A DNA stretch of 64,000 nucleotides from Gemmatimonadaceae bacterium (lineage in GTDB: Bacteria; Gemmatimonadota; Gemmatimonadetes; Gemmatimonadales; Gemmatimonadaceae). The first letter of the stretch is position 1, and the number at the start of each line of letters is the position of its first letter. The translations under genes were made by a program, and so were the position numbers. Positions 1 to 64,000 of this stretch are shown piece after piece. The stretch covers positions 124,001 to 188,000 of the forward strand of contig JAICWO010000006.1 in NCBI GenBank assembly GCA_025934775.1, in the 5' to 3' direction. The notes beneath the pieces were generated by a model, which saw nothing but the letters and a program-made list of their open reading frames with translations, had not been told where the DNA came from and did no database searches.

Positions 1-660
1 GCGGAATTTGCCGAACGCGTGCGGCCGAATGACGTTCTCGTCGTAGTCGGTGAGGAAGAGCCGAACCTGGCCTTTGCCCGCGTAGACGCTGAAGTGATTC
101 TCCCAAAAATCGGTCATCACCTCATCGAGCTGCCGGTCGGTGACGACGGCGCGTGCGAGCTTGGCCGATTGCACCTGCCCGACCATCTGCTGCGCCTGCC
201 GTGCCATCTGCGCGAGCTGCGGATTGTTCGCGAGGATCTCGCGCCGCGCCTGCGCCTTGTTCTCCGTCGTGTCCTTGACGTCGGCCTTGACCTGCCGTTG
301 CAGCTTCTGCACGACGTTGTAGTCGTGAATGATGTCCGGCGTCTTCATCGCGAAGACGGAGTAGTGCGACATGAGCGAGTCGGTCGCCGCGTCGGCGATG
401 CGCTCCGGGTGTAACTGCTGGTCGATCCACTTGTCGACGCCCATCGCGCGGACGCGTTCCGCGTCGCCAGGGCGCGCGCCGAACGTGAGGCGGTTGAGCA
501 CTTGCTGAACCTGCTCGTCGGGGAGGAGCTCGCGCGGCTGCGCGGCGGCTGCTGCCTCGGCGGCGGACATCGGTGCTGGCTGATCTGTCTGGCGCGGCTG
601 CGCGGCACAGGCCGCCAGCGAGATGATCGCGCACACCGTGACGTACGAACGCATGGACAT
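1..660 (-). CDS. DUF1800 family lipoprotein, N-terminal 220 residues (runs off left edge)
   Basis: The frame is open from an ATG at 660 to the window edge, so only the N-terminal 220 residues are present. The protein starts with a hydrophobic segment ending in a lipobox (LAAC at about residues 15-18), followed by an Ala/Pro/Gln-rich linker. It then has the DUF1800 opening pattern, LNRLTFGARPGDAERVRAMG with the nearby KWIDQQLHPE, and later DFWENHFSVYAGKG. DUF1800 proteins are exported proteins of unknown biochemical role, often encoded beside a DUF1501 gene; that neighbour would lie left of this window. A second Met two codons downstream is an equally possible start. The assignment is good because three family motifs occur in order. 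Function is unknown. Confidence 0.82.
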   Translation of the reverse strand, partial: MSMRSYVTVCAIISLAACAAQPRQTDQPAPMSAAEAAAAAQPRELLPDEQVQQVLNRLTFGARPGDAERVRAMGVDKWIDQQLHPERIADAATDSLMSHYSVFAMKTPDIIHDYNVVQKLQRQVKADVKDTTENKAQARREILANNPQLAQMARQAQQMVGQVQSAKLARAVVTDRQLDEVMTDFWENHFSVYAGKGQVRLFLTDYDENVIRPHAFGKFR

Positions 661-721
661 GAATCAGTGCCGTTGAAGTCTGCTCGGTAGACGCGGTTGG
701 CGACCCATCGTTAACCACCAG

Positions 722-3700
722 ATGATCGCGACGTGCGAGCGGCCTTGCGCCGCTCTATGGCACGTCCTACGGTTGGAGAGCCCGACGCTGTTGCCACGTG
801 TCGTGCATCACATTCCGACGCCGGATCCCGCCTGCGTGCCCCACTTCTATCGCTCGCCAGATGAGTTCGTAGCCGCCGCGACCGCGGCGGTGGCGGGCGC
901 TGCGCCGCGAACGCCAGTGGCGGTGTTGGTGGCGGAGGTGGATCCGACGGACGCGCCGGACGGGAGCGCGGCGCTCCGTTCCATCGCGTCGGCGACGGGA
1001 GCCGTGGCGGAAATCGTGCGCCACACGCTGCGCGCCGATGATCACGTCGGGGTGTCGGACGAGGGGCTCGTGATGGTGCTCGTCGGCGCGACGGCGGACG
1101 ACGGCCGTTCGGTGGGCGACCGCATTTGCGCCGCCGTGCGCATTCACGCGTTCGGAGATGGCCTCGGTCAACTGACGCTGTCGATTGGCGCGGCGGCCGC
1201 GCCGGAGAACGGCGCATCGTACGATACCGTATTGAGCGCGGCGCGCGGCGCGCTCGCGCGGATTCAATCGCAGGGGCGAGACGGCGCCGCCGCGGCGCCG
1301 CTGCCGCACCACGAGGCACTCCAGCGGCCGCTGGCGATCGATCGGCTTGCGGGTCGCGTGCAGGAGTTCGCGGCCCTGACCGGCTGGCTCGACGAGGCCT
1401 GTTCGGGGCAGCCGCGAGTGGTGTCGGTGTTCGGTGAGACGGGCAGTGGGACGGCGATGTTGTTGCGGCAGCTGGAGTCGGAGGTGCGGCTGCGGGGCGG
1501 GGTGTTCGCGATGGCGGCGTCGCCGCGAAGCGAATGCCCGCTGCCATACGCGGTTTGGTCGGCGCTGCTCAAGGCGACCAGCCGGTTCGCGAGCGGACCT
1601 GAGCGTGCGTGGACAGAGCTACAGCACCTCGAGAGCTCGTTTGGCCGCCCCGAGACCGTGCCGTCGGTCGGAAGCCAATACCGTCTGCTCGGAGAGCTTG
1701 CCGAGTACTTCCGCACATTGGCTGGAGCGCGGCCTCTCGTGCTCGTGCTCGACGAAATGCAGTGGGCGGACACCACGTCCTGGGACGCGCTCGAGCATCT
1801 GCTCGGTCAGCTCGACACCGACCGGATCATGCTGTGCGGGGCGCAACGGCCGGACGCGGGCTTCGACACGTCGCCGTATCGGCAGATGCTGAAGCGTCAC
1901 GACATCTCGCGCGAGCTGACGCTGTCGCGCTTGACGCGCGATGAAGTAAAGCAATGGCTGGAGGGCGCTTTCCACCGACAGACGGTCGGCCGCGAGTTCT
2001 TGGCATTCCTATATCGGCACACCGAAGGCAATCCGCTGTTCGTGTCGCAGCTCCTCCGCGCCCTGGTGGAAGATGGCGCGGTGTGGCACAACGGAATGCG
2101 TTGGGAGTGGCGGCCGGTGTCCGAGTTACGGCTTCCGCACGGCCGTGCGGCCTTGATCGCGATGCGACTCGCGCGCTTCTCGTCGAGCACGCAGGCCGTG
2201 CTGGCGACCGCGGCGATCATCGGACGCGAGTTCGACATCAGCTTGCTCGTCGGCGCGGGCGCTGGCAGTGAACCGGCGGTGAAGCTCGCGATCTCGGAGG
2301 CGCTGCTCTCCGGTCTGCTGCGTCCGACGTATGAGCGCAAGCGCGGTGGTTTCGTGTTCGCTCATGATGAAATTGCCGAGGTGCTGGTCGAGGGCATCTC
2401 GCGCGAGCGCGTCCGCGGGCTGCACGAGCGCATCGCCGAGGCGTTGGTGAAGCAGCGTCCGGAACGCGCCGGCGAGATCGCGATGCACTTCGATGCGGCG
2501 GGCGAGAGCGCGGACGCCTACGCGTGGGCGCAGAGCGCGGCGAAGCGGGCGGAGCATGTCTACGCCAACGCCGCGGCGGGATCGTATCTGCAGATGGCCG
2601 CGCGCAATGCGAGCTCGCCGGGCGAGTTGGCAGAAATCCGGATCGCGTTGGCGCACATCGCGGAGACTGGTGGACGCTTTGATGAAGTCGAGGAGTTGTG
2701 CGACCTCGCAATTGAATGGTTCGAAGGGCAGAGCGACGATCATCGCGCGTTGACCCTGCGACGGATGCGCGAACGAGCTCGCATGGAACAAGGCCAGCCC
2801 GCGAGGATTACGCTCGACGCGCTCACCGCCTTGGACACCGAAGCTCAGCGCATCGGCTTCGAGCGTGAACGTGTGGCGTTGCTCATGATGGTGTCTCAGA
2901 CGCATGGCCGTCTTGGCGATCAGCGTACCGCTGAGCGAATCGCGGGTCAGTGTGTCGAGATGGCCGAGAAGCTGGGCGACACCGCACTGCTCGCCGATGC
3001 GCTCAATCGATTAGGTACGGCACTGTTTGCTGAAGCGCCGACGCGAGCGCATGGCATCTATGAGCGCGCGCTCGGCCTGTATGAGAGCATCGGCGATGTA
3101 CGCGGCCAAGCGCGGTGCCTCGGCAACATGGGCATCGCTGCGCAGTTTGAAACACGCCTCGACGAGGCTGCCGAATCCTATGGCCGTTCGATCGTCGTCG
3201 CTCGTTCGGCGGGTATGCCCGATCTCTGGGGCGCTGCGGCGCTCAATCTTGGCGTACTCTCCCAGAAATTGGGAGACTACGATCGCGCTCGGGAGTTGTT
3301 TGGCGAGGCCCTCGCGCTCTTTGCAGCGGTAAAGCACAGCGAGTATCAGCTGGCTGCGCTGATCAACATGGCCCACATCGAGAGAGAGCTAGGCCTATGG
3401 GAGTCTGCGGCGGAACTGTACGACGCTACCATTCCATTGGCCCAGCGAATCGGCCAAGCCGACATTGAGATCGGAGCGATCGCAGGAGCGGGCTTATGCA
3501 GCCTCGAGCTTGGACGGGTCGAGGCTGCTCGTGAATGCGCTGAGGATGCCGAATCCAGGATTGGGGCGCGCCCAGAGTGGTTTCAGGGTCGAGAGATCGC
3601 CGAGGCGCTGCTCGTGCGCGTTTCAGCAATCGATGGTAATTCCCGAGAAGCGTTTGACCGGTTCACAATGGCTATTTCGCTCGCTGAATCGGCGGATTTG

Positions 3701-3856
3701 TACAGCGCGGCTTGGCTGATGGCAGTCTGTGCAGAGACGTTGAGTAGTTATGACCGATCGGCCACTGAAGCATGGGTGCAACGGTATCGTGAGCGGGTCA
3801 ACAGTCTCGGATATCCCGAAATGACAAGGCGTTATGATTCGCTCGCGATCCGCTGA
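722..3856 (+). CDS. Large GGDEF-like / AAA-type ATPase / TPR signalling protein
   Basis: A 1044-residue protein. Residues about 60-195 have a GGDEF-domain layout, including LTLSIGAAAAP near its end, but the active-site signature is replaced by VSDEG, so no cyclase activity is expected. Residues about 205-420 are an AAA_16/adenylate-cyclase-associated ATPase module. Its Walker B is clear (LVLVLDEMQWAD), but the P-loop reads GETGSGTA, with Thr-Ala where Lys-Thr/Ser is normal. The rest, about residues 560-1040, consists of helical TPR-like repeats. Proteins of this layout usually act as signal-responsive scaffolds or regulators, but no DNA-binding domain is visible here. The start is uncertain: the ATG at 722 is used, and GTG codons further in could serve. 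Confidence 0.75.
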   Translation: MIATCERPCAALWHVLRLESPTLLPRVVHHIPTPDPACVPHFYRSPDEFVAAATAAVAGAAPRTPVAVLVAEVDPTDAPDGSAALRSIASATGAVAEIVRHTLRADDHVGVSDEGLVMVLVGATADDGRSVGDRICAAVRIHAFGDGLGQLTLSIGAAAAPENGASYDTVLSAARGALARIQSQGRDGAAAAPLPHHEALQRPLAIDRLAGRVQEFAALTGWLDEACSGQPRVVSVFGETGSGTAMLLRQLESEVRLRGGVFAMAASPRSECPLPYAVWSALLKATSRFASGPERAWTELQHLESSFGRPETVPSVGSQYRLLGELAEYFRTLAGARPLVLVLDEMQWADTTSWDALEHLLGQLDTDRIMLCGAQRPDAGFDTSPYRQMLKRHDISRELTLSRLTRDEVKQWLEGAFHRQTVGREFLAFLYRHTEGNPLFVSQLLRALVEDGAVWHNGMRWEWRPVSELRLPHGRAALIAMRLARFSSSTQAVLATAAIIGREFDISLLVGAGAGSEPAVKLAISEALLSGLLRPTYERKRGGFVFAHDEIAEVLVEGISRERVRGLHERIAEALVKQRPERAGEIAMHFDAAGESADAYAWAQSAAKRAEHVYANAAAGSYLQMAARNASSPGELAEIRIALAHIAETGGRFDEVEELCDLAIEWFEGQSDDHRALTLRRMRERARMEQGQPARITLDALTALDTEAQRIGFERERVALLMMVSQTHGRLGDQRTAERIAGQCVEMAEKLGDTALLADALNRLGTALFAEAPTRAHGIYERALGLYESIGDVRGQARCLGNMGIAAQFETRLDEAAESYGRSIVVARSAGMPDLWGAAALNLGVLSQKLGDYDRARELFGEALALFAAVKHSEYQLAALINMAHIERELGLWESAAELYDATIPLAQRIGQADIEIGAIAGAGLCSLELGRVEAARECAEDAESRIGARPEWFQGREIAEALLVRVSAIDGNSREAFDRFTMAISLAESADLYSAAWLMAVCAETLSSYDRSATEAWVQRYRERVNSLGYPEMTRRYDSLAIR

Positions 3857-3976
3857 TATTGCGCACGGCAGCAGATTTCAGACTGGCTTTTCTCGCTCTT
3901 AGGGCGTATCTTCGAGTCCGTTTCTGTCGTCTCTTCCGGACGGATCACTGTAGCCGTCCTTTACTAGGTCAAAATA

Positions 3977-4681
3977 ATGAGCGGTTACTCCCGATCTCTT
4001 CTCGCGTGTTTCGTCGCTTTGGCTGCTGCCGCATGCTCGGACTCGGCCACTAGTCCGAACTCGTCGCGGGAGCTTGCTGCGAGCAATCGTCCTTCGCTGA
4101 CGCTCTCGCCGAATAGCGTTTTCGCCGGCGACAGAACTGTCACGTTCGACGTCACCGCCGCGGGCGGCACGTTCAACATTGGTGGCATGTATGCGGTGAC
4201 GTTTCCCGCGAATTCAGTCTGTGATCCAAACACGTCCGGCTACGGGCCCGGCACATGGGACACTAGCTGCACGACGCTGGCGGCGGGTCAGAGCGTTACG
4301 ATCACCGCAACATATGGATTTCAGTTCGGCGGCCCGGTCGTTGATTTCTCGCCGGCGCTTCGGTTCAATCCGAACACGAACGTTACGATCTCATCCGGGC
4401 TCTATGCGCCACTGCTGACGGCGTTCCGCAGCTACTGGCTGGCTAACCCGTCATCGCTCCACTGGCTCGGTATCTACTACACCCCGGACCTCGGCCAGAC
4501 GTTGATTACGGATGGCGCGTTTGATTCGTCGCTCCGCACGCACGTCAATCTTACCACCGGGATTATCTGGCGGCGCGTGAAGCATTTCAGCGGCTATAAT
4601 CTCGCGACCGGCCAACCCTGCACGCCTTCGCCCGATGATCCAGACTGCGTCGACGACGGCGGACCAATCATCGAGCAGTAA
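3977..4681 (+). CDS. Exported lipoprotein of unknown function
   Basis: A 234-residue protein with a hydrophobic N-terminus ending in a lipobox (AAAC, Cys at about residue 20), so it is probably lipid-anchored. The mature part is rich in Thr, Ser, Gly and aromatic residues and looks beta-sheet rich. Residues about 40-115 resemble an immunoglobulin-like or ZU5-like fold: LTLSPNSVFAGDRTVTFDVT, then a pair of Cys. The C-terminus is acidic with two further Cys (QPCTPSPDDPDCVDD). It stands alone, about 120 bases after the preceding gene, and is followed directly by a strong terminator. I do not recognise a characterised family. Confidence 0.7.
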   Translation: MSGYSRSLLACFVALAAAACSDSATSPNSSRELAASNRPSLTLSPNSVFAGDRTVTFDVTAAGGTFNIGGMYAVTFPANSVCDPNTSGYGPGTWDTSCTTLAAGQSVTITATYGFQFGGPVVDFSPALRFNPNTNVTISSGLYAPLLTAFRSYWLANPSSLHWLGIYYTPDLGQTLITDGAFDSSLRTHVNLTTGIIWRRVKHFSGYNLATGQPCTPSPDDPDCVDDGGPIIEQ

Positions 4682-4701
4682 GCTCTGCCTACTGAAGCAA
4701 G

Positions 4702-4733
4702 AAAGCCCCGGCGAAATCGCCGGGGCTTTTTTT
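4702..4733. terminator. Intrinsic terminator between convergent genes
   Basis: A 13-bp perfect stem (AAAGCCCCGGCGA paired with its complement) with a minimal loop is followed on the + strand by a run of seven T. On the other strand the stem is followed by a shorter T-rich stretch, so it may also stop the response-regulator transcript coming from the right. Confidence 0.9.
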
Positions 4734-4756
4734 GCGCGCATTCTGCGACCACGACA

Positions 4757-5458
4757 CTACACTTCGCCGTTCACCAGCACATAACCCGTCCCGCGCACCG
4801 TCTTCAGCATCGTCTCCCCGGTGCCGTCGTCCAGCTTCTTCCGCAGATACGCCACGTACACGTCGACGATGTTCGTCTCATCACCGCCGCCCTGCTTCCA
4901 GACGCGCTGCGCGATCGCTTCGCGCGTGAGCGGCTTGCCGGCGTTCCGCATGAAATACTCGAGCAGCGCGAACTCGCGCTGGGTGAGCGCGATCTGGCGG
5001 CCGTCGAGCCAGACCTCGCGCGTCATCGGATCGAGAGCGAGGCGGCCGACGGTGAGCCGTGGAACGCGCCCATGCTGCGCCGAACGCCGGAGCAGCGCGC
5101 GCACGCGGGCGACGAGTTCGTCAGAGTCGAACGGTTTCGTGAGATAGTCGTCCGCGCCGGCGTCGAGTCCCGCGACGCGGTCCGGAACCGTGCGATGCGC
5201 CGTGAGCATGAGCGTCGGCGCCTCGATCCCCTTGAGCCGCAACTCCTTGATGACCTCGAGTCCGTTGCGACGCGGCAAGCCGACGTCGAGGATCAGCACG
5301 TCCGGGTCGAGCTCGATCGCGCTCGACAAGCCCGCATCGCCGTCGCCGGCCACGCGTACGTCGAACCCATTCTCGCCGAGGACGCGCCGTAACAGCGACG
5401 CGAGGCTCGGGCTGTCCTCGATGACGAGAATCGTGTGGGTCTTTGTCGCCGCGTGCAT
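4757..5458 (-). CDS. OmpR/PhoB-type response regulator (orphan)
   Basis: A DNA-binding two-component response regulator of 233 residues. The receiver domain (about 8-120) keeps the acidic pair Glu14-Asp15, the phospho-acceptor Asp58 in LILDVGLPRRNG, and Lys108 in DDYLTKPFD. The C-terminal winged helix (about 130-230) has the OmpR signature, including LTQREFALLEYFMRN and the ending VRGTGYVL. No histidine kinase lies beside it, so its partner must be elsewhere. The neighbouring gene at 5561 is divergent. The ATG at 5458 is the natural start because the receiver begins only eight residues later. Confidence 0.95.
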   Translation of the reverse strand: MHAATKTHTILVIEDSPSLASLLRRVLGENGFDVRVAGDGDAGLSSAIELDPDVLILDVGLPRRNGLEVIKELRLKGIEAPTLMLTAHRTVPDRVAGLDAGADDYLTKPFDSDELVARVRALLRRSAQHGRVPRLTVGRLALDPMTREVWLDGRQIALTQREFALLEYFMRNAGKPLTREAIAQRVWKQGGGDETNIVDVYVAYLRKKLDDGTGETMLKTVRGTGYVLVNGEV

Positions 5459-5560
5459 GAGCCGGTCAAGATAGGCTTCGAAAGACGCTCAGCAAGGCCG
5501 CGATGCTCGGATACGAACGGAGACCTTGAGTCCCCTTCCGCGGCTCGCTTGCTTTGGATC

Positions 5561-6013
5561 GTGCGCGAGCAACCCATCTCTTCCGAGATTTCTTCCGGCG
5601 TGTTGATCGGCGGCATCACGGCCGCAGCGACAACGGGCGCCCTGTTGGCGATGGGTCGACGGCAAGGAAGCGCGAGTCTTCCGTTCGCCGCGATCGGCGC
5701 CGCGTTCTCGCACGAGACGACGAGCGCCGTCGCGGCCAACCTCGTCCTGGGCGGCCTCGTGCTGCACGTCATCGCCATGCTCGTCTGGAGCATCCTCTTC
5801 GTGTGGCTCACCACTCGACTCGACAGCGACATCTTCGCGGCGGTCGTGGTGACGGTGGTCGCGTTCGCGTTCTCGATTCTGGTGACGCTCTGGCGCGGCG
5901 CTGGGCTGGTGAGCGTGCTGCCCGTCGGCGATCTGCTCGTGCTCGCGTTGGTACTCGCGGGATCGCTCGTGGTGGGCATGCGCTTTGCCTTTTCAACTTT
6001 GCGAAAAAGCTGA
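5561..6013 (+). CDS. Small integral membrane protein, unknown function
   Basis: About 150 residues with four predicted membrane helices: GVLIGGITAAATTGALLAMG, then a segment around NLVLGGLVLHVIAMLVW, then FAAVVVTVVAFAFSILV, and finally LLVLALVLAGSLVVGMRF. The frame is open further upstream to an ATG at 5435, but that part overlaps the divergent response-regulator gene and looks non-coding. GTG at 5561 (starting VREQPISSEISSG) is therefore preferred, with a TTG at 5549 as an alternative. No enzymatic motif is seen. Confidence 0.6.
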   Translation: MREQPISSEISSGVLIGGITAAATTGALLAMGRRQGSASLPFAAIGAAFSHETTSAVAANLVLGGLVLHVIAMLVWSILFVWLTTRLDSDIFAAVVVTVVAFAFSILVTLWRGAGLVSVLPVGDLLVLALVLAGSLVVGMRFAFSTLRKS

Positions 6014-6220
6014 ACACCGTGGTCGGCGGTGGTGGGCGCCGCGTGCATCGCACGCGCATGTGACCGGCGGCACCGCGCGGCGGTTCTACTAGGAACAATG
6101 TTGAAGTCGCCGGGTTTCGACAGGTGACGTGTTCCTCAGCGTGCCAGTGAAACTTTGGCGATGCCGGGCTCGTCGAAGGTGTAGGAAGTGGGCGCAGCAT
6201 TACAACTGGAGGGAGGGGTT

Positions 6221-6760
6221 ATGGACATCCTCGTGATGCTCGAGGAGAACCCCGATCACTCGCCGGTGCTGGCGCACGTGAACTCCGTCCCGTCGCCGCT
6301 GCATTCATCGGAGCGGCCGTCGCGAGATATCGTGACGCTGTACGGGGTACCAGATCCGGAGTCGGTGGCGCTGGCGCTAGCGGCAGCCGTCGAGTCGCAC
6401 AGGTCGGACGATGGTCGCACTGAGCAGATTCGGCATCTCGGTGTGTGGCCGGAGCGGGGGGCGGTCGGGGATGCTGCCTGGAGGGATTCGGAGGGGCAGC
6501 TGGTGACATGCGATCTCGAGATCTCCCTCGAGTCGCTGCATTCGACGGCGAATCAGTTGCTGAGCGAATGCGGACAATTGATTCGGCGACTGGTTGCCGG
6601 GCTGTCGATGCCCGATTGGCCAGAGGGTGCACGCCGCGCGATCAGCGTCTCGATCGGGCCGATCGCCGGAATCACGGCACCTGTGTTTGCACCTCTGGAA
6701 TCAGTCATCGAGCGGCTGAGAGAGGCGGACGGACTGGCGTTCGACACCGAAGGAGACTGA
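6221..6760 (+). CDS. Hypothetical protein, 179 residues
   Basis: Begins at the ATG at 6221, which follows a strong purine-rich ribosome site (GGAGGGAGGGG). The frame is open further upstream but without a comparable site. The protein is soluble and acidic-amphipathic, with no signal peptide or membrane helix. One stretch (DIVTLYGVPDPESVALALAA) and a C-terminal part with ARRAISVSIGPIAGIT are the only notable features. It is not recognised. It is followed by a hairpin terminator and so is probably a single-gene transcript. Confidence 0.55.
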   Translation: MDILVMLEENPDHSPVLAHVNSVPSPLHSSERPSRDIVTLYGVPDPESVALALAAAVESHRSDDGRTEQIRHLGVWPERGAVGDAAWRDSEGQLVTCDLEISLESLHSTANQLLSECGQLIRRLVAGLSMPDWPEGARRAISVSIGPIAGITAPVFAPLESVIERLREADGLAFDTEGD

Positions 6761-6807
6761 ACGAGAACCTTGATTCGTCAGACTGAACCACTGAAGCACT
6801 GAAAGAC

Positions 6808-6843
6808 AAAGCGCGGGGCGGACTCCAGTCCTCCCCGCGCTTT
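6808..6843. terminator. Hairpin, probable terminator
   Basis: An 11-bp stem (AAAGCGCGGGG and its complement) encloses a 14-base loop, downstream of the 179-residue protein. The T tract is short on both strands, so efficiency is uncertain. Confidence 0.6.
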
Positions 6844-6935
6844 GCGTATCGTTGACATTTGGGCCATTGCCCAGCCGCGCCGGCCCTTCCAGTTTGGAGT
6901 CTCTTCTCACTCACACGTACCGAACGGGGGACAGC

Positions 6936-8051
6936 ATGAGCGGTGTCCGCGTGCTGGTTGGAACCAAGAAAGGGGCGTTCATTCTCACGGCCGACGGCAA
7001 ACGCGAAAGCTGGAACGTGAGCGGCCCGCACTTTCCGGGTTGGGAGATTTACCACATGAAGGGATCTCCGTTGAATCCGGATCGCATCTACGCATCGCAA
7101 ACGAGCGGCTGGTTCGGCCAGCTCGTGCAGCGTTCCGACGACGGCGGCAAATCGTGGGAGCCGGTCGGCAACAAGTTCGCGTACGACGGCGTGCCCGGCA
7201 CGCACCAGTGGTACGACGGCACGCCGCACCCGTGGGAATTCAAGCGCGTCTGGCACCTCGAGCCCTCGACGACGGACGCCGAGTCGGTGTACGCGGGCAT
7301 CGAGGACGCGGCGCTCTTCCAGTCGAAGGACGGCGGCAAGGAATGGAGCGAGCTCTCCGGCCTTCGCGGCCACGGCTCGGGCCCGCGGTGGTCGCCCGGT
7401 GCGGGCGGGATGTGTCTTCACACAATTCTCATCGACCAGAACAATCCGGATCGCATCTACATCGCGATCTCCGCGGCCGGCGCGTTCCGCACCGACGACG
7501 GCGGCAAGACGTGGAAGCCGATCAATCAGGGCCTCCGCTCCGAGTACATCCCGGATCCGAACGCGGAGGTCGGCCACTGCGTGCACCATCTCGCGATGCA
7601 CCAATCGAAGCCGAACACGGTGTTCATGCAGAAGCACTGGGACGTGATGCGCACCGACAACGGCGGCGACACATGGCACGAGGTGAGCGGCGATCTCCCG
7701 ACCGATTTCGGCTTCGTGATCGACGTGCACGCGCACCAGCCCGAGACGGTCTACGTCGTGCCGATCAAGAGCGACGCCGAGCACTACGTGCACGAGGGCA
7801 AGCTGCGGGTGTTCCGGAGCAAGAGCGGTGGCAACGAGTGGGAGCCGCTCACCAAGGGCCTGCCGCAGAAGGACTGCTACGTGAACGTGCTGCGCGACGC
7901 GATGGCGATCGATTCGCTGGATCCGTGTGGTGTCTATTTCGGGACGTCGGGAGGCCAGGTGTACGGGTCGAATGACGAAGGCGACTCCTGGCAGCCGCTG
8001 GTGCGCGATCTCCCGGGCGTGCTCTCCGTCGAGGTGCAGACGCTGCAATGA
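6936..8051 (+). CDS. BNR/sortilin-type beta-propeller protein
   Basis: A cytoplasmic-type beta-propeller protein of about 371 residues. The sequence is a succession of BNR/Asp-box-like blades: [71 protein letters not shown] and [15 protein letters not shown]. Such proteins are often labelled WD40/YVTN/BNR-like or exo-alpha-sialidase, but there is no signal peptide and no evidence for glycosidase activity. The ATG at 6936 is chosen because a GGGGGAC ribosome site precedes it and the conserved sequence [15 protein letters not shown] starts there. The stop overlaps the start of the MoaD/ThiS-like gene by four bases (ATGA), so the two are translationally coupled. Confidence 0.85.
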
Positions 8052-8344
8052 TTCGCGTGGTGCTTCCCGGTCCGCTGCGTTCGCTCGCGCGGATCGACGG
8101 CGAGGTGCAGGTGGACGTCGAAGGTCGCGCGACGCAGCGCGCGATCCTCGACGCCATCGAGTCGCGCTACCCGATGCTGCGCGGGACGATTCGAGATTAT
8201 GGAACGCTCAAGCGTCGTCCGTTCGTGCGCTTCTACGCGTGCGAGCGGGATCTGTCGCACGAGTCGCCGGACGAGGCGGTGCCTCAGGCGGTGGCGGAGG
8301 GGAAGGAGCCGTTTCTGGTGATCGGGGCGGTGGCGGGGGGGTAG
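8048..8344 (+). CDS. MoaD/ThiS-family ubiquitin-like sulfur-carrier protein
   Basis: A 98-residue beta-grasp protein. It starts with a strand typical of the fold ([20 protein letters not shown]) and ends in the diagnostic Gly-Gly tail (GAVAGG), the group that is adenylated and thiocarboxylated in MoaD and ThiS. The start codon overlaps the stop of the beta-propeller gene, so the two are almost certainly co-expressed in fixed ratio. No E1-like activating enzyme (MoeB/ThiF), molybdopterin gene or thiamine gene is visible in the window. Its acceptor pathway is therefore unknown. It could act with E1 enzymes encoded elsewhere or directly with the propeller partner. Confidence 0.85.
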
Positions 8345-8778
8345 CGTTCGCGATCTCCGGGGCGTTCGAGCTTGGTGGGCTCGCATTCGAGGATGCAGTC
8401 CGGCTTGCGATCGTTTCATCGAGGTGCGACCTGTACAATGGTCGACCGCGGTGTCCGCCGCTCGCGAGATTTGCGCGCAAGACACATCTCTTGCGCGTCA
8501 AGAGTACACAGAATCAAAGATGTGTAGCACGCCCGGTCAGTCCGCATCTGGGCGATCCGTACCGATGCGATGTTCATTACAGTGTTATTGCAATCCAAGG
8601 TACGGCAAGTCGTTATTGCAATCCAAGGTACGGCAAGTCGGCGCCGACCATTGCGGATTCGACGACCATTTGCTATGAGCGGCTCGCGCCGATTCCGATC
8701 GAATACGGCGCCACAGGCGGGCGATGCGGCCACGGCGGAACTGTGTTCACGCCAGTGCAAGCCGACTAGGAGGATCAA
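8345..8778 (+). other. 434-base stretch without a confident gene
   Basis: No intact, convincing reading frame was found between the sulfur-carrier gene and the cysteine-rich peptide gene. It contains a tandem 28-bp duplication. A stop codon (TAG at 8767-8769) sits immediately on top of the AGGAGG ribosome site for the next gene. Removing one copy of the duplication would join a frame beginning at ATG 8565 to that stop, giving a short cysteine-containing peptide. This stretch may therefore hold a broken small gene. Confidence 0.4.
8584..8639 (+). repeat. Tandem duplication of a 28-bp unit
   Basis: Two perfect, directly adjacent copies of a 28-bp unit beginning GTTATTGCAATCCAAGG and ending GGCAAGTC. 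Because 28 is not a multiple of three, the duplication shifts any frame crossing it. In one frame the unit reads YCNPRYGK. Confidence 0.95.
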
Positions 8779-9040
8779 ATGACGTCGCGCCACTTGCTGT
8801 CGCTCTCTTCCGTTGTATTCGTCATGGGCCTGGTGCAGCTGTCGCTTCCCGCGACGAGCAGGGGCCGACGCGCGGCAAGCTCAGACTAGGTTGTGCGGAC
8901 CGGTCTGCTATCTCGTATGCCCGGACAAAGACGTCCTCGAGGCTGACTGCCAAGCGCAAGGATCGGGTTGCCACACCGACAATGACTGCGGTGTGAGCTC
9001 GTGTGACAGCGGTGGTGGGTTCGAGGCAAGCTGCTCATAA
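8779..9040 (+). CDS. Secreted cysteine-rich peptide, frame broken by one base
   Basis: An ATG at 8779 with an ideal ribosome site (AGGAGG, 4 bases upstream) opens a typical signal peptide (SSVVFVMGLVQLSLPA), but this frame stops at 8889 after 36 codons. From inside the same stretch a +1 frame runs to TAA at 9038-9040 and encodes a core with eight Cys (LCGPVCYLVCPD, then DC, GC, DC, SC and SC) in about 50 residues. Dropping one G from the GGGG at 8861-8864 joins them into one 86-residue secreted protein with four potential disulfides. It could be a true frameshift mutation, a sequencing error, or, less likely, programmed frameshifting. The DsbA-like gene downstream supports a disulfide-rich product. 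The family is not recognised. Confidence 0.5.
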
Positions 9041-9126
9041 CGCCCAGTCCCACACTTGGCAGAGGTTGGCGTGCTCGCCGCCGGGCACGCGCGAGTGACA
9101 GTGCGTGAGCTCAAGGGAGGCACGCC

Positions 9127-9825
9127 GTGGCACACCGACTAGAACAGCTTGCAACAACCGCCGTGACCATTTCGGCGATGTGCGTTGCGGCGGCCGTCGT
9201 GCATCGAGAATTCATCTCACCGCCGCAGTCCGGTATGCGCACGGATATCCTCGCAGCGAGCCGCGTCGCTGGTTTTTCAGATTTGACGAGAGCTGGCATA
9301 ACGATCGGCGACTCCGCCGCGCCGATCAAAGTCCTGGTCTTCTCGGACCTGGAATGCCCGGTTTGCCGTCGTTTTCATCAGCGACTAATGGAGGAGGAGG
9401 CGCGTTTCGGGAAGGAGGTCGCGGTCGTTTTTGTTCACTTCCCGCTCGCGATGCACCGGTTTGCGCGTCAGGCCGCTCAAGCTGCCGAATGCGCCGAGCG
9501 TCAGGGCCGATTCGGCGAGTTCGTCAATCAGGTGTACGAGAACCAGGATTCTATCGGCCTCAAGTCATGGAATCGATTTGCACATGATGCCGGCATCGAT
9601 GATACGATATCGTTTGGTCGCTGCGCGTCGAGCCGTGTACCGGATCCTCGCATCCAACGTGGAGTGGATATCGGAACGAAGCTTCACGTGGAAGGCACGC
9701 CGACGGTCATCATCAACGGCTGGCGCTTCAACAATCCTCCCTTCGATTCTCTTGCGAGTGTCTTCCGCAACGTAATCCGCGGGCAGCCACCACTCGGCAC
9801 CGCCGCTCATGTGAGCGGCTATTGA
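9127..9825 (+). CDS. DsbA-like thiol-disulfide oxidoreductase, membrane anchored
   Basis: A 232-residue protein with an N-terminal membrane anchor (about residues 9-27) and a thioredoxin_4/DsbA-like periplasmic domain. The redox motif is Cys77-Pro-Val-Cys80 within VFSDLECPVCRRFH. The cis-Pro loop is VEGTPTVIING. The helical insert FARQAAQAAECAERQGRFGE is typical of this family. It is expected to introduce or reshuffle disulfides outside the cytoplasmic membrane. The GTG start at 9127 is set by a GGGAGG site six bases upstream. It lies between a cysteine-rich secreted peptide and a plug-type surface protein, in the same direction with short gaps. The peptide is a natural candidate substrate; that link is inference. 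Confidence 0.88.
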   Translation: MAHRLEQLATTAVTISAMCVAAAVVHREFISPPQSGMRTDILAASRVAGFSDLTRAGITIGDSAAPIKVLVFSDLECPVCRRFHQRLMEEEARFGKEVAVVFVHFPLAMHRFARQAAQAAECAERQGRFGEFVNQVYENQDSIGLKSWNRFAHDAGIDDTISFGRCASSRVPDPRIQRGVDIGTKLHVEGTPTVIINGWRFNNPPFDSLASVFRNVIRGQPPLGTAAHVSGY

Positions 9826-9846
9826 CGCCGTAGGAGGATTGGGCTC

Positions 9847-12261
9847 GTGTTTCGGACCTGCGCGGTGTCAGGTTGTCTCACAGCGCTACTCGCGGCTTCG
9901 AGCGCTGCCCAGGTGATCACTGGCCGGATCATCGCAGCTGACAATGTGACGCCAGTATCAGGTGTGGTGATCGTTGCCGCGGACTCCACGGGTCAGTCGG
10001 CGCGTGCGCTCAGCGGGGCAACTGGTGAGTTCTCCATTGCGATTCCGCGTCCGGGCCGCTACACGGTTCACCTCTATCGGATCGGGTTTCGCCCGTTGGC
10101 TCACGCGCCAGTCGATGTCAGTGATTCGGGCCTCCACGGTTTGACGCTCGTCGCTCCCGGCGAAGTTGTGTTGCTTTCGTCATTGAGATCGCAGGCTCGC
10201 AGCTCGTCGTGTCGCATCGCGTCCGATTCCGGACTGGCTATCGCACGAGTGTGGGAACAGGGCCGTATCGCCATGCTCTCGGTCGGCTTGAGCGCCGAGT
10301 CGCCGCCTATCATCGCGGACTGGATCGAGTTCGACAGGACGTTAGCCACCGACGGTCGGCACGTTCGACACCAGTCCACGCGGCTGACCAGAGCGCCCAC
10401 GACCCATGCATTCACGAGCCCGAATCCCGAGCTGTTGCACTCACAGGGATACGTCGTGCAGGCGCCTGATGGCGTTCAGTTCTTTGCGCCCGACGCCGCA
10501 GTGCTACTCAGCGACGACTTTGCGAACGATCACTGTTTTGAAATAGTGGGGGAAGACAAAGCTCATCCCAGTGCGATCGGGATTGCGTTCCACCCGAACG
10601 ACTCAAGGAGCGGCGTCCCGGACATCGATGGTGTGGCGTGGCTGGAGAAGGCATCCGCTGAGCTACAAGAAGTAAAATTCGAGTACGTAAACCTGCCTGA
10701 CGCGGTCCGGGCGGCGAGACCCGGAGGCGATGTGTCGTTCAAGCGCATGCCTCGTGGTGGCTGGATCATAAGTGCCTGGCAAGCGCGATTTCCTGTCCTT
10801 CAGCCACATGCCGCGATTAGCGACGGAGGGGCCAGGCGCCGCGTTTATTCTAGCTCAGACCTCGACCTCGTCGGCATGCAGGTCACGGGCGGGATCGTGA
10901 GTCGGGTGCGAGACGGAGGCGTGGTCGTCTATGAGTCACCAGGAGCGTCGCCTAAGCTTCGCTTCATTTCTCGTGACACGCTGGTTCCCGCCAGCGGGGT
11001 CGAGCTGACGCTAGAGGGAACTGATTTCCGCGGCGTCTCTGATTCGGCCGGCACTGTGGAGATTCCGCCCATTTTGGATGGCGACTTCGTACTCAAGTAC
11101 CGCCTCGGATTGCCTGTACCGCTGCGCGATATCGTCTTCGAGGGCGAGATCGCGCCGAGCGCGAGTCCGATCGACTCGATCTTTCTCCCGACGGCCGACG
11201 AGATTGCGCGACGAGTGTGCGGAAAAAGTGTGGGAAGCCGATCGGGTTTGCTGATTGGGACGATTGAGGATACGCGCCCGCGCCGCTCCGGCACGCCGGT
11301 GATCCTATCGTGGCAAGAGCCGATGCAAGACAGTACTGGGTCATCTCATACCGAACGCACGCGTGAAGCCACGGTGGACAGCGCAGGACATTGGTGGGCG
11401 TGCGGCGTGCCACGACAGACGATCGTGACGGCAAGCATAAGCAGAGCGTCCGGCGTCGCATCAAACGTCGCTACGATCCCGCCGAATCAGGCTTGGAGGA
11501 TGGTGAATCTGGCCATTCCATCGGAACCGGCGAAATCGGCGGCGTCATTCGGCACGACACCCCCTGACCAACGCCTGGAAATCACCGTTTTGGACGAAGG
11601 CGGACTACCTATACCTGGGGTCGAGCTTTCGTTATTGAAGGCGAGCACTCTGCAGCAACGCGCAAGTACCGATTCGGCGGGGCGTATCGTCGTCACCGAA
11701 ATCGATTCCGGGCTCACGAGGGTAACCGCACGCAAGCTCGGTTTCGTCCCGGGCGCGATCGACATCCGGTTGGGCCGCGGCACGACTCGCGCTCCAATCA
11801 TCCTCTCGCGTACGGCACCACCGCTCATGGACACAGTTCGCGTTTTGGCGACTGCGAACACCGACGCAAGAGCCCCCGGATTCGAGGAGCGGCGGCGCGA
11901 TCATATCGCGGCGCTCAGTTTGGATGAGACGGACATCCGGGGGCGCAATGCGATCGGCCTTTCACAACTGCTAGTCGGAGTACCGTCATTATCGATATCT
12001 CAGGCCGGTGGCCGAGTGTCCTTCGAATCGACCCGTGGCGCGGTTTTTGAGCGCGGCAAGCTGGCCCCATGCCGCATGGTTGTCGTCGTCGACGGCATCG
12101 CGCTCAATCCAAGCGGCGAGGAGGTGCAGGCCGCTGCGTTGCCGCGTCCCGGCGACATTCATGCGCTCGAGGTCTTTGCCGGTGGCGCGACGTTGCCGCC
12201 GAACCTCGCAGTCCTCAGTACCTACAACCGGTGTGGGATGGTCGTGGTGTGGACTCGGTAA
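9847..12261 (+). CDS. Carboxypeptidase-regulatory-like / TonB-plug-like exported protein
   Basis: An 804-residue exported protein with a signal peptide (SGCLTALLAASSAAQ). Residues about 23-105 form a carboxypeptidase-regulatory-like domain beginning VITGRIIAADNVTPVSGVVI. Two further domains of the same kind follow: one around residues 370-440, and one around 575-655 with EITVLDEGGLPIPGVELSLL. The C-terminal 130 residues look like a TonB-receptor plug (TDIRGRNAIGLSQLLVGVPS, VVVVDGIALNPSGEE, then the end CGMVVVWTR). No beta-barrel follows, so it is not a transporter by itself. GTG at 9847 follows AGGAGG and is 21 bases after the DsbA-like gene, so co-transcription is likely. The function is unknown: surface display, peptide binding or partnering a separate barrel are possible. 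Confidence 0.75.
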   Translation: MFRTCAVSGCLTALLAASSAAQVITGRIIAADNVTPVSGVVIVAADSTGQSARALSGATGEFSIAIPRPGRYTVHLYRIGFRPLAHAPVDVSDSGLHGLTLVAPGEVVLLSSLRSQARSSSCRIASDSGLAIARVWEQGRIAMLSVGLSAESPPIIADWIEFDRTLATDGRHVRHQSTRLTRAPTTHAFTSPNPELLHSQGYVVQAPDGVQFFAPDAAVLLSDDFANDHCFEIVGEDKAHPSAIGIAFHPNDSRSGVPDIDGVAWLEKASAELQEVKFEYVNLPDAVRAARPGGDVSFKRMPRGGWIISAWQARFPVLQPHAAISDGGARRRVYSSSDLDLVGMQVTGGIVSRVRDGGVVVYESPGASPKLRFISRDTLVPASGVELTLEGTDFRGVSDSAGTVEIPPILDGDFVLKYRLGLPVPLRDIVFEGEIAPSASPIDSIFLPTADEIARRVCGKSVGSRSGLLIGTIEDTRPRRSGTPVILSWQEPMQDSTGSSHTERTREATVDSAGHWWACGVPRQTIVTASISRASGVASNVATIPPNQAWRMVNLAIPSEPAKSAASFGTTPPDQRLEITVLDEGGLPIPGVELSLLKASTLQQRASTDSAGRIVVTEIDSGLTRVTARKLGFVPGAIDIRLGRGTTRAPIILSRTAPPLMDTVRVLATANTDARAPGFEERRRDHIAALSLDETDIRGRNAIGLSQLLVGVPSLSISQAGGRVSFESTRGAVFERGKLAPCRMVVVVDGIALNPSGEEVQAAALPRPGDIHALEVFAGGATLPPNLAVLSTYNRCGMVVVWTR

Positions 12262-12423
12262 AGGTGAGCGCCGGAGTCGACAGAATTTCGAGCGAGACCG
12301 CGGCACAACGTTTGTGATCTGTCCCCGGCCGTCAGGCAGCCTCGGCATTTGTTGTCCGCCGTTATCCCCTTGACTCCCTCCGCCGCCGCGAGCAGGCTAA
12401 GACAGGGCAGGGTTTGGAGTCGC

Positions 12424-12672
12424 ATGCCGAGGATCTCCACTCGCAGCACGACATACCGGCCATCCGGGGGCGAGCGCGTGTTCGCCGATGACAAGGGACG
12501 ACTCTGGTCCGCCGCACACACGGGCGAGGCCGTGGTCTTCGCCTGCATCAGCGACGGCCGCCAATCCGGACGCGCGATTGGTGTGGATCTCGCGAGCCTC
12601 GACGAATCGGTCGGCGATGAGACCCTGCGTGCGTGGCTGAGTGCAGCCCCGCGTATCGGCACACTGCCGTAA
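12424..12672 (+). CDS. Small hypothetical protein, 82 residues
   Basis: A soluble protein from ATG 12424. The middle shows a regular strand pattern (ERVFADDKGRLWSAAHTGEA followed by VVFACISDGRQSGRAIGVDL). It has no signal peptide and only one Cys. The frame is open 25 codons further upstream, but that part is unlike protein. It lies 33 bases before the EF-G paralogue and in the same direction, so it may share a transcript with it. The family is not recognised. Confidence 0.6.
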   Translation: MPRISTRSTTYRPSGGERVFADDKGRLWSAAHTGEAVVFACISDGRQSGRAIGVDLASLDESVGDETLRAWLSAAPRIGTLP

Positions 12673-12705
12673 TCCGCGCCCGGCGCGGAGGAGGGATTCG
12701 TCGCT

Positions 12706-14811
12706 ATGAGGGAGTATAAGGGATCTGAAATCCGCAACATCGCGGTGGTGGGTCACGGGGCGAGCGGCAAGACCAGTCTGGTCGATGCGCTCGCCTTCGT
12801 GTCAGGAAGCTCCAAGCGTCACGGATCGGTGAAGGACGGCACCGCGCTCACCGATCACGCCGCCGAGGAGATCGAACGCGGGTACTCGATCAACGTCGGG
12901 TGCGCATACGCCGAGTGGCAGGACACCAAGATCAACCTGCTCGACACGCCCGGGTACCTGGACTTTCAAGGCGACGCCGTCGCCGGACTCGCCGCCGCCG
13001 ACGGCGCGCTGTGCGTGATCCCCGCCACGTCGGGGGTGGAGGTCGGCACGGAGCGCATGTTCCGCGAAGCGGTGCGCAGCCGCGATCCCGTCCTCTTCGT
13101 CGTCACGATGATGGACAAGGAGCACGCCGACTTCGATCGCGTCTACCAGCAGATCAAGCTGCGCCTCTCGAACAAGGTCATCCCGGTCGAGATTCCGATC
13201 GGCGAAGGGCCCGACTTCCACGGCGTGATCAATCTCTTCACGAAGAAGGCGCACCAGTACACGCGCGGCGTGAAGACGGGCGAGTATCAGGAAACTGAAA
13301 TACCCGCCGAGGCCAAGGAGCAATTCGATCGCTACTACAGCGAGCTGATCGAGTCCATCTCGGCGACCGACGACAACCTCCTCGAGCACTATCTCGAGGG
13401 CGCCGAGATCACGCGCGACGAGGCCATCGCCGCGATGAAGGAAGCGATGAAGCGGATGGAGCTCTTCCCGCTCTTCTGCGTCTCGAGCGAGTTGAACTAC
13501 GGCATGCAGGCGGTGCTGAGCACCGTCGTGGCGCTCATGCCGAACGCGTACGAGATGGAAGAGATGCACGCGTTCAAGGGCGCCGAGGGCGACGCGACGG
13601 TCGAGATCCACGCCCGCGACGACGCCCCGTGCGTCGCGCACGTGTTCAAGACGATGTCCGAGCCGCACGTGGGCGACGTGACGTTCTTCCGCCTCTACTC
13701 GGGCGTGATCGCCAGCGGCGACGAGCTGTACAACGCGACGCGGAGCGGCTCGGAGAAGCTCAATCATCTCTCGGTGGCGCAGGGCAAGGAGCGGATCGAG
13801 ATTCAGCGGCTGCACGCGGGCGACATCGGCTGCGTGGCGAAGCTGCGCAACACGCACACGAACGACACGCTCTCCACGCGCCAGCATCCCGTGCGGCTGC
13901 CGCTGATCCGCTTTCCGGAGCCGACGATCCAGATGGCGGTGCACGCGCCGAACCGCGCCGACGAGGAAAAGCTCCAGTCGGGCATCCACCGTCTGCACGA
14001 CGAAGACCCGACATTCGAGGTCTCATACAACGCGGAGACGCACGAGACGATCGTCTCCGGCCTCGGCGAGCGGCATCTCGAGGTGAATCTGGCGAAGCTC
14101 GCCCGCAAGTTCGGCGTGCACGCGGAGCTCACCAAGCCCAGGATCGCCTATCGCGAAACGCTCAAGGCCAAGGCGGAAGGCCAGGGGCGCCACAAGAAGC
14201 AGTCCGGCGGCCGCGGCCAGTTCGGCGACTGCTGGGTGCGATTCGCGCCGCTGCCGCGCGGATCCGGCTATCAGTTCGTCGACGAGATCGTGGGCGGCTC
14301 GATCCCGCGGCAGTTCATCCCCGCCGTGGACAGAGGCATTCAGGAAGCGGCGGTGCGCGGCGTGCTCGCCGGCTACCCGCTGGTCGACTTCAAGGTGGAG
14401 CTGTACGACGGATCGTTCCACACGGTCGACTCGAACGAGATGTCGTTCAAGATGGCCGGCATTCTCGCGTTCAAGGCGGTCGCGGCGCGGGCGAAGCCCG
14501 TACTGCTCGAGCCGCTCGACGAGCTCGAAATAGTAACACCTGATGACTATATGGGCGACGTGCTCGGCGACCTCTCGGCGCGCCGCGGGCACATCCTCGG
14601 CACGGAGCCGGACGACGCCGGGACGCGCATCCGCGCGATCGTCCCCCAGGCGGAGCTGTACGGCTACGCGAGCTCGATCTCGTCGATGACGCAGGGCCGG
14701 GCGACGTTCAAACGCTCATTCAAGGGTTATGAAGAAGCGCCGCACGAGGTGGCGCAGAAGGTCGTCGAGGAGCACGCCAAGGAGCGCGAGGAGGAGCTGG
14801 TGGCGCACTGA
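12706..14811 (+). CDS. fusA: Elongation factor G paralogue
   Basis: A full-length translational GTPase of 701 residues with the EF-G domain order. The P-loop is GHGASGKT (16-23). The switch I region reads EEIERGYSINVG rather than ERGITI. The G3 motif is DTPGYLDF (from about residue 80). Domains II-V follow, including the domain IV stretch QSGGRGQFGDCWV. The G4 motif that reads guanine (NKxD) is TMMD at about residues 134-137. These features fit the EF-G-like second paralogue found in several phyla rather than the housekeeping copy of an str operon; no rpsL, rpsG or tuf is nearby. It has a strong ribosome site (GGAGGAGGG). The role could be ribosome recycling or stress translocation. Confidence 0.9.
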   Translation: MREYKGSEIRNIAVVGHGASGKTSLVDALAFVSGSSKRHGSVKDGTALTDHAAEEIERGYSINVGCAYAEWQDTKINLLDTPGYLDFQGDAVAGLAAADGALCVIPATSGVEVGTERMFREAVRSRDPVLFVVTMMDKEHADFDRVYQQIKLRLSNKVIPVEIPIGEGPDFHGVINLFTKKAHQYTRGVKTGEYQETEIPAEAKEQFDRYYSELIESISATDDNLLEHYLEGAEITRDEAIAAMKEAMKRMELFPLFCVSSELNYGMQAVLSTVVALMPNAYEMEEMHAFKGAEGDATVEIHARDDAPCVAHVFKTMSEPHVGDVTFFRLYSGVIASGDELYNATRSGSEKLNHLSVAQGKERIEIQRLHAGDIGCVAKLRNTHTNDTLSTRQHPVRLPLIRFPEPTIQMAVHAPNRADEEKLQSGIHRLHDEDPTFEVSYNAETHETIVSGLGERHLEVNLAKLARKFGVHAELTKPRIAYRETLKAKAEGQGRHKKQSGGRGQFGDCWVRFAPLPRGSGYQFVDEIVGGSIPRQFIPAVDRGIQEAAVRGVLAGYPLVDFKVELYDGSFHTVDSNEMSFKMAGILAFKAVAARAKPVLLEPLDELEIVTPDDYMGDVLGDLSARRGHILGTEPDDAGTRIRAIVPQAELYGYASSISSMTQGRATFKRSFKGYEEAPHEVAQKVVEEHAKEREEELVAH

Positions 14812-14831
14812 TGCGGGCCTCGCACACACGA

Positions 14832-14866
14832 AACGCGGCACAGCGAGCGATCGCTGTGCCGCCTTT
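14832..14866. terminator. Hairpin terminator between convergent genes
   Basis: A 12-bp perfect stem (GCGGCACAGCGA with its complement) closes a GCGA loop between the ends of two converging genes. Both flanks carry only short T runs, so it could serve either strand weakly. Confidence 0.65.
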
Positions 14867-14886
14867 CGCATCGACCGCTCAGGCAA

Positions 14887-15747
14887 TCACGGTTTCATGC
14901 CGTTGGGCCAGACGGCTTTGCTCAACACGTAGGTGTAGATGTCCTCTTCGGCGGTGAGCGACGCGAGCAGCGCGTTCAGCTCGTTCTGCTTCACCGCCGC
15001 CATCTGAGTCTTCAGCATCGGAGGGACCGGCGCGCCAAGAGACTTCGTCGCGCCGTCGATCGCCGCCTGACCTTGCGCGGCGATCTCGTGGAGGTGGTTG
15101 CGGTAGTCGTCGTACGCCGGCGCGACGGACCTCAGAAAGTCATTCGCCGCCGCATTGACCGCGGCGTCGTACTCGGCTTTCGGATCATCGCCGCACGATG
15201 TCTCGATGCAGCGGTTGATCCGCGGATTGTACTCCTTGAAGAGTTGATCGAGCTTGCGCTCGTACGGCGCCTCGAGCGCGGGAAGCGTCGTCAGGCCGAA
15301 CGTCTGAACGGTCTTGCTGAAGTCCATCGTCATTGGGCCCGCGACCTGAAGGATGCGCCCCATCGCCTGCCCGGCCGCGGCCGTCATCCGTCCGCCGCCC
15401 CGCATCATCGCCGCGTAGTCCGCGGAGCTCGGGCCTGCCGCGACTCCGCGCATCGCGGCTTCGATCGGGGCCATCCAACCTTTGATGCGCTTCCGCAGCG
15501 GCTCGCCCGCGACGTCGCCTTTCGCCGTCGTCTCCTTGTCCGACGTGGGCGTGATCGGCCCGTAGCGCGAGAACGCCTGGGCGACCGTCGTCGGCAACGC
15601 GGGCACGTCGGCGAACGATTGCAGGGCGGGAATGTCGCTGATGCCCTGCGCCACGCTGGACGCGACGCCCTGGCCGCGCGCATCGCGCGAGCCGGCGACC
15701 ATCGTCAACGCGCAGATAATAATACCAGTTTGTACGTATGCTCTCAT
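14887..15747 (-). CDS. Exported hypothetical protein, 286 residues
   Basis: The start is placed at ATG 15747 because a good signal peptide begins there (MRAYVQTGIIICALTMVAG). The longer frame upstream overlaps the preceding gene. The mature protein is mainly helical, with a Cys pair (INRCIETSCGDDPKAEY) near residue 190 and no known motif. It is the third of three closely packed genes read leftwards; the gap to the preceding gene is only 8 bases. It is therefore likely to be in the same transcript as the OmpA-family protein and to act in the cell envelope. The family is not recognised. Confidence 0.7.
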   Translation of the reverse strand: MRAYVQTGIIICALTMVAGSRDARGQGVASSVAQGISDIPALQSFADVPALPTTVAQAFSRYGPITPTSDKETTAKGDVAGEPLRKRIKGWMAPIEAAMRGVAAGPSSADYAAMMRGGGRMTAAAGQAMGRILQVAGPMTMDFSKTVQTFGLTTLPALEAPYERKLDQLFKEYNPRINRCIETSCGDDPKAEYDAAVNAAANDFLRSVAPAYDDYRNHLHEIAAQGQAAIDGATKSLGAPVPPMLKTQMAAVKQNELNALLASLTAEEDIYTYVLSKAVWPNGMKP

Positions 15748-15755
15748 CGTGTCCC

Positions 15756-16829
15756 TCACGGTCTCACCATCGTTTCCAGCGCGGCCCAATCCAGATGGTC
15801 GCGAATGCGTTCGCCGTGCGCCCGGCGCTCGGGCTCGTCGGGCGAGTGTGCGGGCGCGATGCCCGATTGCACGAACGGCAGGTCGACGATGATGATCTGC
15901 GCCTTGCTCGCGGGCAGCGTTCTGTCGAAGAACGCGGGATTGAGCGTGATGAGCCTGACGGCGTCGGGATCGCCGGGAGCCGCGAGTGTCGAGTCAGCGA
16001 TGTCGTTGTGCCGAATCGCGGCCGGCGCGGCGCGCTCGCTCGGGCTCATCGCGTCGAGCGTCGCTTGCCGTGCGGCGATCATCTGGTCGGACACTTTGAA
16101 CGCGCTGTCGTAGAGCGCGCGGAACTTGGCGTCGAGCGCTTCGTAATTGATCTCCTTGCGCGTGCGCGCGACCTTGGCTCGCATTCCCAGGATCTCGAGG
16201 CGCATGTAGCGTTCGCGCGTCACTGGCAGGTACAGCGGTTCCGGGCGGTTCGTCATCACGACGCATTCGGCGTCGTAGATCGGATGGCCGCGAAACTCAC
16301 CGGTCTGGCGCAGACCGGTGAGAATCGGAGGGCCGCCGTCGAGCATCGGCTTGCCGCGATCCTCGATCTGGTAATCCTCGTCGTACGTGCTGCACCCGGT
16401 GAGCGTGTTGGCGTAGACACTGATCGGCGTTTTACCGGATGCATCGGGATCGGGCTTGCCGTCCTTCAGGAAATAGCCCCAGTACGCGCCGGCGACGCCG
16501 GCCGAATAAGGCATTGCGCCCGCGGCGAGGGTCGTGTCGCGGCCGGCGACGATGCGGCGCAGGTTGACGGTGTAGCCGACCGGCGCCGCGATCGCGGAAT
16601 CGCGGCGCAGCACGTCGAGGATCGATCCGGCGAGCGAGAGCGCGGCACGGCGTTCCGCGATCGGGAGCACCCGCGTCCCCGGCGTCGCGTCCGCGTCGAC
16701 GCGGAGCGAGCCATGACGCGACTCGTCGGCGCGGTACTCCTGCGCGCGCAGGCGGGACGCCGCCGAGAGGGTGAGTGCGAGCGCCGCGGCGAGCAGCGGT
16801 GCGCCGCGGCGAGTCATCGGCGTGCTCAC
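15756..16829 (-). CDS. Exported hypothetical protein, 357 residues
   Basis: Has a signal peptide (PLLAAALALTLSAASRLRAQ) and a mature part with no recognised domain. A stretch TLTGCSTYDEDYQIEDRG and a basic helical region (MRAKVARTRKEINYEALDAK) are the only obvious landmarks. Its first codon overlaps the stop of the OmpA-family gene by four bases, and its stop is eight bases before the next exported protein. The three genes form one envelope operon. No catalytic motif was seen. Confidence 0.7.
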   Translation of the reverse strand: MSTPMTRRGAPLLAAALALTLSAASRLRAQEYRADESRHGSLRVDADATPGTRVLPIAERRAALSLAGSILDVLRRDSAIAAPVGYTVNLRRIVAGRDTTLAAGAMPYSAGVAGAYWGYFLKDGKPDPDASGKTPISVYANTLTGCSTYDEDYQIEDRGKPMLDGGPPILTGLRQTGEFRGHPIYDAECVVMTNRPEPLYLPVTRERYMRLEILGMRAKVARTRKEINYEALDAKFRALYDSAFKVSDQMIAARQATLDAMSPSERAAPAAIRHNDIADSTLAAPGDPDAVRLITLNPAFFDRTLPASKAQIIIVDLPFVQSGIAPAHSPDEPERRAHGERIRDHLDWAALETMVRP

Positions 16830-18163
16830 TGTTTCACGAACTCCACGCGGCGGTTGTTCGCCTTGCCCTCCGGCGACGTGTTCGGCGCGATCGGCTTGCT
16901 CGCGCCGTATCCCTTCGCGGTGAGCCGCGACCCGTCGATGCCTTGCGCGACGAGCAGCGTCTTCACGGCGTCGGCCCGCGCCTGCGACAGCGTCATGTTC
17001 GCCGCCGCGTTGCCGTCGGAATCCGTGTGGCCGCCGATCTCGAGCTTCAATGTGGGATTGCTATTGAGCAGATTCACGATCTGCCGGATCGTGCCCATCG
17101 ACTGCGGCTTCACGTCGGACTTGTTGACGTCGAACAGGATGCCGTGGCTGATGATCCGACCGTCCTTCGTGAGCTCGTCGAGCAGATTCATGCCGCCGCC
17201 GGCGGCGATCCGCACGTTGGTGAAGCGGATCGGGTGGCCGCTGACGCGCCCGCCCATCGTCAGCCACTGCGGGGTGACGCCGACGTCGGGCGCGACGACG
17301 ACGCGGTATTGATCGATGTAGGCCTTGATCGTGTGGTCCTTGAAGACCACGGCGCCGTGGTGCCAGTGCTCCCAGAACTTGTCCTGCTCGCCGTCCTTGA
17401 CCGCCGGATCGCTTCCCGAAAACTCCAGCGCGTTGCCGTTCTCTCCCAGCCGCGGGAATTGCACGTGGACGGCGCCGGCCTCGCTGAATCTGATCTCGCC
17501 CACGTCATCGCCCTTGGCCTCGGCGTAGTGGATCAGGATCTTGGTGCCGTCCCAGGCTTCCTTGGTGGGCATGTAGTCGAATTCGACGGTGAAGCTGTTC
17601 CCGAGATAGCTCGTCGACGTGAGGCGCGGCGCGAGCCTGGCGTCGAGGCCATCGGTGAGCACCATCGTCGGCACGCCGTTCACGTCGTTTACCGCGCCCT
17701 GGCCCTCGAGCAGCTTCCAGTGCGCCGGCAGCTCGCCGTCCTGGTCGCTCCGGAAATCGTCGTCGAAGAGAATCGTGTCGCCGGGCACGAAGTCATAGTT
17801 CTGATATGCCTGAATGCTCGCCGGCGCGTTCGCGGCGCCGCCCGCGGGCGCGGCGGCGGCGACGGCGCTGGCCGAGTCCGCGCTCGACACCTTCTCGCCC
17901 TTGGCGTCGGTGACGACGACCGGCTTGTCCTGCTGCTCCGCCTGCGTGATGCACTGCTTGTTCGTGATCGCGCACGTGACGGCGCCCGTCGCCTTGTCGA
18001 CGGCCTTGCCGGTGAGCGTGTCGGCGGTGCTGTCGATCTTCTTCGAGATCTTCTCCTGGGCCTTGGCCTTGATACGCCCCAGGATGCCCTGGGCGGGCAG
18101 CGGCGCGGCGGCGGCGAGTGCCAGGACGATGAGCGCCGGAACGAACGTGCGGGATCGCGACAT
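16826..18163 (-). CDS. OmpA-family protein with central LamG-like region
   Basis: A 445-residue exported protein with an N-terminal signal peptide (VPALIVLALAAAAPLPAQG). A charged helical segment comes next, then a middle domain (about 135-325) with beta-sandwich character (FDDDFRSDQDGELPAHWKLL and WEHWHHGAVVFKDH). The C-terminal OmpA peptidoglycan-binding domain (about 330-445) is marked by ILFDVNKSDVKP, LEIGGHTDSDGNAAANMTLS and the end NNRRVEFVKQ. It probably anchors an outer-membrane or periplasmic carbohydrate-binding module to peptidoglycan. A GAGGAAGG ribosome site precedes the ATG. First gene of a three-gene operon. Confidence 0.88.
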   Translation of the reverse strand: MSRSRTFVPALIVLALAAAAPLPAQGILGRIKAKAQEKISKKIDSTADTLTGKAVDKATGAVTCAITNKQCITQAEQQDKPVVVTDAKGEKVSSADSASAVAAAAPAGGAANAPASIQAYQNYDFVPGDTILFDDDFRSDQDGELPAHWKLLEGQGAVNDVNGVPTMVLTDGLDARLAPRLTSTSYLGNSFTVEFDYMPTKEAWDGTKILIHYAEAKGDDVGEIRFSEAGAVHVQFPRLGENGNALEFSGSDPAVKDGEQDKFWEHWHHGAVVFKDHTIKAYIDQYRVVVAPDVGVTPQWLTMGGRVSGHPIRFTNVRIAAGGGMNLLDELTKDGRIISHGILFDVNKSDVKPQSMGTIRQIVNLLNSNPTLKLEIGGHTDSDGNAAANMTLSQARADAVKTLLVAQGIDGSRLTAKGYGASKPIAPNTSPEGKANNRRVEFVKQ

Positions 18164-18211
18164 GTGATGCCTTCCTCAGATGAGCGTCAATTAGAATACT
18201 GGTATATCAAA

Positions 18212-18658
18212 CTACGAAACACGGATCGTGGCGTAGCCGAGGGTGACCCGGTGCGCCGGCCGGCCGGGGTCCACGGCCTTGGCGAAGCAGCCGGTGACGA
18301 TGTAGGTCGTGGGCGGCATCGCATCGCTCGGCGCGACGACGATCTCGCACGTGCCCGTCACCGGCTGGCCCGCGCTCGTCGCCCGCGCGAGGGCCTCGAG
18401 GCGGGTGGTCGTTGGTGAGTCGGGAAGCGTGATCCAGATCTCGGGGACGCGCGGCGCGTCGGATCTCCCGCGCGTGCCAGCCTGTACGACGCGGCGCGCG
18501 CCAACCGCCGGAAGAACCAGATCCAGCGCCGCGGTCGGGCCGATCACCTCACGGCCCAGGCGAAGCGTGACCGTGAACGGCGGCCGCGAGCGGGACGGGC
18601 TCGCGGCGAACAGGAGCAGGGCAGCAAGCGACGAACGAAGCGAGAGCGATGAGAGCAC
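18212..18658 (-). CDS. Exported hypothetical protein, 148 residues
   Basis: An N-terminal hydrophobic segment (RSSLAALLLFAASPSRS) suggests export. The mature protein is beta-rich, with a pair of Cys (GTCEIVVAPSD and TGCFAKAVDPG) that could form a disulfide. It lies 48 bases upstream of the OmpA-family gene and is read in the same direction, so the two may share a promoter in the gap before 18772. Not recognised; moderate confidence because it is short and the opposite strand is also open. Confidence 0.55.
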   Translation of the reverse strand: MLSSLSLRSSLAALLLFAASPSRSRPPFTVTLRLGREVIGPTAALDLVLPAVGARRVVQAGTRGRSDAPRVPEIWITLPDSPTTTRLEALARATSAGQPVTGTCEIVVAPSDAMPPTTYIVTGCFAKAVDPGRPAHRVTLGYATIRVS

Positions 18659-18771
18659 AGGCGCTGTGCGGGGGCTCGGGTGACCTTTCGCGGCGCGGGA
18701 CCGGCCCGTAGGTTCGACGCGACGCCCGCAATCTGCGCCCGAGCCATCCGCGCGATCTCAACAATGTCAAC

Positions 18772-21654
18772 ATGAGTCCCGACAAATACTTCCGGCTTCG
18801 AACGCTCGGCGCATTTTCGCTCGAAGTGGTCGCTGGTGATGCGGGAGCTCGCGTGTCGATGCGGCCGCGCCACCTTGCTATTCTGACGCTGCTCGCGACG
18901 TCGTCCAAGGAAGTGCGCCGGGACGCGCTCGCCGCGATGTTCTGGGGCGAGGAGACGGACGCGAGGGCCCGCCACTCGCTCAGCAACGCGCTTTCCGCTC
19001 TCCGGCAGACGCTCGGCCCGTCGTCGATCACGGCGCGGCGCGATACCATAGAGCTCGCGGCCAACGTCCGGCTGGCGGTCGACGCGATCGAATTCGCGGC
19101 CGCCTGCGAAGCCCGCGATGACGCGCGCGCCGCGGTGCTCTACCAAGGCGAATTCCTCCCGGAGCTCGTCGTGCAGGACGCGCCGGAGTTCGAGGCGTGG
19201 ATCGCGCGCGAACGCGGGCGGCTCGAGTGTCTCTTCCTGGCGATGTGTGAGCGGCGCGCGCCCGTGCTGCTCAAGGCCGGTGAGTGGGACGCGTGCGCGG
19301 CGCTCGCCGACGCGTGGCTGAGAGCCGCGCCACGCTCGACACTCGCGTTCACGTCACTCCTGCGCGCGCGCTCGGGACCGGCGACGGCCGTCGCGCTCCG
19401 CGCCGCGCTCACGGAATTCGCTCGCCTGCGCGATTGGCTCGACTCGGAGTACGGACTTCGGCCCGACGCGACCGTGCTGGACGTGGTGCGCGAGCTCGAG
19501 GAGCGTTTGGTCGTGACGGAACGATCGCTTGCTGCATCGCTCCGGCCCGATGACCCGCCCGCGATCGTAACCCGCGCGCCCGACTTCGACGGCGCCAACT
19601 CGAAGCGCGCGCGGCCGCGCTCGTCCGCGAGCTTGCGTTACGCGTCGCTGACCTTGGGAGCCGTGGTCTTGCTCGGCGCGGTGTTCGTGCGCTCGACGCG
19701 AAGCACGCATGCGAGCACCATCACGCCCGCTCGTCCAATCGTCGCGATCACGAGCATCGCGAACCTGCGCCCGGATACCTCGCTTGCTTGGCTGGACGAC
19801 GGACTACCGCAGTTGATCAGCGACGACCTCGCCGCTGGTGGGACGATCGAGGCGGTCGCGCCGATGCGGGTGCGCGACGTGCTCGCGCGCCGCGGAACGG
19901 CGTCGGCAGCGTCGCTGTCGCAATCCGATGCGTTGGACGTCGCGCGTCGTGTGGGCGCGACGTGGTCGGTGCGCGGCTCGCTGACCGGCGGTGGCGGTGC
20001 GTACATCCTCAACCTCGACGTGCGCGAAGTGGCGACGGGGGCGGACGTCGAGAGCTTCACCGTGATGGCGAAGAATCCCGTCACGCTCGGCGAGCTCGCG
20101 GCGGCGCGGCTGCTCGACATGGCGACCTCGGCGCCGGGCGGATCGAACGCGCCGCCGCGATTCGTCGCGGCGGCGGCGAGCCCGGAGGCGTATCGCCATT
20201 TCGTCCTCGGCCTCCAGGCCGAGGGCGAGCGCCGGTTTCCCGTCGACGAGCGCGAGCTCGACGCCGCGATCGCGCTCGATTCGTCGTTCATGGACGCGCT
20301 GCTCGCGCGCCGGGACCTCGCGCGCGTGCGGAGTGAGGACGCGCTCGCGCGACGTCTCGATTCTCTGATCGCGCGGCACGCCGACCACATGTCGGAGTGG
20401 GACCGCATGCGCGACGAGACCTATCGCGCGCTGTACGCCGCCGAGGTCGATCGGTCGGAGGCGTTGGCGGCGCGACTCGTCGAGCGCTTTCGCCGCGATC
20501 CGCGAGCGTACGACGTGCGCGCGGAAGTTCTCGGCAGCCACGGCAAATGGCTCGCGGCGGATTCCGTTCTGCGGCAGGAGCTGTCGCTCGACTCGCTGGC
20601 GATCGAAGCCGGCGAAGGTCCGTGCGCGCCGTGCAGCGCGTACTCGGGGCTCGTTGCCATTCGATTGATGCGCGGCGACATCGCAAGCGCTGAGACGGCG
20701 GCGCGGCGGTGGGTCGCGCTGCAGCCCGGCGTGCCCGGTTCGTGGGACATGCTGTCGATGTCGCTGGAGTTCGGCGGAAAATTCGACGACGCGATCGACG
20801 CGGCGCGCCGGACGGTCTCACTCACGACCGATCCGTCGCTCGCCGGCGATCTCGCGCGCACGTTCATCATCGCGCGGCGGTTCGACGAAGCGGATTCCGT
20901 GATTCGCGTGCTGCAGACGAGCGGGCCGATCGGCCGCCAGCGCGCGGCCGATCTGTCGCTCACGATCGAACGGGAACGAGGACAGTTCCAACGCGCCGCG
21001 GCGATGCCGAACGCCACCGCGCGCGCGCTCGGCCTCGAGCTCGTGCAGGCGGACAATCTCGTGCGAGTGGGGCGGATGGCCGACGCTCGCCGCTTGTACG
21101 AAACGTCGGGCCATTGGTCGGCGCCGCGCCAAGCCGCGGCGCTCGATCCCGGTCAAGCGCGCGCGTTCGCCTGGGCGCACGCGCTGGAAGGCGACGCGCT
21201 CTGGCGCTCCGGCGACACGATCCGCGTGCACGCGCTGGCCGATTCGGTGCGCGTGATCGGCGCGCGGAGCTACTACGGCCGAGACTGGGGGCTGTATCAC
21301 CATTTAAATGGATTGCTCGCGCTGTCGCGGCACGACACCGTGACCGCGGAGCGCGAATTGTCGGCGGCGCGCTATGGCGTCGCCGGCTGGACGACGACGG
21401 TCGCCATGCTCGCGCGCATTCGACTGGCGCACGGCGATGGCGCAGGCGCGGTTGCGTTGCTTCGCGACGCGTACGAGGGGCCGCTCGACGCGATGGGGCG
21501 TTATGTCACGCGGACGGAGCTGGACGATCTGATGGCGCTGTCGTTCGCGCGCGCCGGGCAGCTCGACAGTGCGCGCGTGTATGCGTCGCGCGTGCGGGCG
21601 GCGTGGCGCGATGCGGATCCGGAGATTCGTCGGGGATTGGCGTCGCTGCCGTAA
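18772..21654 (+). CDS. BTAD/SARP-type regulator with membrane segment, TolB-like and TPR domains
   Basis: A 960-residue protein. Residues 1-95 are a trans_reg_C winged helix (FRLRTLGAFSLEVV, RHLAILTLLATS and SNALSALRQTLG), followed by the bacterial transcriptional activation domain to about 245. A single membrane helix (about 283-303, LTLGAVVLLGAVF) separates this from a TolB-like domain (about 315-455, beginning IVAITSIANLRPDT and including LDVARRVGATWSVRGSL). TPR-like repeats continue to the C-terminus. The order, with the DNA-binding part inside the cytoplasm and the sensing part outside, is that of a one-component membrane regulator of the CadC/ToxR style. Targets are unknown; the divergent gene at 18658 is a candidate. 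Confidence 0.87.
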   Translation: MSPDKYFRLRTLGAFSLEVVAGDAGARVSMRPRHLAILTLLATSSKEVRRDALAAMFWGEETDARARHSLSNALSALRQTLGPSSITARRDTIELAANVRLAVDAIEFAAACEARDDARAAVLYQGEFLPELVVQDAPEFEAWIARERGRLECLFLAMCERRAPVLLKAGEWDACAALADAWLRAAPRSTLAFTSLLRARSGPATAVALRAALTEFARLRDWLDSEYGLRPDATVLDVVRELEERLVVTERSLAASLRPDDPPAIVTRAPDFDGANSKRARPRSSASLRYASLTLGAVVLLGAVFVRSTRSTHASTITPARPIVAITSIANLRPDTSLAWLDDGLPQLISDDLAAGGTIEAVAPMRVRDVLARRGTASAASLSQSDALDVARRVGATWSVRGSLTGGGGAYILNLDVREVATGADVESFTVMAKNPVTLGELAAARLLDMATSAPGGSNAPPRFVAAAASPEAYRHFVLGLQAEGERRFPVDERELDAAIALDSSFMDALLARRDLARVRSEDALARRLDSLIARHADHMSEWDRMRDETYRALYAAEVDRSEALAARLVERFRRDPRAYDVRAEVLGSHGKWLAADSVLRQELSLDSLAIEAGEGPCAPCSAYSGLVAIRLMRGDIASAETAARRWVALQPGVPGSWDMLSMSLEFGGKFDDAIDAARRTVSLTTDPSLAGDLARTFIIARRFDEADSVIRVLQTSGPIGRQRAADLSLTIERERGQFQRAAAMPNATARALGLELVQADNLVRVGRMADARRLYETSGHWSAPRQAAALDPGQARAFAWAHALEGDALWRSGDTIRVHALADSVRVIGARSYYGRDWGLYHHLNGLLALSRHDTVTAERELSAARYGVAGWTTTVAMLARIRLAHGDGAGAVALLRDAYEGPLDAMGRYVTRTELDDLMALSFARAGQLDSARVYASRVRAAWRDADPEIRRGLASLP

Positions 21655-21680
21655 GGGGCGGGTGGGGCGGCCTGGACGCG

Positions 21681-24600
21681 CTAGGCCGTGGCGCCGGGAG
21701 CCTGAGCGTTCAGGCGTGTGAGCGAGCCGCCTAGTTGTTGCGGGTCTCTGCATACCAACAGCTCCCACTGTCCCGCGCGGCCCCAGCGGTTCACGGCGGA
21801 GACCCAGCGTTTCGCGAACTGGGCCTTCGCGCGATCGCGCTCGTCTTCCTCGCCTTTGATCTCGAGCAGCAGATGCAACCCGTTGGTGAGCCGCACTACG
21901 AAATCGGGATAATACGAACTCGAAATGCCGAGATACTCATACGGAATCGCGAGCTCGAGGTGGTCGTTTCGAGCGTACGCGTCGACAGCGGCGGACTGCT
22001 CGAGCCGGAACACGGCAGCCTGCTCCCAACTTCCGGTGTCCGCGACGACTTGATCGATCTCGCTCTTGGTCGTCGGTACGCACGGCCGAACCGTCTTGAA
22101 GCTCACGCGACTCGTGTCACCCATCGTCCGAGATCGGTTGAGCAGCGGCAGTAGCGGCGGCTCGCCGGCGTCCGCATCCGGCTCGATGGCGGCGAGCAGT
22201 CGCTCGACGGTCCGCTGCATGTACGTCTCGAGGCCGAGCTCGCGCATGTCGCAGCCGCGCGCCGACACGCGCGTGTCGACGTACTGATCGACGATTCGGA
22301 AAATCTGCGGAAAGAGCTGGTGTCGCGATGCGAGTGCAATCTTTGCCTTGGGAGCAGCAGCCTCGGTGAGCCGCCTCACGATCTCACGGGCAATCTCGAA
22401 TTTGATCGTCTGCAGGTGGGTCGACGCGTAGTACGCCTGGCGATCCTGAAGCTCTCGCTGGAATCCGGTCGACGCGCCGGGCGCGCCGGCGTGATACCCG
22501 ACCTGTGGCGTGACATACACGGCGGTCGGATTGCGATCTGGCTCGAGCAAGAGCGGCTCGATCTCCGAAACGCGCGCGTGTACGAGATTGCTGCGTAGAG
22601 CCGCGACGTACCCATCGACCAGTGGAAAGCGAATGGAATACCTCGCGCGCTCCGGCATCGATCGGACGTGGTTCTTTGGCGCATCCTCCGGTCCGGGCGC
22701 TCCCGACTCGCGGCCCTTGAATGGAATGATCGAGAACGGAACGCCGTACACGTCCACGTACTCTTCGGTGAGAAGGCCGGTCACCGGATCCGGCGTGTAG
22801 TCCATGCGGCGAAGCCCGCGCCCGACGACCTGCTCGCACAGGAGCTGGCTGCCGAATGCGCGGAGGCCGAGAATGTGGGTCACGTTGTTGGCGTCCCAGC
22901 CCTCGCTCAACATCTGCACGCTGACCACGCACCGCACATGCTCCCCGGGCGCGCCGTGTTTGCCGACGGTGGAAACGATCTCTCGCAACTGCTCCGCGGC
23001 GTCTTTCTTTGACACGCCCGACGCGCTCTCCGCCTCGGCGAGCAAACGAGAGTCGATGCGTAGGGTTCGTCTCTCCGTCGGCGTGTTTGCGAAATACTCT
23101 TTGAATGCGAAGTTGCTCTGCCCGTAGATTGTCTTGCTCTTCGTTTTGCGAGCCTTAGCCGGCTGTTCGTCGCCACCATCTTCCGAGTCATCATCGTCGC
23201 CATCCGCCGGTACGACGCGCTCACCAGAGATCCGCTCGAAAAAGAATTCGGCGATCTCGGTGTTGTCGCATACGATGATGAGCACGGGTGGAACGAATTC
23301 CTGGCCCGGTCGCGCCGCGGCGTTGCGCTCGAATCGCTCGACCCACTGGCTGGCCAGCGTCGCGAGCGCGTCTTCGGTGTTGCGCCACACGACCTCTGGT
23401 TTTGGCTTGCCGCCCGGAAGCTTCTCGCCGGCGCTGAGTCGATCCGTCACGTGCCGCCAGAGCGCGAAGTACTTGGGCTCGGGTCGTCCGGTGGTGTCGC
23501 TGACCGGAATGCGCGGGATCTTCACGATCCCGCTCTCGATCGCGTCCACGAGACCGAAGTCGCTTACAAGCCACGGCAGCGGCGAGCCCTCGGGGTAGCC
23601 GCTCCCCTGTAAATAGAACGGCGTCGCGGAGAGGTCGACGCAACACTGCACCCCAACGGCGGCGTTGAGGCGATCGATGCCCGCAACCCACACGGTCGCT
23701 TCCTCGCGCTCCAAGCGTTCGTCGCGCGAGAGCTGTTCGTCGCCCACGGGCGCCGGCCGGTACGCGTGGTGTGCTTCGTCATTCAACACCAGAATGCGCC
23801 CGCGTTCAGCGAGTGAGCCGAGCACGCGCTTGGCGAACGCTTGGCTGGACTCCTCGCCTTTGTTCACGACCGCGTACGTCTTTCCTCCTTCGGCGTGCTC
23901 GGATTCCGGTGCGAAGGCGTGCCAGTTCGTGACGAGCACGACACCTTTTCTGAGCTCACTCATGAGAGAGCTCGGAAGAATGTCGAATTGTTCGTAGTAA
24001 TTGGCTGCGTCCTCAGGCCGAAGCACCTGTAGGCGTTCCTTGATCGTCAAGTTCGGGCAGACGATCAGCGCGGCGCTGGGGAATCGGTCGTTCCCTCGAA
24101 CGCGGCCGCGGTTGCAGAACGACCATGCGACGAGCATGGCCATCACGATCGTCTTGCCGCTCCCCGTGGCCATCTTGCAGCCGTACCGATAGAGCGGACG
24201 CAGCTGCGGATCGTTGGGCCGATCGACTAGAGACGCATAGCGGCCGAGCCGCTCTTCGGCGATGAACGAGACTCGCTCGCCGCGCCTGAGACGCTCGAAG
24301 TCGTCGAGCGAGAGCCGCGGCTTGAATCGAGGCGTTCGCCCCGATCCAAGGATCTCGTTCAGGTAGATGATGGTCTCGACCGCCTCGATCTGGCAAAAGA
24401 AGAGGCGCCGCGCTCTATCAGTGCGCGTCCAATGCCGGAGGAGCTGCTTCGTGACGGGAGTGGCTCCCTCCCACTCCGATGCGCGCCAGCGGCGCACATC
24501 GTCACGCAGCGCATTGACCAGCTCGAGGGGATCGCTCTCCTCCTGCGCGAACGCGGAGAGCTGCCCCGAGCTCGTCCGTTCGCTGCGAAACCAGTAGCTT

Positions 24601-24779
24601 GCCGCGCGTCGCCCCTCGGTCTTTGCCGCCGCGCCCGTTTGCGTATCGTAGCGCCAGTGCCAACCCGGCTCGTCGTACGGGCTGCACAGGATTGGTGTCG
24701 GTACCGGCTGAATCGGCAGCCGTTGCTGACCGCGAGCTTCGGCATCCGCCGATCCGACGTGTGTGCGTCGCGTGGCCAT
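21681..24779 (-). CDS. Type III-like restriction enzyme, helicase-endonuclease subunit
   Basis: A 1032-residue SF2 translocase/nuclease. Motif I is MATGSGKTIVMAMLVAW (about residue 205), motif II is NDEAHHAYR (about 331), motif III is DLSATPFYL (about 385) and motif VI is QVVGRGLRRMDY (about 647). A C-terminal PD-(D/E)xK nuclease follows, with PDFVVRLTNG then LLLEIKGEED (about 966-985). This matches the Res subunit of Type III systems or the related BPTD_3080 family. The start at ATG 24779 lies 25 bases after the methyltransferase stop; the longer frame would overlap that gene. It partners the upstream modification gene. All nuclease and helicase motifs look intact. Confidence 0.9.
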   Translation of the reverse strand: MATRRTHVGSADAEARGQQRLPIQPVPTPILCSPYDEPGWHWRYDTQTGAAAKTEGRRAASYWFRSERTSSGQLSAFAQEESDPLELVNALRDDVRRWRASEWEGATPVTKQLLRHWTRTDRARRLFFCQIEAVETIIYLNEILGSGRTPRFKPRLSLDDFERLRRGERVSFIAEERLGRYASLVDRPNDPQLRPLYRYGCKMATGSGKTIVMAMLVAWSFCNRGRVRGNDRFPSAALIVCPNLTIKERLQVLRPEDAANYYEQFDILPSSLMSELRKGVVLVTNWHAFAPESEHAEGGKTYAVVNKGEESSQAFAKRVLGSLAERGRILVLNDEAHHAYRPAPVGDEQLSRDERLEREEATVWVAGIDRLNAAVGVQCCVDLSATPFYLQGSGYPEGSPLPWLVSDFGLVDAIESGIVKIPRIPVSDTTGRPEPKYFALWRHVTDRLSAGEKLPGGKPKPEVVWRNTEDALATLASQWVERFERNAAARPGQEFVPPVLIIVCDNTEIAEFFFERISGERVVPADGDDDDSEDGGDEQPAKARKTKSKTIYGQSNFAFKEYFANTPTERRTLRIDSRLLAEAESASGVSKKDAAEQLREIVSTVGKHGAPGEHVRCVVSVQMLSEGWDANNVTHILGLRAFGSQLLCEQVVGRGLRRMDYTPDPVTGLLTEEYVDVYGVPFSIIPFKGRESGAPGPEDAPKNHVRSMPERARYSIRFPLVDGYVAALRSNLVHARVSEIEPLLLEPDRNPTAVYVTPQVGYHAGAPGASTGFQRELQDRQAYYASTHLQTIKFEIAREIVRRLTEAAAPKAKIALASRHQLFPQIFRIVDQYVDTRVSARGCDMRELGLETYMQRTVERLLAAIEPDADAGEPPLLPLLNRSRTMGDTSRVSFKTVRPCVPTTKSEIDQVVADTGSWEQAAVFRLEQSAAVDAYARNDHLELAIPYEYLGISSSYYPDFVVRLTNGLHLLLEIKGEEDERDRAKAQFAKRWVSAVNRWGRAGQWELLVCRDPQQLGGSLTRLNAQAPGATA

Positions 24780-24804
24780 GTGAGTCTTATGAACTCGGGC
24801 GCCG

Positions 24805-27800
24805 TCAGCGCGAGGAGGCGCGCGCCCTCGCGACGGGCTCGAGGCGATGCACGCGCATGACCTCGTTCCCGCGCGGATCAATGACCTTCACGGCGCACCG
24901 GTGGTGTTTGCCGGGCTCGAACGGCAGCGATGTAGTGCCCGAGAGAGCCGCAAAACGCTCCTCGTCGAGGTAGCCTTTGAGCGCGCGGGCGAGTTTGTCC
25001 CACGCGGTCCGGTCGGGGAAGAAGGCTTGCGTCACGCAGAACGTGCGGCCGTCGTAGTCGGTATCGACGAACCACGCCGCGACCTTGTCGGCACGGGTGG
25101 GGACGATCGTATTCGCCACCGGGTCGTAGATGTCGACGCCGTCCATCGTGACCGTGAGCGTCCCATCCGCGTGATGATCGAGCGTGGTCCGAGGCGTCCC
25201 GAATACCGTGAAGATCTGCGAGCTCGGAGTGTTCTTGAGGAGACCGCCCATCTGCACGTCGGGACGGATGTGCGCGAGATGCGCCCGTACGCGCGGGTTC
25301 GGATCATCCTGGATAACCGCTTGCGCGGCGCCATCGAAGTTGAAACCGGCGAAGATCACATCGTCGAAGCCTCGCCGCGACGCGGCGTGCAACGCCTCTT
25401 CTACCTGCAACGCCGTGATCGGGCCGTGCTGCGGGCCGAAGCTCACGGCTAGGCGCCGTCGCTTTCCGTTGGCGGCGTTCCACTCGCCTTCGGCTTGGAG
25501 GAACGGCTCATCGAGCGCGTCGAGGCGGGAGACCTTCGCGACCTTGTTATCCGGGAATCGCACCCCGTCGGCGAGCAGCAAGCGTCGCATCTGATCGATG
25601 TACGCTTCGCCATTGAAGGCATCAGCGGCGGATGATGCCGGGCCGAAGCTCTCGAGATCGCCGTCGACCGACTCGATGGGCGAATCATCCATCGATTCTT
25701 CGGCGGGCATCACGGCTTCGACGGTGAATGGGCCACTCACGCGAACGACGCCTGGGATGACCTCGGGCTGGTCGACGAGCTCCTCGGGTTCGGCGTTGGC
25801 GGCGATCGCGGCATCGACTTCGTCCATCTTGGCGCGCCAGGCGGCGCGATATTCGGCGAGCGCGGTCTTCAAAGGCGCGGGCCACTCGTCATCGGTATCG
25901 AACGGAACTTCCCACTCGCGCCATTCTGATTCCGGCAACAGCCAGCGGCGGCGGTCGGCGTCGGTGACGGAGCGCTTGCCCTCCCGTTGCTCTTTCTCGG
26001 CGAGCTTGGCTTTGAGGCGGCGGCGGAGGTCGGGCGAGACCTTCTTCAGCACGGCGTTGAGCTTGGTGAGCCTTGCCTGGAGGATCGGCTCGTGGCGGGC
26101 GAAGATCGGATCCAGCCCCGTATTCTGGGCGATGGACTTGAGCGTGATATGGGGGACAGTCTTGTAAACGAAGCCGTTGGCGGGGTCGCCCTCGTTGTGC
26201 GCGCGGTCGTGGTCGGTCTTCGGCGGCTTGGTCTTGTACTGCTCGAACTTGGATGTGAGCAAACGCTGGCGAGCGATTGCTAATGCGACGCGGGAGGAGT
26301 CGATGGTGATCCAGCGGCGGCCCCACTGCTCGGCGACGTAGGCGGTGGTTCCCGAGCCGCAGGTGGGATCGAGGACGAGGTCGCCGGGGTCGGTGGTCAT
26401 CAGGAGGCAGCGTTCGATGACCCGCGAATTTGTCTGAACGACGTACACTTTCGCCCCCGCAAATCCGCTGCTGCCAGTATCAGTCCAGAGATTATTCAGC
26501 GGGAAGGCGGGAAAATCATTCAGATATCGCTTGTAATACAGGCGCTGCCCGATCGGAATAGTTCGATTGGAATTCACTAGGCGTCGTAAGCCAGCCGCCG
26601 TCGTCTTCCAGAGAGTATTCGTAGGCGGCGAGTACGTACGATCCTCAAACTCGAATGGACCGGATAGCTTGTCCGAATGCCCAGCAGACGAAAGTGTATC
26701 TGGACGTACGAATTTCCAGCGGCTTGCCTGATCTTCGCCAAGCGCCTGGACCTCCGCCGCTCTAGCCGGCCGTGGATTCTCAGGCCATGTCTCCACCCAG
26801 GTGTACTGACCCGAGCCTTCGGTACCGAGCGACTTCGGCAAATACAGTTGCTGGTATTTAAGCCGCTGTCGGTCACGAGCGTACCACAATAGGTAATCCG
26901 CGACCGCCGCGACGACCTCAACGCCAGCGGGCGTATTTGCACTCGAAGTCTTTCGAAATTGGATTGTGGCGCACGAGTTCTCCGCCCCAAACACCTCATC
27001 CATCACCGCCCGCACCCTGTGCAGATTCTCATCAGAGATCTGTACAAAAATGCTCCCGCTGCCCGTCAACAGCTCCCGGCACAGCATCAGCCGGTCCCGC
27101 AGATACGCCAGATACGAGTGGACGCCGAGCGTCCACGTATCGCGGTACGCCTTGATCATCTCCGGCTCGCGCGTGAGGTCCGACTCCTTGTCCTTCACGT
27201 CGCGCTTGCCGATCTCGCTCTGAAAATTGCTCGCGAAGCGGATCCCGTACGGCGGGTCCAGATAGATCATCTGCACCTTGCCGGCGAGATCCTCCCGCTT
27301 CGCCAGGCTCGCCATCACCTGCAGGGAGTCGCCGAGGATGAGGCGATTGGCCCAGTCCACGTCGTGCTGGTAGAACTGCACGGCTTCGCGGTACGGCTGC
27401 TCGGGATCGGCGAACAAGTCGCGCTGCACGTCCTCCCGCTTCGCCATTCTGAGAATGGCCTGCGCGCTCACGCGTTCGTGAATGTGCAGCGCGACGGGAT
27501 CGACGACGAAACCTCTCGCCTCGCGCTTGCCGGCCCATTCGAGCCATGGCTGATGCTGACGTAGACCCATCAGCACGGCCCGCGCTTCCGTCTCGGTCAG
27601 CGGCCGCCGGGTGGCCTCATCGAGCAGCTCCGGGAGCACGTCGGCGCCGCCCGTCGGGTCAAAGCGGAGCTCGGGCGACAGGTGCGGGTCGTACGAGTAC
27701 TGGACCTTCGGCGTCTCGCGCACGCGTCCCTGCGCGGCGAGTCCCGCGGACGGAATGTTCTTGCGCTGCGCGTCGTAGCGGAAGCCGGTCGGCTCGGCCG

Positions 27801-27837
27801 TGCTCTCACCGTCTGAAGATTTCCGTCGACGCGCCAC
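24805..27837 (-). CDS. Type III-like DNA methyltransferase (Mod-type)
   Basis: A protein of about 1010 residues with a beta-class amino-methyltransferase core. The catalytic motif IV, [11 protein letters not shown] (about residue 192), precedes the AdoMet-binding motif I, [20 protein letters not shown] (about 487). The order and the DPPY tetrapeptide fit N6-adenine methylation. The long C-terminal half has no motif I recognise and probably carries target recognition. GTG at 27837 is chosen because GAGGA lies just upstream and the charged start [12 protein letters not shown] follows; the frame reaches ATG 27891. It is the first gene of the two-gene restriction-modification operon and is divergent from a small HTH protein. 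The target sequence cannot be read from the gene. Confidence 0.9.
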   Translation of the reverse strand: [1010 protein letters not shown]

Positions 27838-27957
27838 GCACTGTCCTCGAAGAGCATTGCGCGCGAGGGCGTGCGCGCAGTAAGCTCCCACGTGTACAGA
27901 AGAATTTAGAACAAGTTTTCGAACAGAGGGTAAGCGCGCGCGGGAGGCCTGTCAATA

Positions 27958-28299
27958 ATGGCCGCCCGTCCTCTGCCGTCGCTTTCAGTTCTACGCGAGT
28001 CGATTCAACGACGTGTCGACGAAAGCTCGCTGCGCGAAACGGCGATCGAAATCGGCATCAACAGTCACACCGCCTTGCGCCGGTTTCTTCGCGGCGAGAC
28101 GAAGAACCCGCAGCCCGACACTCGCGAGGCGATGAACCGCTGGTACGTAAAGCGCGTGCTCGGCGAGCCGACGGTCCCCAGAGAGTATGTAGATACCGCC
28201 ATCTCCTGGCTCCGCACTTGGGCGCGCGAAGATGCCAAGGCAAAGCACGTGAACGAGCGTCGCCTGGACGAGATCGTGAAGGAGATTCGCGACGACTGA
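27958..28299 (+). CDS. Small helix-turn-helix protein, possible restriction-modification controller
   Basis: A 113-residue basic protein whose centre has a helix-turn-helix pattern: LRETAIEIGINSHTALRRFL, then RGETKNPQPDTREAMNRWYV. This resembles XRE/Cro-type binding domains. It has no membrane or signal segment. It is transcribed away from the methyltransferase gene, with about 120 bases between the two starts, which is the layout of genes that control restriction-modification expression. It could equally be the regulator of the following MNT-HEPN gene, whose end it faces at a distance of six bases. The regulatory role is inference. Confidence 0.65.
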   Translation: MAARPLPSLSVLRESIQRRVDESSLRETAIEIGINSHTALRRFLRGETKNPQPDTREAMNRWYVKRVLGEPTVPREYVDTAISWLRTWAREDAKAKHVNERRLDEIVKEIRDD

Positions 28300-28305
28300 G
28301 GCGCG

Positions 28306-29094
28306 TCAGTCCTCGATCAACCCCTTCGCCGCCTCCACGATCCGCCACGCCGCCGCGATCACCGCGCGTCCTTCCGACTCGTTGGGAATCGGCGCCTGCT
28401 CCGGATACCGAATGCCGATCGCGTATCGATTCAGCGCTTCGCACTCCGCCGCGAACGGCGGAAACTCGTAATCGAGCGCGCGAAGTCCGGCGATGAGCTG
28501 ATCCAGATCATGAACGCGCGGCGGGTGTTCGCCGCGCTGAATGAACAGAGTCTTCAGATGCTTCTCGGCGGCCTGCTGCGCGTGAAATCCTGCCGCTCCC
28601 CACGCGGCGCTTTCGCCCGCCTCCAGGTTCATCTCGACCACACGAAGATCCTGGTCAATGCGCTCGAGCCAGGCCTTGACCGATTCGTATGGCCGGCGCT
28701 CGCGCACGCGATCGCGGCGCGGTGATGTCGGCCGCAGCGCGTCGCTGCTCGCGCCGGGCGGGTACACGACGATTCCGTCGCGCGCGATCTCCCAGTCCAT
28801 GTACCCGGGATCGTCACGCTTGCGCTCGATCTCACCCGGCTGGCGCACGAGCACGTCGATCGAGCAGCCGCGCTTGGCGGGCGCGAGCGCCTCGGTCACG
28901 CGGCCGTGCGCCTTCCAGTAGTCGGCCCATTCGAACGGGAGCTCGACCACGATATCGTAGTCGCTATCCGGACGTGCATCGCCGCGCGCGCGGCTTCCGA
29001 ACAGGATCACGCGTGTCGGCTCCACTCCGTCCACGATGGAGCGAACGATCTCGTCGAGTCGAGTGTCCGAGGTCAGCGGCGCGCGGAGGATCAT
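28306..29094 (-). CDS. Fused minimal nucleotidyltransferase-HEPN protein
   Basis: A 262-residue protein joining two halves normally encoded separately as an MNT-HEPN toxin-antitoxin pair. Residues 12-115 are a minimal nucleotidyltransferase: the glycine-serine motif and first acids read LFGSRARGDARPDSDYDIVV (Gly33, Ser34, Asp45 and Asp47), and the third acid is probably in CSIDVLV. Residues about 135-260 are a HEPN domain, with FHAQQAAEKHLKTLFIQRGE followed by HDLDQLIAGL. In split systems the transferase AMPylates and silences the HEPN RNase. In fused forms regulation is within one chain, or the protein may have another role. It sits next to a restriction-modification operon, suggesting a defence patch. 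Confidence 0.85.
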   Translation of the reverse strand: MILRAPLTSDTRLDEIVRSIVDGVEPTRVILFGSRARGDARPDSDYDIVVELPFEWADYWKAHGRVTEALAPAKRGCSIDVLVRQPGEIERKRDDPGYMDWEIARDGIVVYPPGASSDALRPTSPRRDRVRERRPYESVKAWLERIDQDLRVVEMNLEAGESAAWGAAGFHAQQAAEKHLKTLFIQRGEHPPRVHDLDQLIAGLRALDYEFPPFAAECEALNRYAIGIRYPEQAPIPNESEGRAVIAAAWRIVEAAKGLIED

Positions 29095-29147
29095 GCTTGC
29101 ACGCTACCCTCGGCGGGGCCGAGCGCGCAACTCGGCCCCGCCGCCGC

Positions 29148-30341
29148 TCACGTCCCCGTGCGCCGCTTCCGCGCGACGGTCTTCCCGCCGCTCTTCGCGG
29201 CCGTCTTCCGCGGCTTCTTCGCGACTTGAATCGGCACGATGTCCGACTCCGCCGCCGCGGCGTCCCCGCACGCCGAAACCGAGATCGCCGGCTGCTTGGG
29301 CTGCTTGTACACGTACCGATCACCCGCGTAGTTGCGGAAGATCACTTCGTCTTCGTTGATCTCTTCCACGTACTCCGGAAGGAGCGGGACTTTGCCGCCG
29401 CCCCCCGGTGCGTCGATCACGAAGTGCGGCACGGCGAGCCCGGACGTCCAGCCGCGGAGCGCTTTCACGATCTCTAAACCCTTCTCGACGGTCGTGCGGA
29501 AGTGCTCGCCGCCAGCGACCTGGTCGGCCATGTAGATGTAGTACGGCCGCACACGCGCCTTCATGAGCTTCTGCATCAGCTCCTTCATCACCGCCGGATC
29601 GTCGTTCACGCCGCGGAGGAGCACGGTCTGGCAGCCGAGCGGGACGCCGGCGTCCGCGAGGCGCCCGAGGGCGGCGACGGTTTCTGGCGTGAGCTCGGCC
29701 GGATGATTGAAGTGCGTGTTCATGTATACGGGATGGTACTTCTTGACCATCTCGCAGAATTCCGGCGTGATCCGCGACGGGAGGTGCGACGTGATGCGGC
29801 TTCCGAGTCGGATGATCTCGACGTGCGGGATCTCGCGCAGCCGCTGGAAGAGATACTCGAGCCGGCGGTCGGAGAGCATCATCGGATCGCCGCCCGACAT
29901 GATCACGTCGCGCACTTCAGTGTGATCGCGAATGTACTGCAGCGCCGACTCGTACTGATTGAGCGGAATCTTTTCCGGATCGCCGACCTTGCGGCGCCGC
30001 GTGCAGAAGCGGCAGTAGGTCGCGCACACCGGGCTCACGAGAAAGAGCACGCGGTCGGGATAGCGGTGCGTGATGTTCGGCACGGGCGAGTCGCCGTCTT
30101 CGTCGAGCGAGTCGATCACGCCGTCGACGATGTCGAGCTCCTGCGTCGTGGGCACGTACTGCTGCCACATCGGGTCGCCGACTTCCTTGATCGTATCGAG
30201 CGAGTTCTGCGTGATGCGCATCTGGAAGTTGTCGAATGCGGGCTGGAGCCCGTCGACGTCGATGACGTCGGGGCCGAACTTGCCCGCGAGCTTGTCGAGG
30301 GTGTCGATGCTCTCGTGCAGGACCTTCTGCCAATCGCTCAT
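29148..30341 (-). CDS. kamA: Lysine 2,3-aminomutase (KamA family, radical SAM, PLP)
   Basis: A 397-residue radical SAM aminomutase that would move the alpha-amino group of L-lysine to the beta carbon, giving beta-lysine. The [4Fe-4S] motif is CATYCRFC (about residues 103-110). The PLP lysine lies in DAPGGGGKVPLLPEYV (about 315). From memory of the clostridial enzyme, the two aspartates that hold the lysine side-chain amine are both present here, in YMADQ and FVIDAPGG; glutamate aminomutases replace them. This supports lysine as substrate. EpmB-type enzymes are shorter, so that role is less likely. It is the last of four tightly packed genes with a GNAT enzyme and two ATP-grasp ligases, 28 bases after the GNAT stop. 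Confidence 0.88.
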   Translation of the reverse strand: MSDWQKVLHESIDTLDKLAGKFGPDVIDVDGLQPAFDNFQMRITQNSLDTIKEVGDPMWQQYVPTTQELDIVDGVIDSLDEDGDSPVPNITHRYPDRVLFLVSPVCATYCRFCTRRRKVGDPEKIPLNQYESALQYIRDHTEVRDVIMSGGDPMMLSDRRLEYLFQRLREIPHVEIIRLGSRITSHLPSRITPEFCEMVKKYHPVYMNTHFNHPAELTPETVAALGRLADAGVPLGCQTVLLRGVNDDPAVMKELMQKLMKARVRPYYIYMADQVAGGEHFRTTVEKGLEIVKALRGWTSGLAVPHFVIDAPGGGGKVPLLPEYVEEINEDEVIFRNYAGDRYVYKQPKQPAISVSACGDAAAAESDIVPIQVAKKPRKTAAKSGGKTVARKRRTGT

Positions 30342-30369
30342 TGCTCGACAACTCCGCTTGAAAGGAGAA

Positions 30370-30879
30370 TCACAACCGCTTCGTGTAGATCGCCCGGTCG
30401 TCGACCGGGGCGTAGTAATCCTTCACCACCGCGGCGCGCGCGTAGCCGCGTACCTCGTAGAAATGCCGGGTCGGCGCGTAGTCCGCGCGCGACGATGTCT
30501 CGACCACGATGAGTCGTGCTTCACGCTGGCGCAGCCGGCGCTCGACTTCATCGAGCAACAGCGTGCCCGCTCCGCCGCCCTGGAATCGAGGGTGGGTCGC
30601 GATCCAGTACAAATCATACGTGCGATCGGTGCCTGGTGTGGCGCCGTAGCACACATATCCAACCAGCTCTCCGTCCGGCGAGAACGATCCCACGAATTCG
30701 TAGTTCGCCACGCCATCGCCGGGATCGTACGGCGCGCGCGCCGGCCCGCTGGCGAAGCTCTCATCGAACAGCTCCAGCGCGACGGCGACTTCGTCATCAC
30801 GAAACACGGACGTGGCGTCGAGGATCTCACGAATTCGATTCCGATGCCCTCGCTGAAGGGCGCCAAGCTTCACGTGCAT
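30370..30879 (-). CDS. GNAT-family N-acetyltransferase
   Basis: A 169-residue GNAT protein. The acetyl-CoA loop is in HPRFQGGGAGTLLLDEVERR, preceded by the strand YDLYWIATHP and followed by FYEVRGYARAA. The start is ATG 30879, two bases after the stop triplet of the upstream ligase ends, so translation is coupled. The longer frame reads into that gene. It lies between an ATP-grasp ligase and lysine 2,3-aminomutase. Acetylation of beta-lysine is known from the AblA-AblB pathway to N-epsilon-acetyl-beta-lysine, but this protein is clearly shorter than AblB as I remember it. The substrate is therefore open. Confidence 0.85.
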   Translation of the reverse strand: MHVKLGALQRGHRNRIREILDATSVFRDDEVAVALELFDESFASGPARAPYDPGDGVANYEFVGSFSPDGELVGYVCYGATPGTDRTYDLYWIATHPRFQGGGAGTLLLDEVERRLRQREARLIVVETSSRADYAPTRHFYEVRGYARAAVVKDYYAPVDDRAIYTKRL

Positions 30880-30880
30880 C

Positions 30881-31939
30881 TCAACTCTGACCGACCGCGA
30901 ACAAATCCAGCTCGGGTCCGGGCAGCTCCACACCAGACAACTTCTGCGCGAGGATCCACTCGTCTGGAACGGCGACGTCGCGCTTCGCCGTCAGCGCGAG
31001 CTGACAGATATTGCGAATGAGCGCGGGGTATTCGATTCCCGCCACACCGGCCATGCGCGCGAGACCCGCGTCGGGCGCGATGTCGGGATTCGCATTGACC
31101 TCGAGGATCCACGGCTGGCCGTTTGCGTCGATGCGCATGTCCACGCGGCCATAGCCCACACCGCCGGCGAGCTTCCAGGCGCGCAGCGCGACCGCTCGCA
31201 CCTGATTGGCCACCTTCGCGGGCAGCCGCGCCGGACAGCGCGGCTCGGTGCCGACGTCGTCGACGCTTCCCGTGGCCCACTTCGACTGATAGGTCACGAT
31301 GCGCCAGCGATTCTTCGGCAGCTTGCCGAAATCGATCTCGGCGATCGGCAGCACGGTGTCGCCGAGGATGCCGACGTTCACCTCGCGACCATCGACGTAG
31401 CGCTGGACGAGCACCTCGTCCCAGAGCTCGAGCATCGCCTCGGCGCGCGCGGCGAGCTGCCGCGTGTTGCGCACGACCGAGCGCTGCTCCACGCCGAGCG
31501 ATGCGTCCTCGGCCGCCGGCTTCACGATCGCCGGATAGCCGACGCTCACGAGTGGATCGCGGCGGCGAAGCGCCGCGAAGCGCGGAATGGGGAGGCCGCT
31601 CTTCTCGAGCAAGCCATTGATGACGTGCTTTCGCAGACAGAGCGCGGCGGTGTAGCTCGACGCGCCGGTGAACGGAATCTTGAAGAGCTCGAGGACGGCG
31701 ATCACCGCCGATTCGAGCGACGCCACGCCGTCGATGCCCTCGCACATGTTGAAGACGAGGTCGAACTTGCCGCGGCGGAGCTTCGCGATCCACTTGCCGT
31801 CGTGGTAGACCGGGATGTAGGCGACGTCGTTGCCTTCGGCGACGAGCGACTTCTCAATGGCCTCGACGGTGCCGAGGATGAGGAGGTCGGGATTGGTCGC
31901 GTACGCCGACGCGCCGTCGAAGAGGATCGCGATCTTCAT
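30881..31939 (-). CDS. ATP-grasp ligase, D-Ala-D-Ala ligase-like (second of pair)
   Basis: A 352-residue ATP-grasp protein. It starts like a Ddl N-domain (MKIAILFDGASAYATNPDLL), with FDLVFNMCEGIDG. The central ATP lysine is in AIVKPAAEDASLGVE, then VQRYVDGREVNVGILGD, and the metal-binding end is ILEVNANPDIAPDAG. All ATP-grasp catalytic elements look intact. It is expected to form an amide bond between a carboxylate, activated as acyl phosphate, and an amine. The ATG at 31939 overlaps the stop of the upstream ligase by four bases. The longer frame upstream of it is a shadow of that gene. Since a paralogue precedes it and KamA follows, it is unlikely to be the cell-wall ddl gene. Confidence 0.87.
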   Translation of the reverse strand: MKIAILFDGASAYATNPDLLILGTVEAIEKSLVAEGNDVAYIPVYHDGKWIAKLRRGKFDLVFNMCEGIDGVASLESAVIAVLELFKIPFTGASSYTAALCLRKHVINGLLEKSGLPIPRFAALRRRDPLVSVGYPAIVKPAAEDASLGVEQRSVVRNTRQLAARAEAMLELWDEVLVQRYVDGREVNVGILGDTVLPIAEIDFGKLPKNRWRIVTYQSKWATGSVDDVGTEPRCPARLPAKVANQVRAVALRAWKLAGGVGYGRVDMRIDANGQPWILEVNANPDIAPDAGLARMAGVAGIEYPALIRNICQLALTAKRDVAVPDEWILAQKLSGVELPGPELDLFAVGQS

Positions 31940-33078
31940 GCGGCGGGCAGCGGCTGAGAGTGGCGAGACGAGAGTCGAGCGTGGCGCCCGGCCACGGCGA
32001 CTCCGTTCCGCTCCGCGGCGGCGATCAGCGCGCTCTGGATCAATTCGTCGTACGAGAGGCCCGCCGCGCGACCAGCTTTCGGCAGACACGAGTTGTCGCG
32101 CGGGTCGGGCAGGATTCCCGGCAGCGGATTCACTTCGACGATGTTGGGCACGCCGCGCGCGTCGAGCCGCACGTCGACGCGAGACCAGTCGCGGCAGCCG
32201 AGGGCGCGGTAGGCGCGGAGCACGACGTCCTCGATCGCCGATTGGAGTTGGTGGTCGATGCGCGCCGGGCACTCGAAGATGTCGAGCGGCTCGCTTGCCG
32301 TGTCCCAGACCCACTTGGCCTCGAAGCCGTAGATCGGCAGCGCGCCGTCGGGGAGCGATCCGAAGTCGATCGCGACGATCGGCAGCACGCGAGCGCTCGA
32401 GCCGTTGCCGAGCACGCCGCAGGTGAATTCGGCGCCGGGCAAGAATGCCTCGACGAGCACCGGCTGCTCGTAGGTCTCGAGGAGAAAGCGCGCTTGCACC
32501 GCGAGCTCGTCGCGGCTGCACACCAGATTTTTTTCCGTGATGCCCTTGGAGGAACCTTCCTGCACCGGCTTGAGAAAGAGCGGCGCGGCCGGCGTGGGAA
32601 GCGCGAGCGGAGAGTCGCTGCCGAGCAGGCGCGCGAGGTCAGTCTCGCCGGCGATGAGCGCGAACGGCGCGTTCGGGATGCCGTACGAGGAGAGAAAATC
32701 CTTTGTACGAGCTTTGTGAAGGCAGAGGGACAGCGTGAAGGGATCGCTGCCGGAGTAGGGGACGCCCAGGAATTCGCAGATTGCCGGGACGTGGGCCTCG
32801 CGGTTGGGGCCGCGGAGTCCTTCGGCGATGTTGAAGACGATGTCGGGGTGTTCGGCGCGCAGGCGCTCGGGGAAGGAATCGTCCGCCTCGAGGCGGATCA
32901 CGTCACCGTAGGCGGCGAGAGCGGCGGCGACGGCGTCGATCGTCTCGGCGGAGTCCCACTCCGCGTAGACGTCGTCGATACTGGGAGGCTCCTCGTCGGA
33001 GCGCGGTTCGGTCGCCGCGCTCACCAGTCCGACTGTCGGTTCAGGTTTTTGGTTGTACGCGAACCCGATGCGCGTCAT
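31936..33078 (-). CDS. ATP-grasp ligase, D-Ala-D-Ala ligase-like (first of pair)
   Basis: A 380-residue ATP-grasp protein from ATG 33078 (MTRIGFAYNQKPEP). It shows DIVFNIAEGLRGPNREAHVP, the ATP lysine in FLKPVQEGSSKGI, VEAFLPGAEFTCGVLG, and the metal site NIVEVNPLPGILPD. It is parallel to, but clearly diverged from, the next gene, so the pair are paralogues that could act in sequence on one product or on different amines. The frame continues upstream through the heptamer repeat array, but that part encodes only an ESGEWRV repeat and is not real protein. It heads the four-gene operon ending with kamA. Confidence 0.87.
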   Translation of the reverse strand: MTRIGFAYNQKPEPTVGLVSAATEPRSDEEPPSIDDVYAEWDSAETIDAVAAALAAYGDVIRLEADDSFPERLRAEHPDIVFNIAEGLRGPNREAHVPAICEFLGVPYSGSDPFTLSLCLHKARTKDFLSSYGIPNAPFALIAGETDLARLLGSDSPLALPTPAAPLFLKPVQEGSSKGITEKNLVCSRDELAVQARFLLETYEQPVLVEAFLPGAEFTCGVLGNGSSARVLPIVAIDFGSLPDGALPIYGFEAKWVWDTASEPLDIFECPARIDHQLQSAIEDVVLRAYRALGCRDWSRVDVRLDARGVPNIVEVNPLPGILPDPRDNSCLPKAGRAAGLSYDELIQSALIAAAERNGVAVAGRHARLSSRHSQPLPAA

Positions 33079-33241
33079 CCCATCTCTGTTGTCGGCGGCG
33101 GCGCGATGGCCGTCCAGAATCTCGAGCTGCGAGAAGTGCGTCGCGTGCTGCGATGTCGACGCGGGGGCGCAAGACAAATGCCACGTACATCGTCGCGCAA
33201 AATACGAGCGCCGATTTTTTCGCGCAATGATTTTTTTGGGG

Positions 33242-33430
33242 GCGAGAGTGGAGAGTCGATAGTCGAGAGTGGAGAGTCGAGTGTCGAGAGTCGAGACGAG
33301 CGGCGAGTCTCCACTCTCCACTCTCCACCCTCCACTCTCCACTCTCCACTCTCCACTCTCCACTCTCCACTCTCCACTCTCCACTCTCCACTCTCCACTC
33401 TCCACTCTCCACTCTCCACTCTCCACTCTC
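33242..33430. repeat. Heptamer tandem repeat array with inverted flank
   Basis: From 33311 to 33430 the heptamer CCACTCT is repeated about 17 times, with one variant copy (CCACCCT at 33325-33331). The preceding 33242-33300 holds degenerate copies of the complementary strand (GAGAGTGGAGAGTCGA and similar), so the two parts could pair into a long hairpin. The array abuts the thyX stop codon, and its last bases form part of it. It lies between thyX and the ligase operon. In the minus strand it is open and would read as a seven-residue repeat. Confidence 0.95.
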
Positions 33431-34190
33431 AAACTTTATGATACCCGATCCGCGCCGCCTCTTTGCGATCTTCGCCGACGTAGATCTCGAAATCGGAGAA
33501 GAAGCCGGGTGCTTCACGCTGGAGGAGACGGAGCGCCGCCACAGCCATTCGACGGATCTCGAGCTCCGCGCCTTCGCTCGAGCGCAGCTCGAGCATCGTG
33601 CGCCAGGCGCGCGCATTTCCCGTCACGACGATCTTGGTCTCCGTCGCATTCGGCAGAACCGCGCGCGCCGCCTCGCGCGCCATCTTCCGGCGGTGGACCT
33701 TGTCCGCGACCCAGCCGTAGCGCTCCATGAGCTGCGCGACGAGCGAGACGTACACCGCCTGCGCCTGCTCGACCTGGTCGCGCCACGCGCGCTCGAGCGC
33801 TTCGTCGCCGACGATCGCCGGCGGCACGACGAAGCTCGCCTGCGACTCGTCGACGTAGCGCTGCGAGAGCTGGGAGTACGCGAACCCGGCGCGGTGCCGC
33901 ACCAGCTCGTGCGTCAGCGACCGGCTCACGCCCTCGAACAGGATCGAGTAGTTCGCGTGCTCGAGAACGCTCCCGTGCCCCTGCTTCTTGATGTTCTCGA
34001 GATAGTCGCGGGTCTCGCGCTTTGCCGGATTGTGCTGGCTCATGTAGCAGAGTCGCCCGGCGAATTCGGCGAGCCGCTCGCCGTCCGTGCTGTCGCCGAT
34101 CCAATTCACTTCGAGATGCTCCGGCGCGGTGAACTGCGGGCGGGCCAACAGCGTGAGCACCGGTTCGGTGTAGTAGCGAGGCGTCGTCAT
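33429..34190 (-). CDS. thyX: Flavin-dependent thymidylate synthase
   Basis: A 253-residue ThyX, which makes dTMP from dUMP with methylene-tetrahydrofolate and FAD/NADPH. Landmarks are GHGSVLEHANYSILFEGVSR, the ThyX signature region LVRHRAGFAYSQLSQRY, and ETKIVVTGNARAWRTMLELR near the C-terminus. The signature spacing is RHR-X8-S, one residue more than the usual RHR-X7-S. Length and all other blocks are normal, so it should be functional. No thyA is present here. Its stop codon borders the heptamer repeat array, so the array is in its 3' untranslated region. Confidence 0.93.
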   Translation of the reverse strand: MTTPRYYTEPVLTLLARPQFTAPEHLEVNWIGDSTDGERLAEFAGRLCYMSQHNPAKRETRDYLENIKKQGHGSVLEHANYSILFEGVSRSLTHELVRHRAGFAYSQLSQRYVDESQASFVVPPAIVGDEALERAWRDQVEQAQAVYVSLVAQLMERYGWVADKVHRRKMAREAARAVLPNATETKIVVTGNARAWRTMLELRSSEGAELEIRRMAVAALRLLQREAPGFFSDFEIYVGEDRKEAARIGYHKV

Positions 34191-34302
34191 ACGCGGCGGC
34201 GTGGCGTGGGCGGGTTCTCTGGACGCGCGATGCGAGTCGAGCGGGCGTCGGCGAAGCGGGAAATCAACGGCATCGCGGCGCGCGCGACAAGCCGCACGGG
34301 CG

Positions 34303-35931
34303 TCAGCGCGACGACTCGAGCAGATCGAGCCGGAAGCGCGCGTACGCCCGATCTCGCTCGACCTGCTCGAGCGCGCCGCGAGCGCGCGGCGGGAGCGGCG
34401 CGAGCGCGGGATCGTACTTGATCTCGCCGAGCGAGCGCTGTCCGGGAAGCGCGACCTTCACGCCGGAATTGAGAATGCACTCGGGATCGAACGCCGCTTT
34501 CACCGCGGCAAAATGTCGGATCGCTTCGTCGCTCCAGACGCGCGGCGCCGCGGGCGTGCGCAGGCGGCCGTCGCCGTGCTCGCCCGCGAGCGTGCCGCGC
34601 AGCTCGGACGCGAGCGACACGACCTGGTCGAAGATGCGCTGCACACGCTCCCGCCAGTTGGGCTGCGAGACATCCACCAGCGGGTTCACGTGGACGTGCG
34701 CGTCGCCGGCATGGCCGAAGATCACACCGCGCGTCTCGTTCGCGGCGAGAATCGATCGTACGCCGCGCACGTACGCCGGGAGATGCTCCGGCGGCACCGC
34801 GCAGTCTTCGATGAACTGCATCGATCGAAGATTGGGATCCAGCCGCGCCAGAATCGGGCTCGCTGCATGGCGGAGCTCCCACAGCTCGGTCTCCGTCGGC
34901 CGATCGAGCGCGAGTCGGACAGTCGTCGCGCCGGCCGCGCGAAAAATCCGCTCGATCTCATGCGCCGAAGCCGCCGCGCTCTCGGCGTCGCTCCCCTCGA
35001 CTTCGGCGAGGAGCGCGGACTCGGTGTCCGCCGGAAGCGCGCGCTGACCGCCCGAGGCAGCAACGTCGAGAAAGGTGCGGTCGAGGAGCTCGCACGCGAC
35101 CGCGCCGGCGGATCGCGCGCGCGTCGCGGCGATCACCGCCTGCTCGATGCTCGCGAATGCGCCGAGCACGCTGCTGGTCGCGTTCGCGAGCGGCACGAGG
35201 TCCAGCTCGATCTCGACGAAGAACGCGAGCGTCCCTTCGCTCCCCACCAGCAGATCCACGAGCTCTCCCGACCGCGCGTACTCCGCGATCGCGTATCCGG
35301 ACGAGTCCTTGATGACACCGTCGTGCCGAGAGGGATTCGTACGCTCCGCGGCGACGACGTCGGAGAGCGCCGCGAGCGCGTGCTCGACGATCGGCGTGCG
35401 CGGCGGCGGCTCGTGTCGACGGACTTCGCCGCGGCTCCCATCCGCGAATAGGCAGTCGATCGCGCGTATCCAGCGGCGCATCGCGCCAAAGTGCATCGAG
35501 TGCGAGCCCGCGGCGTTCGTAGATGCCATCCCGCCAATCGTGCAGAATGCGCCGCTCGACGGATCGACCGGGAAACGAAGTCCGTGCGAACGCGCAACCG
35601 CCGCGACCTCGCCGCGGAGCGCCCCTGGGCCAACGCGAATCGTACGATCGCGCATGTTCACATCGCCGATGCGCCGCCAGCGACTGAGATCGACGATGAC
35701 TCCGTCGCCGATCGCGCCGCCTGGCATGCTGCTCCCGGAGCCCCGCGGAATGAGCGGCGTTCGCGTGTCGTGCGCCCAATGAACGAGCGCCGTGAGATCG
35801 TCCACGTCGATCGGAACCGCGACCGCCCGCGGCCATGCGCGCGCGATGCCCGCCGCCTCGGCGTACGCGGCACGGGCGTCGTCGTCCTCGCGGAATACAC
35901 CGCGAAAGCCGTGGGGCGCGGATGATGACAT
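34303..35931 (-). CDS. FAD-linked oxidase, glycolate/D-lactate dehydrogenase type
   Basis: A 542-residue flavoenzyme of the VAO/GlcD type. The FAD-binding N-terminal half has PLIPRGSGSSMPGGAIGDGV, then DPSSGAFCTIGGMASTNAAG and DLLVGSEGTLAFFVEIEL. The C-terminal cap ends with GVIFGHAGDAHVHVNPLVD and GTLAGEHGDGRLRTP, which carry the conserved histidines of this family. It probably oxidises a 2-hydroxy acid such as D-lactate or glycolate. No C-terminal iron-sulfur (GlpC-like) domain is fused, unlike some larger homologues. ATG 35931 is chosen as start (MSSSAPHGFRGVF); the open frame further upstream overlaps the divergent terpenoid gene. Confidence 0.88.
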   Translation of the reverse strand: MSSSAPHGFRGVFREDDDARAAYAEAAGIARAWPRAVAVPIDVDDLTALVHWAHDTRTPLIPRGSGSSMPGGAIGDGVIVDLSRWRRIGDVNMRDRTIRVGPGALRGEVAAVARSHGLRFPVDPSSGAFCTIGGMASTNAAGSHSMHFGAMRRWIRAIDCLFADGSRGEVRRHEPPPRTPIVEHALAALSDVVAAERTNPSRHDGVIKDSSGYAIAEYARSGELVDLLVGSEGTLAFFVEIELDLVPLANATSSVLGAFASIEQAVIAATRARSAGAVACELLDRTFLDVAASGGQRALPADTESALLAEVEGSDAESAAASAHEIERIFRAAGATTVRLALDRPTETELWELRHAASPILARLDPNLRSMQFIEDCAVPPEHLPAYVRGVRSILAANETRGVIFGHAGDAHVHVNPLVDVSQPNWRERVQRIFDQVVSLASELRGTLAGEHGDGRLRTPAAPRVWSDEAIRHFAAVKAAFDPECILNSGVKVALPGQRSLGEIKYDPALAPLPPRARGALEQVERDRAYARFRLDLLESSR

Positions 35932-36039
35932 CGTCTTGATGATCGGGGCAACGCGCGGTCGGCTCGTCCGCGAGCTATGTTCCGGCGCGATGTCTATCAG
36001 TGTAATGGGTCCGGGTTGCGTGTGCCGGAGCGCGACCGC

Positions 36040-37080
36040 ATGACACGGCGCGACGCACGCGCTCGTGAAGCGGACGAGTTCTGCCGGGAGATCCTGCCCG
36101 GCGTCTCGCGCACGTTCGCGGTCGGGATTCGCCTGCTGCCGGGCGATCTCGGCGATGCGGTGCGATGCGCGTATCTCCTCTGCAGGATCGCCGACACGAT
36201 CGAAGATGCGCCACAGTTGGCGGCGTCGGAGAAAGCCGGGCTGCTCGCCGCGTTCGATGATTGCCTCGATGACGCCCGCGCCGCGGATGAGTTCACGCGC
36301 CGAGTGGCGGCGATCAGCGGCGAAGCCGCCCACGTCCGACTCGTGCGCGGAAGCATGCTCGTCCTCATCTCCTACCGCGGGCTGCCGGACGCGACGCGCG
36401 CGCACGTTCGCCGCTGGGTCGGCGAGATGATTTTAGGAATGCGCAAGTTCGTGCTCGCGTACCCGCACGGCATTCGCATTCAGAGTATCGAGGAGTATCG
36501 CGAGTACTGCTACTACGTCGCCGGCACGGTGGGTTACCTCCTCACGGATCTCTGGCGCGAGCACGAGGCGAGCATCGGCGCACGCGAGTACGAGGCGCTG
36601 CGGGAGCGGTCGCGCGCATTTGGCGAGGCGCTGCAGACGGTGAACATTCTCAAGGACGTCGCGCGCGACGCGGAGCACGAGAACTCCATCTACATCCCCG
36701 AGGAGCTCCTGCGCGCGCACGGCAGCGAGCACGCCGCGATTCTGACCGCGGATCGTGGCCGGGAGAATCACGCGGCGCTCGGCGCGCTCGTACAGCTCGC
36801 GTGGCGCGATCTCGATCACGCCAAGGCGTACCTCCTCACCATTCCGCGTCGCGCGGTGGCGATCAGGCTCTTCTGCGCGCTCCCGCTGCTCTTTGCCTAC
36901 GCGACCCTGCGCGACATCACCGCGCGCCCCGGTGCCATCTCCCGCCGCGAGAATGTGAAGATCTCGCGCCGCGAGGTGAAGTCGCTGACGCTCTTGAGCG
37001 TGCTCGGCGTGATGAGCAACCGCGCGCTCGCCGCGCTCGTGGAGCGCGCGCGCACCAAACCGCTGGTGTTGGGACTCTAG
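36040..37080 (+). CDS. Squalene/phytoene synthase family enzyme
   Basis: A 346-residue all-helical prenyl-transferring enzyme. The two Mg-diphosphate binding motifs are DTIED (52-56) and LKDVARD (about 204-210), with NSIYIP following. The stretch YCYYVAGTVGYLLTDLW is characteristic of squalene and phytoene synthases. The form DTIED and the VAGTVG segment lean towards squalene-type head-to-head condensation of farnesyl diphosphate, but product identity cannot be settled by eye. ATG 36040 is preferred (GGAG nine bases before). The longer frame from 35977 overlaps the divergent oxidase promoter region. No other isoprenoid gene is next to it. The 3' end overlaps the convergent gene by four bases. 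Confidence 0.87.
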   Translation: MTRRDARAREADEFCREILPGVSRTFAVGIRLLPGDLGDAVRCAYLLCRIADTIEDAPQLAASEKAGLLAAFDDCLDDARAADEFTRRVAAISGEAAHVRLVRGSMLVLISYRGLPDATRAHVRRWVGEMILGMRKFVLAYPHGIRIQSIEEYREYCYYVAGTVGYLLTDLWREHEASIGAREYEALRERSRAFGEALQTVNILKDVARDAEHENSIYIPEELLRAHGSEHAAILTADRGRENHAALGALVQLAWRDLDHAKAYLLTIPRRAVAIRLFCALPLLFAYATLRDITARPGAISRRENVKISRREVKSLTLLSVLGVMSNRALAALVERARTKPLVLGL

Positions 37081-37916
37081 TAGCGGCGCGGAGGGAGCGC
37101 CGTCGCCGCGGCGATCACAGCGCCGAGGAGCGAGTCGGGGCGCCGGCGCGGCATCTCGTCATGCTCGAGGCGATCGAGAATCTGCTCGAGCGCGAGCTGG
37201 CTTCGCGCGACCATGTGCCGGCGCCAGCCCCGCTCGCCGATGATCGCCGCGGTCGGAATGAGAATGACGGGTGCCGCGGCGACCGCGGCGAACACACCCA
37301 TGATCGCAAGCGCGCCGCCAGCGGCCGCTCCCACAACGGTGGATCCGGCGACCTGCGCCACCGCGCGCCGGCGATGTGGGAGAAAATCCGCATCAAGGCC
37401 AACGTGCACGCGCGAATCGTCGACCGCGATCACGGTCGCCGACACTTCGTCGGCCTGTGAGAGCGCGTAGTCGCGTCCGCCCACGCGAAGCGCGCGTTTG
37501 ATTCCGACGAAGACGTCGCGGCGGCGTTCCCACGTGATGCGCTCCGCCATGTGACGTTTCACCACGAGCAGCTCGTGCTCCTGCATCCACGCGTCGATCG
37601 ACGCCATGATCTCGGCGGGTTTTCCAGCGACGAGGCGCGCGGCTCGCGCGCGGCCGGGTCCGAGCAATGCCGCCGCGATCCCGTGCTCGTCGTCCGCGAC
37701 CGAACGCGTCCGCTCCTCGGCGAGCGCCTGCCGCAGATGCTGCGACGAGAGACCCACTTCGCGCCCGAGCTCGAGGAGCTGGTCTTCGGTGAATTCGTCC
37801 GACGTGTCGCCCGAGTCGGCCTGTAGCTCCGCCGCTCGCGCGAGCACGCGCTCGAGCGCGCCGCGATCGAGGCGCGGTGCTGGCGGGCCGGATTTGGACG
37901 GATCAGTCATCAGCAA
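37077..37916 (-). CDS. Membrane-associated hypothetical protein, 279 residues
   Basis: The N-terminal part (about 15-70) is helical and acidic (LARAAELQADSGDTSDEFTE). The middle is a basic beta-rich region (HMAERITWERRRDVFVGIKR). Two adjacent hydrophobic segments (about 195-230, GSTVVGAAAGGALAIMGVFA then APVILIPTAAIIG) form a membrane hairpin. A basic helical tail follows. This order is familiar from uncharacterised proteins of related bacteria, but I know no function. A Met three codons in could be the real start. Confidence 0.65.
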   Translation of the reverse strand: MLMTDPSKSGPPAPRLDRGALERVLARAAELQADSGDTSDEFTEDQLLELGREVGLSSQHLRQALAEERTRSVADDEHGIAAALLGPGRARAARLVAGKPAEIMASIDAWMQEHELLVVKRHMAERITWERRRDVFVGIKRALRVGGRDYALSQADEVSATVIAVDDSRVHVGLDADFLPHRRRAVAQVAGSTVVGAAAGGALAIMGVFAAVAAAPVILIPTAAIIGERGWRRHMVARSQLALEQILDRLEHDEMPRRRPDSLLGAVIAAATALPPRRY

Positions 37917-37998
37917 AAGCTACTGCGACGTTGAGCGGCGGCGGGCCGGGCGTGCGCAGAACAATACCCGTCCCGCCGGGGCGCGGTTTCACGCGCGC

Positions 37999-39105
37999 TC
38001 AGATCCCGCTCAGCACGATGTCGATCTGCGAGCTCACCGCCTTGACGATCGCCGCCGGCAGCGGAAACTCGGATTCGAACGCGGCCGTGGGATCGCCGGC
38101 CGGCACGGCGGTGCCCGTGATGCGCAGGTAATAGCGCATGTAACCGGGCGCGAGGTTCGGCGCGACGTGCTGCAAGAGCAGCGCGCCTCCGCGAACGGCG
38201 CCATTTCCCGTGTAGCCGCCCGTCACGCCCGAGCGCTGTTCGGCGGGCGTCGTGTTGTCGGTGATTGCCTGCGCCACGATCGTGGCCACCGCTTCGTGCG
38301 CGAACGCGTAGAACGCGTCCACCGCCGAGTCGGGCGACGCGGGGAACTCGACCGCGATCGTGTTCGACTGCTTGCCGTCGTTCACCGTCCGGCCCTCGCC
38401 GCCGAGCGGGAGCGAGAGCAGCACCTCGCCGGATGCCTGCTGCGTGTTGTTTAGAAAACGCGAAAGTTTCGGGTAGTACGTCGACATCCACTCCGTGTTG
38501 AACTGCGCGTACGCGGCGCCGCGCGCCTGCTGTTCGGCCGTCCAATAGGCGTGATAGAACTTGCTCTGCTCGTCCTGGAGCGACTGCACGAAGAGCCGGA
38601 GCCAGTTGCGATCCGCCGGCGAGGGAAAATTCCCCGCGAGCAGCGCGATCTCCTGTTGCATCTGCGGATCGCTCGCCGCGCGCGGATCGCCGCCGGATCG
38701 AATGAAACGATCCGTGGCGTTCACGATCTCCTGAAACGACGGGAAGTACATCGCCAGGAATTGCGCGTTGGTGAGCGCCGGGTTGGCGGCGAAGCGCGCG
38801 GAGAGTGTTTGCTGATTGGCGTCGAGCAGCGTGACGACGTGCTGCTGCCGTTTGCGCGCGAGCATCGCCTGCTTGTAGCCGCGCGCGAAGAACGGCACGC
38901 GGCCCGTGTCGCTCGTGAGCATGGCGAAGCCGTGCAGCCAGAGGTCCACGTCTTCCCGCGCGCTCACGCGCCATCCGGGTGCCGCGGGCCGGTATTCCGG
39001 ACTCGGGCCCGCCGTACCCGACGGGCTCGCCGATGCCGCGCCTATCGTGGCGCACGCGAACGCCAGCGGGAACGCCGCCAGCGCGAGCATTTGCAGTTTC
39101 ATCAT
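37999..39105 (-). CDS. Exported hypothetical protein, about 368 residues
   Basis: Starts at ATG 39105 with a signal peptide (MMKLQMLALAAFPLAFACA). The cysteine may make it a lipoprotein, but the lipobox is imperfect. The mature part shows RVSAREDVDLWLHGFAMLTS, AQFLAMYFPSFQEIVNATDR and a C-terminal half with beta character (TGGYTGNGAVRGGALLL). This resembles uncharacterised secreted proteins with a possible metallopeptidase-like layout, but no HExxH is present. It stands apart from its neighbours by about 60-80 bases on each side. Confidence 0.68.
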   Translation of the reverse strand: MMKLQMLALAAFPLAFACATIGAASASPSGTAGPSPEYRPAAPGWRVSAREDVDLWLHGFAMLTSDTGRVPFFARGYKQAMLARKRQQHVVTLLDANQQTLSARFAANPALTNAQFLAMYFPSFQEIVNATDRFIRSGGDPRAASDPQMQQEIALLAGNFPSPADRNWLRLFVQSLQDEQSKFYHAYWTAEQQARGAAYAQFNTEWMSTYYPKLSRFLNNTQQASGEVLLSLPLGGEGRTVNDGKQSNTIAVEFPASPDSAVDAFYAFAHEAVATIVAQAITDNTTPAEQRSGVTGGYTGNGAVRGGALLLQHVAPNLAPGYMRYYLRITGTAVPAGDPTAAFESEFPLPAAIVKAVSSQIDIVLSGI

Positions 39106-39165
39106 GATCGTGATCTCACGGGGTTCGTGCGCCAGTCGCATGCCACACGCGGCGCGCCCCCGGTT

Positions 39166-39924
39166 CTACCCCGCCGCGGCCGGTCTGCCGCACGACGGGC
39201 AGAACCGCCACTCCAGCTCGAGCTCCGAGCCGCATGCCGGACAGTTCACCGTCGTGAGATTCTGCCCGCAATGCGGACAGAACGTGATCGGCCGCCCGGC
39301 GGGCAACACCTGGTCGCACGCTCGGCAGCGCTGTCCCGCTTCGGGCACGAGCTTTCGTTCGGTCGACGTGCTCGCGCGGGTCAGAGTCGGCGCCGTGGGT
39401 GCCCCAGGCGCCGGCGGTGCTGACGCTGCTGCAACCGTCGCCGGAGGCGGGGGAGCCGGCGCCGGCGCACGCGCGGGCGCAGGGGGTGCGGCGGGTTCAG
39501 GTGCAGCCGCCGACGGCGCGGTGGGCCGCGTCAGCGGCTCGGTGACCGCCGGTACGGCCATCGTGCGCGGTGCGTCGTCAGGGCCCGCCTCCAGCGATCG
39601 CAGCGCGTTCGGCGAGAGCGCCACATGCGCCGTCGCGAATTGCTTGAACGATGCCGGATCCGGATTCGGACTCGCGAGATTCGCCCGCAGCGCGTCGCGC
39701 ATGCGATCGTCGACGATGAGATAGTCGCGAGCGCCGGCGAGCAGCTCGCTCAGCGTGATCTCGTAATCGTCGTTCGTCTCGAGCCCGAGCTCGCGGCGGT
39801 GCAGCCGGTACGGAAGAATCGTCTGGTACAGCTCGGAAACGTCGAACGGCTGCGTGAGGCACTGCGGGAACCTCGCGCGGATCGTCCGGACGAGGTGCCG
39901 GTACATGCGGTCGAGATTGTCCAT
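39166..39924 (-). CDS. Double zinc-ribbon protein
   Basis: A 252-residue protein with three parts. The helical N-terminal domain (about 1-120) has LYQTILPYRLHRRELGLET and an ending in PNALRSLEAGPDD. A Pro/Ala-rich linker follows (about 125-185). The C-terminus has two zinc ribbons with the Cys pairs CRAC...CPHC and CPAC...CPSC. It has no membrane helix. Such tails often mediate protein contacts. The first domain is not recognised. The gene is nine bases downstream of the small membrane-anchored protein gene, so the two are probably co-transcribed. Confidence 0.8.
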   Translation of the reverse strand: MDNLDRMYRHLVRTIRARFPQCLTQPFDVSELYQTILPYRLHRRELGLETNDDYEITLSELLAGARDYLIVDDRMRDALRANLASPNPDPASFKQFATAHVALSPNALRSLEAGPDDAPRTMAVPAVTEPLTRPTAPSAAAPEPAAPPAPARAPAPAPPPPATVAAASAPPAPGAPTAPTLTRASTSTERKLVPEAGQRCRACDQVLPAGRPITFCPHCGQNLTTVNCPACGSELELEWRFCPSCGRPAAAG

Positions 39925-39933
39925 GCCCGAAAG

Positions 39934-40116
39934 CTAAGGCTTCAGGGCCTCCTGCACGCGAGCGTCCTGCGCTGCCTGCGCTTCCTTGATCTTGGACGTC
40001 CCGAACTTCTCCAATGTCCGCGCGACGATCGACTCCTTCCCATCGTTCCCGTCGTCGTAGCCCCAGTTGTACCCCATCGCGAGCCCGAGCAGCAGCGCAA
40101 TGATCAAACGTCGCAT
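39934..40116 (-). CDS. Small membrane-anchored protein, 60 residues
   Basis: One N-terminal membrane helix (LIIALLLGLAMGYNWGYDDG) is followed by a charged helical tail (KIKEAQAAQDARVQEALKP). It lies between the RNase HI gene and the zinc-ribbon gene, in the same direction and with a gap of nine bases to the latter. Real translation is plausible from the sequence pattern and spacing. No function can be assigned. Confidence 0.6.
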   Translation of the reverse strand: MRRLIIALLLGLAMGYNWGYDDGNDGKESIVARTLEKFGTSKIKEAQAAQDARVQEALKP

Positions 40117-40141
40117 CGTACCGCCTTTCCGCCCAGCGGAA

Positions 40142-40807
40142 TTACGTGATCATGGTCGGCCTCGCGACCGTGGGATACGGTCTGAGCGCACGAAAGCGGT
40201 CGCTGTCGGGAAACGATTCCGGCTCCATCGCCATGCGTCCCTTGGCGCGCTCCGCGGTCAACCATTCGTCGAACACTGACGCCACGATGCCACCCGAGCT
40301 CGTCTGCTCGCGCGCGGCCCGTACCGCCAGATAGTTCGCGTACTCGTTCTGCGGATGCCCTTCGTGGCCACGCACCCAGCGCCAATTCGCCTGGTGGCCG
40401 CGCACGGCATCGACTGCATCCTGCCACAACTCGAGGTTGAGGATCGGACCGTCCTTCTTCTTCCACCCGCGCGACATCCACCCGAACACCCACTCGCTCA
40501 TCCCCTTCACCAGATACTGCGAGTCGCTGGTGAAGACGACACGGAACTGCACGCCCTTGCGCGAAATCCCGCGAAACGCTTCGATCACGCTCCGCAGCGC
40601 CATCCGGTTGTTCGTCGTCGCGGGCTCCGAGACCCAGTAATCCCACCGCGTGAGATTGCCGGAGCCCGGGTGCACATACTCGATGACGCCCGCCGCGCCT
40701 CCCGGGTTACTACCTTCGCGGCCGTTTCCGAGACATGACTCGTCCGCGTAGATCGCCAAGAGAGGCAAGTTGCCTGATTTGTCTCCCGGCACGGTGATCT
40801 CCGTCAC
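40142..40807 (-). CDS. Ribonuclease HI-type protein
   Basis: A 221-residue RNase H fold protein that would cut the RNA of RNA-DNA hybrids. Conserved acids are Asp22 in IYADESCLGNG, Glu in MALRSVIEAFRG and Asp in FTSDSQYLVKG. The fourth site, in GHEGHPQNEYANYLA, has Asn where Escherichia coli has Asp134. A C-terminal extension of about 60 residues follows the domain. GTG at 40807 overlaps the upstream 73-residue gene by four bases (GTGA), so this start is well supported. It is the last gene of an overlapping operon with M20 peptidase and GHMP kinase genes. Confidence 0.88.
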   Translation of the reverse strand: MTEITVPGDKSGNLPLLAIYADESCLGNGREGSNPGGAAGVIEYVHPGSGNLTRWDYWVSEPATTNNRMALRSVIEAFRGISRKGVQFRVVFTSDSQYLVKGMSEWVFGWMSRGWKKKDGPILNLELWQDAVDAVRGHQANWRWVRGHEGHPQNEYANYLAVRAAREQTSSGGIVASVFDEWLTAERAKGRMAMEPESFPDSDRFRALRPYPTVARPTMIT

Positions 40808-41025
40808 TTGACCACCTCGATCGAATCGATCTCGTCGAGGTAGAGCGAGAGATCGTGCCCCGTGACCGGATGGCGCGTCTCGATCGTTTCGCGCCCGTCG
40901 CGCAACCGCAGCGCGAGCGGAATGACCACGTACTCGCGCCGGCCGCGACGGCGAATCGCCACGCGCGTCCCCTTCACCACGGCGCGCTCGAGCGCGTCGT
41001 ACTGCTCGTGCGTCAACTGCGCCAT
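40804..41025 (-). CDS. Small hypothetical protein, 73 residues
   Basis: A soluble 73-residue protein with helical start MAQLTHEQYDALERAVVKG, a basic beta hairpin (VAIRRRGRREYVVIPLAL) and an acidic end (LYLDEIDSIEVVK). It overlaps the M20 peptidase gene by 13 bases and the RNase HI gene by four, so it is firmly inside the operon and translated. The basic strand pair suggests nucleic-acid contact, perhaps together with RNase HI, but that is a guess. Confidence 0.7.
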   Translation of the reverse strand: MAQLTHEQYDALERAVVKGTRVAIRRRGRREYVVIPLALRLRDGRETIETRHPVTGHDLSLYLDEIDSIEVVK

Positions 41026-42182
41026 GCGTCCTCTCGTCCGGCAAGCCAGTCGCGCGCCAATCGCGCGAGCACCGTCGTCGCGCGCTCAATCTCGTCGACC
41101 GCGACCCACTCTTCGGCCGCGTGCGCCACGCCGATCGTGCCCGGCCCAAAGCAGATCGCGGGAATTCCCGCGTCATTGAGCAGCGCGGCGTCCGTCCACG
41201 CCGTCATTCCCTCGAAGCGCGGCATCTCGCCGCACGCGATCAGCGCGTGGCCCAGCGCGCGCGCGATCGGCGCGTCCGTCGACACGTCGCTCGGCGGCTG
41301 CGAGAACGTGACGCGCACGGTCGCGTCGAAATTGGGAGTGACGCGGCCGACGCGCTCGCACGCATCCTCGATTTCGCGCTTCACCTGTTCGGGCGATTCA
41401 CCCGGAATCGTGCGTCGCTCGAATCGGACCGTGCACTGCTCCGGATACGTCGACATCCCGCTTCCGCCCTCGATCAGCGACGCGTGCAGCGACGGTCGGC
41501 CGAGCAGCGGATGCGAGCGTCTCGCCAGCTCGCCGCCATCGAAACGGCCGAGCTCCGCGAGCAGAAGGCCCGCAATTTTGATCGCGTCCACACCGATGTC
41601 CCACCGGCTGCCGTGCGCGGCGCGACCGCGGGTCGTCACGTCGATCCACACGAACCCGAGATGCGCCGGCATGATCGCGAGCGACGTCGGCTCGGTGACG
41701 ATCGCTGCATCCGCACGGACGCCGCGCTCGATCAACGTGCGCGTGCCGGCGCTCTCGAATTCCTCATCGACCACCGCCGCGATCACGATCTCGCCCGCAT
41801 CCACGTCCGACGTGCGCGCCGCGGCCGCGCACATCGCGGCCACTCCGGATTTCATGTCGGCGGAGCCGCGGCCGTAGATCCGCCCGTTGCGCTCTTCGGC
41901 GCTCCACGGTGCGTGCACCATTCCCTCGGTGCCGACCACGTCGAGATGTCCGTTGAACAAGAGCGAGCGTCCGCCGCCGCGTCCAACGCGCGCCACAACG
42001 TTGGATCTCCCCGGCGCCACTTCCATCAGCTCGACGTCGAACGCCCAGTCGCGCAACACTTCGGCGAGCGCGTGCGCGACCTCCGACTCGCCTGGTGCGC
42101 CGGGCACCAGCGACGGATTCCGTGAGTCGATGCGCACGAGCGCTCGCGTGAGCCCCACGGCATCGCCGCGCTCTACGCGCAT
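41013..42182 (-). CDS. M20-family metallopeptidase (ArgE/DapE type)
   Basis: A 389-residue di-zinc hydrolase. Ligands are visible in order: FNGHLDVVGTEG, GRGSADMKSGVAAM, the catalytic Glu pair in VVDEEFESAG, VTEPTSLA, and the last histidine in IGVAHAAEEWV. Members cleave N-acyl or N-succinyl amino acids or short peptides; the exact substrate is undetermined. It overlaps the GHMP kinase gene by ten bases and the 73-residue gene by 13, inside a five-gene operon. No lysine or arginine biosynthesis gene is adjacent, so dapE or argE should not be assigned. Confidence 0.87.
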   Translation of the reverse strand: MRVERGDAVGLTRALVRIDSRNPSLVPGAPGESEVAHALAEVLRDWAFDVELMEVAPGRSNVVARVGRGGGRSLLFNGHLDVVGTEGMVHAPWSAEERNGRIYGRGSADMKSGVAAMCAAAARTSDVDAGEIVIAAVVDEEFESAGTRTLIERGVRADAAIVTEPTSLAIMPAHLGFVWIDVTTRGRAAHGSRWDIGVDAIKIAGLLLAELGRFDGGELARRSHPLLGRPSLHASLIEGGSGMSTYPEQCTVRFERRTIPGESPEQVKREIEDACERVGRVTPNFDATVRVTFSQPPSDVSTDAPIARALGHALIACGEMPRFEGMTAWTDAALLNDAGIPAICFGPGTIGVAHAAEEWVAVDEIERATTVLARLARDWLAGREDAWRS

Positions 42183-43126
42183 CGCTCCACGCCGGCTTCG
42201 TCGATCTTGAACGGGAAGAGCTCGCCCAGCTCGGCGGCCGCGGTTCGCACCTCGTCCACGCGATCACGCTTCGCGATGAGGAGCACGCATCCACCGCCGG
42301 ACGCGCCGAGCGCTTTCGCGCCGAGCGCGCCGGCAGCTTTGCCTCGCTCGATGATCTCGTCGATCAGCGCGGTTGGAATCGCATCGTGCAGCGAGCGCTG
42401 ATGCTTCCACTGGTCGGCCACGAGCAGGCCAAGGCGATCGATGTCGCCTTTCGCGACGACATCCGCCATCAGCTCGGCGCCTTCGCGCATGTTGCGCAGC
42501 GCCGCGAGCACCCGCGGATCGCGGGCCCGATACGCGCCGAGCACCGCCTCGATCGTGTCGCCCGAGATGCGGCTCTGTCCCGTGTACACCACCACGCATC
42601 GGTGCTCGATCTCGGCGCGCGTCTTGGGGCTGAGCGGCAGGGGTCGAACGTCTACCCCCGTCGCCAGAAAACGGAGACCGAGCGCACCGCCGTATGCGGC
42701 GGCATAGTGATCCTGCCGCCCGCCGGGCACGCCGAGATCAGAGATTTCGATTTCGCGGCTCAGCTCGGCCAACGCTGTCGGCGTCATTCGTTGGCCGCGC
42801 GCCGCGGCGAGCGCGGCCACTGTGGCGACACCAACCGCTGACGATCCGCCAAGTCCTGCGCCGATCGGGAAATCACTTTGGACCGCGATCTGCGCGTCGC
42901 GGAGGCGAAAGCGGCGCGCGGCGGCGTCCGCGATCGAGCGATCCTCTTCGCGCCGCGTCGTGGAGAGCGGCGCGTCGCCGTCGAGCGTGACCGTCACCGT
43001 CGCGTAGCGCGCGATGGCGATGTTGCACACGAAGCCGCCCATCTCGTCCGAGTAGGGCGGAACGTCCGTCCAGCCGCCCCCGAAATCGATGCGCGTCGGG
43101 GCGCGCATAGTGAAGGTCTGCGGCAC
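42173..43126 (-). CDS. GHMP kinase, sugar-kinase type (HddA/fucokinase-like)
   Basis: A 317-residue GHMP kinase. The N-terminal sugar-side motif is APTRIDFGGGWTDVPPYSDE, the ATP loop is PIGAGLGGSSAVGVA, and the C-terminal motif is GASGGGCVLLI. The DFGGGWTD form is shared with D-glycero-D-manno-heptose 7-phosphate kinase (HddA) and fucokinase/L-arabinokinase-type enzymes rather than with homoserine or mevalonate kinases. No other heptose gene is near. It begins right after the stop of the NTF2-like lipoprotein gene and overlaps the M20 gene, so it is in one operon with them. Confidence 0.87.
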   Translation of the reverse strand: MPQTFTMRAPTRIDFGGGWTDVPPYSDEMGGFVCNIAIARYATVTVTLDGDAPLSTTRREEDRSIADAAARRFRLRDAQIAVQSDFPIGAGLGGSSAVGVATVAALAAARGQRMTPTALAELSREIEISDLGVPGGRQDHYAAAYGGALGLRFLATGVDVRPLPLSPKTRAEIEHRCVVVYTGQSRISGDTIEAVLGAYRARDPRVLAALRNMREGAELMADVVAKGDIDRLGLLVADQWKHQRSLHDAIPTALIDEIIERGKAAGALGAKALGASGGGCVLLIAKRDRVDEVRTAAAELGELFPFKIDEAGVERCA

Positions 43127-43621
43127 TCAGCTCGAATGATCGTGCATGATGCGCCAGCGCCCGTTGGACCAACGCATCACGAGCGACGTCGGGCCGCGCG
43201 ACGTGACGGAATCGCCGCGCATCAACACGTAATACGCTATCGTGTTGATGACTCCAGGCGCGAGCACGTCGACTTGTAGATTCTCGAAATGCAGCGAGTC
43301 GCGCGTCGCGCCGGGCGCGAAGCGGGCGGCGTATACGCCGCGGATCGCCGCGATTCCGTGGAGCACGCCGCGGCTCGTCACGAAGGTCGTGGAGTCGCTC
43401 GGCACGTATGACTGGAGAAACCGATCGAGGTCGCCCGCGTTCCACGCTTGTGCGTCCGTCGACATCTCGGCGGCGACTTGCGCGCGAATTGCGGATGCGT
43501 CCGCCGCCGGCATGGGATTGGCACTGCTCGACGCCGCTCTCGCGCACCCGAAGAGCGCGGTACAGAGCGCGATCGACAGCGAGAGCGGCCGAAGAACCGG
43601 CGAAGCGGCGTATCTTGGCAT
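43127..43621 (-). CDS. NTF2-like (SnoaL/DUF4440-type) lipoprotein
   Basis: Read from ATG 43621 as a 164-residue protein. The signal segment LSLSIALCTALFGCARA ends in a lipobox (LFGC). The mature domain has the NTF2-like layout: AWNAGDLDRFLQSYVPSDST, then TSRGVLHGIAAIRGVYAARF and RWSNGRWRIMHDHSS at the C-terminus. DUF4440/SnoaL proteins are small ligand-binding or isomerase-like domains; here it faces the periplasm. Its stop is directly followed by the GHMP kinase start. A longer start at 43660 is possible but would precede the signal peptide. Confidence 0.82.
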   Translation of the reverse strand: MPRYAASPVLRPLSLSIALCTALFGCARAASSSANPMPAADASAIRAQVAAEMSTDAQAWNAGDLDRFLQSYVPSDSTTFVTSRGVLHGIAAIRGVYAARFAPGATRDSLHFENLQVDVLAPGVINTIAYYVLMRGDSVTSRGPTSLVMRWSNGRWRIMHDHSS

Positions 43622-43717
43622 GGTCGCGCTAAACGTATTCCGCGTGTCACGATTCGCCAATCACGGGTTTTCCAGGCGCAGTCATTGGGCATACCAGTTG
43701 CTGCCTCGGACTGATTC

Positions 43718-45220
43718 ATGGTCGACATCACGCACTACCTGAACGACTGCAAGTTCATCCTCGTCTCCAACCGCGAGCCCTACGAGCACATGCGGGGGGT
43801 GCACGGGATCGAGGTGAAGCAGCCGGCGGGCGGACTCGTGACCGCGCTCGATCCGACTATGCGCCGCACGCACGGGACGTGGGTTGCCTGGGGCTCGGGC
43901 ACCGCGGACCGCGACGTGGCCGACGAGACCGGACGCGTCGCCGTGCCGCCCGGCGAAGAGTGCTACACGCTCCGCCGGGTCTGGCTCGACGACGCCGACG
44001 TGAACGGCTACTACCACGGCTTCGCCAATCGCGCGCTCTGGCCGTTGTGCCACATGCTCATCCAGCACTTCGAGTACCGCACCGAGTATTGGGAGCGTTA
44101 TCGAACGGTGAACCTCCGCTTCGCTCATGCCGTCGCCGACGAAGCGGAGCGGTGCACCGGGCGAGCGATGGCGTGGATACAGGACTACCACTTCGCGCTC
44201 GCCGCCGAGTTTCTGCGCGCCATGCGGCCGTCGCTGTTCATCCACCAGTTTTGGCACATTCCATTTCCGCCGGCCGACATCCTTCGGCTGCTCCCCGCCG
44301 GCACCCATGAAGCCGTGCTGCGCGGGCTGCTCGGCAACGACCTCATGGAATTTCAGATCGACCGCTATGCTGTGAATTTCCTGGACTGTGTCGATCGCTT
44401 CGTACCTGAGGCGCGCGTGGATCACGTGCACCAGACCATCCAGTTCCGCGAGCGAGAGGTACACGTCGGCGCGTTCCCGATCAGCATCGACGTCGAGCGT
44501 TTCGAGCAAATGGCCTCGTCAGCCGACAGCGTGCAGCGCGTGAACACGCTCCGCGAGCGATACGCCAAAGGCACGCGGCAGCTCGGCGTGTGCGTCGATC
44601 GGATCGATTACACGAAAGGAATTCCAGAGCGAATCCGCGCCCTCGACACGCTGTGGGGGGAATCGCCCGAGCTCCGCGAACGCTTCACGTTCATCTTCGT
44701 CTGCACGCCGTCCCGGACCGACCTCCCCGCGTACAACATGCTGGAGCGCGAGGTCACTCAGTCCGTGATCGGCATCAACGCCAAGTTCGGTACGCCCGAG
44801 TGGACACCGATCGTGCTGATCAACGAGAACGTCGACTCGGATCTGCTCGCCGGCGTGTATCGCGCCGCCGATCTCTGCATCGTGTCGTCGCTGCAAGACG
44901 GGATGAACCTGGTCGCGAAGGAATTCGTCGCCTGCCAGCTCGACGAACGCGGAGTGCTCATCCTGAGCCGGTTCACGGGATCCGCGGAGGAGATCGACGG
45001 GGCGATGCTGATCAATCCGTTCAATATTGATGGATTCGTCTCCGGGATTCGCACGAGCCTCGAGATGTCGCCCGAGGAGCGGAAGCGCCGCATGCATCGC
45101 ATGCGTCGTCAGCTCCACAACTCCACGATCTTCGACTGGCTCGACTCGATCCTTTCCAGCGCGACGGACATCATGGGCGCGCAGCAGAGGCTGCGGCTCA
45201 TACCGGCGGCCGCCGTTTGA
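43718..45220 (+). CDS. otsA: Trehalose-6-phosphate synthase
   Basis: A 500-residue GT20 glycosyltransferase joining UDP-glucose and glucose 6-phosphate. Visible blocks are FILVSNREPYEH, KQPAGGLVTALDP, WIQDYHFALAAEFLR, FHIPFPP in slightly altered form (FWHIPFPP), the donor-binding VDRIDYTKGIPERI, and SSLQDGMNLVAKEFVA. The WIQDYH block has Gln where OtsA usually has His; the following Asp is kept. The otsB gene starts four bases after its stop, which supports trehalose synthesis over the related glucosylglycerol-phosphate activity. The ATG follows directly upon a short gap from the divergent lipoprotein gene. Confidence 0.93.
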   Translation: MVDITHYLNDCKFILVSNREPYEHMRGVHGIEVKQPAGGLVTALDPTMRRTHGTWVAWGSGTADRDVADETGRVAVPPGEECYTLRRVWLDDADVNGYYHGFANRALWPLCHMLIQHFEYRTEYWERYRTVNLRFAHAVADEAERCTGRAMAWIQDYHFALAAEFLRAMRPSLFIHQFWHIPFPPADILRLLPAGTHEAVLRGLLGNDLMEFQIDRYAVNFLDCVDRFVPEARVDHVHQTIQFREREVHVGAFPISIDVERFEQMASSADSVQRVNTLRERYAKGTRQLGVCVDRIDYTKGIPERIRALDTLWGESPELRERFTFIFVCTPSRTDLPAYNMLEREVTQSVIGINAKFGTPEWTPIVLINENVDSDLLAGVYRAADLCIVSSLQDGMNLVAKEFVACQLDERGVLILSRFTGSAEEIDGAMLINPFNIDGFVSGIRTSLEMSPEERKRRMHRMRRQLHNSTIFDWLDSILSSATDIMGAQQRLRLIPAAAV

Positions 45221-45224
45221 CGGC

Positions 45225-46040
45225 ATGACCCGCCCCGCACTCCCGATCACGCCGGACGTTTCGTCGCGTCTCTCCGGCGAGCCGCTGTTGCTCCTGCTCG
45301 ACGTCGACGGAACACTCTCGCCGATCGCCCCGCGTCCCGACTACGCCGTCGTACCGCCGGCGACGCAAGCCGTGCTGCGAGCGCTGGTCGCGCTGCCGCA
45401 CGTGCACGTCGCCTCGATTTCCGGGCGCGCGGCGGACGACGCTCGGCGTCTCGTCGGCGTGGACGGCACGTGGACCATTGGGAATCACGGCTTTGAGATC
45501 GCACCGCCCAACGCTCCAGCGACCGCGCGCGACGACGTCACCGCCTACGCGCCGCGCATTGGCGAAGCGGCGCGGCGCACGCGCGAGCTTGCGCGCGAAG
45601 ACGGTGGCATCATCGTCGAAGACAAGCGCTGGACGTTGAGCGTGCACTACCGGCTCGCCCATCCGCGCATCGTGCCCGAGCTCACGTCGCAGGTAGAAGC
45701 CATCGCGACCGAGCTCGGTCTCCGCGTCATGCGCGGCAAGGAAGTGCTCGAGCTCCGGCCGCCGATCGACATCGACAAAGGGAGCGCCGCGCTCGATCTC
45801 GCGCGTGAGCTTGGTGCGCTCGATGAGAGCGGCTCGGTGTTGTGCGCGGGCGACGATCGCACCGACGAAGATGCGTTCCGTGCGCTCCGACGCGAGAAGC
45901 CCGCTGCGGTGACGGTGCGCGTCGCACACGAGGCGGGCGAGCGCGAGACGGCCGCGGAATTCGCGTTGCCCGACACCGACGCCATGCGCGAGCTGCTCGA
46001 GCATGTGCTCGAGCTGCGCCGCGTCGCGGCGGCGCGCTGA
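45225..46040 (+). CDS. otsB: Trehalose-6-phosphate phosphatase
   Basis: A 271-residue HAD phosphatase completing trehalose synthesis. The nucleophile motif is LLLLDVDGTLSPIAPRP (Asp26 and Asp28), motif II is around SISGRAADD, and the acidic motif IV is CAGDDRTDEDAF. ATG 45225 lies four bases after the otsA stop; the open frame further upstream overlaps otsA and is not real. Together with otsA it makes trehalose, a protectant against drying and salt. The gene ends one base before a convergent gene, without room for a terminator. Confidence 0.94.
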   Translation: MTRPALPITPDVSSRLSGEPLLLLLDVDGTLSPIAPRPDYAVVPPATQAVLRALVALPHVHVASISGRAADDARRLVGVDGTWTIGNHGFEIAPPNAPATARDDVTAYAPRIGEAARRTRELAREDGGIIVEDKRWTLSVHYRLAHPRIVPELTSQVEAIATELGLRVMRGKEVLELRPPIDIDKGSAALDLARELGALDESGSVLCAGDDRTDEDAFRALRREKPAAVTVRVAHEAGERETAAEFALPDTDAMRELLEHVLELRRVAAAR

Positions 46041-46721
46041 CTAGCGCTTTCCTTTCTTCGGCGCCTTTTTCGCTGCTTTCGCGGGAGCCTTGGCAGCTGG
46101 CTTGATGGGCTTCGCGGCCTTTGTCGGCTTGGCAGCCTTGACTGGTGCCTTCGGCTTTACCGCTTTGGCTGGCGCCTTCGGCTTCGCCGGCGTAGGCGCC
46201 GCAACGGCGGCGGGTTTGGGTGCGTGCTTCCCGTTCGGTGCCACGACTGGCGGAACGACGGGACGCACCGGTGCGCGGAAGGGCGGCATCGCCGCGGCCT
46301 GCGCGGCGGCGCGCGCTGCGGCCTCGGCCTTGGCCACCGCGGCTTTGTCCGCGGCAATCTTCGTCGCCGTGGGACGGGACTTGTCGGCGGGCGAACGCTT
46401 GTCGTGCGCGGCCTCGGCTTCGCGAATCAACTTGTCGGCTTCTTCCGGCGTCATCTGCCCGCGGCGAACCATGTACTGCGTGAGGTCGCGCGCGCTCTCG
46501 ATCGCGAAGCCGGCGATCCCGGCGGCTGCGCTGATCACGTCCTTCATCGCCGCCGCGACTTTGCTCCCCGCTTCCTGACTGATCAGTTGCGCGCGCTCGG
46601 CCATTTCCGCGACGGCGTCGCGCATGTCGACGCCGCGGTGCCCCGGACGTCGCGGCTGCCCGGGCTGCGGCGCGGGCGGGGTATCGGCGACTGGTGCGGC
46701 AGGAGTGGGTTTATCCACCAT
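46041..46721 (-). CDS. Phasin / histone H1-like Lys-Ala-Pro-rich protein
   Basis: A 226-residue protein of two parts. Residues about 30-110 are helical and resemble PHA granule-associated PhaF/PhaI phasins: AAMKDVISAAAGIAGFAIES, then MVRRGQMTPEEADKLIREAE. From about 140 onwards it is nearly all Lys, Ala and Pro, with repeats such as PAKPKAPAKAVKPKAPVKA, similar to the tail of histone H1 or PhaF, which binds DNA without sequence preference. It may coat polymer granules or tie them to the nucleoid. No PHA synthase is visible in the window, so a plain nucleoid role is also possible. Confidence 0.72.
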   Translation of the reverse strand: MVDKPTPAAPVADTPPAPQPGQPRRPGHRGVDMRDAVAEMAERAQLISQEAGSKVAAAMKDVISAAAGIAGFAIESARDLTQYMVRRGQMTPEEADKLIREAEAAHDKRSPADKSRPTATKIAADKAAVAKAEAAARAAAQAAAMPPFRAPVRPVVPPVVAPNGKHAPKPAAVAAPTPAKPKAPAKAVKPKAPVKAAKPTKAAKPIKPAAKAPAKAAKKAPKKGKR

Positions 46722-46926
46722 ATGCAGTAACCCAGAGAAGCAAGGTAGGCGGGCGTTTGATACTGCGGGCGGGGCGCGTTGTCACGCGTCATCAGCGGCG
46801 CTAAGTTCGCGCGGCCCACACGGCTGGGAGGCTGTTAGGTGGCGGAAGTATATGATTTTGCAGCAGCTATGCAAGCCGGCATGAGAGCATTTTGAAGCCT
46901 GGCTCCGCCTCGGACCACCACCCGCC

Positions 46927-46957
46927 ATTTAAATACAAATTGGAACTATTTATTCGT
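46927..46957 (+). promoter_or_regulatory. AT-rich stretch, possible promoter of the CoA-transferase gene
   Basis: A short AT-rich block (TTTAAATACAAATTGGAACT and TATTTATTC) stands out in high-G+C surroundings just before the CoA-transferase start. TTTAAA and TATTTA about 17 bases apart could serve as -35 and -10 elements, but the match is weak. Confidence 0.3.
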
Positions 46958-46974
46958 CATCATGGCGCCACTAT

Positions 46975-48069
46975 ATGCTCAATGGTATCAGAGTACTTGA
47001 TCTTACGCGCGTCCTCGCCGGACCGCTGTGCACAATGCTGCTCGGCGATTTGGGCGCGGACGTACTCAAGGTCGAGCGGCTGGGCACCGGCGACGACACC
47101 CGCGGCTGGGGGCCGCCGTTCGACGCCGAGGGTCGGAGCGCCTATTTCCTGAGCATCAATCGGAACAAGCTCGGGGTCGCGGCCGACTTCGATCGGGAGG
47201 AGGATCGCGCGCTCATCGACAGGCTGCTTGAGGGCGCCGACGTAGTCGTCGACAACTTCCGCCGCGGCACCTTGGAACGCCGAGGATTGTCGCCGGAGGA
47301 GTACTGCCGGCGACGGCCCGAGCTGGTGTGGTGCACCATCACCGGCTTCGGCCCCGATCGCGATCGTCCGGGCTACGATTTCGTCGCGCAAGCGGAGACC
47401 GGCTGGATGGCGATTACCGGCGAGCCCGATGGCGACCCGATGAAAGTTGGTGTGGCGCTCGCCGACGTCCTCGCTGGGAAAGATGCGGCGATCGAGATCC
47501 TCGCCGCGCTCGTGCAGCGCTTTCGCGGAGGCGCGGGGCGGCGGCTGTTCGTCTCATTGGAGGCGAGTGCGCGCGCGGCGCTGGTGAACGTCGCGCAGAA
47601 CGTGCTCGTCTCCGGACGCGATGCGGGACGTTGGGGGAACGCGCATCCGAATCTCGTCCCGTATCAACTCTTTCGCGCGTCGGACAAGCCGATCGTCATT
47701 GCCGTCGGCAGCGACGCGCAGTGGGTCGCATGCGCGCGCGCGATCGGACTGACCGCGCTCGCGGACGATCCCGCGCTTGCGACGAACGCCGGTCGATTCG
47801 CGAATCGCGCGCGGATCGTCGACGCGTTCGCGCGGGAGCTCGCGACGCGCACCGCCGGCGAATGGCGTGTGCTGCTCGACGCAGCGGGTGTCCCGAGTGG
47901 CATCGTGTACTCGGTACTCGAGTCGCTCCGAGGCGTGAACGCGTCGGCGATCACGGGGCTTCCGTCGAGCGTGAGTGGTCGTGTCCGATTTCCGCCGCCG
48001 GGACTCGACGAGCACGGCGAGCTCATTCGCGCGCGCGGGTGGGGCGCGTTCACGGTATTGGCGTCGTGA
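46975..48069 (+). CDS. CaiB/BaiF-family (class III) CoA-transferase
   Basis: A 364-residue class III CoA-transferase. It opens with GIRVLDLTRVLAGPLCTMLL and GDLGADVLKVERLGTGDDTR, both family signatures. It continues with FLSINRNKLGV and has the catalytic Asp in DRPGYDFVAQAETGWMAI (about residue 135). Members move CoA between carboxylic acids such as oxalate/formate, carnitine or succinate donors; the pair used here cannot be read. No acyl-CoA dehydrogenase or hydratase is adjacent. The ATG at 46975 begins the conserved block directly. Confidence 0.9.
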   Translation: MLNGIRVLDLTRVLAGPLCTMLLGDLGADVLKVERLGTGDDTRGWGPPFDAEGRSAYFLSINRNKLGVAADFDREEDRALIDRLLEGADVVVDNFRRGTLERRGLSPEEYCRRRPELVWCTITGFGPDRDRPGYDFVAQAETGWMAITGEPDGDPMKVGVALADVLAGKDAAIEILAALVQRFRGGAGRRLFVSLEASARAALVNVAQNVLVSGRDAGRWGNAHPNLVPYQLFRASDKPIVIAVGSDAQWVACARAIGLTALADDPALATNAGRFANRARIVDAFARELATRTAGEWRVLLDAAGVPSGIVYSVLESLRGVNASAITGLPSSVSGRVRFPPPGLDEHGELIRARGWGAFTVLAS

Positions 48070-48189
48070 CGCGTCGCCGTGTTACGCCCGGCGGCGGCTT
48101 TTCGTCTTGTGAACGTGGCGAGCCTTCTCCAGCAGCACGGCAGGGCCAGCGCCCTGTCCGAAGCGAGAAAAGTGCGTTACTCTGTTGTC

Positions 48190-48771
48190 GTGAAGACGAC
48201 GGAGGCAGCCCTGCGGGCTGATCAGATTTCAGTTGATCAGGACAACACTGATCAACTCATCATTCAGCGCGTACTCGCTGGCAATAGGGATGCGTTCAAG
48301 GTCCTGATTGCTCGCTACAGCGACCCGCTCTACCGTCATGCGCTGTGCATGACCGGTAGCCCGGATGTCGCCGAAGACATTCTGCAGCTCAGCTTCATCA
48401 AGGCGTACCAGCATCTCGCCGAAGTCCGTGGTCGGTTCGATGCGTGGGTGTTCCGAATCGTTGCAAACGGCTGCAAGGACTGGTTGAAGAACATTCGCCG
48501 GTCGCATCTGAGCTACGACGAAGACGATCAGCCGTCGTCGTACGCGACCCCCGATGAAGAGCTGGACCGCACGGAGCTGCGCACCGATCTGGACCGCGCG
48601 CTCACGACGCTTCCGGCGTCGCTGCGTGAGGCATTCGTGATGAAGCACGTGGAAGGCCGTTCCTATGAGGAAATGGCCGATCTGCTGGGTACTACGGTCG
48701 GGGCGCTGAAGATGCGCGTACACCGCGCGCGTGAGGCACTCCAGGCACTCTTAGAGGAGAAGTACGCGTAA
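48190..48771 (+). CDS. ECF-type RNA polymerase sigma factor
   Basis: A 193-residue sigma-70 factor of the ECF group. Region 2 includes RYSDPLYRHALCMTGSPDVA, EDILQLSFIKAYQHL and FDAWVFRIVANGCKDWLKN. Region 4 has LPASLREAFVMKHVEGRSYE and the helix-turn-helix EMADLLGTTVGALKMRVHRA. GTG 48190 is preferred, as the sequence before it (to 48079) is unlike protein. The next gene starts one base after its stop and has a membrane helix, the usual place for a cognate anti-sigma factor. Confidence 0.92.
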   Translation: MKTTEAALRADQISVDQDNTDQLIIQRVLAGNRDAFKVLIARYSDPLYRHALCMTGSPDVAEDILQLSFIKAYQHLAEVRGRFDAWVFRIVANGCKDWLKNIRRSHLSYDEDDQPSSYATPDEELDRTELRTDLDRALTTLPASLREAFVMKHVEGRSYEEMADLLGTTVGALKMRVHRAREALQALLEEKYA

Positions 48772-48772
48772 C

Positions 48773-49225
48773 ATGGTAGACGATCTCCGCTCCGACGACG
48801 GCCTAGGCGGGTTTGACGGCCACAACCATCATCGGTCTGCGCGGCGCAGCGAGAGCCAGCGTCCGCTCACCGATCGGGAAGTGCCGCTTGGCCATCAGGA
48901 ACAGGTTCGCGTGCTCGCGCCGGCCGTGCACGCGTGGTTGGATGGCGAGCTCCCCGAAGCGAGCGTTCGCAAAGGCGACACCGCGCGCGACGTGGAGTTC
49001 TGGAAGAGCATCAACGTCGAGATCGAGCGCCGGCGCCGGACGCACACGCCGGTGCATCTCGAGGCGCAGATCATGGAGGCGCTGCCGCAGACCGCGCCGC
49101 GCGTGATCACGCGCTGGTGGCGACGCGAGTTCGTCGTCACGCCAATGGCGGCGGTGAGCGCGGCCGCGACCCTTGTCGTGCTCTCGGCGGCCGTGACGGC
49201 GCTGCTCATCGGCGCGATGCACTGA
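48773..49225 (+). CDS. Single-pass membrane protein, probable anti-sigma factor
   Basis: A 150-residue protein. A soluble N-terminal part (about 1-110) includes LAPAVHAWLDGELPEASVRK, which resembles the start of anti-sigma domains. A single C-terminal membrane helix (AAATLVVLSAAVTALLIGA) follows. The classical zinc motif HxxxCxxC is absent, so if it binds the sigma factor it does so without zinc. It starts one base after the ECF sigma gene, which is the main argument for the role. A strong terminator follows it. Confidence 0.72.
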   Translation: MVDDLRSDDGLGGFDGHNHHRSARRSESQRPLTDREVPLGHQEQVRVLAPAVHAWLDGELPEASVRKGDTARDVEFWKSINVEIERRRRTHTPVHLEAQIMEALPQTAPRVITRWWRREFVVTPMAAVSAAATLVVLSAAVTALLIGAMH

Positions 49226-49245
49226 TCCGAGACACTCCTGCATTC

Positions 49246-49280
49246 GAAAGGGCCGATCCCCACGGGATCGGCCCTTTCTG
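49246..49280 (+). terminator. Intrinsic terminator of the sigma/anti-sigma operon
   Basis: A 15-bp perfect stem (GAAAGGGCCGATCCC with its complement) around the loop CAC, followed by a short pyrimidine tail. It lies 20 bases after the stop of the membrane protein gene. Confidence 0.88.
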
Positions 49281-49386
49281 TATTCGAGTTCCGGTATTCA
49301 ACGCTGAGAGCGGAACAGAGCTTGCTCAGCGGACTCAACGTGTCGGCAGTCTCCGGATGCGCATCCCGCAGGAGGCAAAGCATCGG

Positions 49387-49617
49387 ATGACCCAGGCTGA
49401 ACGATTCGCGAATCTGCTGCGAGAGCTCGAGCGAGTCGGCGTCGATCCGAACACGATCAGCGCGGGACTCGCCGTGCCGCAAGAAGACGTGCTGCGCGCG
49501 CTCGCCGCACTGCCCGATGGCGCCGGTCCCGCCGCCTTTCTCGCGCAGCTCCGGCAGGTGGTCGGGGTACACGATCACGTGCACGGCGGCTCATCGGGCG
49601 ACGCGTCGCCCAAGTGA
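49387..49617 (+). CDS. Small hypothetical protein, 76 residues
   Basis: A soluble helical protein (MTQAERFANLLRELERVGVD, then a helix-turn-helix-like VPQEDVLRALAALP) with a His/Gly-rich end (GVHDHVHGGSSGD). ATG 49387 follows an AGGAGG site at a spacing of about 11. Its stop overlaps the start of the DUF72 gene by four bases (GTGA), so the two are coupled. The function is unknown; the helix pair could bind nucleic acid. Confidence 0.62.
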   Translation: MTQAERFANLLRELERVGVDPNTISAGLAVPQEDVLRALAALPDGAGPAAFLAQLRQVVGVHDHVHGGSSGDASPK

Positions 49618-50447
49618 CGCGCGCGTTCATCGGCATCTCCGGCTACGACTATCCGGGATGGCGAGACACGTTCTATCCGCCCGGCGTCGCGCGCCACTCG
49701 TGGCTCGGGTTCGCGAGCCGCGTCTTCAACTCCGTCGAGTTGAACGGCACCTTCTACAGCCTCAAATCGCCCGCGACGTTCGCGCGATGGGCCGCCGCGG
49801 TGCCGGACGACGGATTCGTCTTCGCGATCAAGGGCGGACGATTCATCACGCACAACCTGAAGCTCCGCAACTGCGACAGCGCGATGGGCAACTTTTTCGC
49901 GAGCGGCATTCTCGCGCTCGGGAGCAAGACGGGGCCGTTTCTCTGGCAGCTCCCGGCGAGCTACCGGTTCGACGCCGCGCGCATGGACGGTTTCATGCGC
50001 TCGCTGCCGCGGACGTCGATCGACGCGGAAGCGATCGCGCGCCAGCACGATCATCGGCTCGCCCACGGCGCGCTCGTGCACGCCGCGGCGCGCGTGCCGT
50101 ATCGCCACGCCTTCGAGGTGCGCCACCCCTCGTACTTCTGCGAGGAGTTCTACGCGATCCTGCGCGAGCACCAGTGCGCATTCGTGATCGCCGACAGCGC
50201 GGGCAGGTATGCGTACGCCGAGCCGGTCACGGCTGATTTCGTGTACGTTCGCTTGCACGGTTCGACGGCGCTGTACGCGAGCGACTACACCGACGACGAG
50301 CTCGCGCGCTGGCGCGACAAGATCCGCGAGTGGATGCGAGCGCCCGCGTGTCGCGACGTGTACGTGTACTTTGACAACGATGCGAAAGTCCACGCGCCTT
50401 ACAACGCGATGCAGTTGACGCAGCTCGTCGACGGCACGCTACCATGA
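49614..50447 (+). CDS. DUF72 family protein
   Basis: A 277-residue DUF72/YecE-type TIM-barrel protein. Signatures are FIGISGYDYPGWRDTFYPPG, SVELNGTFYSLKSPATFARW, FAIKGGRFITH and, late, FVYVRLHGSTALYASDYTDD followed by DVYVYFDNDAKVHAPYNA. The biochemical role of the family is not established. The GTG start overlaps the preceding gene's stop, and its own stop overlaps the SGNH hydrolase start by four bases. The three genes form one coupled operon. Confidence 0.92.
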   Translation: MTRAFIGISGYDYPGWRDTFYPPGVARHSWLGFASRVFNSVELNGTFYSLKSPATFARWAAAVPDDGFVFAIKGGRFITHNLKLRNCDSAMGNFFASGILALGSKTGPFLWQLPASYRFDAARMDGFMRSLPRTSIDAEAIARQHDHRLAHGALVHAAARVPYRHAFEVRHPSYFCEEFYAILREHQCAFVIADSAGRYAYAEPVTADFVYVRLHGSTALYASDYTDDELARWRDKIREWMRAPACRDVYVYFDNDAKVHAPYNAMQLTQLVDGTLP

Positions 50448-51076
50448 GCGGCGCGCCTCCTGCGCGCGAGCGGCGCTTCCTCGCCCTCGGCGACTCCTAC
50501 ACGATCGGCGAGGGCGTCGAGCCCCACGACCGATGGCCGGTGCGACTCGCGCGCCTCCTACGCGACGCCGGCATCGCGATCGGAGATCCAATCATCGTCG
50601 CGCGCACTGGTTGGACGACCGACGAGCTTGCCGCGGGCATCGATGCTGCGCCGCTCACGCTCGCCGCGCCGTACGAGCTCGTGACGTTGCTCGTCGGCGT
50701 GAACGATCAGTACCGCGGCCGAGTCGCGGCGGAGTATCGCGACCGCTTCCACGCGCTGCTCGTCCGCGCGATCGAATTCGCCGGCGGACGCTCGGCGCGG
50801 GTAATCGTCTTGTCGATTCCCGATTGGAGTGTGACTCCATTCGCGTCCGATCGCGATCGCGCGCGGATCGCGCGAGAGATCGACGCCTACAATGTGAGCA
50901 ATCATGAAGAAGCGTTAGGCGTGGGAGCGCGCTACGTGGACGTGACGACCGCCACGCGAGGCGCGGCCGGCGATCTCTCGATGATCGCCGCCGATGGGCT
51001 GCATCCGTCAGCCGCGGCGTACGCAATCTGGGCTCGGCTCGCTCTACCGGTCGTCGCGGACGCGCTGCGGGAGTAA
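50444..51076 (+). CDS. SGNH/GDSL-family hydrolase
   Basis: A 210-residue esterase/lipase-type enzyme. The catalytic Ser is in FLALGDSYTIGEGVE, the block III Asn is in LLVGVNDQYRG, and the Asp-His pair is in AADGLHPSAAAYAIWA. It has no signal peptide, so it acts in the cytoplasm. Substrates of this superfamily range from acyl esters to acetylated sugars and cannot be inferred. Its start overlaps the DUF72 gene. Confidence 0.92.
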   Translation: MSGAPPARERRFLALGDSYTIGEGVEPHDRWPVRLARLLRDAGIAIGDPIIVARTGWTTDELAAGIDAAPLTLAAPYELVTLLVGVNDQYRGRVAAEYRDRFHALLVRAIEFAGGRSARVIVLSIPDWSVTPFASDRDRARIAREIDAYNVSNHEEALGVGARYVDVTTATRGAAGDLSMIAADGLHPSAAAYAIWARLALPVVADALRE

Positions 51077-51225
51077 CGGCAGGGCGGCGGAGAGCTGCGC
51101 GGATTGCGCGGATTGCGCGGAATGGCCCGGAGACGGCCGGAAGCGCGGTCATCCCGAGCGCTTACTCACATGGTTGAACCGTCTTTAGCGTTCTCGCCCA
51201 ATCCGACCCATCCAACCTCACGCCG

Positions 51226-52380
51226 TCACCGCCGCGCCGAGCAGCCGGGCGCGAGCGGCAGCCGTCCCGTCGGTGCGGGCTTGCGGCCCTCGTGCCAGTG
51301 CGGGGCTGGACCGTTCGCGAGAATATCCACCGCTTCCGCCGCGGCGCGAATGACCGCCGTCATGTGTGGGATATTCGCGAGCTGAACCTCGTCGTTCACC
51401 CGATGGTAGTCGGCGTGCAAATCGAACGTCGATAACGTGTGCGCCGGAATTCCCGCGCGTGCAAACGCGATGTTGTCGCTGCGCTCGAAGAACCCCTGGC
51501 ATGGCCGCGCGTCGGGGACGATCGGCAGCCCGGCTTTGGCGAACATCTCGCCCATGGTCGAGCGATCGTAGCCCGTGAGCCACGCGCGACCTGGGCCGCC
51601 GGCCAGCGAATCCGGACGGTCGATCATCTCGATCTCGAGATTCGCCGTCATGTCCGACAGGGGCACGACGGGATGCGCGATGTACCATCGAGTGCCGATC
51701 AGCCCCACCTCCTCGCCCGTCGTGGTGACGAACACGATCGTCCGCCGCGGGCGCGGAGCCGCGGCCATCGCCTTCGCGATCTCCAGCACGGCGACGGCGC
51801 CAGACGCATCGTCGTCGGCGCCGTTGCAGATGGAATCCGCGCTGTTCGTGCGACAGGTGCCGCGGCCGACCACGCCCAGATGATCGTAATGCGCGTCGAC
51901 GACGATGGCGCTATCGGCGAGCTGGCCACGCAGCACGCCGACGACATTCACCGCCATGCCGCGTCGATCCGCGGGGAGCGTGTCCCACGCCGCGAAACTC
52001 TCGAGCGCGTGCGGCATGTAGCCGTTGGTGATGGACACCGGCACGCGCTGGAAGAAGCCGCTGTCGCCGGCGGCCCGAAGTCCGATCGCGCGCATCTGCG
52101 CCGCGATATAGCGCGCGGCGCGCGCTCCGCCCGGCGACGCCGTGAATCGGCCTTCCATCGAGTCGTCGGCGAGCGCATAGAGTGCGGCACGCACGTCTGC
52201 GTCAGTCACGCGACGGGCGACTGCGCTCCGGGCCGCGGCGCTTGGCGTTGCCGCGGCGCCGGAAGGGAGCGTCTCCGGCACGGGTGCCGGCGTGGCGGCG
52301 TGATGGGCGCAGCCGGCGACACACGCGACGCCGCAGGCGATTAACAGTTTTCGAACGGTCGAACGATGACGAGGATTCAT
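51226..52380 (-). CDS. M28-family metallopeptidase, lipoprotein
   Basis: A 384-residue exported aminopeptidase-type enzyme. The lipoprotein signal is LLIACGVACVAGC. Zinc-binding elements appear as VVDAHYDHLGVVGRG, CNGADDDASGAVAVLE and the catalytic Glu pair in TTTGEEVGLIGTRWY. The last ligand is probably in the C-terminal region with FDLHADYHRVNDEVQ. It likely trims amino acids from peptides in the periplasm or outside the cell. It is a single gene; about 150 bases before and about 100 after carry nothing recognised. Confidence 0.92.
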   Translation of the reverse strand: MNPRHRSTVRKLLIACGVACVAGCAHHAATPAPVPETLPSGAAATPSAAARSAVARRVTDADVRAALYALADDSMEGRFTASPGGARAARYIAAQMRAIGLRAAGDSGFFQRVPVSITNGYMPHALESFAAWDTLPADRRGMAVNVVGVLRGQLADSAIVVDAHYDHLGVVGRGTCRTNSADSICNGADDDASGAVAVLEIAKAMAAAPRPRRTIVFVTTTGEEVGLIGTRWYIAHPVVPLSDMTANLEIEMIDRPDSLAGGPGRAWLTGYDRSTMGEMFAKAGLPIVPDARPCQGFFERSDNIAFARAGIPAHTLSTFDLHADYHRVNDEVQLANIPHMTAVIRAAAEAVDILANGPAPHWHEGRKPAPTGRLPLAPGCSARR

Positions 52381-52484
52381 GATCGGAGTTTTGGGACCGA
52401 ATTGAATCTATCGGGAGTCTCCCGCCTTGCGGTGTCCCGTTCGGCGGTGAAGCTTGAATGCACCACCTCCACGCCGAGTGATCG

Positions 52485-53027
52485 ATGCACCGTGCCAGTC
52501 TGGTTCTCATTGCGATGGCCGCCGCTTGCGCGAGCAGCGGCACCACGCCCGAAGTGACGGAGCGTGCGGCGCCGATTTTTTCGAGCGCCGAGACCGGTAC
52601 GCTCATGGGCTCGACGCCCGCTTCCGCCTCCGCGAGCTTCGAGGCACCCGCCGCGGCTGTTTGGGCGGCGGTGAAGAAGACGTACGCTGATTGGGGCGTG
52701 CCGCTCAACGTCGAGAACCCGACCACGCACCAGATCGGCAACAATCAGTTCATCCGCTCGCGCCAGTTCGCGGGACACTCGATGACCGAGTTGGCGGACT
52801 GTGGCAGCGGTCCGGAGGGGCCAAAGGCGGCGAGCTATCGGATCTACATGTCGCTGCTCACGTTCGTCACGCCTGACCCGAGCGGCAGCGTGCGCGTGCA
52901 GACCACGTTCGTGCCGATCGGGCAGGACGTCACCGGGACGAGCAACGAGCGACTCACGTGCGGCACGTCCGGCCGCCTCGAGCAGTACTTCCTGGACGCG
53001 GTGAAAGCGAACCTCGGCAAGGCCTGA
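52485..53027 (+). CDS. Exported lipoprotein, 180 residues
   Basis: The signal peptide ends in a lipobox (LIAMAAACASS). The mature protein has an alpha-beta pattern: ASFEAPAAAVWAAVKKTYAD, then IGNNQFIRSRQFAG, and a C-terminal part with two Cys (ELADCGSGPEG, ERLTCGTSGRL) likely to form a disulfide. The AAVWAAVKKTYADWG helix recalls SRPBCC-like or BamC-like domains, but not firmly. It ends one base before a convergent gene. The family is not identified. Confidence 0.68.
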   Translation: MHRASLVLIAMAAACASSGTTPEVTERAAPIFSSAETGTLMGSTPASASASFEAPAAAVWAAVKKTYADWGVPLNVENPTTHQIGNNQFIRSRQFAGHSMTELADCGSGPEGPKAASYRIYMSLLTFVTPDPSGSVRVQTTFVPIGQDVTGTSNERLTCGTSGRLEQYFLDAVKANLGKA

Positions 53028-53028
53028 T

Positions 53029-54735
53029 TCAGTTGCTCTCGACGGGCCGCCGATAGCCGGGCCCGCGCAGCGCGCGGCCCGGTTTCGCGCCGGTGTGCGT
53101 TCCGTCGCGGATCACCTGCACGCCATTGACCCACACGTCGCGCACGCCGGTCGAGAGTTGTTTAGGGTTCTCATAAGTCGCGCGATCGATGATCGTCGCC
53201 GGATCGAACACCACGACGTCGGCGTACATGCCGGGCGCGAGTACGCCGCGGTCGTGGATCGACAAACGGTCCGCGACCGCCGACGTCATCTTCCGCACCG
53301 CATCCTCGAGCGTGAGCACGTGCTCGTCGCGGACGTAGCGCCCGAGAATGCGCGGATAGTTCCCGAACGTGCGCGGATGCACCAGCGCGCGCACGCTGTC
53401 CGGATCGGGGCCGCCGGCGTCCGTGCCGATCTTGATCCACGGCTGCTGGAGTTGGAGCTTGACGTTGTCCTCGCTCATGAGGAAGTACGTGGTCTCCACG
53501 CGACTGTGCTCGCTGAGAATGAGGTCCATCGCGGCGTCCAGATAATCCTCGTGCTTCATCTGCGCGATCTCGGAGAGCCGCTTGCCGATGTACGGCTGAT
53601 TCTCCGGCTTCCGCAGGCTCGTGATCAGAACACCCGCCGGTGTGGCGAGCCCGCACATGTCTTCCCACTCGCTCGTCGGATGCGCGACTTCCTGATGGAT
53701 CCGCGCGCGAATCTCCTGGCTCGCCAGGTTGCCGAACAGCTTGCCCTCGGCCGAGAACGACGGCGGCAAACATGACGTGAGCCCGGTCGCGCCGGCGGTG
53801 TACGCGTACATGTCAGCCTGGATGTCGAGCCCTGCCGCGCGCGCCGAGTCGATCTTGCTGATCAGCTCGCGCTCCTTGCTCCAGTTGCGCGTCCCCGCGG
53901 CTTTCAGGTGATAGATCTCCGTCGCGACGCCGCCTTCGCGTCCGATGCGAATCACTTCGTCGATCGCCTCGAGCAGGTGGTCCGCCTCCGAGCGCATGTG
54001 CGTGATGTACACGCCGCCGTACGGCGCCATCGCCTTCGATTCATCGATCAGCTCCTGCGTCGTGGCGAACGTGTTTGGCGGATAGATCAGCGCGCTCGCC
54101 ATGCCGAACGCTCCGTCCTCCATCGCGCGGCGCACCGCGGCGCGCATCGAATCGAGCGTTGCGCCCGTGGCGGCGCCCATCCGCTCGGCCATGCCATACT
54201 GCCGGATGGTGCCCGCGCCCACGAACGACCCGACGTTTTGCGAGATGCCGTGCGCTTGCATGGCGCTGAGCCATGCGTCGAAGCCGTGCGGCCCCGCGAA
54301 CGTCCGCTGCAACGCGCTCGCGTTCGGCGGGAGCGTCGCGGGATTGAGCGGCGCCGGCGTCGATCCTTCGCCTTCGATGCCGGTCGTCACGCCCTGCGTC
54401 AATTTGCCGAGCTGCCGCCCGTCGCCGAGAAGGAGCGCACCGCCCGATTGATCCTGGATGTCGATGAATCCGGGCGAGACGACCAGACCGCGCGCGTCGA
54501 CGCGTGCCTTCGTCGGGGCGTCGTGCAGCATCCCGCGGGGCGTGATGGCGGCGATGCGATCGCCGCGAATGGCGAGATCGCCGTAGTACCACGGTGCGCC
54601 GGTGCCGTCGACGATGCGGCCATTCTCGATGATCACGTCATACGCCGCGCCCGGTGCTGGAGCGGGATGTGCGGTAGCGGCCGGACGTGTGCAGGCGGCG
54701 AGCAGGACCACGGCGAGAGCGACGCGGCGTGTCAT
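53029..54735 (-). CDS. N-acyl-D-amino-acid deacylase-like amidohydrolase, exported
   Basis: A 568-residue amidohydrolase-fold protein with a lipoprotein-type signal (VALAVVLLAACTRP) from ATG 54735. The sequence YDVIIENGRIVDGTGAPWYY and SPGFIDIQDQSGG align with D-aminoacylases, but the usual metal-binding HxH after FID is QDQ. Later ligands are kept: YITHMRSEADHLLEA, EIYHLKAAGTRNW and WIKIGTDAGGPDPDS. The cysteine position of D-aminoacylase reads GEGSTPAP. I believe a subfamily with this FIDIQ form exists, probably with one metal. The substrate is perhaps an N-acyl-D-amino acid or other amide. Divergent from the HPP gene. Confidence 0.8.
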   Translation of the reverse strand: MTRRVALAVVLLAACTRPAATAHPAPAPGAAYDVIIENGRIVDGTGAPWYYGDLAIRGDRIAAITPRGMLHDAPTKARVDARGLVVSPGFIDIQDQSGGALLLGDGRQLGKLTQGVTTGIEGEGSTPAPLNPATLPPNASALQRTFAGPHGFDAWLSAMQAHGISQNVGSFVGAGTIRQYGMAERMGAATGATLDSMRAAVRRAMEDGAFGMASALIYPPNTFATTQELIDESKAMAPYGGVYITHMRSEADHLLEAIDEVIRIGREGGVATEIYHLKAAGTRNWSKERELISKIDSARAAGLDIQADMYAYTAGATGLTSCLPPSFSAEGKLFGNLASQEIRARIHQEVAHPTSEWEDMCGLATPAGVLITSLRKPENQPYIGKRLSEIAQMKHEDYLDAAMDLILSEHSRVETTYFLMSEDNVKLQLQQPWIKIGTDAGGPDPDSVRALVHPRTFGNYPRILGRYVRDEHVLTLEDAVRKMTSAVADRLSIHDRGVLAPGMYADVVVFDPATIIDRATYENPKQLSTGVRDVWVNGVQVIRDGTHTGAKPGRALRGPGYRRPVESN

Positions 54736-54753
54736 CACGGTATTGGTGAGAGG

Positions 54754-55311
54754 ATGCAAGACGATGCGACGGGCTCGACCGAGCCGCTAGAGGCCGCGAC
54801 CACCCCGTCGCCGATCGATTTTCATCGCGCGCGCGAGCGGCTGTCGATCCGCGACGAGCTGATCCTGGCCGCCCTGCCCACGCTGCTCGTGATCGCCGTG
54901 CTCGCGCTCGTCGACGCGCTCTCCGAGCAGCGCCTGCTCTTCGCGTCGCTCGCGTCGAGCGCGTTCCTGATCTACCTCGACCCGGAGCACGCGATGAACC
55001 GCCTGCGCGCGATCGTCAGCGCGCAGCTCCTCGCGGCGGTGGTCGGATGGGCGGGTTACTTCTTTCTGGGCGGCGGCTTTCTGAGCGCGGCGGCGGCGCT
55101 CGTCGTCACGATCCTGCTCATGATCGTGGGCGACGTGGTGCATCCGCCGGCGGTCGGGACGGCGATGGCGTTCGCGCTCCGCGCCGGGAACGTGTCCAAC
55201 GTGGCGCTCTTTCTCGTGGCGCTCGGAATGACGGCGGTGCTCGTCGTGCTCCAGCGGCTCGCGGTGTGGACGCTGAGCAGGAGCCGGCACCGGCACGCGG
55301 CGCGGCGATGA
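54754..55311 (+). CDS. HPP family integral membrane protein
   Basis: A 185-residue protein from ATG 54754. It has about four membrane helices: LILAALPTLLVIAVLALVDA, SLASSAFLIYL, the pair LLAAVVGWAGYFFLGGGF and ALVVTILLMIVGDVV, and VALFLVALGMTAVLVVL. The signature HPPAVGTAMAFALRAGNV gives the family its name. HPP proteins have been linked to nitrite transport in plastids; the bacterial role is mostly unknown. The long open frame before 54754 is the shadow of the opposite gene. Confidence 0.85.
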   Translation: MQDDATGSTEPLEAATTPSPIDFHRARERLSIRDELILAALPTLLVIAVLALVDALSEQRLLFASLASSAFLIYLDPEHAMNRLRAIVSAQLLAAVVGWAGYFFLGGGFLSAAAALVVTILLMIVGDVVHPPAVGTAMAFALRAGNVSNVALFLVALGMTAVLVVLQRLAVWTLSRSRHRHAARR

Positions 55312-55313
55312 TT

Positions 55314-55796
55314 CTATAACGGTAATCTAAGAAAACTCAACGCCACGCCGTCCCGGTAGAAGTCGGGGACGCGGGCCTCTTCCTCGAAGCCATGGTCGTG
55401 GAGGAGCGTGAGGATCGTGCCGATCGCCGGATCGTCCGGCATCTCGGCGAGGAGGTACCGCGCGCCGGACGCGCGCACCTCGCCCGCCACGGCGCGAAGC
55501 AGCCGCTCGCCGACGTCGTCCGATTCCACCCCCGGCGCGAGCGCCGCGGTGTGCAGCCGCGCGCCGCCGTCGGTGCCCGCGAGCAGGCCAAAGAGCGCGA
55601 TGCCAGCCACGGTTCCGTCGCGCGCGATCACCAGCGCCCGATGTTCGACGTCATTGCCGCGCTCCGCGCGCTGCAGCACCTCGAGCGCGCGGTCGATGTA
55701 CGGCGTCACGCCGAGCGCACCCATCAACAACACGCGCGTGCCCTGATGATCTTCGGGCAGCAGCGGCCGCGGGTCGAGCGCGAAGTAGCCCGACAC
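55314..55796 (-). CDS. GNAT-family acetyltransferase
   Basis: A 160-residue GNAT-like protein: HRALVIARDGTVAGIALFGL forms the central strands, LHTAALAPGVESDDVGERLL the acetyl-CoA binding strand and loop, and HDHGFEEEARVPDFYRDGVA the C-terminal motif. The usual GxGxG/A loop is weak (GVESDDVGE), so acetyl-CoA binding is probable but not certain. It begins one base after the lipoamide dehydrogenase stop and so is co-transcribed with it; a link in function is not obvious. Confidence 0.75.
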   Translation of the reverse strand: MSGYFALDPRPLLPEDHQGTRVLLMGALGVTPYIDRALEVLQRAERGNDVEHRALVIARDGTVAGIALFGLLAGTDGGARLHTAALAPGVESDDVGERLLRAVAGEVRASGARYLLAEMPDDPAIGTILTLLHDHGFEEEARVPDFYRDGVALSFLRLPL

Positions 55797-55797
55797 G

Positions 55798-57243
55798 TCA
55801 GATGTGGATCGCGCGGCCGAGCGCGCTGAGCGCCGCTTCCTTCGTCACCTCGGAGAGCGTCGGATGCGCGTGCACGGTGACCCCGATGTCCTCCGACGAG
55901 CCGCGATACTCGAACGCGAGCACCACTTCGGCCACGAGCTCGGAGACGTTCGGCCCGATCATGTGCGCGCCGAGCAGCTCGTCCGTCTTTGCGTCGGCGA
56001 TGAACTTGACGAAGCCCGTCGTCTCGCCCATCGACCGCGCCCGGCCGTTTGCCGAGAACGGAAATTGTCCGACGCGATACTCGCGTCCGCTCTCCTTGAC
56101 CTGCTTCTCCGTCAGCCCGACGGCGGCGATCTCCGGCCAGGTGTACACGACGCCCGGGATCGACTTGTAGTGCATGTGCACCGCCTTGCCAGCGATCGCC
56201 TCCACGGCCACGACGCCTTCCTCCTCCGCCTTGTGCGCGAGCATCGGCCCGGGCACGCAGTCGCCGATCGCATACACGTTCGGGAGGTTGGTGCGCATCT
56301 GATCGTCGACGAGAATCTCGCCGCGCTTGCCGAGGTCGAGGCCGAGCGCCTTCGCGTCGATCCCGCGCGTGGCGGGCCGCCGTCCGACGGAGACGAGGAC
56401 GCAATCGCCTTCGATGCGTTCCGTCTTGCCGTCTTTTTCTATTTCTATGAACACGCCGGCGTCGGTGCGGCCGCCGTTCGTGACGCGCGTCCCGGTGCGG
56501 ATGTCGAGACCCTGGCTCCGCAGCGAGCGATCGGCTTGTTTGACGATGTCGTCGTCCATGCCCGGGAGGATGCCGGGCAGCAGCTCGATCACGGTGACGT
56601 TCGCGCCAAGCCGGCTCCAGACGGAGCCGAGCTCGAGGCCGATGACGCCGCCGCCGATCACGATGAGGCGCTTCGGCACCTGCGGGATCTCGAGCGCGCC
56701 GACGTTGGACAGCACGCGCTCTTCGTCGAACTTCAGAAACGGGAGCTCGATCGGTACGGAGCCGGTGGCGATGATGACGTTCTTTGCCTGGTACGAGGCG
56801 ATGGTTTCAGCGGGGGGGCCCCCCGCCGCACCGCCCGCCGTCACCTCGACGACGTTTCCGGCCTTCAACGTTCCCAACCCTTTCGCCCACGTGATCTTGT
56901 TCTTCCGGAACAGGAACTCGATGCCCTTGGTGTTCTGTCCGACCACGTCGCGCTTGCGCTCGAGCATCGTCGCCAGATCGAGCGTGAGCTGGCCGACGCC
57001 GATGCCGTGCGCCGCCGCCGCATGTTTCGCGAACTCGTAATGCTCTGACGACGTGAGCAGGGCCTTGGATGGAATGCAGCCCACGTTCACGCACGTGCCG
57101 CCGAGCGTCTTGTCCATCTCGACGCATACGGTATCGAGACCGAGCTGCGCGGCCCGAATCGCGGCGACGTAGCCGCCCGGACCGCCGCCGATGATCACGA
57201 CGTCGGCGGGCGTTGGGCTCGAGGATTGAGCGGAGGTTCCCAT
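55798..57243 (-). CDS. lpdA: Dihydrolipoyl dehydrogenase (E3)
   Basis: A 481-residue flavoprotein that reoxidises dihydrolipoamide of 2-oxo-acid dehydrogenase or glycine cleavage complexes with NAD. Shown by the FAD motif IIGGGPGGYVAAIRAAQLG, the redox pair Cys51/Cys56 in GGTCVNVGCIPSK, the NAD motif VIGGGVIGLELGSVW, YAIGDCVPGPMLAHKAEEEG, and the C-terminal His-Glu couple in VTVHAHPTLSEVTKEA. A short Gly/Pro insert (GGAAGGPPAET, about residues 137-147) is encoded by a G-run/C-run stretch. The E2 gene lies upstream, two genes away, supporting a 2-oxoglutarate or pyruvate dehydrogenase role. Confidence 0.95.
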   Translation of the reverse strand: MGTSAQSSSPTPADVVIIGGGPGGYVAAIRAAQLGLDTVCVEMDKTLGGTCVNVGCIPSKALLTSSEHYEFAKHAAAAHGIGVGQLTLDLATMLERKRDVVGQNTKGIEFLFRKNKITWAKGLGTLKAGNVVEVTAGGAAGGPPAETIASYQAKNVIIATGSVPIELPFLKFDEERVLSNVGALEIPQVPKRLIVIGGGVIGLELGSVWSRLGANVTVIELLPGILPGMDDDIVKQADRSLRSQGLDIRTGTRVTNGGRTDAGVFIEIEKDGKTERIEGDCVLVSVGRRPATRGIDAKALGLDLGKRGEILVDDQMRTNLPNVYAIGDCVPGPMLAHKAEEEGVVAVEAIAGKAVHMHYKSIPGVVYTWPEIAAVGLTEKQVKESGREYRVGQFPFSANGRARSMGETTGFVKFIADAKTDELLGAHMIGPNVSELVAEVVLAFEYRGSSEDIGVTVHAHPTLSEVTKEAALSALGRAIHI

Positions 57244-57246
57244 GAC

Positions 57247-57287
57247 GAAAAAGAGTGAGCGGGTCAGACGAATTCTAACCCGCTCAC
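57247..57287 (-). terminator. Intrinsic terminator of the outer-membrane protein gene
   Basis: A 10-bp stem (GTGAGCGGGT with its complement) and a loop of 13 bases, followed on the minus strand by CTCTTTTT. It sits after the outer-membrane protein stop and immediately upstream of lpdA, so it should separate the two transcripts. Confidence 0.85.
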
Positions 57288-57311
57288 CCCGACGTCATGA
57301 ACGTCGTGGAG

Positions 57312-57881
57312 CTATCGTGAGTAGATGGAGAGCCCGAGCAGCAGGCCGAATTGATCGTACGAGAACGCGGGTGCACTGGCGAGACCGTGACGGTACTGCG
57401 CCTCGATCCGCGACGCGATCCGATTGTCGATCGGCAGCTTGATGCCGAGGCCGGCGCCGAGGCTCGTCTGGGTCAAGCCCCGCTCACCGCTTCCGGACAA
57501 GTGGTCGAATCCGATGAGCGGGCGAACGTAGAATTGATCGGTGCCGCGCGTCCCGGTGAAATAGATGGGCAATCCAACGTCGACACTGAGCTCCGTCTGG
57601 CTGCCGCCGTCCGAGCTTGAGTGCTGAATCCCGAGTGACGGTTCCAGCTCGACAGTCGGGGTGAGGTACACGCCGGCGCGCAGCATCGGCAGCGGCAACT
57701 GCACGGTGGTCGCGCTCACGTCTTCCGTTCCTCCCGGCCCTACGTCGACGTGCGTCGAGCGATGGGCGAGAATGCCGTCGATGCCGAACTCCCAGAGTGG
57801 GCTCTGCTGCTGGGCGCCCGCGGCGCCAGCGAGCGTGAGCGCGAGTACGGCAGCGGACAGGCACTGAATCGTTCGTGTCAT
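57312..57881 (-). CDS. Outer-membrane beta-barrel protein
   Basis: A 189-residue protein with a signal peptide (LSAAVLALTLAGAAGAQQ) and alternating amphipathic strands with aromatic girdles: PLWEFGIDGILAHRSTHVDV, LRAGVYLTPTVELEPSLGIQ, FYVRPLIGFDHLSG, GAGLGIKLPIDNRIASRIEA and the end FGLLLGLSIYSR. It is probably an eight-stranded OmpA/OmpW-like barrel. It is flanked by two terminators and is therefore an independent unit set between E2 and E3 genes. Ligand and function are unknown. Confidence 0.83.
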   Translation of the reverse strand: MTRTIQCLSAAVLALTLAGAAGAQQQSPLWEFGIDGILAHRSTHVDVGPGGTEDVSATTVQLPLPMLRAGVYLTPTVELEPSLGIQHSSSDGGSQTELSVDVGLPIYFTGTRGTDQFYVRPLIGFDHLSGSGERGLTQTSLGAGLGIKLPIDNRIASRIEAQYRHGLASAPAFSYDQFGLLLGLSIYSR

Positions 57882-57923
57882 TCGAGTTCTCCGTATCTGG
57901 TCGAAATCGCCGAGCGCAGCCGC

Positions 57924-57954
57924 AAAAAAAGGACCGGACGAGCTCGTCCGGTCC
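57924..57954 (-). terminator. Intrinsic terminator of the E2 gene
   Basis: A perfect 24-base palindrome (GGACCGGACGAG and its complement) followed on the minus strand by seven T. It lies about 30 bases after the E2 stop codon. Very strong. Confidence 0.93.
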
Positions 57955-57985
57955 GTGTGCGGTGATCGGCGGTGACGTGGATCAC

Positions 57986-59242
57986 TCAGTCGATCAGCAT
58001 CGCGGCCGGATCCTCCATCAATTCCTTGACACGCACGAGGAAGAGCACCGCCTGCTGGCCGTCGATGATGCGGTGGTCGTACGAGAGCGCGAGGTACATC
58101 ATCGGCCGGATCTCGACTTTGCCGTTCACCGCGACCGGGCGGTCCTGCGTCTTGTGCAGTCCGAGGATGCCGACCTGTGGGAAGTTGATGATCGGCGTCG
58201 AGATCAGCGATCCGAACACGCCGCCGTTGGTGATCGTGAACGTGCCGCCGGTCAGATCTTCCATCGTCAGCTTACCGTCGCGCGCGCGCTTGGCGACCGT
58301 GCCGATGTCGCGGGACACCTCGATCATTCCCTTGCGCTCGGCATCCTTGATGTTGGGCACGACGAGACCGGCGTCCGACGCGACCGCGATGCCCATGTTC
58401 ACATAATGCTTATAGACGATCGCGTCGCCTTCGATTTGCGCGTTCACCGTCGGGTAGGCCTTGAGCGCCATACACGCGGCTTTCACGAAGAACGGCATGA
58501 ACGAGAGCTTCACGCCGTGCTGCTTCTCGACGCGCTCCTTCATCCGCTCGCGCACCGCGCTCACGGCGGACATGTCGATCTCGTTGAACGTCGTGAGATG
58601 CGCCGTCGCGTGCTGCGACTCGAGCAGATGTTCGGCGATGCGCTTGCGGCGCGTCGTCATCTTCTCGCGCGTCTCGCGCTGGCCCTGGGCCGCACCGCTG
58701 GTTGGCGCGAAGCTCGGTTCCGTGGGGCGCACCACGCTGACCGCCGGCTGTTGTGGCGGCTGCGGCTTCGGCGTGGACGGCGGCTCCGCATGCTCGATGA
58801 CGTCCGGCTTGCTGATCACCCCGCCGCGGCCGGTGCCCTGCACGGCACCCAAGTCCACCCCGCGCTCCGCCGCGACACGCTGCGCGGCGGGCGATGCGCG
58901 GATTTCTGTCGGAGCGGGAGCCTGGGCCGGCGTCGGAGCGGGAGCCTGGGCCGGCGCCGGAGCCGATGCCGGAGCCTTGGCCGGCGCGGGTGCCGCGGCG
59001 CCCGCCTTCGACTCATCGATCTCAGCGAGCAGGTCGTCAACCTTCACGACGTCGCCCTCGGCGTGCGCACGTTTCGTCAGCACGCCGGCGCTCATCGATG
59101 GAACTTCCACCGTGATCTTGTCGGTCTCGAGCTCCACCAGCGTGTCGCCCGGCGCTACGGAATCGCCCTCTTTCTTCAGCCAGCGCGAGACGGTGGCCTC
59201 GACAATCGATTCTCCGAGCGGCGGAACTTTGATCGCGGTCAT
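57986..59242 (-). CDS. sucB: 2-Oxo-acid dehydrogenase E2 (dihydrolipoyl succinyltransferase type)
   Basis: A 418-residue acyltransferase. The lipoyl domain (1-78) carries the lipoyl-lysine Lys42 in [14 protein letters not shown], and an Ala/Pro linker follows. The E3-binding domain (about 120-155) reads [20 protein letters not shown]. The catalytic domain ends with [20 protein letters not shown] (active-site His and Asp). The lipoyl start [20 protein letters not shown] and the [12 protein letters not shown]-type catalytic core favour 2-oxoglutarate dehydrogenase over pyruvate dehydrogenase. No E1 gene is beside it; E3 lies two genes downstream. Start ATG 59242 begins the lipoyl domain exactly. 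Confidence 0.93.
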
Positions 59243-59312
59243 GACGAGCAGGTCGACAAGGAAACGGGGCAATCCCTAAACTTCTCTCCAGCCAGAATAT
59301 AATGCTCTCAAA

Positions 59313-60350
59313 GTGAACGCACTGACGATCTCCAGCCACGGTGGTCTCGATCGCGTCGAGTGCCGTGATGACGTGCCCGAGCCCGAGCTTCATTCGCGCA
59401 CCGACGTGCGGATTCGCGTCCGCGCCGCCGCGCTCAACCACCTCGACCTGTTCGTGGTCTCGGGACTTCCCGGCGTCACGATCACGCCAAAGTGGATACT
59501 TGGCGCGGATGCGTGCGGCGACGTGGAAGCGGTGGGCGCCGATGTCGCGCACGTCCGCGTCGGCGACCGCGTGGTCGTGAATCCTGGAATCAGCGATCGC
59601 ACGTGCGAATACTGTCTCGCCGGCGAGCAGCCGCTCTGCCCGCGCTTTCGGCTGCTCGGCGAGCACCTGCCAGGTTCGATGGCGGAGCTCCTCGTGGTCC
59701 CTGCCGCCAACGTGCGTTCCATTCCAAGATCGACCTCGATCGAGCACGGCGCCGCATTCACGCTCACGACGCTCACCGCGTGGCGCATGGTCGTGTCCCG
59801 TGCACGCGTGCAGCCCAATGAGAATGTGCTCATCTGGGGGATCGGTGGCGGCGTGGCGCTCGCCGCGCTTCAGATCTGCAAGCAGATCGGCGCCCGCGTC
59901 TGGGCGGTGTCGTCGAGCGCGGAAAAATTGCGCCGCGCCAAAGCCACGGGTGCGGACGAGCTGCTGAATCGGAGCGAGATCGACGTCGCGAAAGCGATCC
60001 GCGAGCGCACCGGAAAGCGCGGCCTCGACGTGGTGATCGACAACGTCGGTCACGCGACGTGGCCGCAGTCGCTGCTCGCGCTCGGCCGCGCCGGACGACT
60101 CGTGACGTGCGGAGCGACGTCGGGTCCGATGGTGGAGACCGACGTCCGACGCATGTTCTGGAATCAGTGGACGCTCATGGGCTCGACGATGGGCAACGAC
60201 GCCGAGTTCGATGCCGTCGTCGACGAGCTGCGCGCCGGGAGACTCCTGCCGCCGATCGACAGCGTCTTCTCGCTCGAGGACGGCCGCGCCGCCTTCGAGC
60301 GCCTCGCGAGCGGCGGGCAGTTCGGCAAGATCGTGGTGCGCGTCTCGTGA
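59313..60350 (+). CDS. Zinc-type alcohol dehydrogenase / quinone reductase family (MDR)
   Basis: A 345-residue medium-chain dehydrogenase. The catalytic-zinc region is in AALNHLDLFVVSGLPG and ILGADACGDVEAVGADVAHV. The structural-zinc Cys group is only partly present (DRTCEYCLAGEQPLCPRF). The NAD(P) motif is VLIWGIGGGVALAALQICKQ. Asn replaces the first catalytic-zinc Cys (LNHLD), which is the quinone-oxidoreductase-like form, so zinc dependence is uncertain. GTG 59313 is used. Its stop overlaps the start of the small zinc-ribbon gene by four bases. Confidence 0.88.
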   Translation: MNALTISSHGGLDRVECRDDVPEPELHSRTDVRIRVRAAALNHLDLFVVSGLPGVTITPKWILGADACGDVEAVGADVAHVRVGDRVVVNPGISDRTCEYCLAGEQPLCPRFRLLGEHLPGSMAELLVVPAANVRSIPRSTSIEHGAAFTLTTLTAWRMVVSRARVQPNENVLIWGIGGGVALAALQICKQIGARVWAVSSSAEKLRRAKATGADELLNRSEIDVAKAIRERTGKRGLDVVIDNVGHATWPQSLLALGRAGRLVTCGATSGPMVETDVRRMFWNQWTLMGSTMGNDAEFDAVVDELRAGRLLPPIDSVFSLEDGRAAFERLASGGQFGKIVVRVS

Positions 60351-60574
60351 GCGACACGAGCGCGCGTTACGAGCCCGCCGAGGAGCGGGCGATCCGCGAG
60401 ACGTACGCGAAGGGCGAAGTGCCCAAGTGTCCGCGCGACGGCGCGACCATGACGGCGCGCAGCATCGGCGGTGGATCGTTCGGGCTTGGATACTCGCGGA
60501 AGCGCGAGTGGCTCATTTGCCCAACGTGTCGGCGCAGCGCGATCTTCGATGTGAAGCGCGGGACCCGCACGTGA
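60347..60574 (+). CDS. Small zinc-ribbon protein, 75 residues
   Basis: A GTG start at 60347 overlaps the dehydrogenase stop (GTGA). The protein has a single zinc ribbon (VPKCPRDGATMTARSIGGGS and WLICPTCRRSAIFDV) after a helical start. The longer frame upstream overlaps the dehydrogenase gene and is a shadow. It is probably a nucleic-acid or protein-binding adaptor; no function can be assigned. Confidence 0.72.
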   Translation: MSDTSARYEPAEERAIRETYAKGEVPKCPRDGATMTARSIGGGSFGLGYSRKREWLICPTCRRSAIFDVKRGTRT

Positions 60575-60578
60575 GCGA

Positions 60579-61118
60579 TCAGGTTACCGGGCGCAGCGGC
60601 ACGGCCATTTCTTCTTGAAAGACGCGATGCCGCTCGTCGAGGATCGCCTTGACGTGCTCATATGCCCCTGCCTCCTGGAGCACAGCGATGGGCAGGTAGA
60701 CTGTGGGCACGCGCAAGGCGCGCAGGAGCACGTAGCCTCCTAGCTCGTGCGACGTTCTGACGCGCATCCACGCCGCGCGTGCCGAGAACCCATCGCCCTC
60801 GATCCAATATTCGGATTCGTTGCCGCCGACGCGGACCGTTTCGGCCGGCTGCATGAAACGACGTGCGCGCTTCTGCCCGCCGCGGCTCTTCTCGCGCACT
60901 CCCCATGCGAACGTCGCGATCGCGAGGATCGCCGCTCCGAGCGCGATCGTGTAGATCCAGAACAGCAGCAGCACGCCGACGATGCCGAGCGCGATGAAGA
61001 TCCGGTCCACCGAGACGTGCCGGAACGGCCGATCCCCGCGAGCCACGGCGGTCTCGACGTCACTCGTGTTGTACGTCGCCTCGAATCGAAACGGCTGGAC
61101 TGCGTCGGCTGCTGACAT
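60579..61118 (-). CDS. YcxB-like membrane protein
   Basis: A 179-residue protein with start ATG 61118, six bases after GGGAGG. An N-terminal soluble stretch (QPFRFEATYNTSDVETAVAR) is followed by two close membrane helices (FIALGIVGVLLLFWIYTIAL and AAILAIATFAWGV). A cytoplasmic beta domain follows (YWIEGDGFSARAAWMRVRTS, then TVYLPIAVLQEAG). This order and the latter domain match YcxB-like proteins, whose function is unknown. It is convergent with the zinc-ribbon gene. Confidence 0.75.
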   Translation of the reverse strand: MSAADAVQPFRFEATYNTSDVETAVARGDRPFRHVSVDRIFIALGIVGVLLLFWIYTIALGAAILAIATFAWGVREKSRGGQKRARRFMQPAETVRVGGNESEYWIEGDGFSARAAWMRVRTSHELGGYVLLRALRVPTVYLPIAVLQEAGAYEHVKAILDERHRVFQEEMAVPLRPVT

Positions 61119-61173
61119 GCGGGCCTCCCGTCGTGGTGGCATGACCGGCCGTCCAAGATAGATTCTACGGCAC

Positions 61174-61971
61174 ATGCTACAAGACACCACGGCCACCTTT
61201 AGCGATCGCCTGGGCACGAGCGCGGCGCAGGTGCTCGGCGAGACGCTCCCCGCGCTGCTCGGCGCGCTCGTCATTCTGATCGCGGGCTACCTGCTCGCCA
61301 AGCTCCTCGAGAACTGGGCCGCGCGCGCGCTGCGCCGCATCCGGCTCAACTACATGCTCGAGCGCGCGGGGGTCATTCAGGTCGTCGAGCGATCGGGGAC
61401 GCACGTCAACCCGACGCGCGTCGTCGCGAAGGTGATCTTCTGGCTGGTGATGTTCACGGTGATCCTGCTCGCGTCCACGGCGCTCGGGCTGGACTCGCTC
61501 GCGAACGTCGTCTCGACGCTGGTGAGCTACATCCCGAGTGTGATCGCGGCGATCGTGATCATCCTCGTCGGCATCGTGCTCGGCGGATTCGTCGGGGGGA
61601 TCATCGCGGCGTCGGCCGGCGGCGTGCACGGCGGGCGCGCGCTGGCGCGCATTGGCCGGGGCGGGGTGATTCTGCTCGCCGTCTTCATGGCGTTGCAGGA
61701 GCTCGGCATCGCGACGGACATCGTCACCACCGCGTTCGCGATTCTGTTCGGCGCGATCGCGCTCGCGCTGGCGCTCTCGTTTGGCCTGGGCAATCGCGAG
61801 CTGGCGGGCGAGATCACGCGCGAGTGGTACGAGCGTTATCGTCGCGAGCGGGAGGAAGCGGCGGCGCGCGAGCGTGAGGCGGAAGCGCAGGCCGAGGCCG
61901 AGCTCAACGCGGAAGACGAAGCGATTCGCGCTGAAGAGGCGCGGCGGCGGACGCCGCCGACTGAACTCTGA
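61174..61971 (+). CDS. TM-helix-repeat (mechanosensitive channel-like) membrane protein
   Basis: A 265-residue protein with about four to five membrane helices: LPALLGALVILIAGYLLAKL, KVIFWLVMFTVILLASTALG, VIAAIVIILVGIVLGGFVGG, and ILLAVFMALQELGI followed by TTAFAILFGAIALALALSFG. The repeat of VIxxLVxxLxG-type helices is that of the conserved TM-helix family, found in proteins named mechanosensitive ion channel family but without an MscS beta domain. A charged coiled-coil tail (about 212-265, REREEAAAREREAEAQAEAE) follows. Its last 68 bases overlap the end of the convergent regulator gene. Confidence 0.8.
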   Translation: MLQDTTATFSDRLGTSAAQVLGETLPALLGALVILIAGYLLAKLLENWAARALRRIRLNYMLERAGVIQVVERSGTHVNPTRVVAKVIFWLVMFTVILLASTALGLDSLANVVSTLVSYIPSVIAAIVIILVGIVLGGFVGGIIAASAGGVHGGRALARIGRGGVILLAVFMALQELGIATDIVTTAFAILFGAIALALALSFGLGNRELAGEITREWYERYRREREEAAAREREAEAQAEAELNAEDEAIRAEEARRRTPPTEL

Positions 61972-64000
61972 CAATGACCCACACGGTGTCCGTGCGCGTG
62001 ATGTACATCGGCGCACCATACTGATCGCGTACGTACCAGGTTTCCTTGTACGTGCCCGGCCTTTTCGGCGCGCGCATCTTCGCGGCAAACGCGAACACTG
62101 ACCCGGGATACACGCGATCGCGGCTCGACAGCACCGTGTCCGTCGTGAGGCGCGGGCCGGACGCATCACGAAAAGCGAGTCGCACGTGCTGCCAGGCACA
62201 GGACCCGGTGTTGCTGATCGTCCAGACCTTTTGAAATCGCTCGCCGGGATACAACACTGCGGAGTCGAGCGGTGCCTCCCCGATCCACCCGGCGATCGAT
62301 TCTCCCCTGCCGCACGGTCGCGGTTGATCCTCAGCGGGCAACTGCATTCCACTCACCCCCACGATGTCAAGTGAGGTCGACCTCGCACCGCCGATTGGGA
62401 TTCGGGTACCGTCGGCCAATCGAAGCGACCAATCCTCGTGAAAGCGACCACGGGCTGACGGCAGATCGACGTTCGTGCGAAAAGTTGCGGTCGCACCCGG
62501 CGTCGTCGCAGTGTCCAAGTCGGGCGCGATCACGTCGCTAGTCGTCAATTCGGACCGAGAGGTCCGCACAAGCCGCACGCCGCGGGGCCACGCACACGCG
62601 CCGTCGTTCACGAAGCTCCAGATCGCAGTGGTCGCGCTGCCCGCGAGGAATGTCTGATCGGCCGCCTGGCCACGTCCGGCGAGAATTGCGCTGGCGCCCG
62701 TCGTACCGCAGGGCGGAGCCGATGCGAGTACCGAGATCTGCGCGAGTAACGCAGCGCCGCTGCCGTTAATCGGAATCGTTGCGTGGTTCTTGTCGACGAG
62801 TGACCAACGTTCCCAATAGTCACCTGGCTGATGCGGAGCTCGCATTGGAACTTCGGCTAAGACGAGCGGGCCACGAAGCTGGGGCCGTGGCGCAGCGGCG
62901 GCGCTGACGAGCGCCAGCGGGGCAGGTCCGGTTTGCACAAGTGCTAATCGGACGACCGAAGGATCCCAACGACACCGGCCGCCGATACGCAGCCACCAAC
63001 CTTTGGTGAAGTGCTGCGCCGGTTTCATAACAGAACCGAGTTGGTAGTTGTGATGATCGAGCGTCAGGTTGGCGTTCGTTGCGTCGCAAACCGGTTCCGA
63101 TACAGGGCTGCGAGCTTCCGCGGTACGCATTGTGTGCACCCGCCAGCCGATGAACGCAACGACCCCGATCGTAGCCGCAGCCAGGCTGATAGTGACGCGC
63201 GTCTGCTTCTTCAGACTTGCCGGCATTGGTGCAGGCGAGGGGGCCGTTGCGGCCACGCGGGCACGATTCGCGGTAGGCGCATCGTGCGAGCGAAATGCCT
63301 CGAAATGCTCCAGTGTCGGCGGATCGTGCTGCCCGCTCGCGAGTAAGCGGTTGTACAAGTGCTCGATCCGCGTTCGGTCCCCAAGCTCCATCGCAGCGCG
63401 GCCGGCCCATACCCAGGCTGCCGGCGCCATCGCCGGTCCGTCTCCGAACTCGAGGATGAATCGAGAAAAACGGTCGAGACGCTCCCAATCCAAGTGCTGG
63501 AGCGCGTCAGCGGCGGCGCTCTGGATGTGTCCGATCGCGCGTCGGCGGAGAGCCGTGCGCTCGGCAGCCACCCAATCCGCGAATGGAGCTCCGTAGCGCA
63601 CGGTGCCCGACCTTGCTCGTGATGGCCGAAGTACTTCCGCCGTCCAAGTCTGAAGCAGCTCACCGCGCATGACGCGCACGATCGAATCGCCGAGAGTTCG
63701 ATCCGTCGCGTCGGCAGGGCGATCGAGGAGCGTGAGCAGGTCGTCGTAGTCGCACTCGAGGGCCGTTGGTTCGATTCGAAGCGCATCGTCGCGTTCCGAC
63801 AAGCTCTCGAGCGCTGGGCCAAGTAACGGTCGCAGGTCGCTGATCGCGTTCCGAGTGACCGTGCGGCCATCGGCGTTCTGCTCGGACCAGAGCACTCCGC
63901 CCAGCGAGGCGCGTGGCACGGCGACGCCACGATTGCGAACGCGCAGCCAGACGAGGAGCGCCATGGCTCTCGACGTGGCGCGCGGCCGCGACGCACCGGC
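61904..64000 (-). CDS. BTAD-type regulator with three NBR1-like Ig domains (N-terminus cut by window)
   Basis: The frame is still open at the right edge. The sequence just before the first Met (63964) reads like the middle of a trans_reg_C domain (ASRPRATSRAMALLVWLRVR), so the N-terminus lies outside. The order visible is: winged helix with ASLGGVLWSEQNADGRTVTR; a BTAD-like helical region to about residue 235 of the visible part; one membrane helix (ISLAAATIGVVAFIGW); then three beta-sandwich domains of the NBR1-Ig type. Their signatures are FTKGWWLRIGGRCRW, IWSFVNDGACAWP and FQKVWTISNTGSCAWQHVRL, each followed by a W-containing strand such as YKETWYVRDQYG. It appears to be a membrane-bound regulator with an extracytoplasmic beta-sandwich sensor. 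The 3' end overlaps the convergent gene. Confidence 0.8.
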   Translation of the reverse strand, partial: AGASRPRATSRAMALLVWLRVRNRGVAVPRASLGGVLWSEQNADGRTVTRNAISDLRPLLGPALESLSERDDALRIEPTALECDYDDLLTLLDRPADATDRTLGDSIVRVMRGELLQTWTAEVLRPSRARSGTVRYGAPFADWVAAERTALRRRAIGHIQSAAADALQHLDWERLDRFSRFILEFGDGPAMAPAAWVWAGRAAMELGDRTRIEHLYNRLLASGQHDPPTLEHFEAFRSHDAPTANRARVAATAPSPAPMPASLKKQTRVTISLAAATIGVVAFIGWRVHTMRTAEARSPVSEPVCDATNANLTLDHHNYQLGSVMKPAQHFTKGWWLRIGGRCRWDPSVVRLALVQTGPAPLALVSAAAAPRPQLRGPLVLAEVPMRAPHQPGDYWERWSLVDKNHATIPINGSGAALLAQISVLASAPPCGTTGASAILAGRGQAADQTFLAGSATTAIWSFVNDGACAWPRGVRLVRTSRSELTTSDVIAPDLDTATTPGATATFRTNVDLPSARGRFHEDWSLRLADGTRIPIGGARSTSLDIVGVSGMQLPAEDQPRPCGRGESIAGWIGEAPLDSAVLYPGERFQKVWTISNTGSCAWQHVRLAFRDASGPRLTTDTVLSSRDRVYPGSVFAFAAKMRAPKRPGTYKETWYVRDQYGAPMYITRTDTVWVIVRVQSAASAAAPLQRESLRLPR

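What the first reader, a model, noticed from the sequence alone, without database searches (positions are those of the whole stretch)
8779..12261. Secreted cysteine-rich peptide, DsbA-like oxidase and plug-domain surface protein in one locus
Seen: a signal peptide plus an eight-Cys core, then a membrane-anchored CPVC oxidase, then a carboxypeptidase-regulatory/plug protein without a barrel, all same direction with strong ribosome sites. Inference: the oxidase may fold the disulfide-rich peptide, and the plug-type protein may bind, display or export it. This would be a small dedicated system for a disulfide-stabilised secreted peptide.
Basis: partly seen in the sequence, partly recalled or inferred. 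Interest (0 to 1): 0.68.

Follow-up and report, generated by a model that had tools for sequence, protein, structure and literature searches.

The report
Cysteine-rich secreted peptide with own oxidase
Bacteria of the phylum Gemmatimonadota carry, in dozens of versions, a two-gene unit that pairs a small secreted peptide held together by disulfide bonds with a private enzyme that probably makes those bonds; the unit appears to be undescribed, and the copy in this window carries a frameshift in the peptide gene.

Summary
The finding is real and larger than reported. The window holds a signal-peptide/8-Cys peptide gene, a membrane-anchored DsbA (CPVC) and an 804-aa CarboxypepD_reg/plug protein with no barrel. 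The peptide gene is frameshifted: signal 8779-8889 in one frame, Cys core 8864-9040 in another. In related genomes the peptide is intact and sits beside DsbA: 27 of 41 DsbA relatives have one directly upstream, against 2 of 148 other genes in the same loci and 0 of 16 housekeeping DsbAs. A peptide profile found 35 places in 390 phylum genomes; all 30 fetched have DsbA alongside, including families absent from training. Mature peptides nearly always have an even Cys count (52 of 55) on a recurring 8-Cys framework with otherwise divergent sequence. The third gene varies: plug protein, six-bladed beta-propeller (twice fused to the DsbA), or neither. The plug family is broad and mostly found outside these loci. 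No Pfam or NCBIfam family fits the peptides and I found no paper on them. Best reading: a dedicated oxidative-folding module for diversified, disulfide-stabilised exported peptides. The peptides' final job (antagonism, inhibitor, ligand) is unknown.

The parts
8584..8639 (+). 28-bp perfect tandem repeat (2 copies) upstream of the peptide gene; role unknown
8768..8773 (+). AGGAGG ribosome site of the peptide gene
   Evidence: sequence
8779..8889 (+). peptide gene, first frame: signal peptide, 36 codons then stop (frame-broken)
   Evidence: matches positions 1-30 of the peptide-family profile
8864..9040 (+). peptide gene, other frame: mature core with 8 Cys (frame open 8783-9040)
   Evidence: matches positions 27-79 of the profile, beats 1000 shuffles
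9127..9825 (+). membrane-anchored DsbA-like thiol oxidase (GTG start, CPVC, GTPT cis-Pro loop), 232 aa
9847..12261 (+). 804-aa exported CarboxypepD_reg (two copies) plus TonB-plug-like protein without a beta-barrel; optional, exchangeable third gene

Best explanation
A Gemmatimonadota module, 'cysteine-rich peptide + dedicated DsbA'. The peptide (about 60-100 aa, Sec signal, typically 6 or 8 Cys in the mature part) is exported to the periplasm. There the membrane-anchored DsbA encoded next to it oxidises its cysteines, and is itself probably recharged by the genome's single VKOR. The compact, disulfide-braced peptide then acts outside the cytoplasm together with an exported partner, either a beta-propeller or a CarboxypepD_reg/plug protein. 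Shown here: conserved gene pairing, signal peptides, Cys parity and framework, DsbA fold and catalytic motif, two DsbA-propeller fusions. Inferred: that this DsbA oxidises this peptide, the partner's role, and the final function. For the final function I think binding or inhibiting something outside the cell (antagonism, inhibitor or receptor ligand) is likeliest, because cores diverge strongly while the framework persists. In the window's copy the peptide is frame-broken, so that locus may make no peptide unless the base calls are wrong.
For: Peptide directly upstream in 27/41 DsbA relatives against 2/148 other genes in the same loci (Fisher p = 3e-20). None beside 16 housekeeping DsbAs. Of 86 DsbAs from other phyla none has a convincing peptide upstream and one has one downstream. 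A peptide profile not told about DsbA hit 35 places in 26 of 390 phylum genomes, and all 30 fetched loci have an adjacent DsbA, including seven genomes of two families absent from training. Same profile: 0/247 genomes and 1/193 (marginal, interrupted by stops) in the groups around an Acidobacteria and a Myxococcus genome. Even Cys count in 52 of 55 distinct peptides (p = 1.5e-12). Recurring 8-Cys framework; several 6-Cys forms lack C2 and C7 together. Third gene: propeller in 16, plug in 12, fusion in 2 of 46 peptide loci; 0/16 housekeeping. DsbA model pLDDT 89, best PDB matches C. diphtheriae DsbA/TsdA and BdbD. VKOR present elsewhere in the genome.
Against: No biochemical data. The Cys-to-Cys pairing is not determined; the unaided peptide model is weak (pLDDT 63). 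Peptide-linked DsbAs do not form one clean clade (15 label changes on the tree). A few relatives lack a detectable peptide (L079, L101, L105, L139). The window's own copy is frame-broken, and a second copy in the same genome (L075) has no usable start for the peptide and a frame break in DsbA.
Confidence: 0.74

Rival explanations
1. The peptides are metal-binding or redox-buffer peptides of the periplasm, and the DsbA relative works as a reductase/isomerase or metal chaperone (ScsC-like) rather than as an oxidase that folds a structural peptide.
For: High Cys density; ScsC copper-resistance proteins are among the structural neighbours of the DsbA.
Against: Even Cys counts in 52/55 and a spaced 8-Cys framework look like disulfides; no recurrent metal transporter or sensor among the neighbours. 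Other DsbAs match better than ScsC.
Confidence: 0.1
2. The adjacency is ordinary operon linkage: DsbA serves the third gene (plug or propeller protein) and the small peptide is a bystander or a regulatory leader.
For: The third gene is enriched next to these DsbAs and is twice fused to them; some DsbA-plus-third-gene loci lack a detected peptide (L079, L105, L152).
Against: In several loci the peptide follows DsbA instead of leading it (L085, L104, L142, L135, L151), which rules out a leader; the peptide is present without any plug or propeller gene in about a third of loci; every fetched profile hit has DsbA alongside but not always a third gene.
Confidence: 0.1
3. A DsbA-assisted bacteriocin or toxin-like system: the peptide kills or inhibits neighbours, and the propeller or plug protein is the self-protection or release partner.
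For: Same logic as sublancin (SunA with BdbA/BdbB, PMC6405829); strong divergence of cores (20-44% identity where DsbAs share 45-54%); tandem peptide copies (L103); several copies per genome.
Against: No recurrent immunity protein, ABC transporter-peptidase or modifying enzyme; no activity data; the propeller and plug families are broad.
Confidence: 0.3
4. At this very locus the feature is a decaying pseudogene pair and not a working system.
For: Frame break between signal and core; a second degenerate copy in the genome (L075); lower third-position GC than flanking genes (0.64-0.68 against 0.84-0.90).
Against: DsbA and the plug gene are full length with good ribosome sites; an error in an assembled contig cannot be excluded.
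Confidence: 0.45

Closest known systems
Sublancin and other glycocin clusters (sunA, sunT, sunS, bdbA, bdbB); pediocin with PedC
   Same: Small Cys-containing exported peptide encoded beside its own thiol-disulfide oxidoreductase (PMC6405829; pediocin and PedC in PMC4919988).
   Different: Here a Sec signal instead of a leader cut by an ABC transporter, 6-10 Cys, no glycosyltransferase or transporter, a diderm host, and a beta-propeller or plug protein as third gene.
EntV of Enterococcus faecalis (PMC6606811) and DsbA-dependent secreted peptides generally
   Same: Secreted peptide whose activity needs a disulfide bond.
   Different: As I recall, EntV relies on a general DsbA encoded elsewhere; here the oxidase is encoded next to its peptide, many times over.
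NVEALA family (PF14055) of Bacteroidota
   Same: From memory: short signal-bearing peptides found near six-bladed beta-propeller lipoproteins.
   Different: No PF14055 match in the window's genome or in the peptides scanned; whether NVEALA loci carry a DsbA was not tested.
Thioredoxin_4/DSBA oxidoreductases (BdbD, C. diphtheriae DsbA/TsdA)
   Same: Fold, CPxC, cis-Pro loop, membrane anchor.
   Different: A diversified set (several per genome) tied to peptide genes, distinct from the housekeeping copies.

Membership tests
DsbA / Thioredoxin_4 oxidoreductase | Thioredoxin fold with CxxC and cis-Pro loop | tested here: met
   PF13462 1.1e-22; C77-P-V-C80 and T191-P192 invariant; model pLDDT 89 matching DsbA structures
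DsbA / Thioredoxin_4 oxidoreductase | Oxidase activity on the adjacent peptide | not testable with these tools
   needs biochemistry
TonB-dependent receptor | Plug followed by a 22-strand outer-membrane barrel | tested here: not met
   Plug is just below the Pfam cut-off and the protein ends right after it
NVEALA peptides (PF14055) | Match to the family profile | tested here: not met
Glycocin/bacteriocin cluster of sublancin type | Oxidoreductase gene beside the peptide gene | tested here: met
Glycocin/bacteriocin cluster of sublancin type | Transporter-peptidase and glycosyltransferase in the cluster | tested here: not met
   not among the recurrent neighbour families of the 11-kb loci
Glycocin/bacteriocin cluster of sublancin type | Antibacterial activity | not testable with these tools
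   needs assay

The most novel reading that the evidence does not exclude
A phylum-wide, previously undescribed class of framework-conserved, loop-divergent disulfide-rich peptides (a bacterial parallel to venom or defensin-type scaffolds), each folded by a co-evolving private DsbA and received by a cognate beta-propeller or plug protein, used for antagonism or signalling between soil bacteria.
Probability: 0.3. Interest if true: 0.85.

Novelty: new variant of a known kind. Interest (0 to 1): 0.66.

Why it matters
Oxidases dedicated to one peptide are known mostly from a few bacteriocin clusters. A large, diversified set of one-peptide/one-oxidase pairs in a poorly cultured phylum would give many natural enzyme-substrate pairs with which to ask how DsbA proteins choose substrates, and a new source of disulfide-stabilised scaffolds. 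If the single-contig relative carrying one copy (L102) is the cultured Gemmatimonas aurantiaca type strain, as its contig length suggests to me from memory, the idea is testable now.

Tried and rejected
Direct similarity search with the window's peptide found only chance-level hits, because its N-terminal part is out of frame and cores diverge; going through DsbA neighbours solved this. Pfam, NCBIfam and PDB-type searches gave no family for the peptides (Pfam and NCBIfam only; the peptides were not run against PDB sequences). Single-sequence folding of the core gave a weak model, not used. I could not fold relatives' peptides or propellers (tool rule). Literature searches for cysteine-rich peptides in Gemmatimonadota, NVEALA and related terms gave nothing on this system. 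A codon-phase scan of the window showed no general excess of frame breaks, so a poor assembly overall is not indicated, but one local error is not excluded. I rejected 'leader peptide' because the gene also occurs downstream of DsbA, and 'programmed frameshift' because intact relatives show none.

Full report
What is in the window. The three genes lie on the + strand. The DsbA-like gene (9127-9825) and the 804-aa CarboxypepD_reg/plug gene (9847-12261) are intact with good ribosome sites. The peptide gene is not one frame: ATG 8779 gives a 36-codon signal-peptide frame ending at 8889, and the eight-Cys core is in another frame, open 8783-9040. Both halves match consecutive parts of the family profile made from intact relatives, so this is a real member that is either broken or mis-sequenced. 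A second copy in the same genome (L075) lacks a usable peptide start and has a frame break in its DsbA, while two further copies (L076, L077) look intact.

Where it lies. The window is part of a 4.88-Mb genome in 47 contigs. One relative placed in the same family (G080) shows the same match coordinates as a replicon of Gemmatirosa kalamazoonensis, so the family is that of Gemmatirosa (Gemmatimonadaceae).

Is the association real? DsbA relatives were sought in 179 genomes of the family and 79 loci were fetched around them. With one fixed rule (hydrophobic signal after a positive residue, at least 5 Cys in a short mature part), a peptide ends within 450 nt upstream of 27 of 41 DsbA relatives but of only 2 of 148 other genes in the same loci (Fisher p = 3e-20). 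Sixteen housekeeping-type DsbAs, which form two well-supported groups on the tree, have none. Inspection added Cys-rich cores at loci that the rule missed (L075, L091, L096, L141).

Independent test. A profile of 25 peptides, which knows nothing of DsbA, was run on 390 genomes of the phylum: 35 places in 26 genomes. All 30 fetched loci have a DsbA next door, including seven genomes of two families that were not in the profile. It misses the window's own genome, so 26 is a lower bound; together with the DsbA route about 40 genomes carry the module. The same profile gave 0 of 247 and 1 of 193 (marginal, with stops inside) in the groups around an Acidobacteria and a Myxococcus genome. Among 86 DsbAs from other phyla only one Chloroflexi locus (L230) has a convincing peptide nearby, downstream.

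The peptides. Fifty-five distinct peptides have 8 (32), 6 (16), 10 (4), 9 (2) or 5 (1) Cys in the mature part; 52 are even (p = 1.5e-12). An 8-Cys framework, roughly C-x2-4-C-x3-6-C-x6-9-C-x3-6-C-x4-8-C-x4-8-C-x5-13-C, recurs, and the window core (spacings 3,3,9,6,5,4,9) fits it. Three 6-Cys forms (L086, L111, L153) lack the second and seventh Cys together, which suggests that these two pair; this is weak evidence from few lineages. Between modules whose DsbAs share 45-54% identity the cores share only 20-44%, much of it Cys. No Pfam or NCBIfam family fits.

The oxidase. Invariant residues are those of a DsbA (CPxC, T191-P192) plus a second conserved Cys pair, C122 and C166. The model (pLDDT 89) has an N-terminal membrane helix and matches C. 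diphtheriae DsbA/TsdA and BdbD best. One VKOR gene elsewhere in the genome could recharge it.

The third gene. In 46 peptide loci a beta-propeller gene directly follows DsbA in 16, a plug-type gene in 12, and in two the DsbA is fused to the propeller (L095, L148); the 16 housekeeping DsbAs have neither (p = 3e-6). The propeller assignment rests on DUF5128 and NHL-type matches. The plug-type family is large, and 28 of the 29 closest relatives of the window's copy have no peptide or DsbA nearby. The core module is therefore peptide plus DsbA, and the third gene is recruited. AraC-type or ECF sigma genes lie upstream in several loci.

How it most likely works. Shown: conserved pairing, export signals, Cys parity and framework, DsbA fold, fusions. 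Inferred: the DsbA oxidises its neighbour peptide; the propeller or plug protein is its exported partner; the peptide acts outside the cytoplasm. The final function is open; antagonism is the leading guess but has no direct support.

Relation to the known. The logic resembles sublancin-type clusters, where BdbA/BdbB accompany the peptide (PMC6405829, read), and pediocin with PedC (PMC4919988, abstract). The module is not a member of those: no transporter-peptidase or glycosyltransferase recurs, and export is by a Sec-type signal. It is not NVEALA by profile. I found no description of it in the paper library; the library lacks many subscription papers.

Limits. Gene calls in the loci are rough; genomes are mostly unnamed; signal peptides were judged by a simple rule; loci were chosen by similarity to the window's DsbA, so the 27/41 rate describes close relatives and not all DsbAs.

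Noticed in passing
window 8584-8639: Perfect 28-bp tandem repeat (two copies of GTTATTGCAATCCAAGGTACGGCAAGTC) about 140 bp before the peptide start; role unknown.
   Followed up: partly
window 8770-12261: DsbA and plug genes have lower GC at third positions (0.64-0.68) than flanking genes (0.84-0.90), suggesting a different evolutionary history or recent acquisition.
   Followed up: partly
L095:866-2725 (-) and L148: DsbA fused in one reading frame to a beta-propeller-like domain; L095 lies next to a 9-Cys peptide.
   Followed up: partly
L103:4625-5277: Three tandem, similar 6-Cys peptide genes before one DsbA, as from recent duplication.
   Followed up: no
L230 (Chloroflexi MAG), just downstream of the DsbA at 4001-4474: An 8-Cys signal-bearing peptide right after a DsbA in another phylum; single case, could be convergent.
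   Followed up: no
L011:1120-2044: Two neighbouring precursor-like proteins with nitrile-hydratase-type leader ends (ETVSGG, ETVAGG), probably RiPP precursors in a same-genus genome; judged by eye.
   Followed up: no
L102 (contig of 4,636,964 bases): A single-contig relative carries one intact module with a plug gene; its length matches what I recall for Gemmatimonas aurantiaca T-27, a cultured strain.
   Followed up: no
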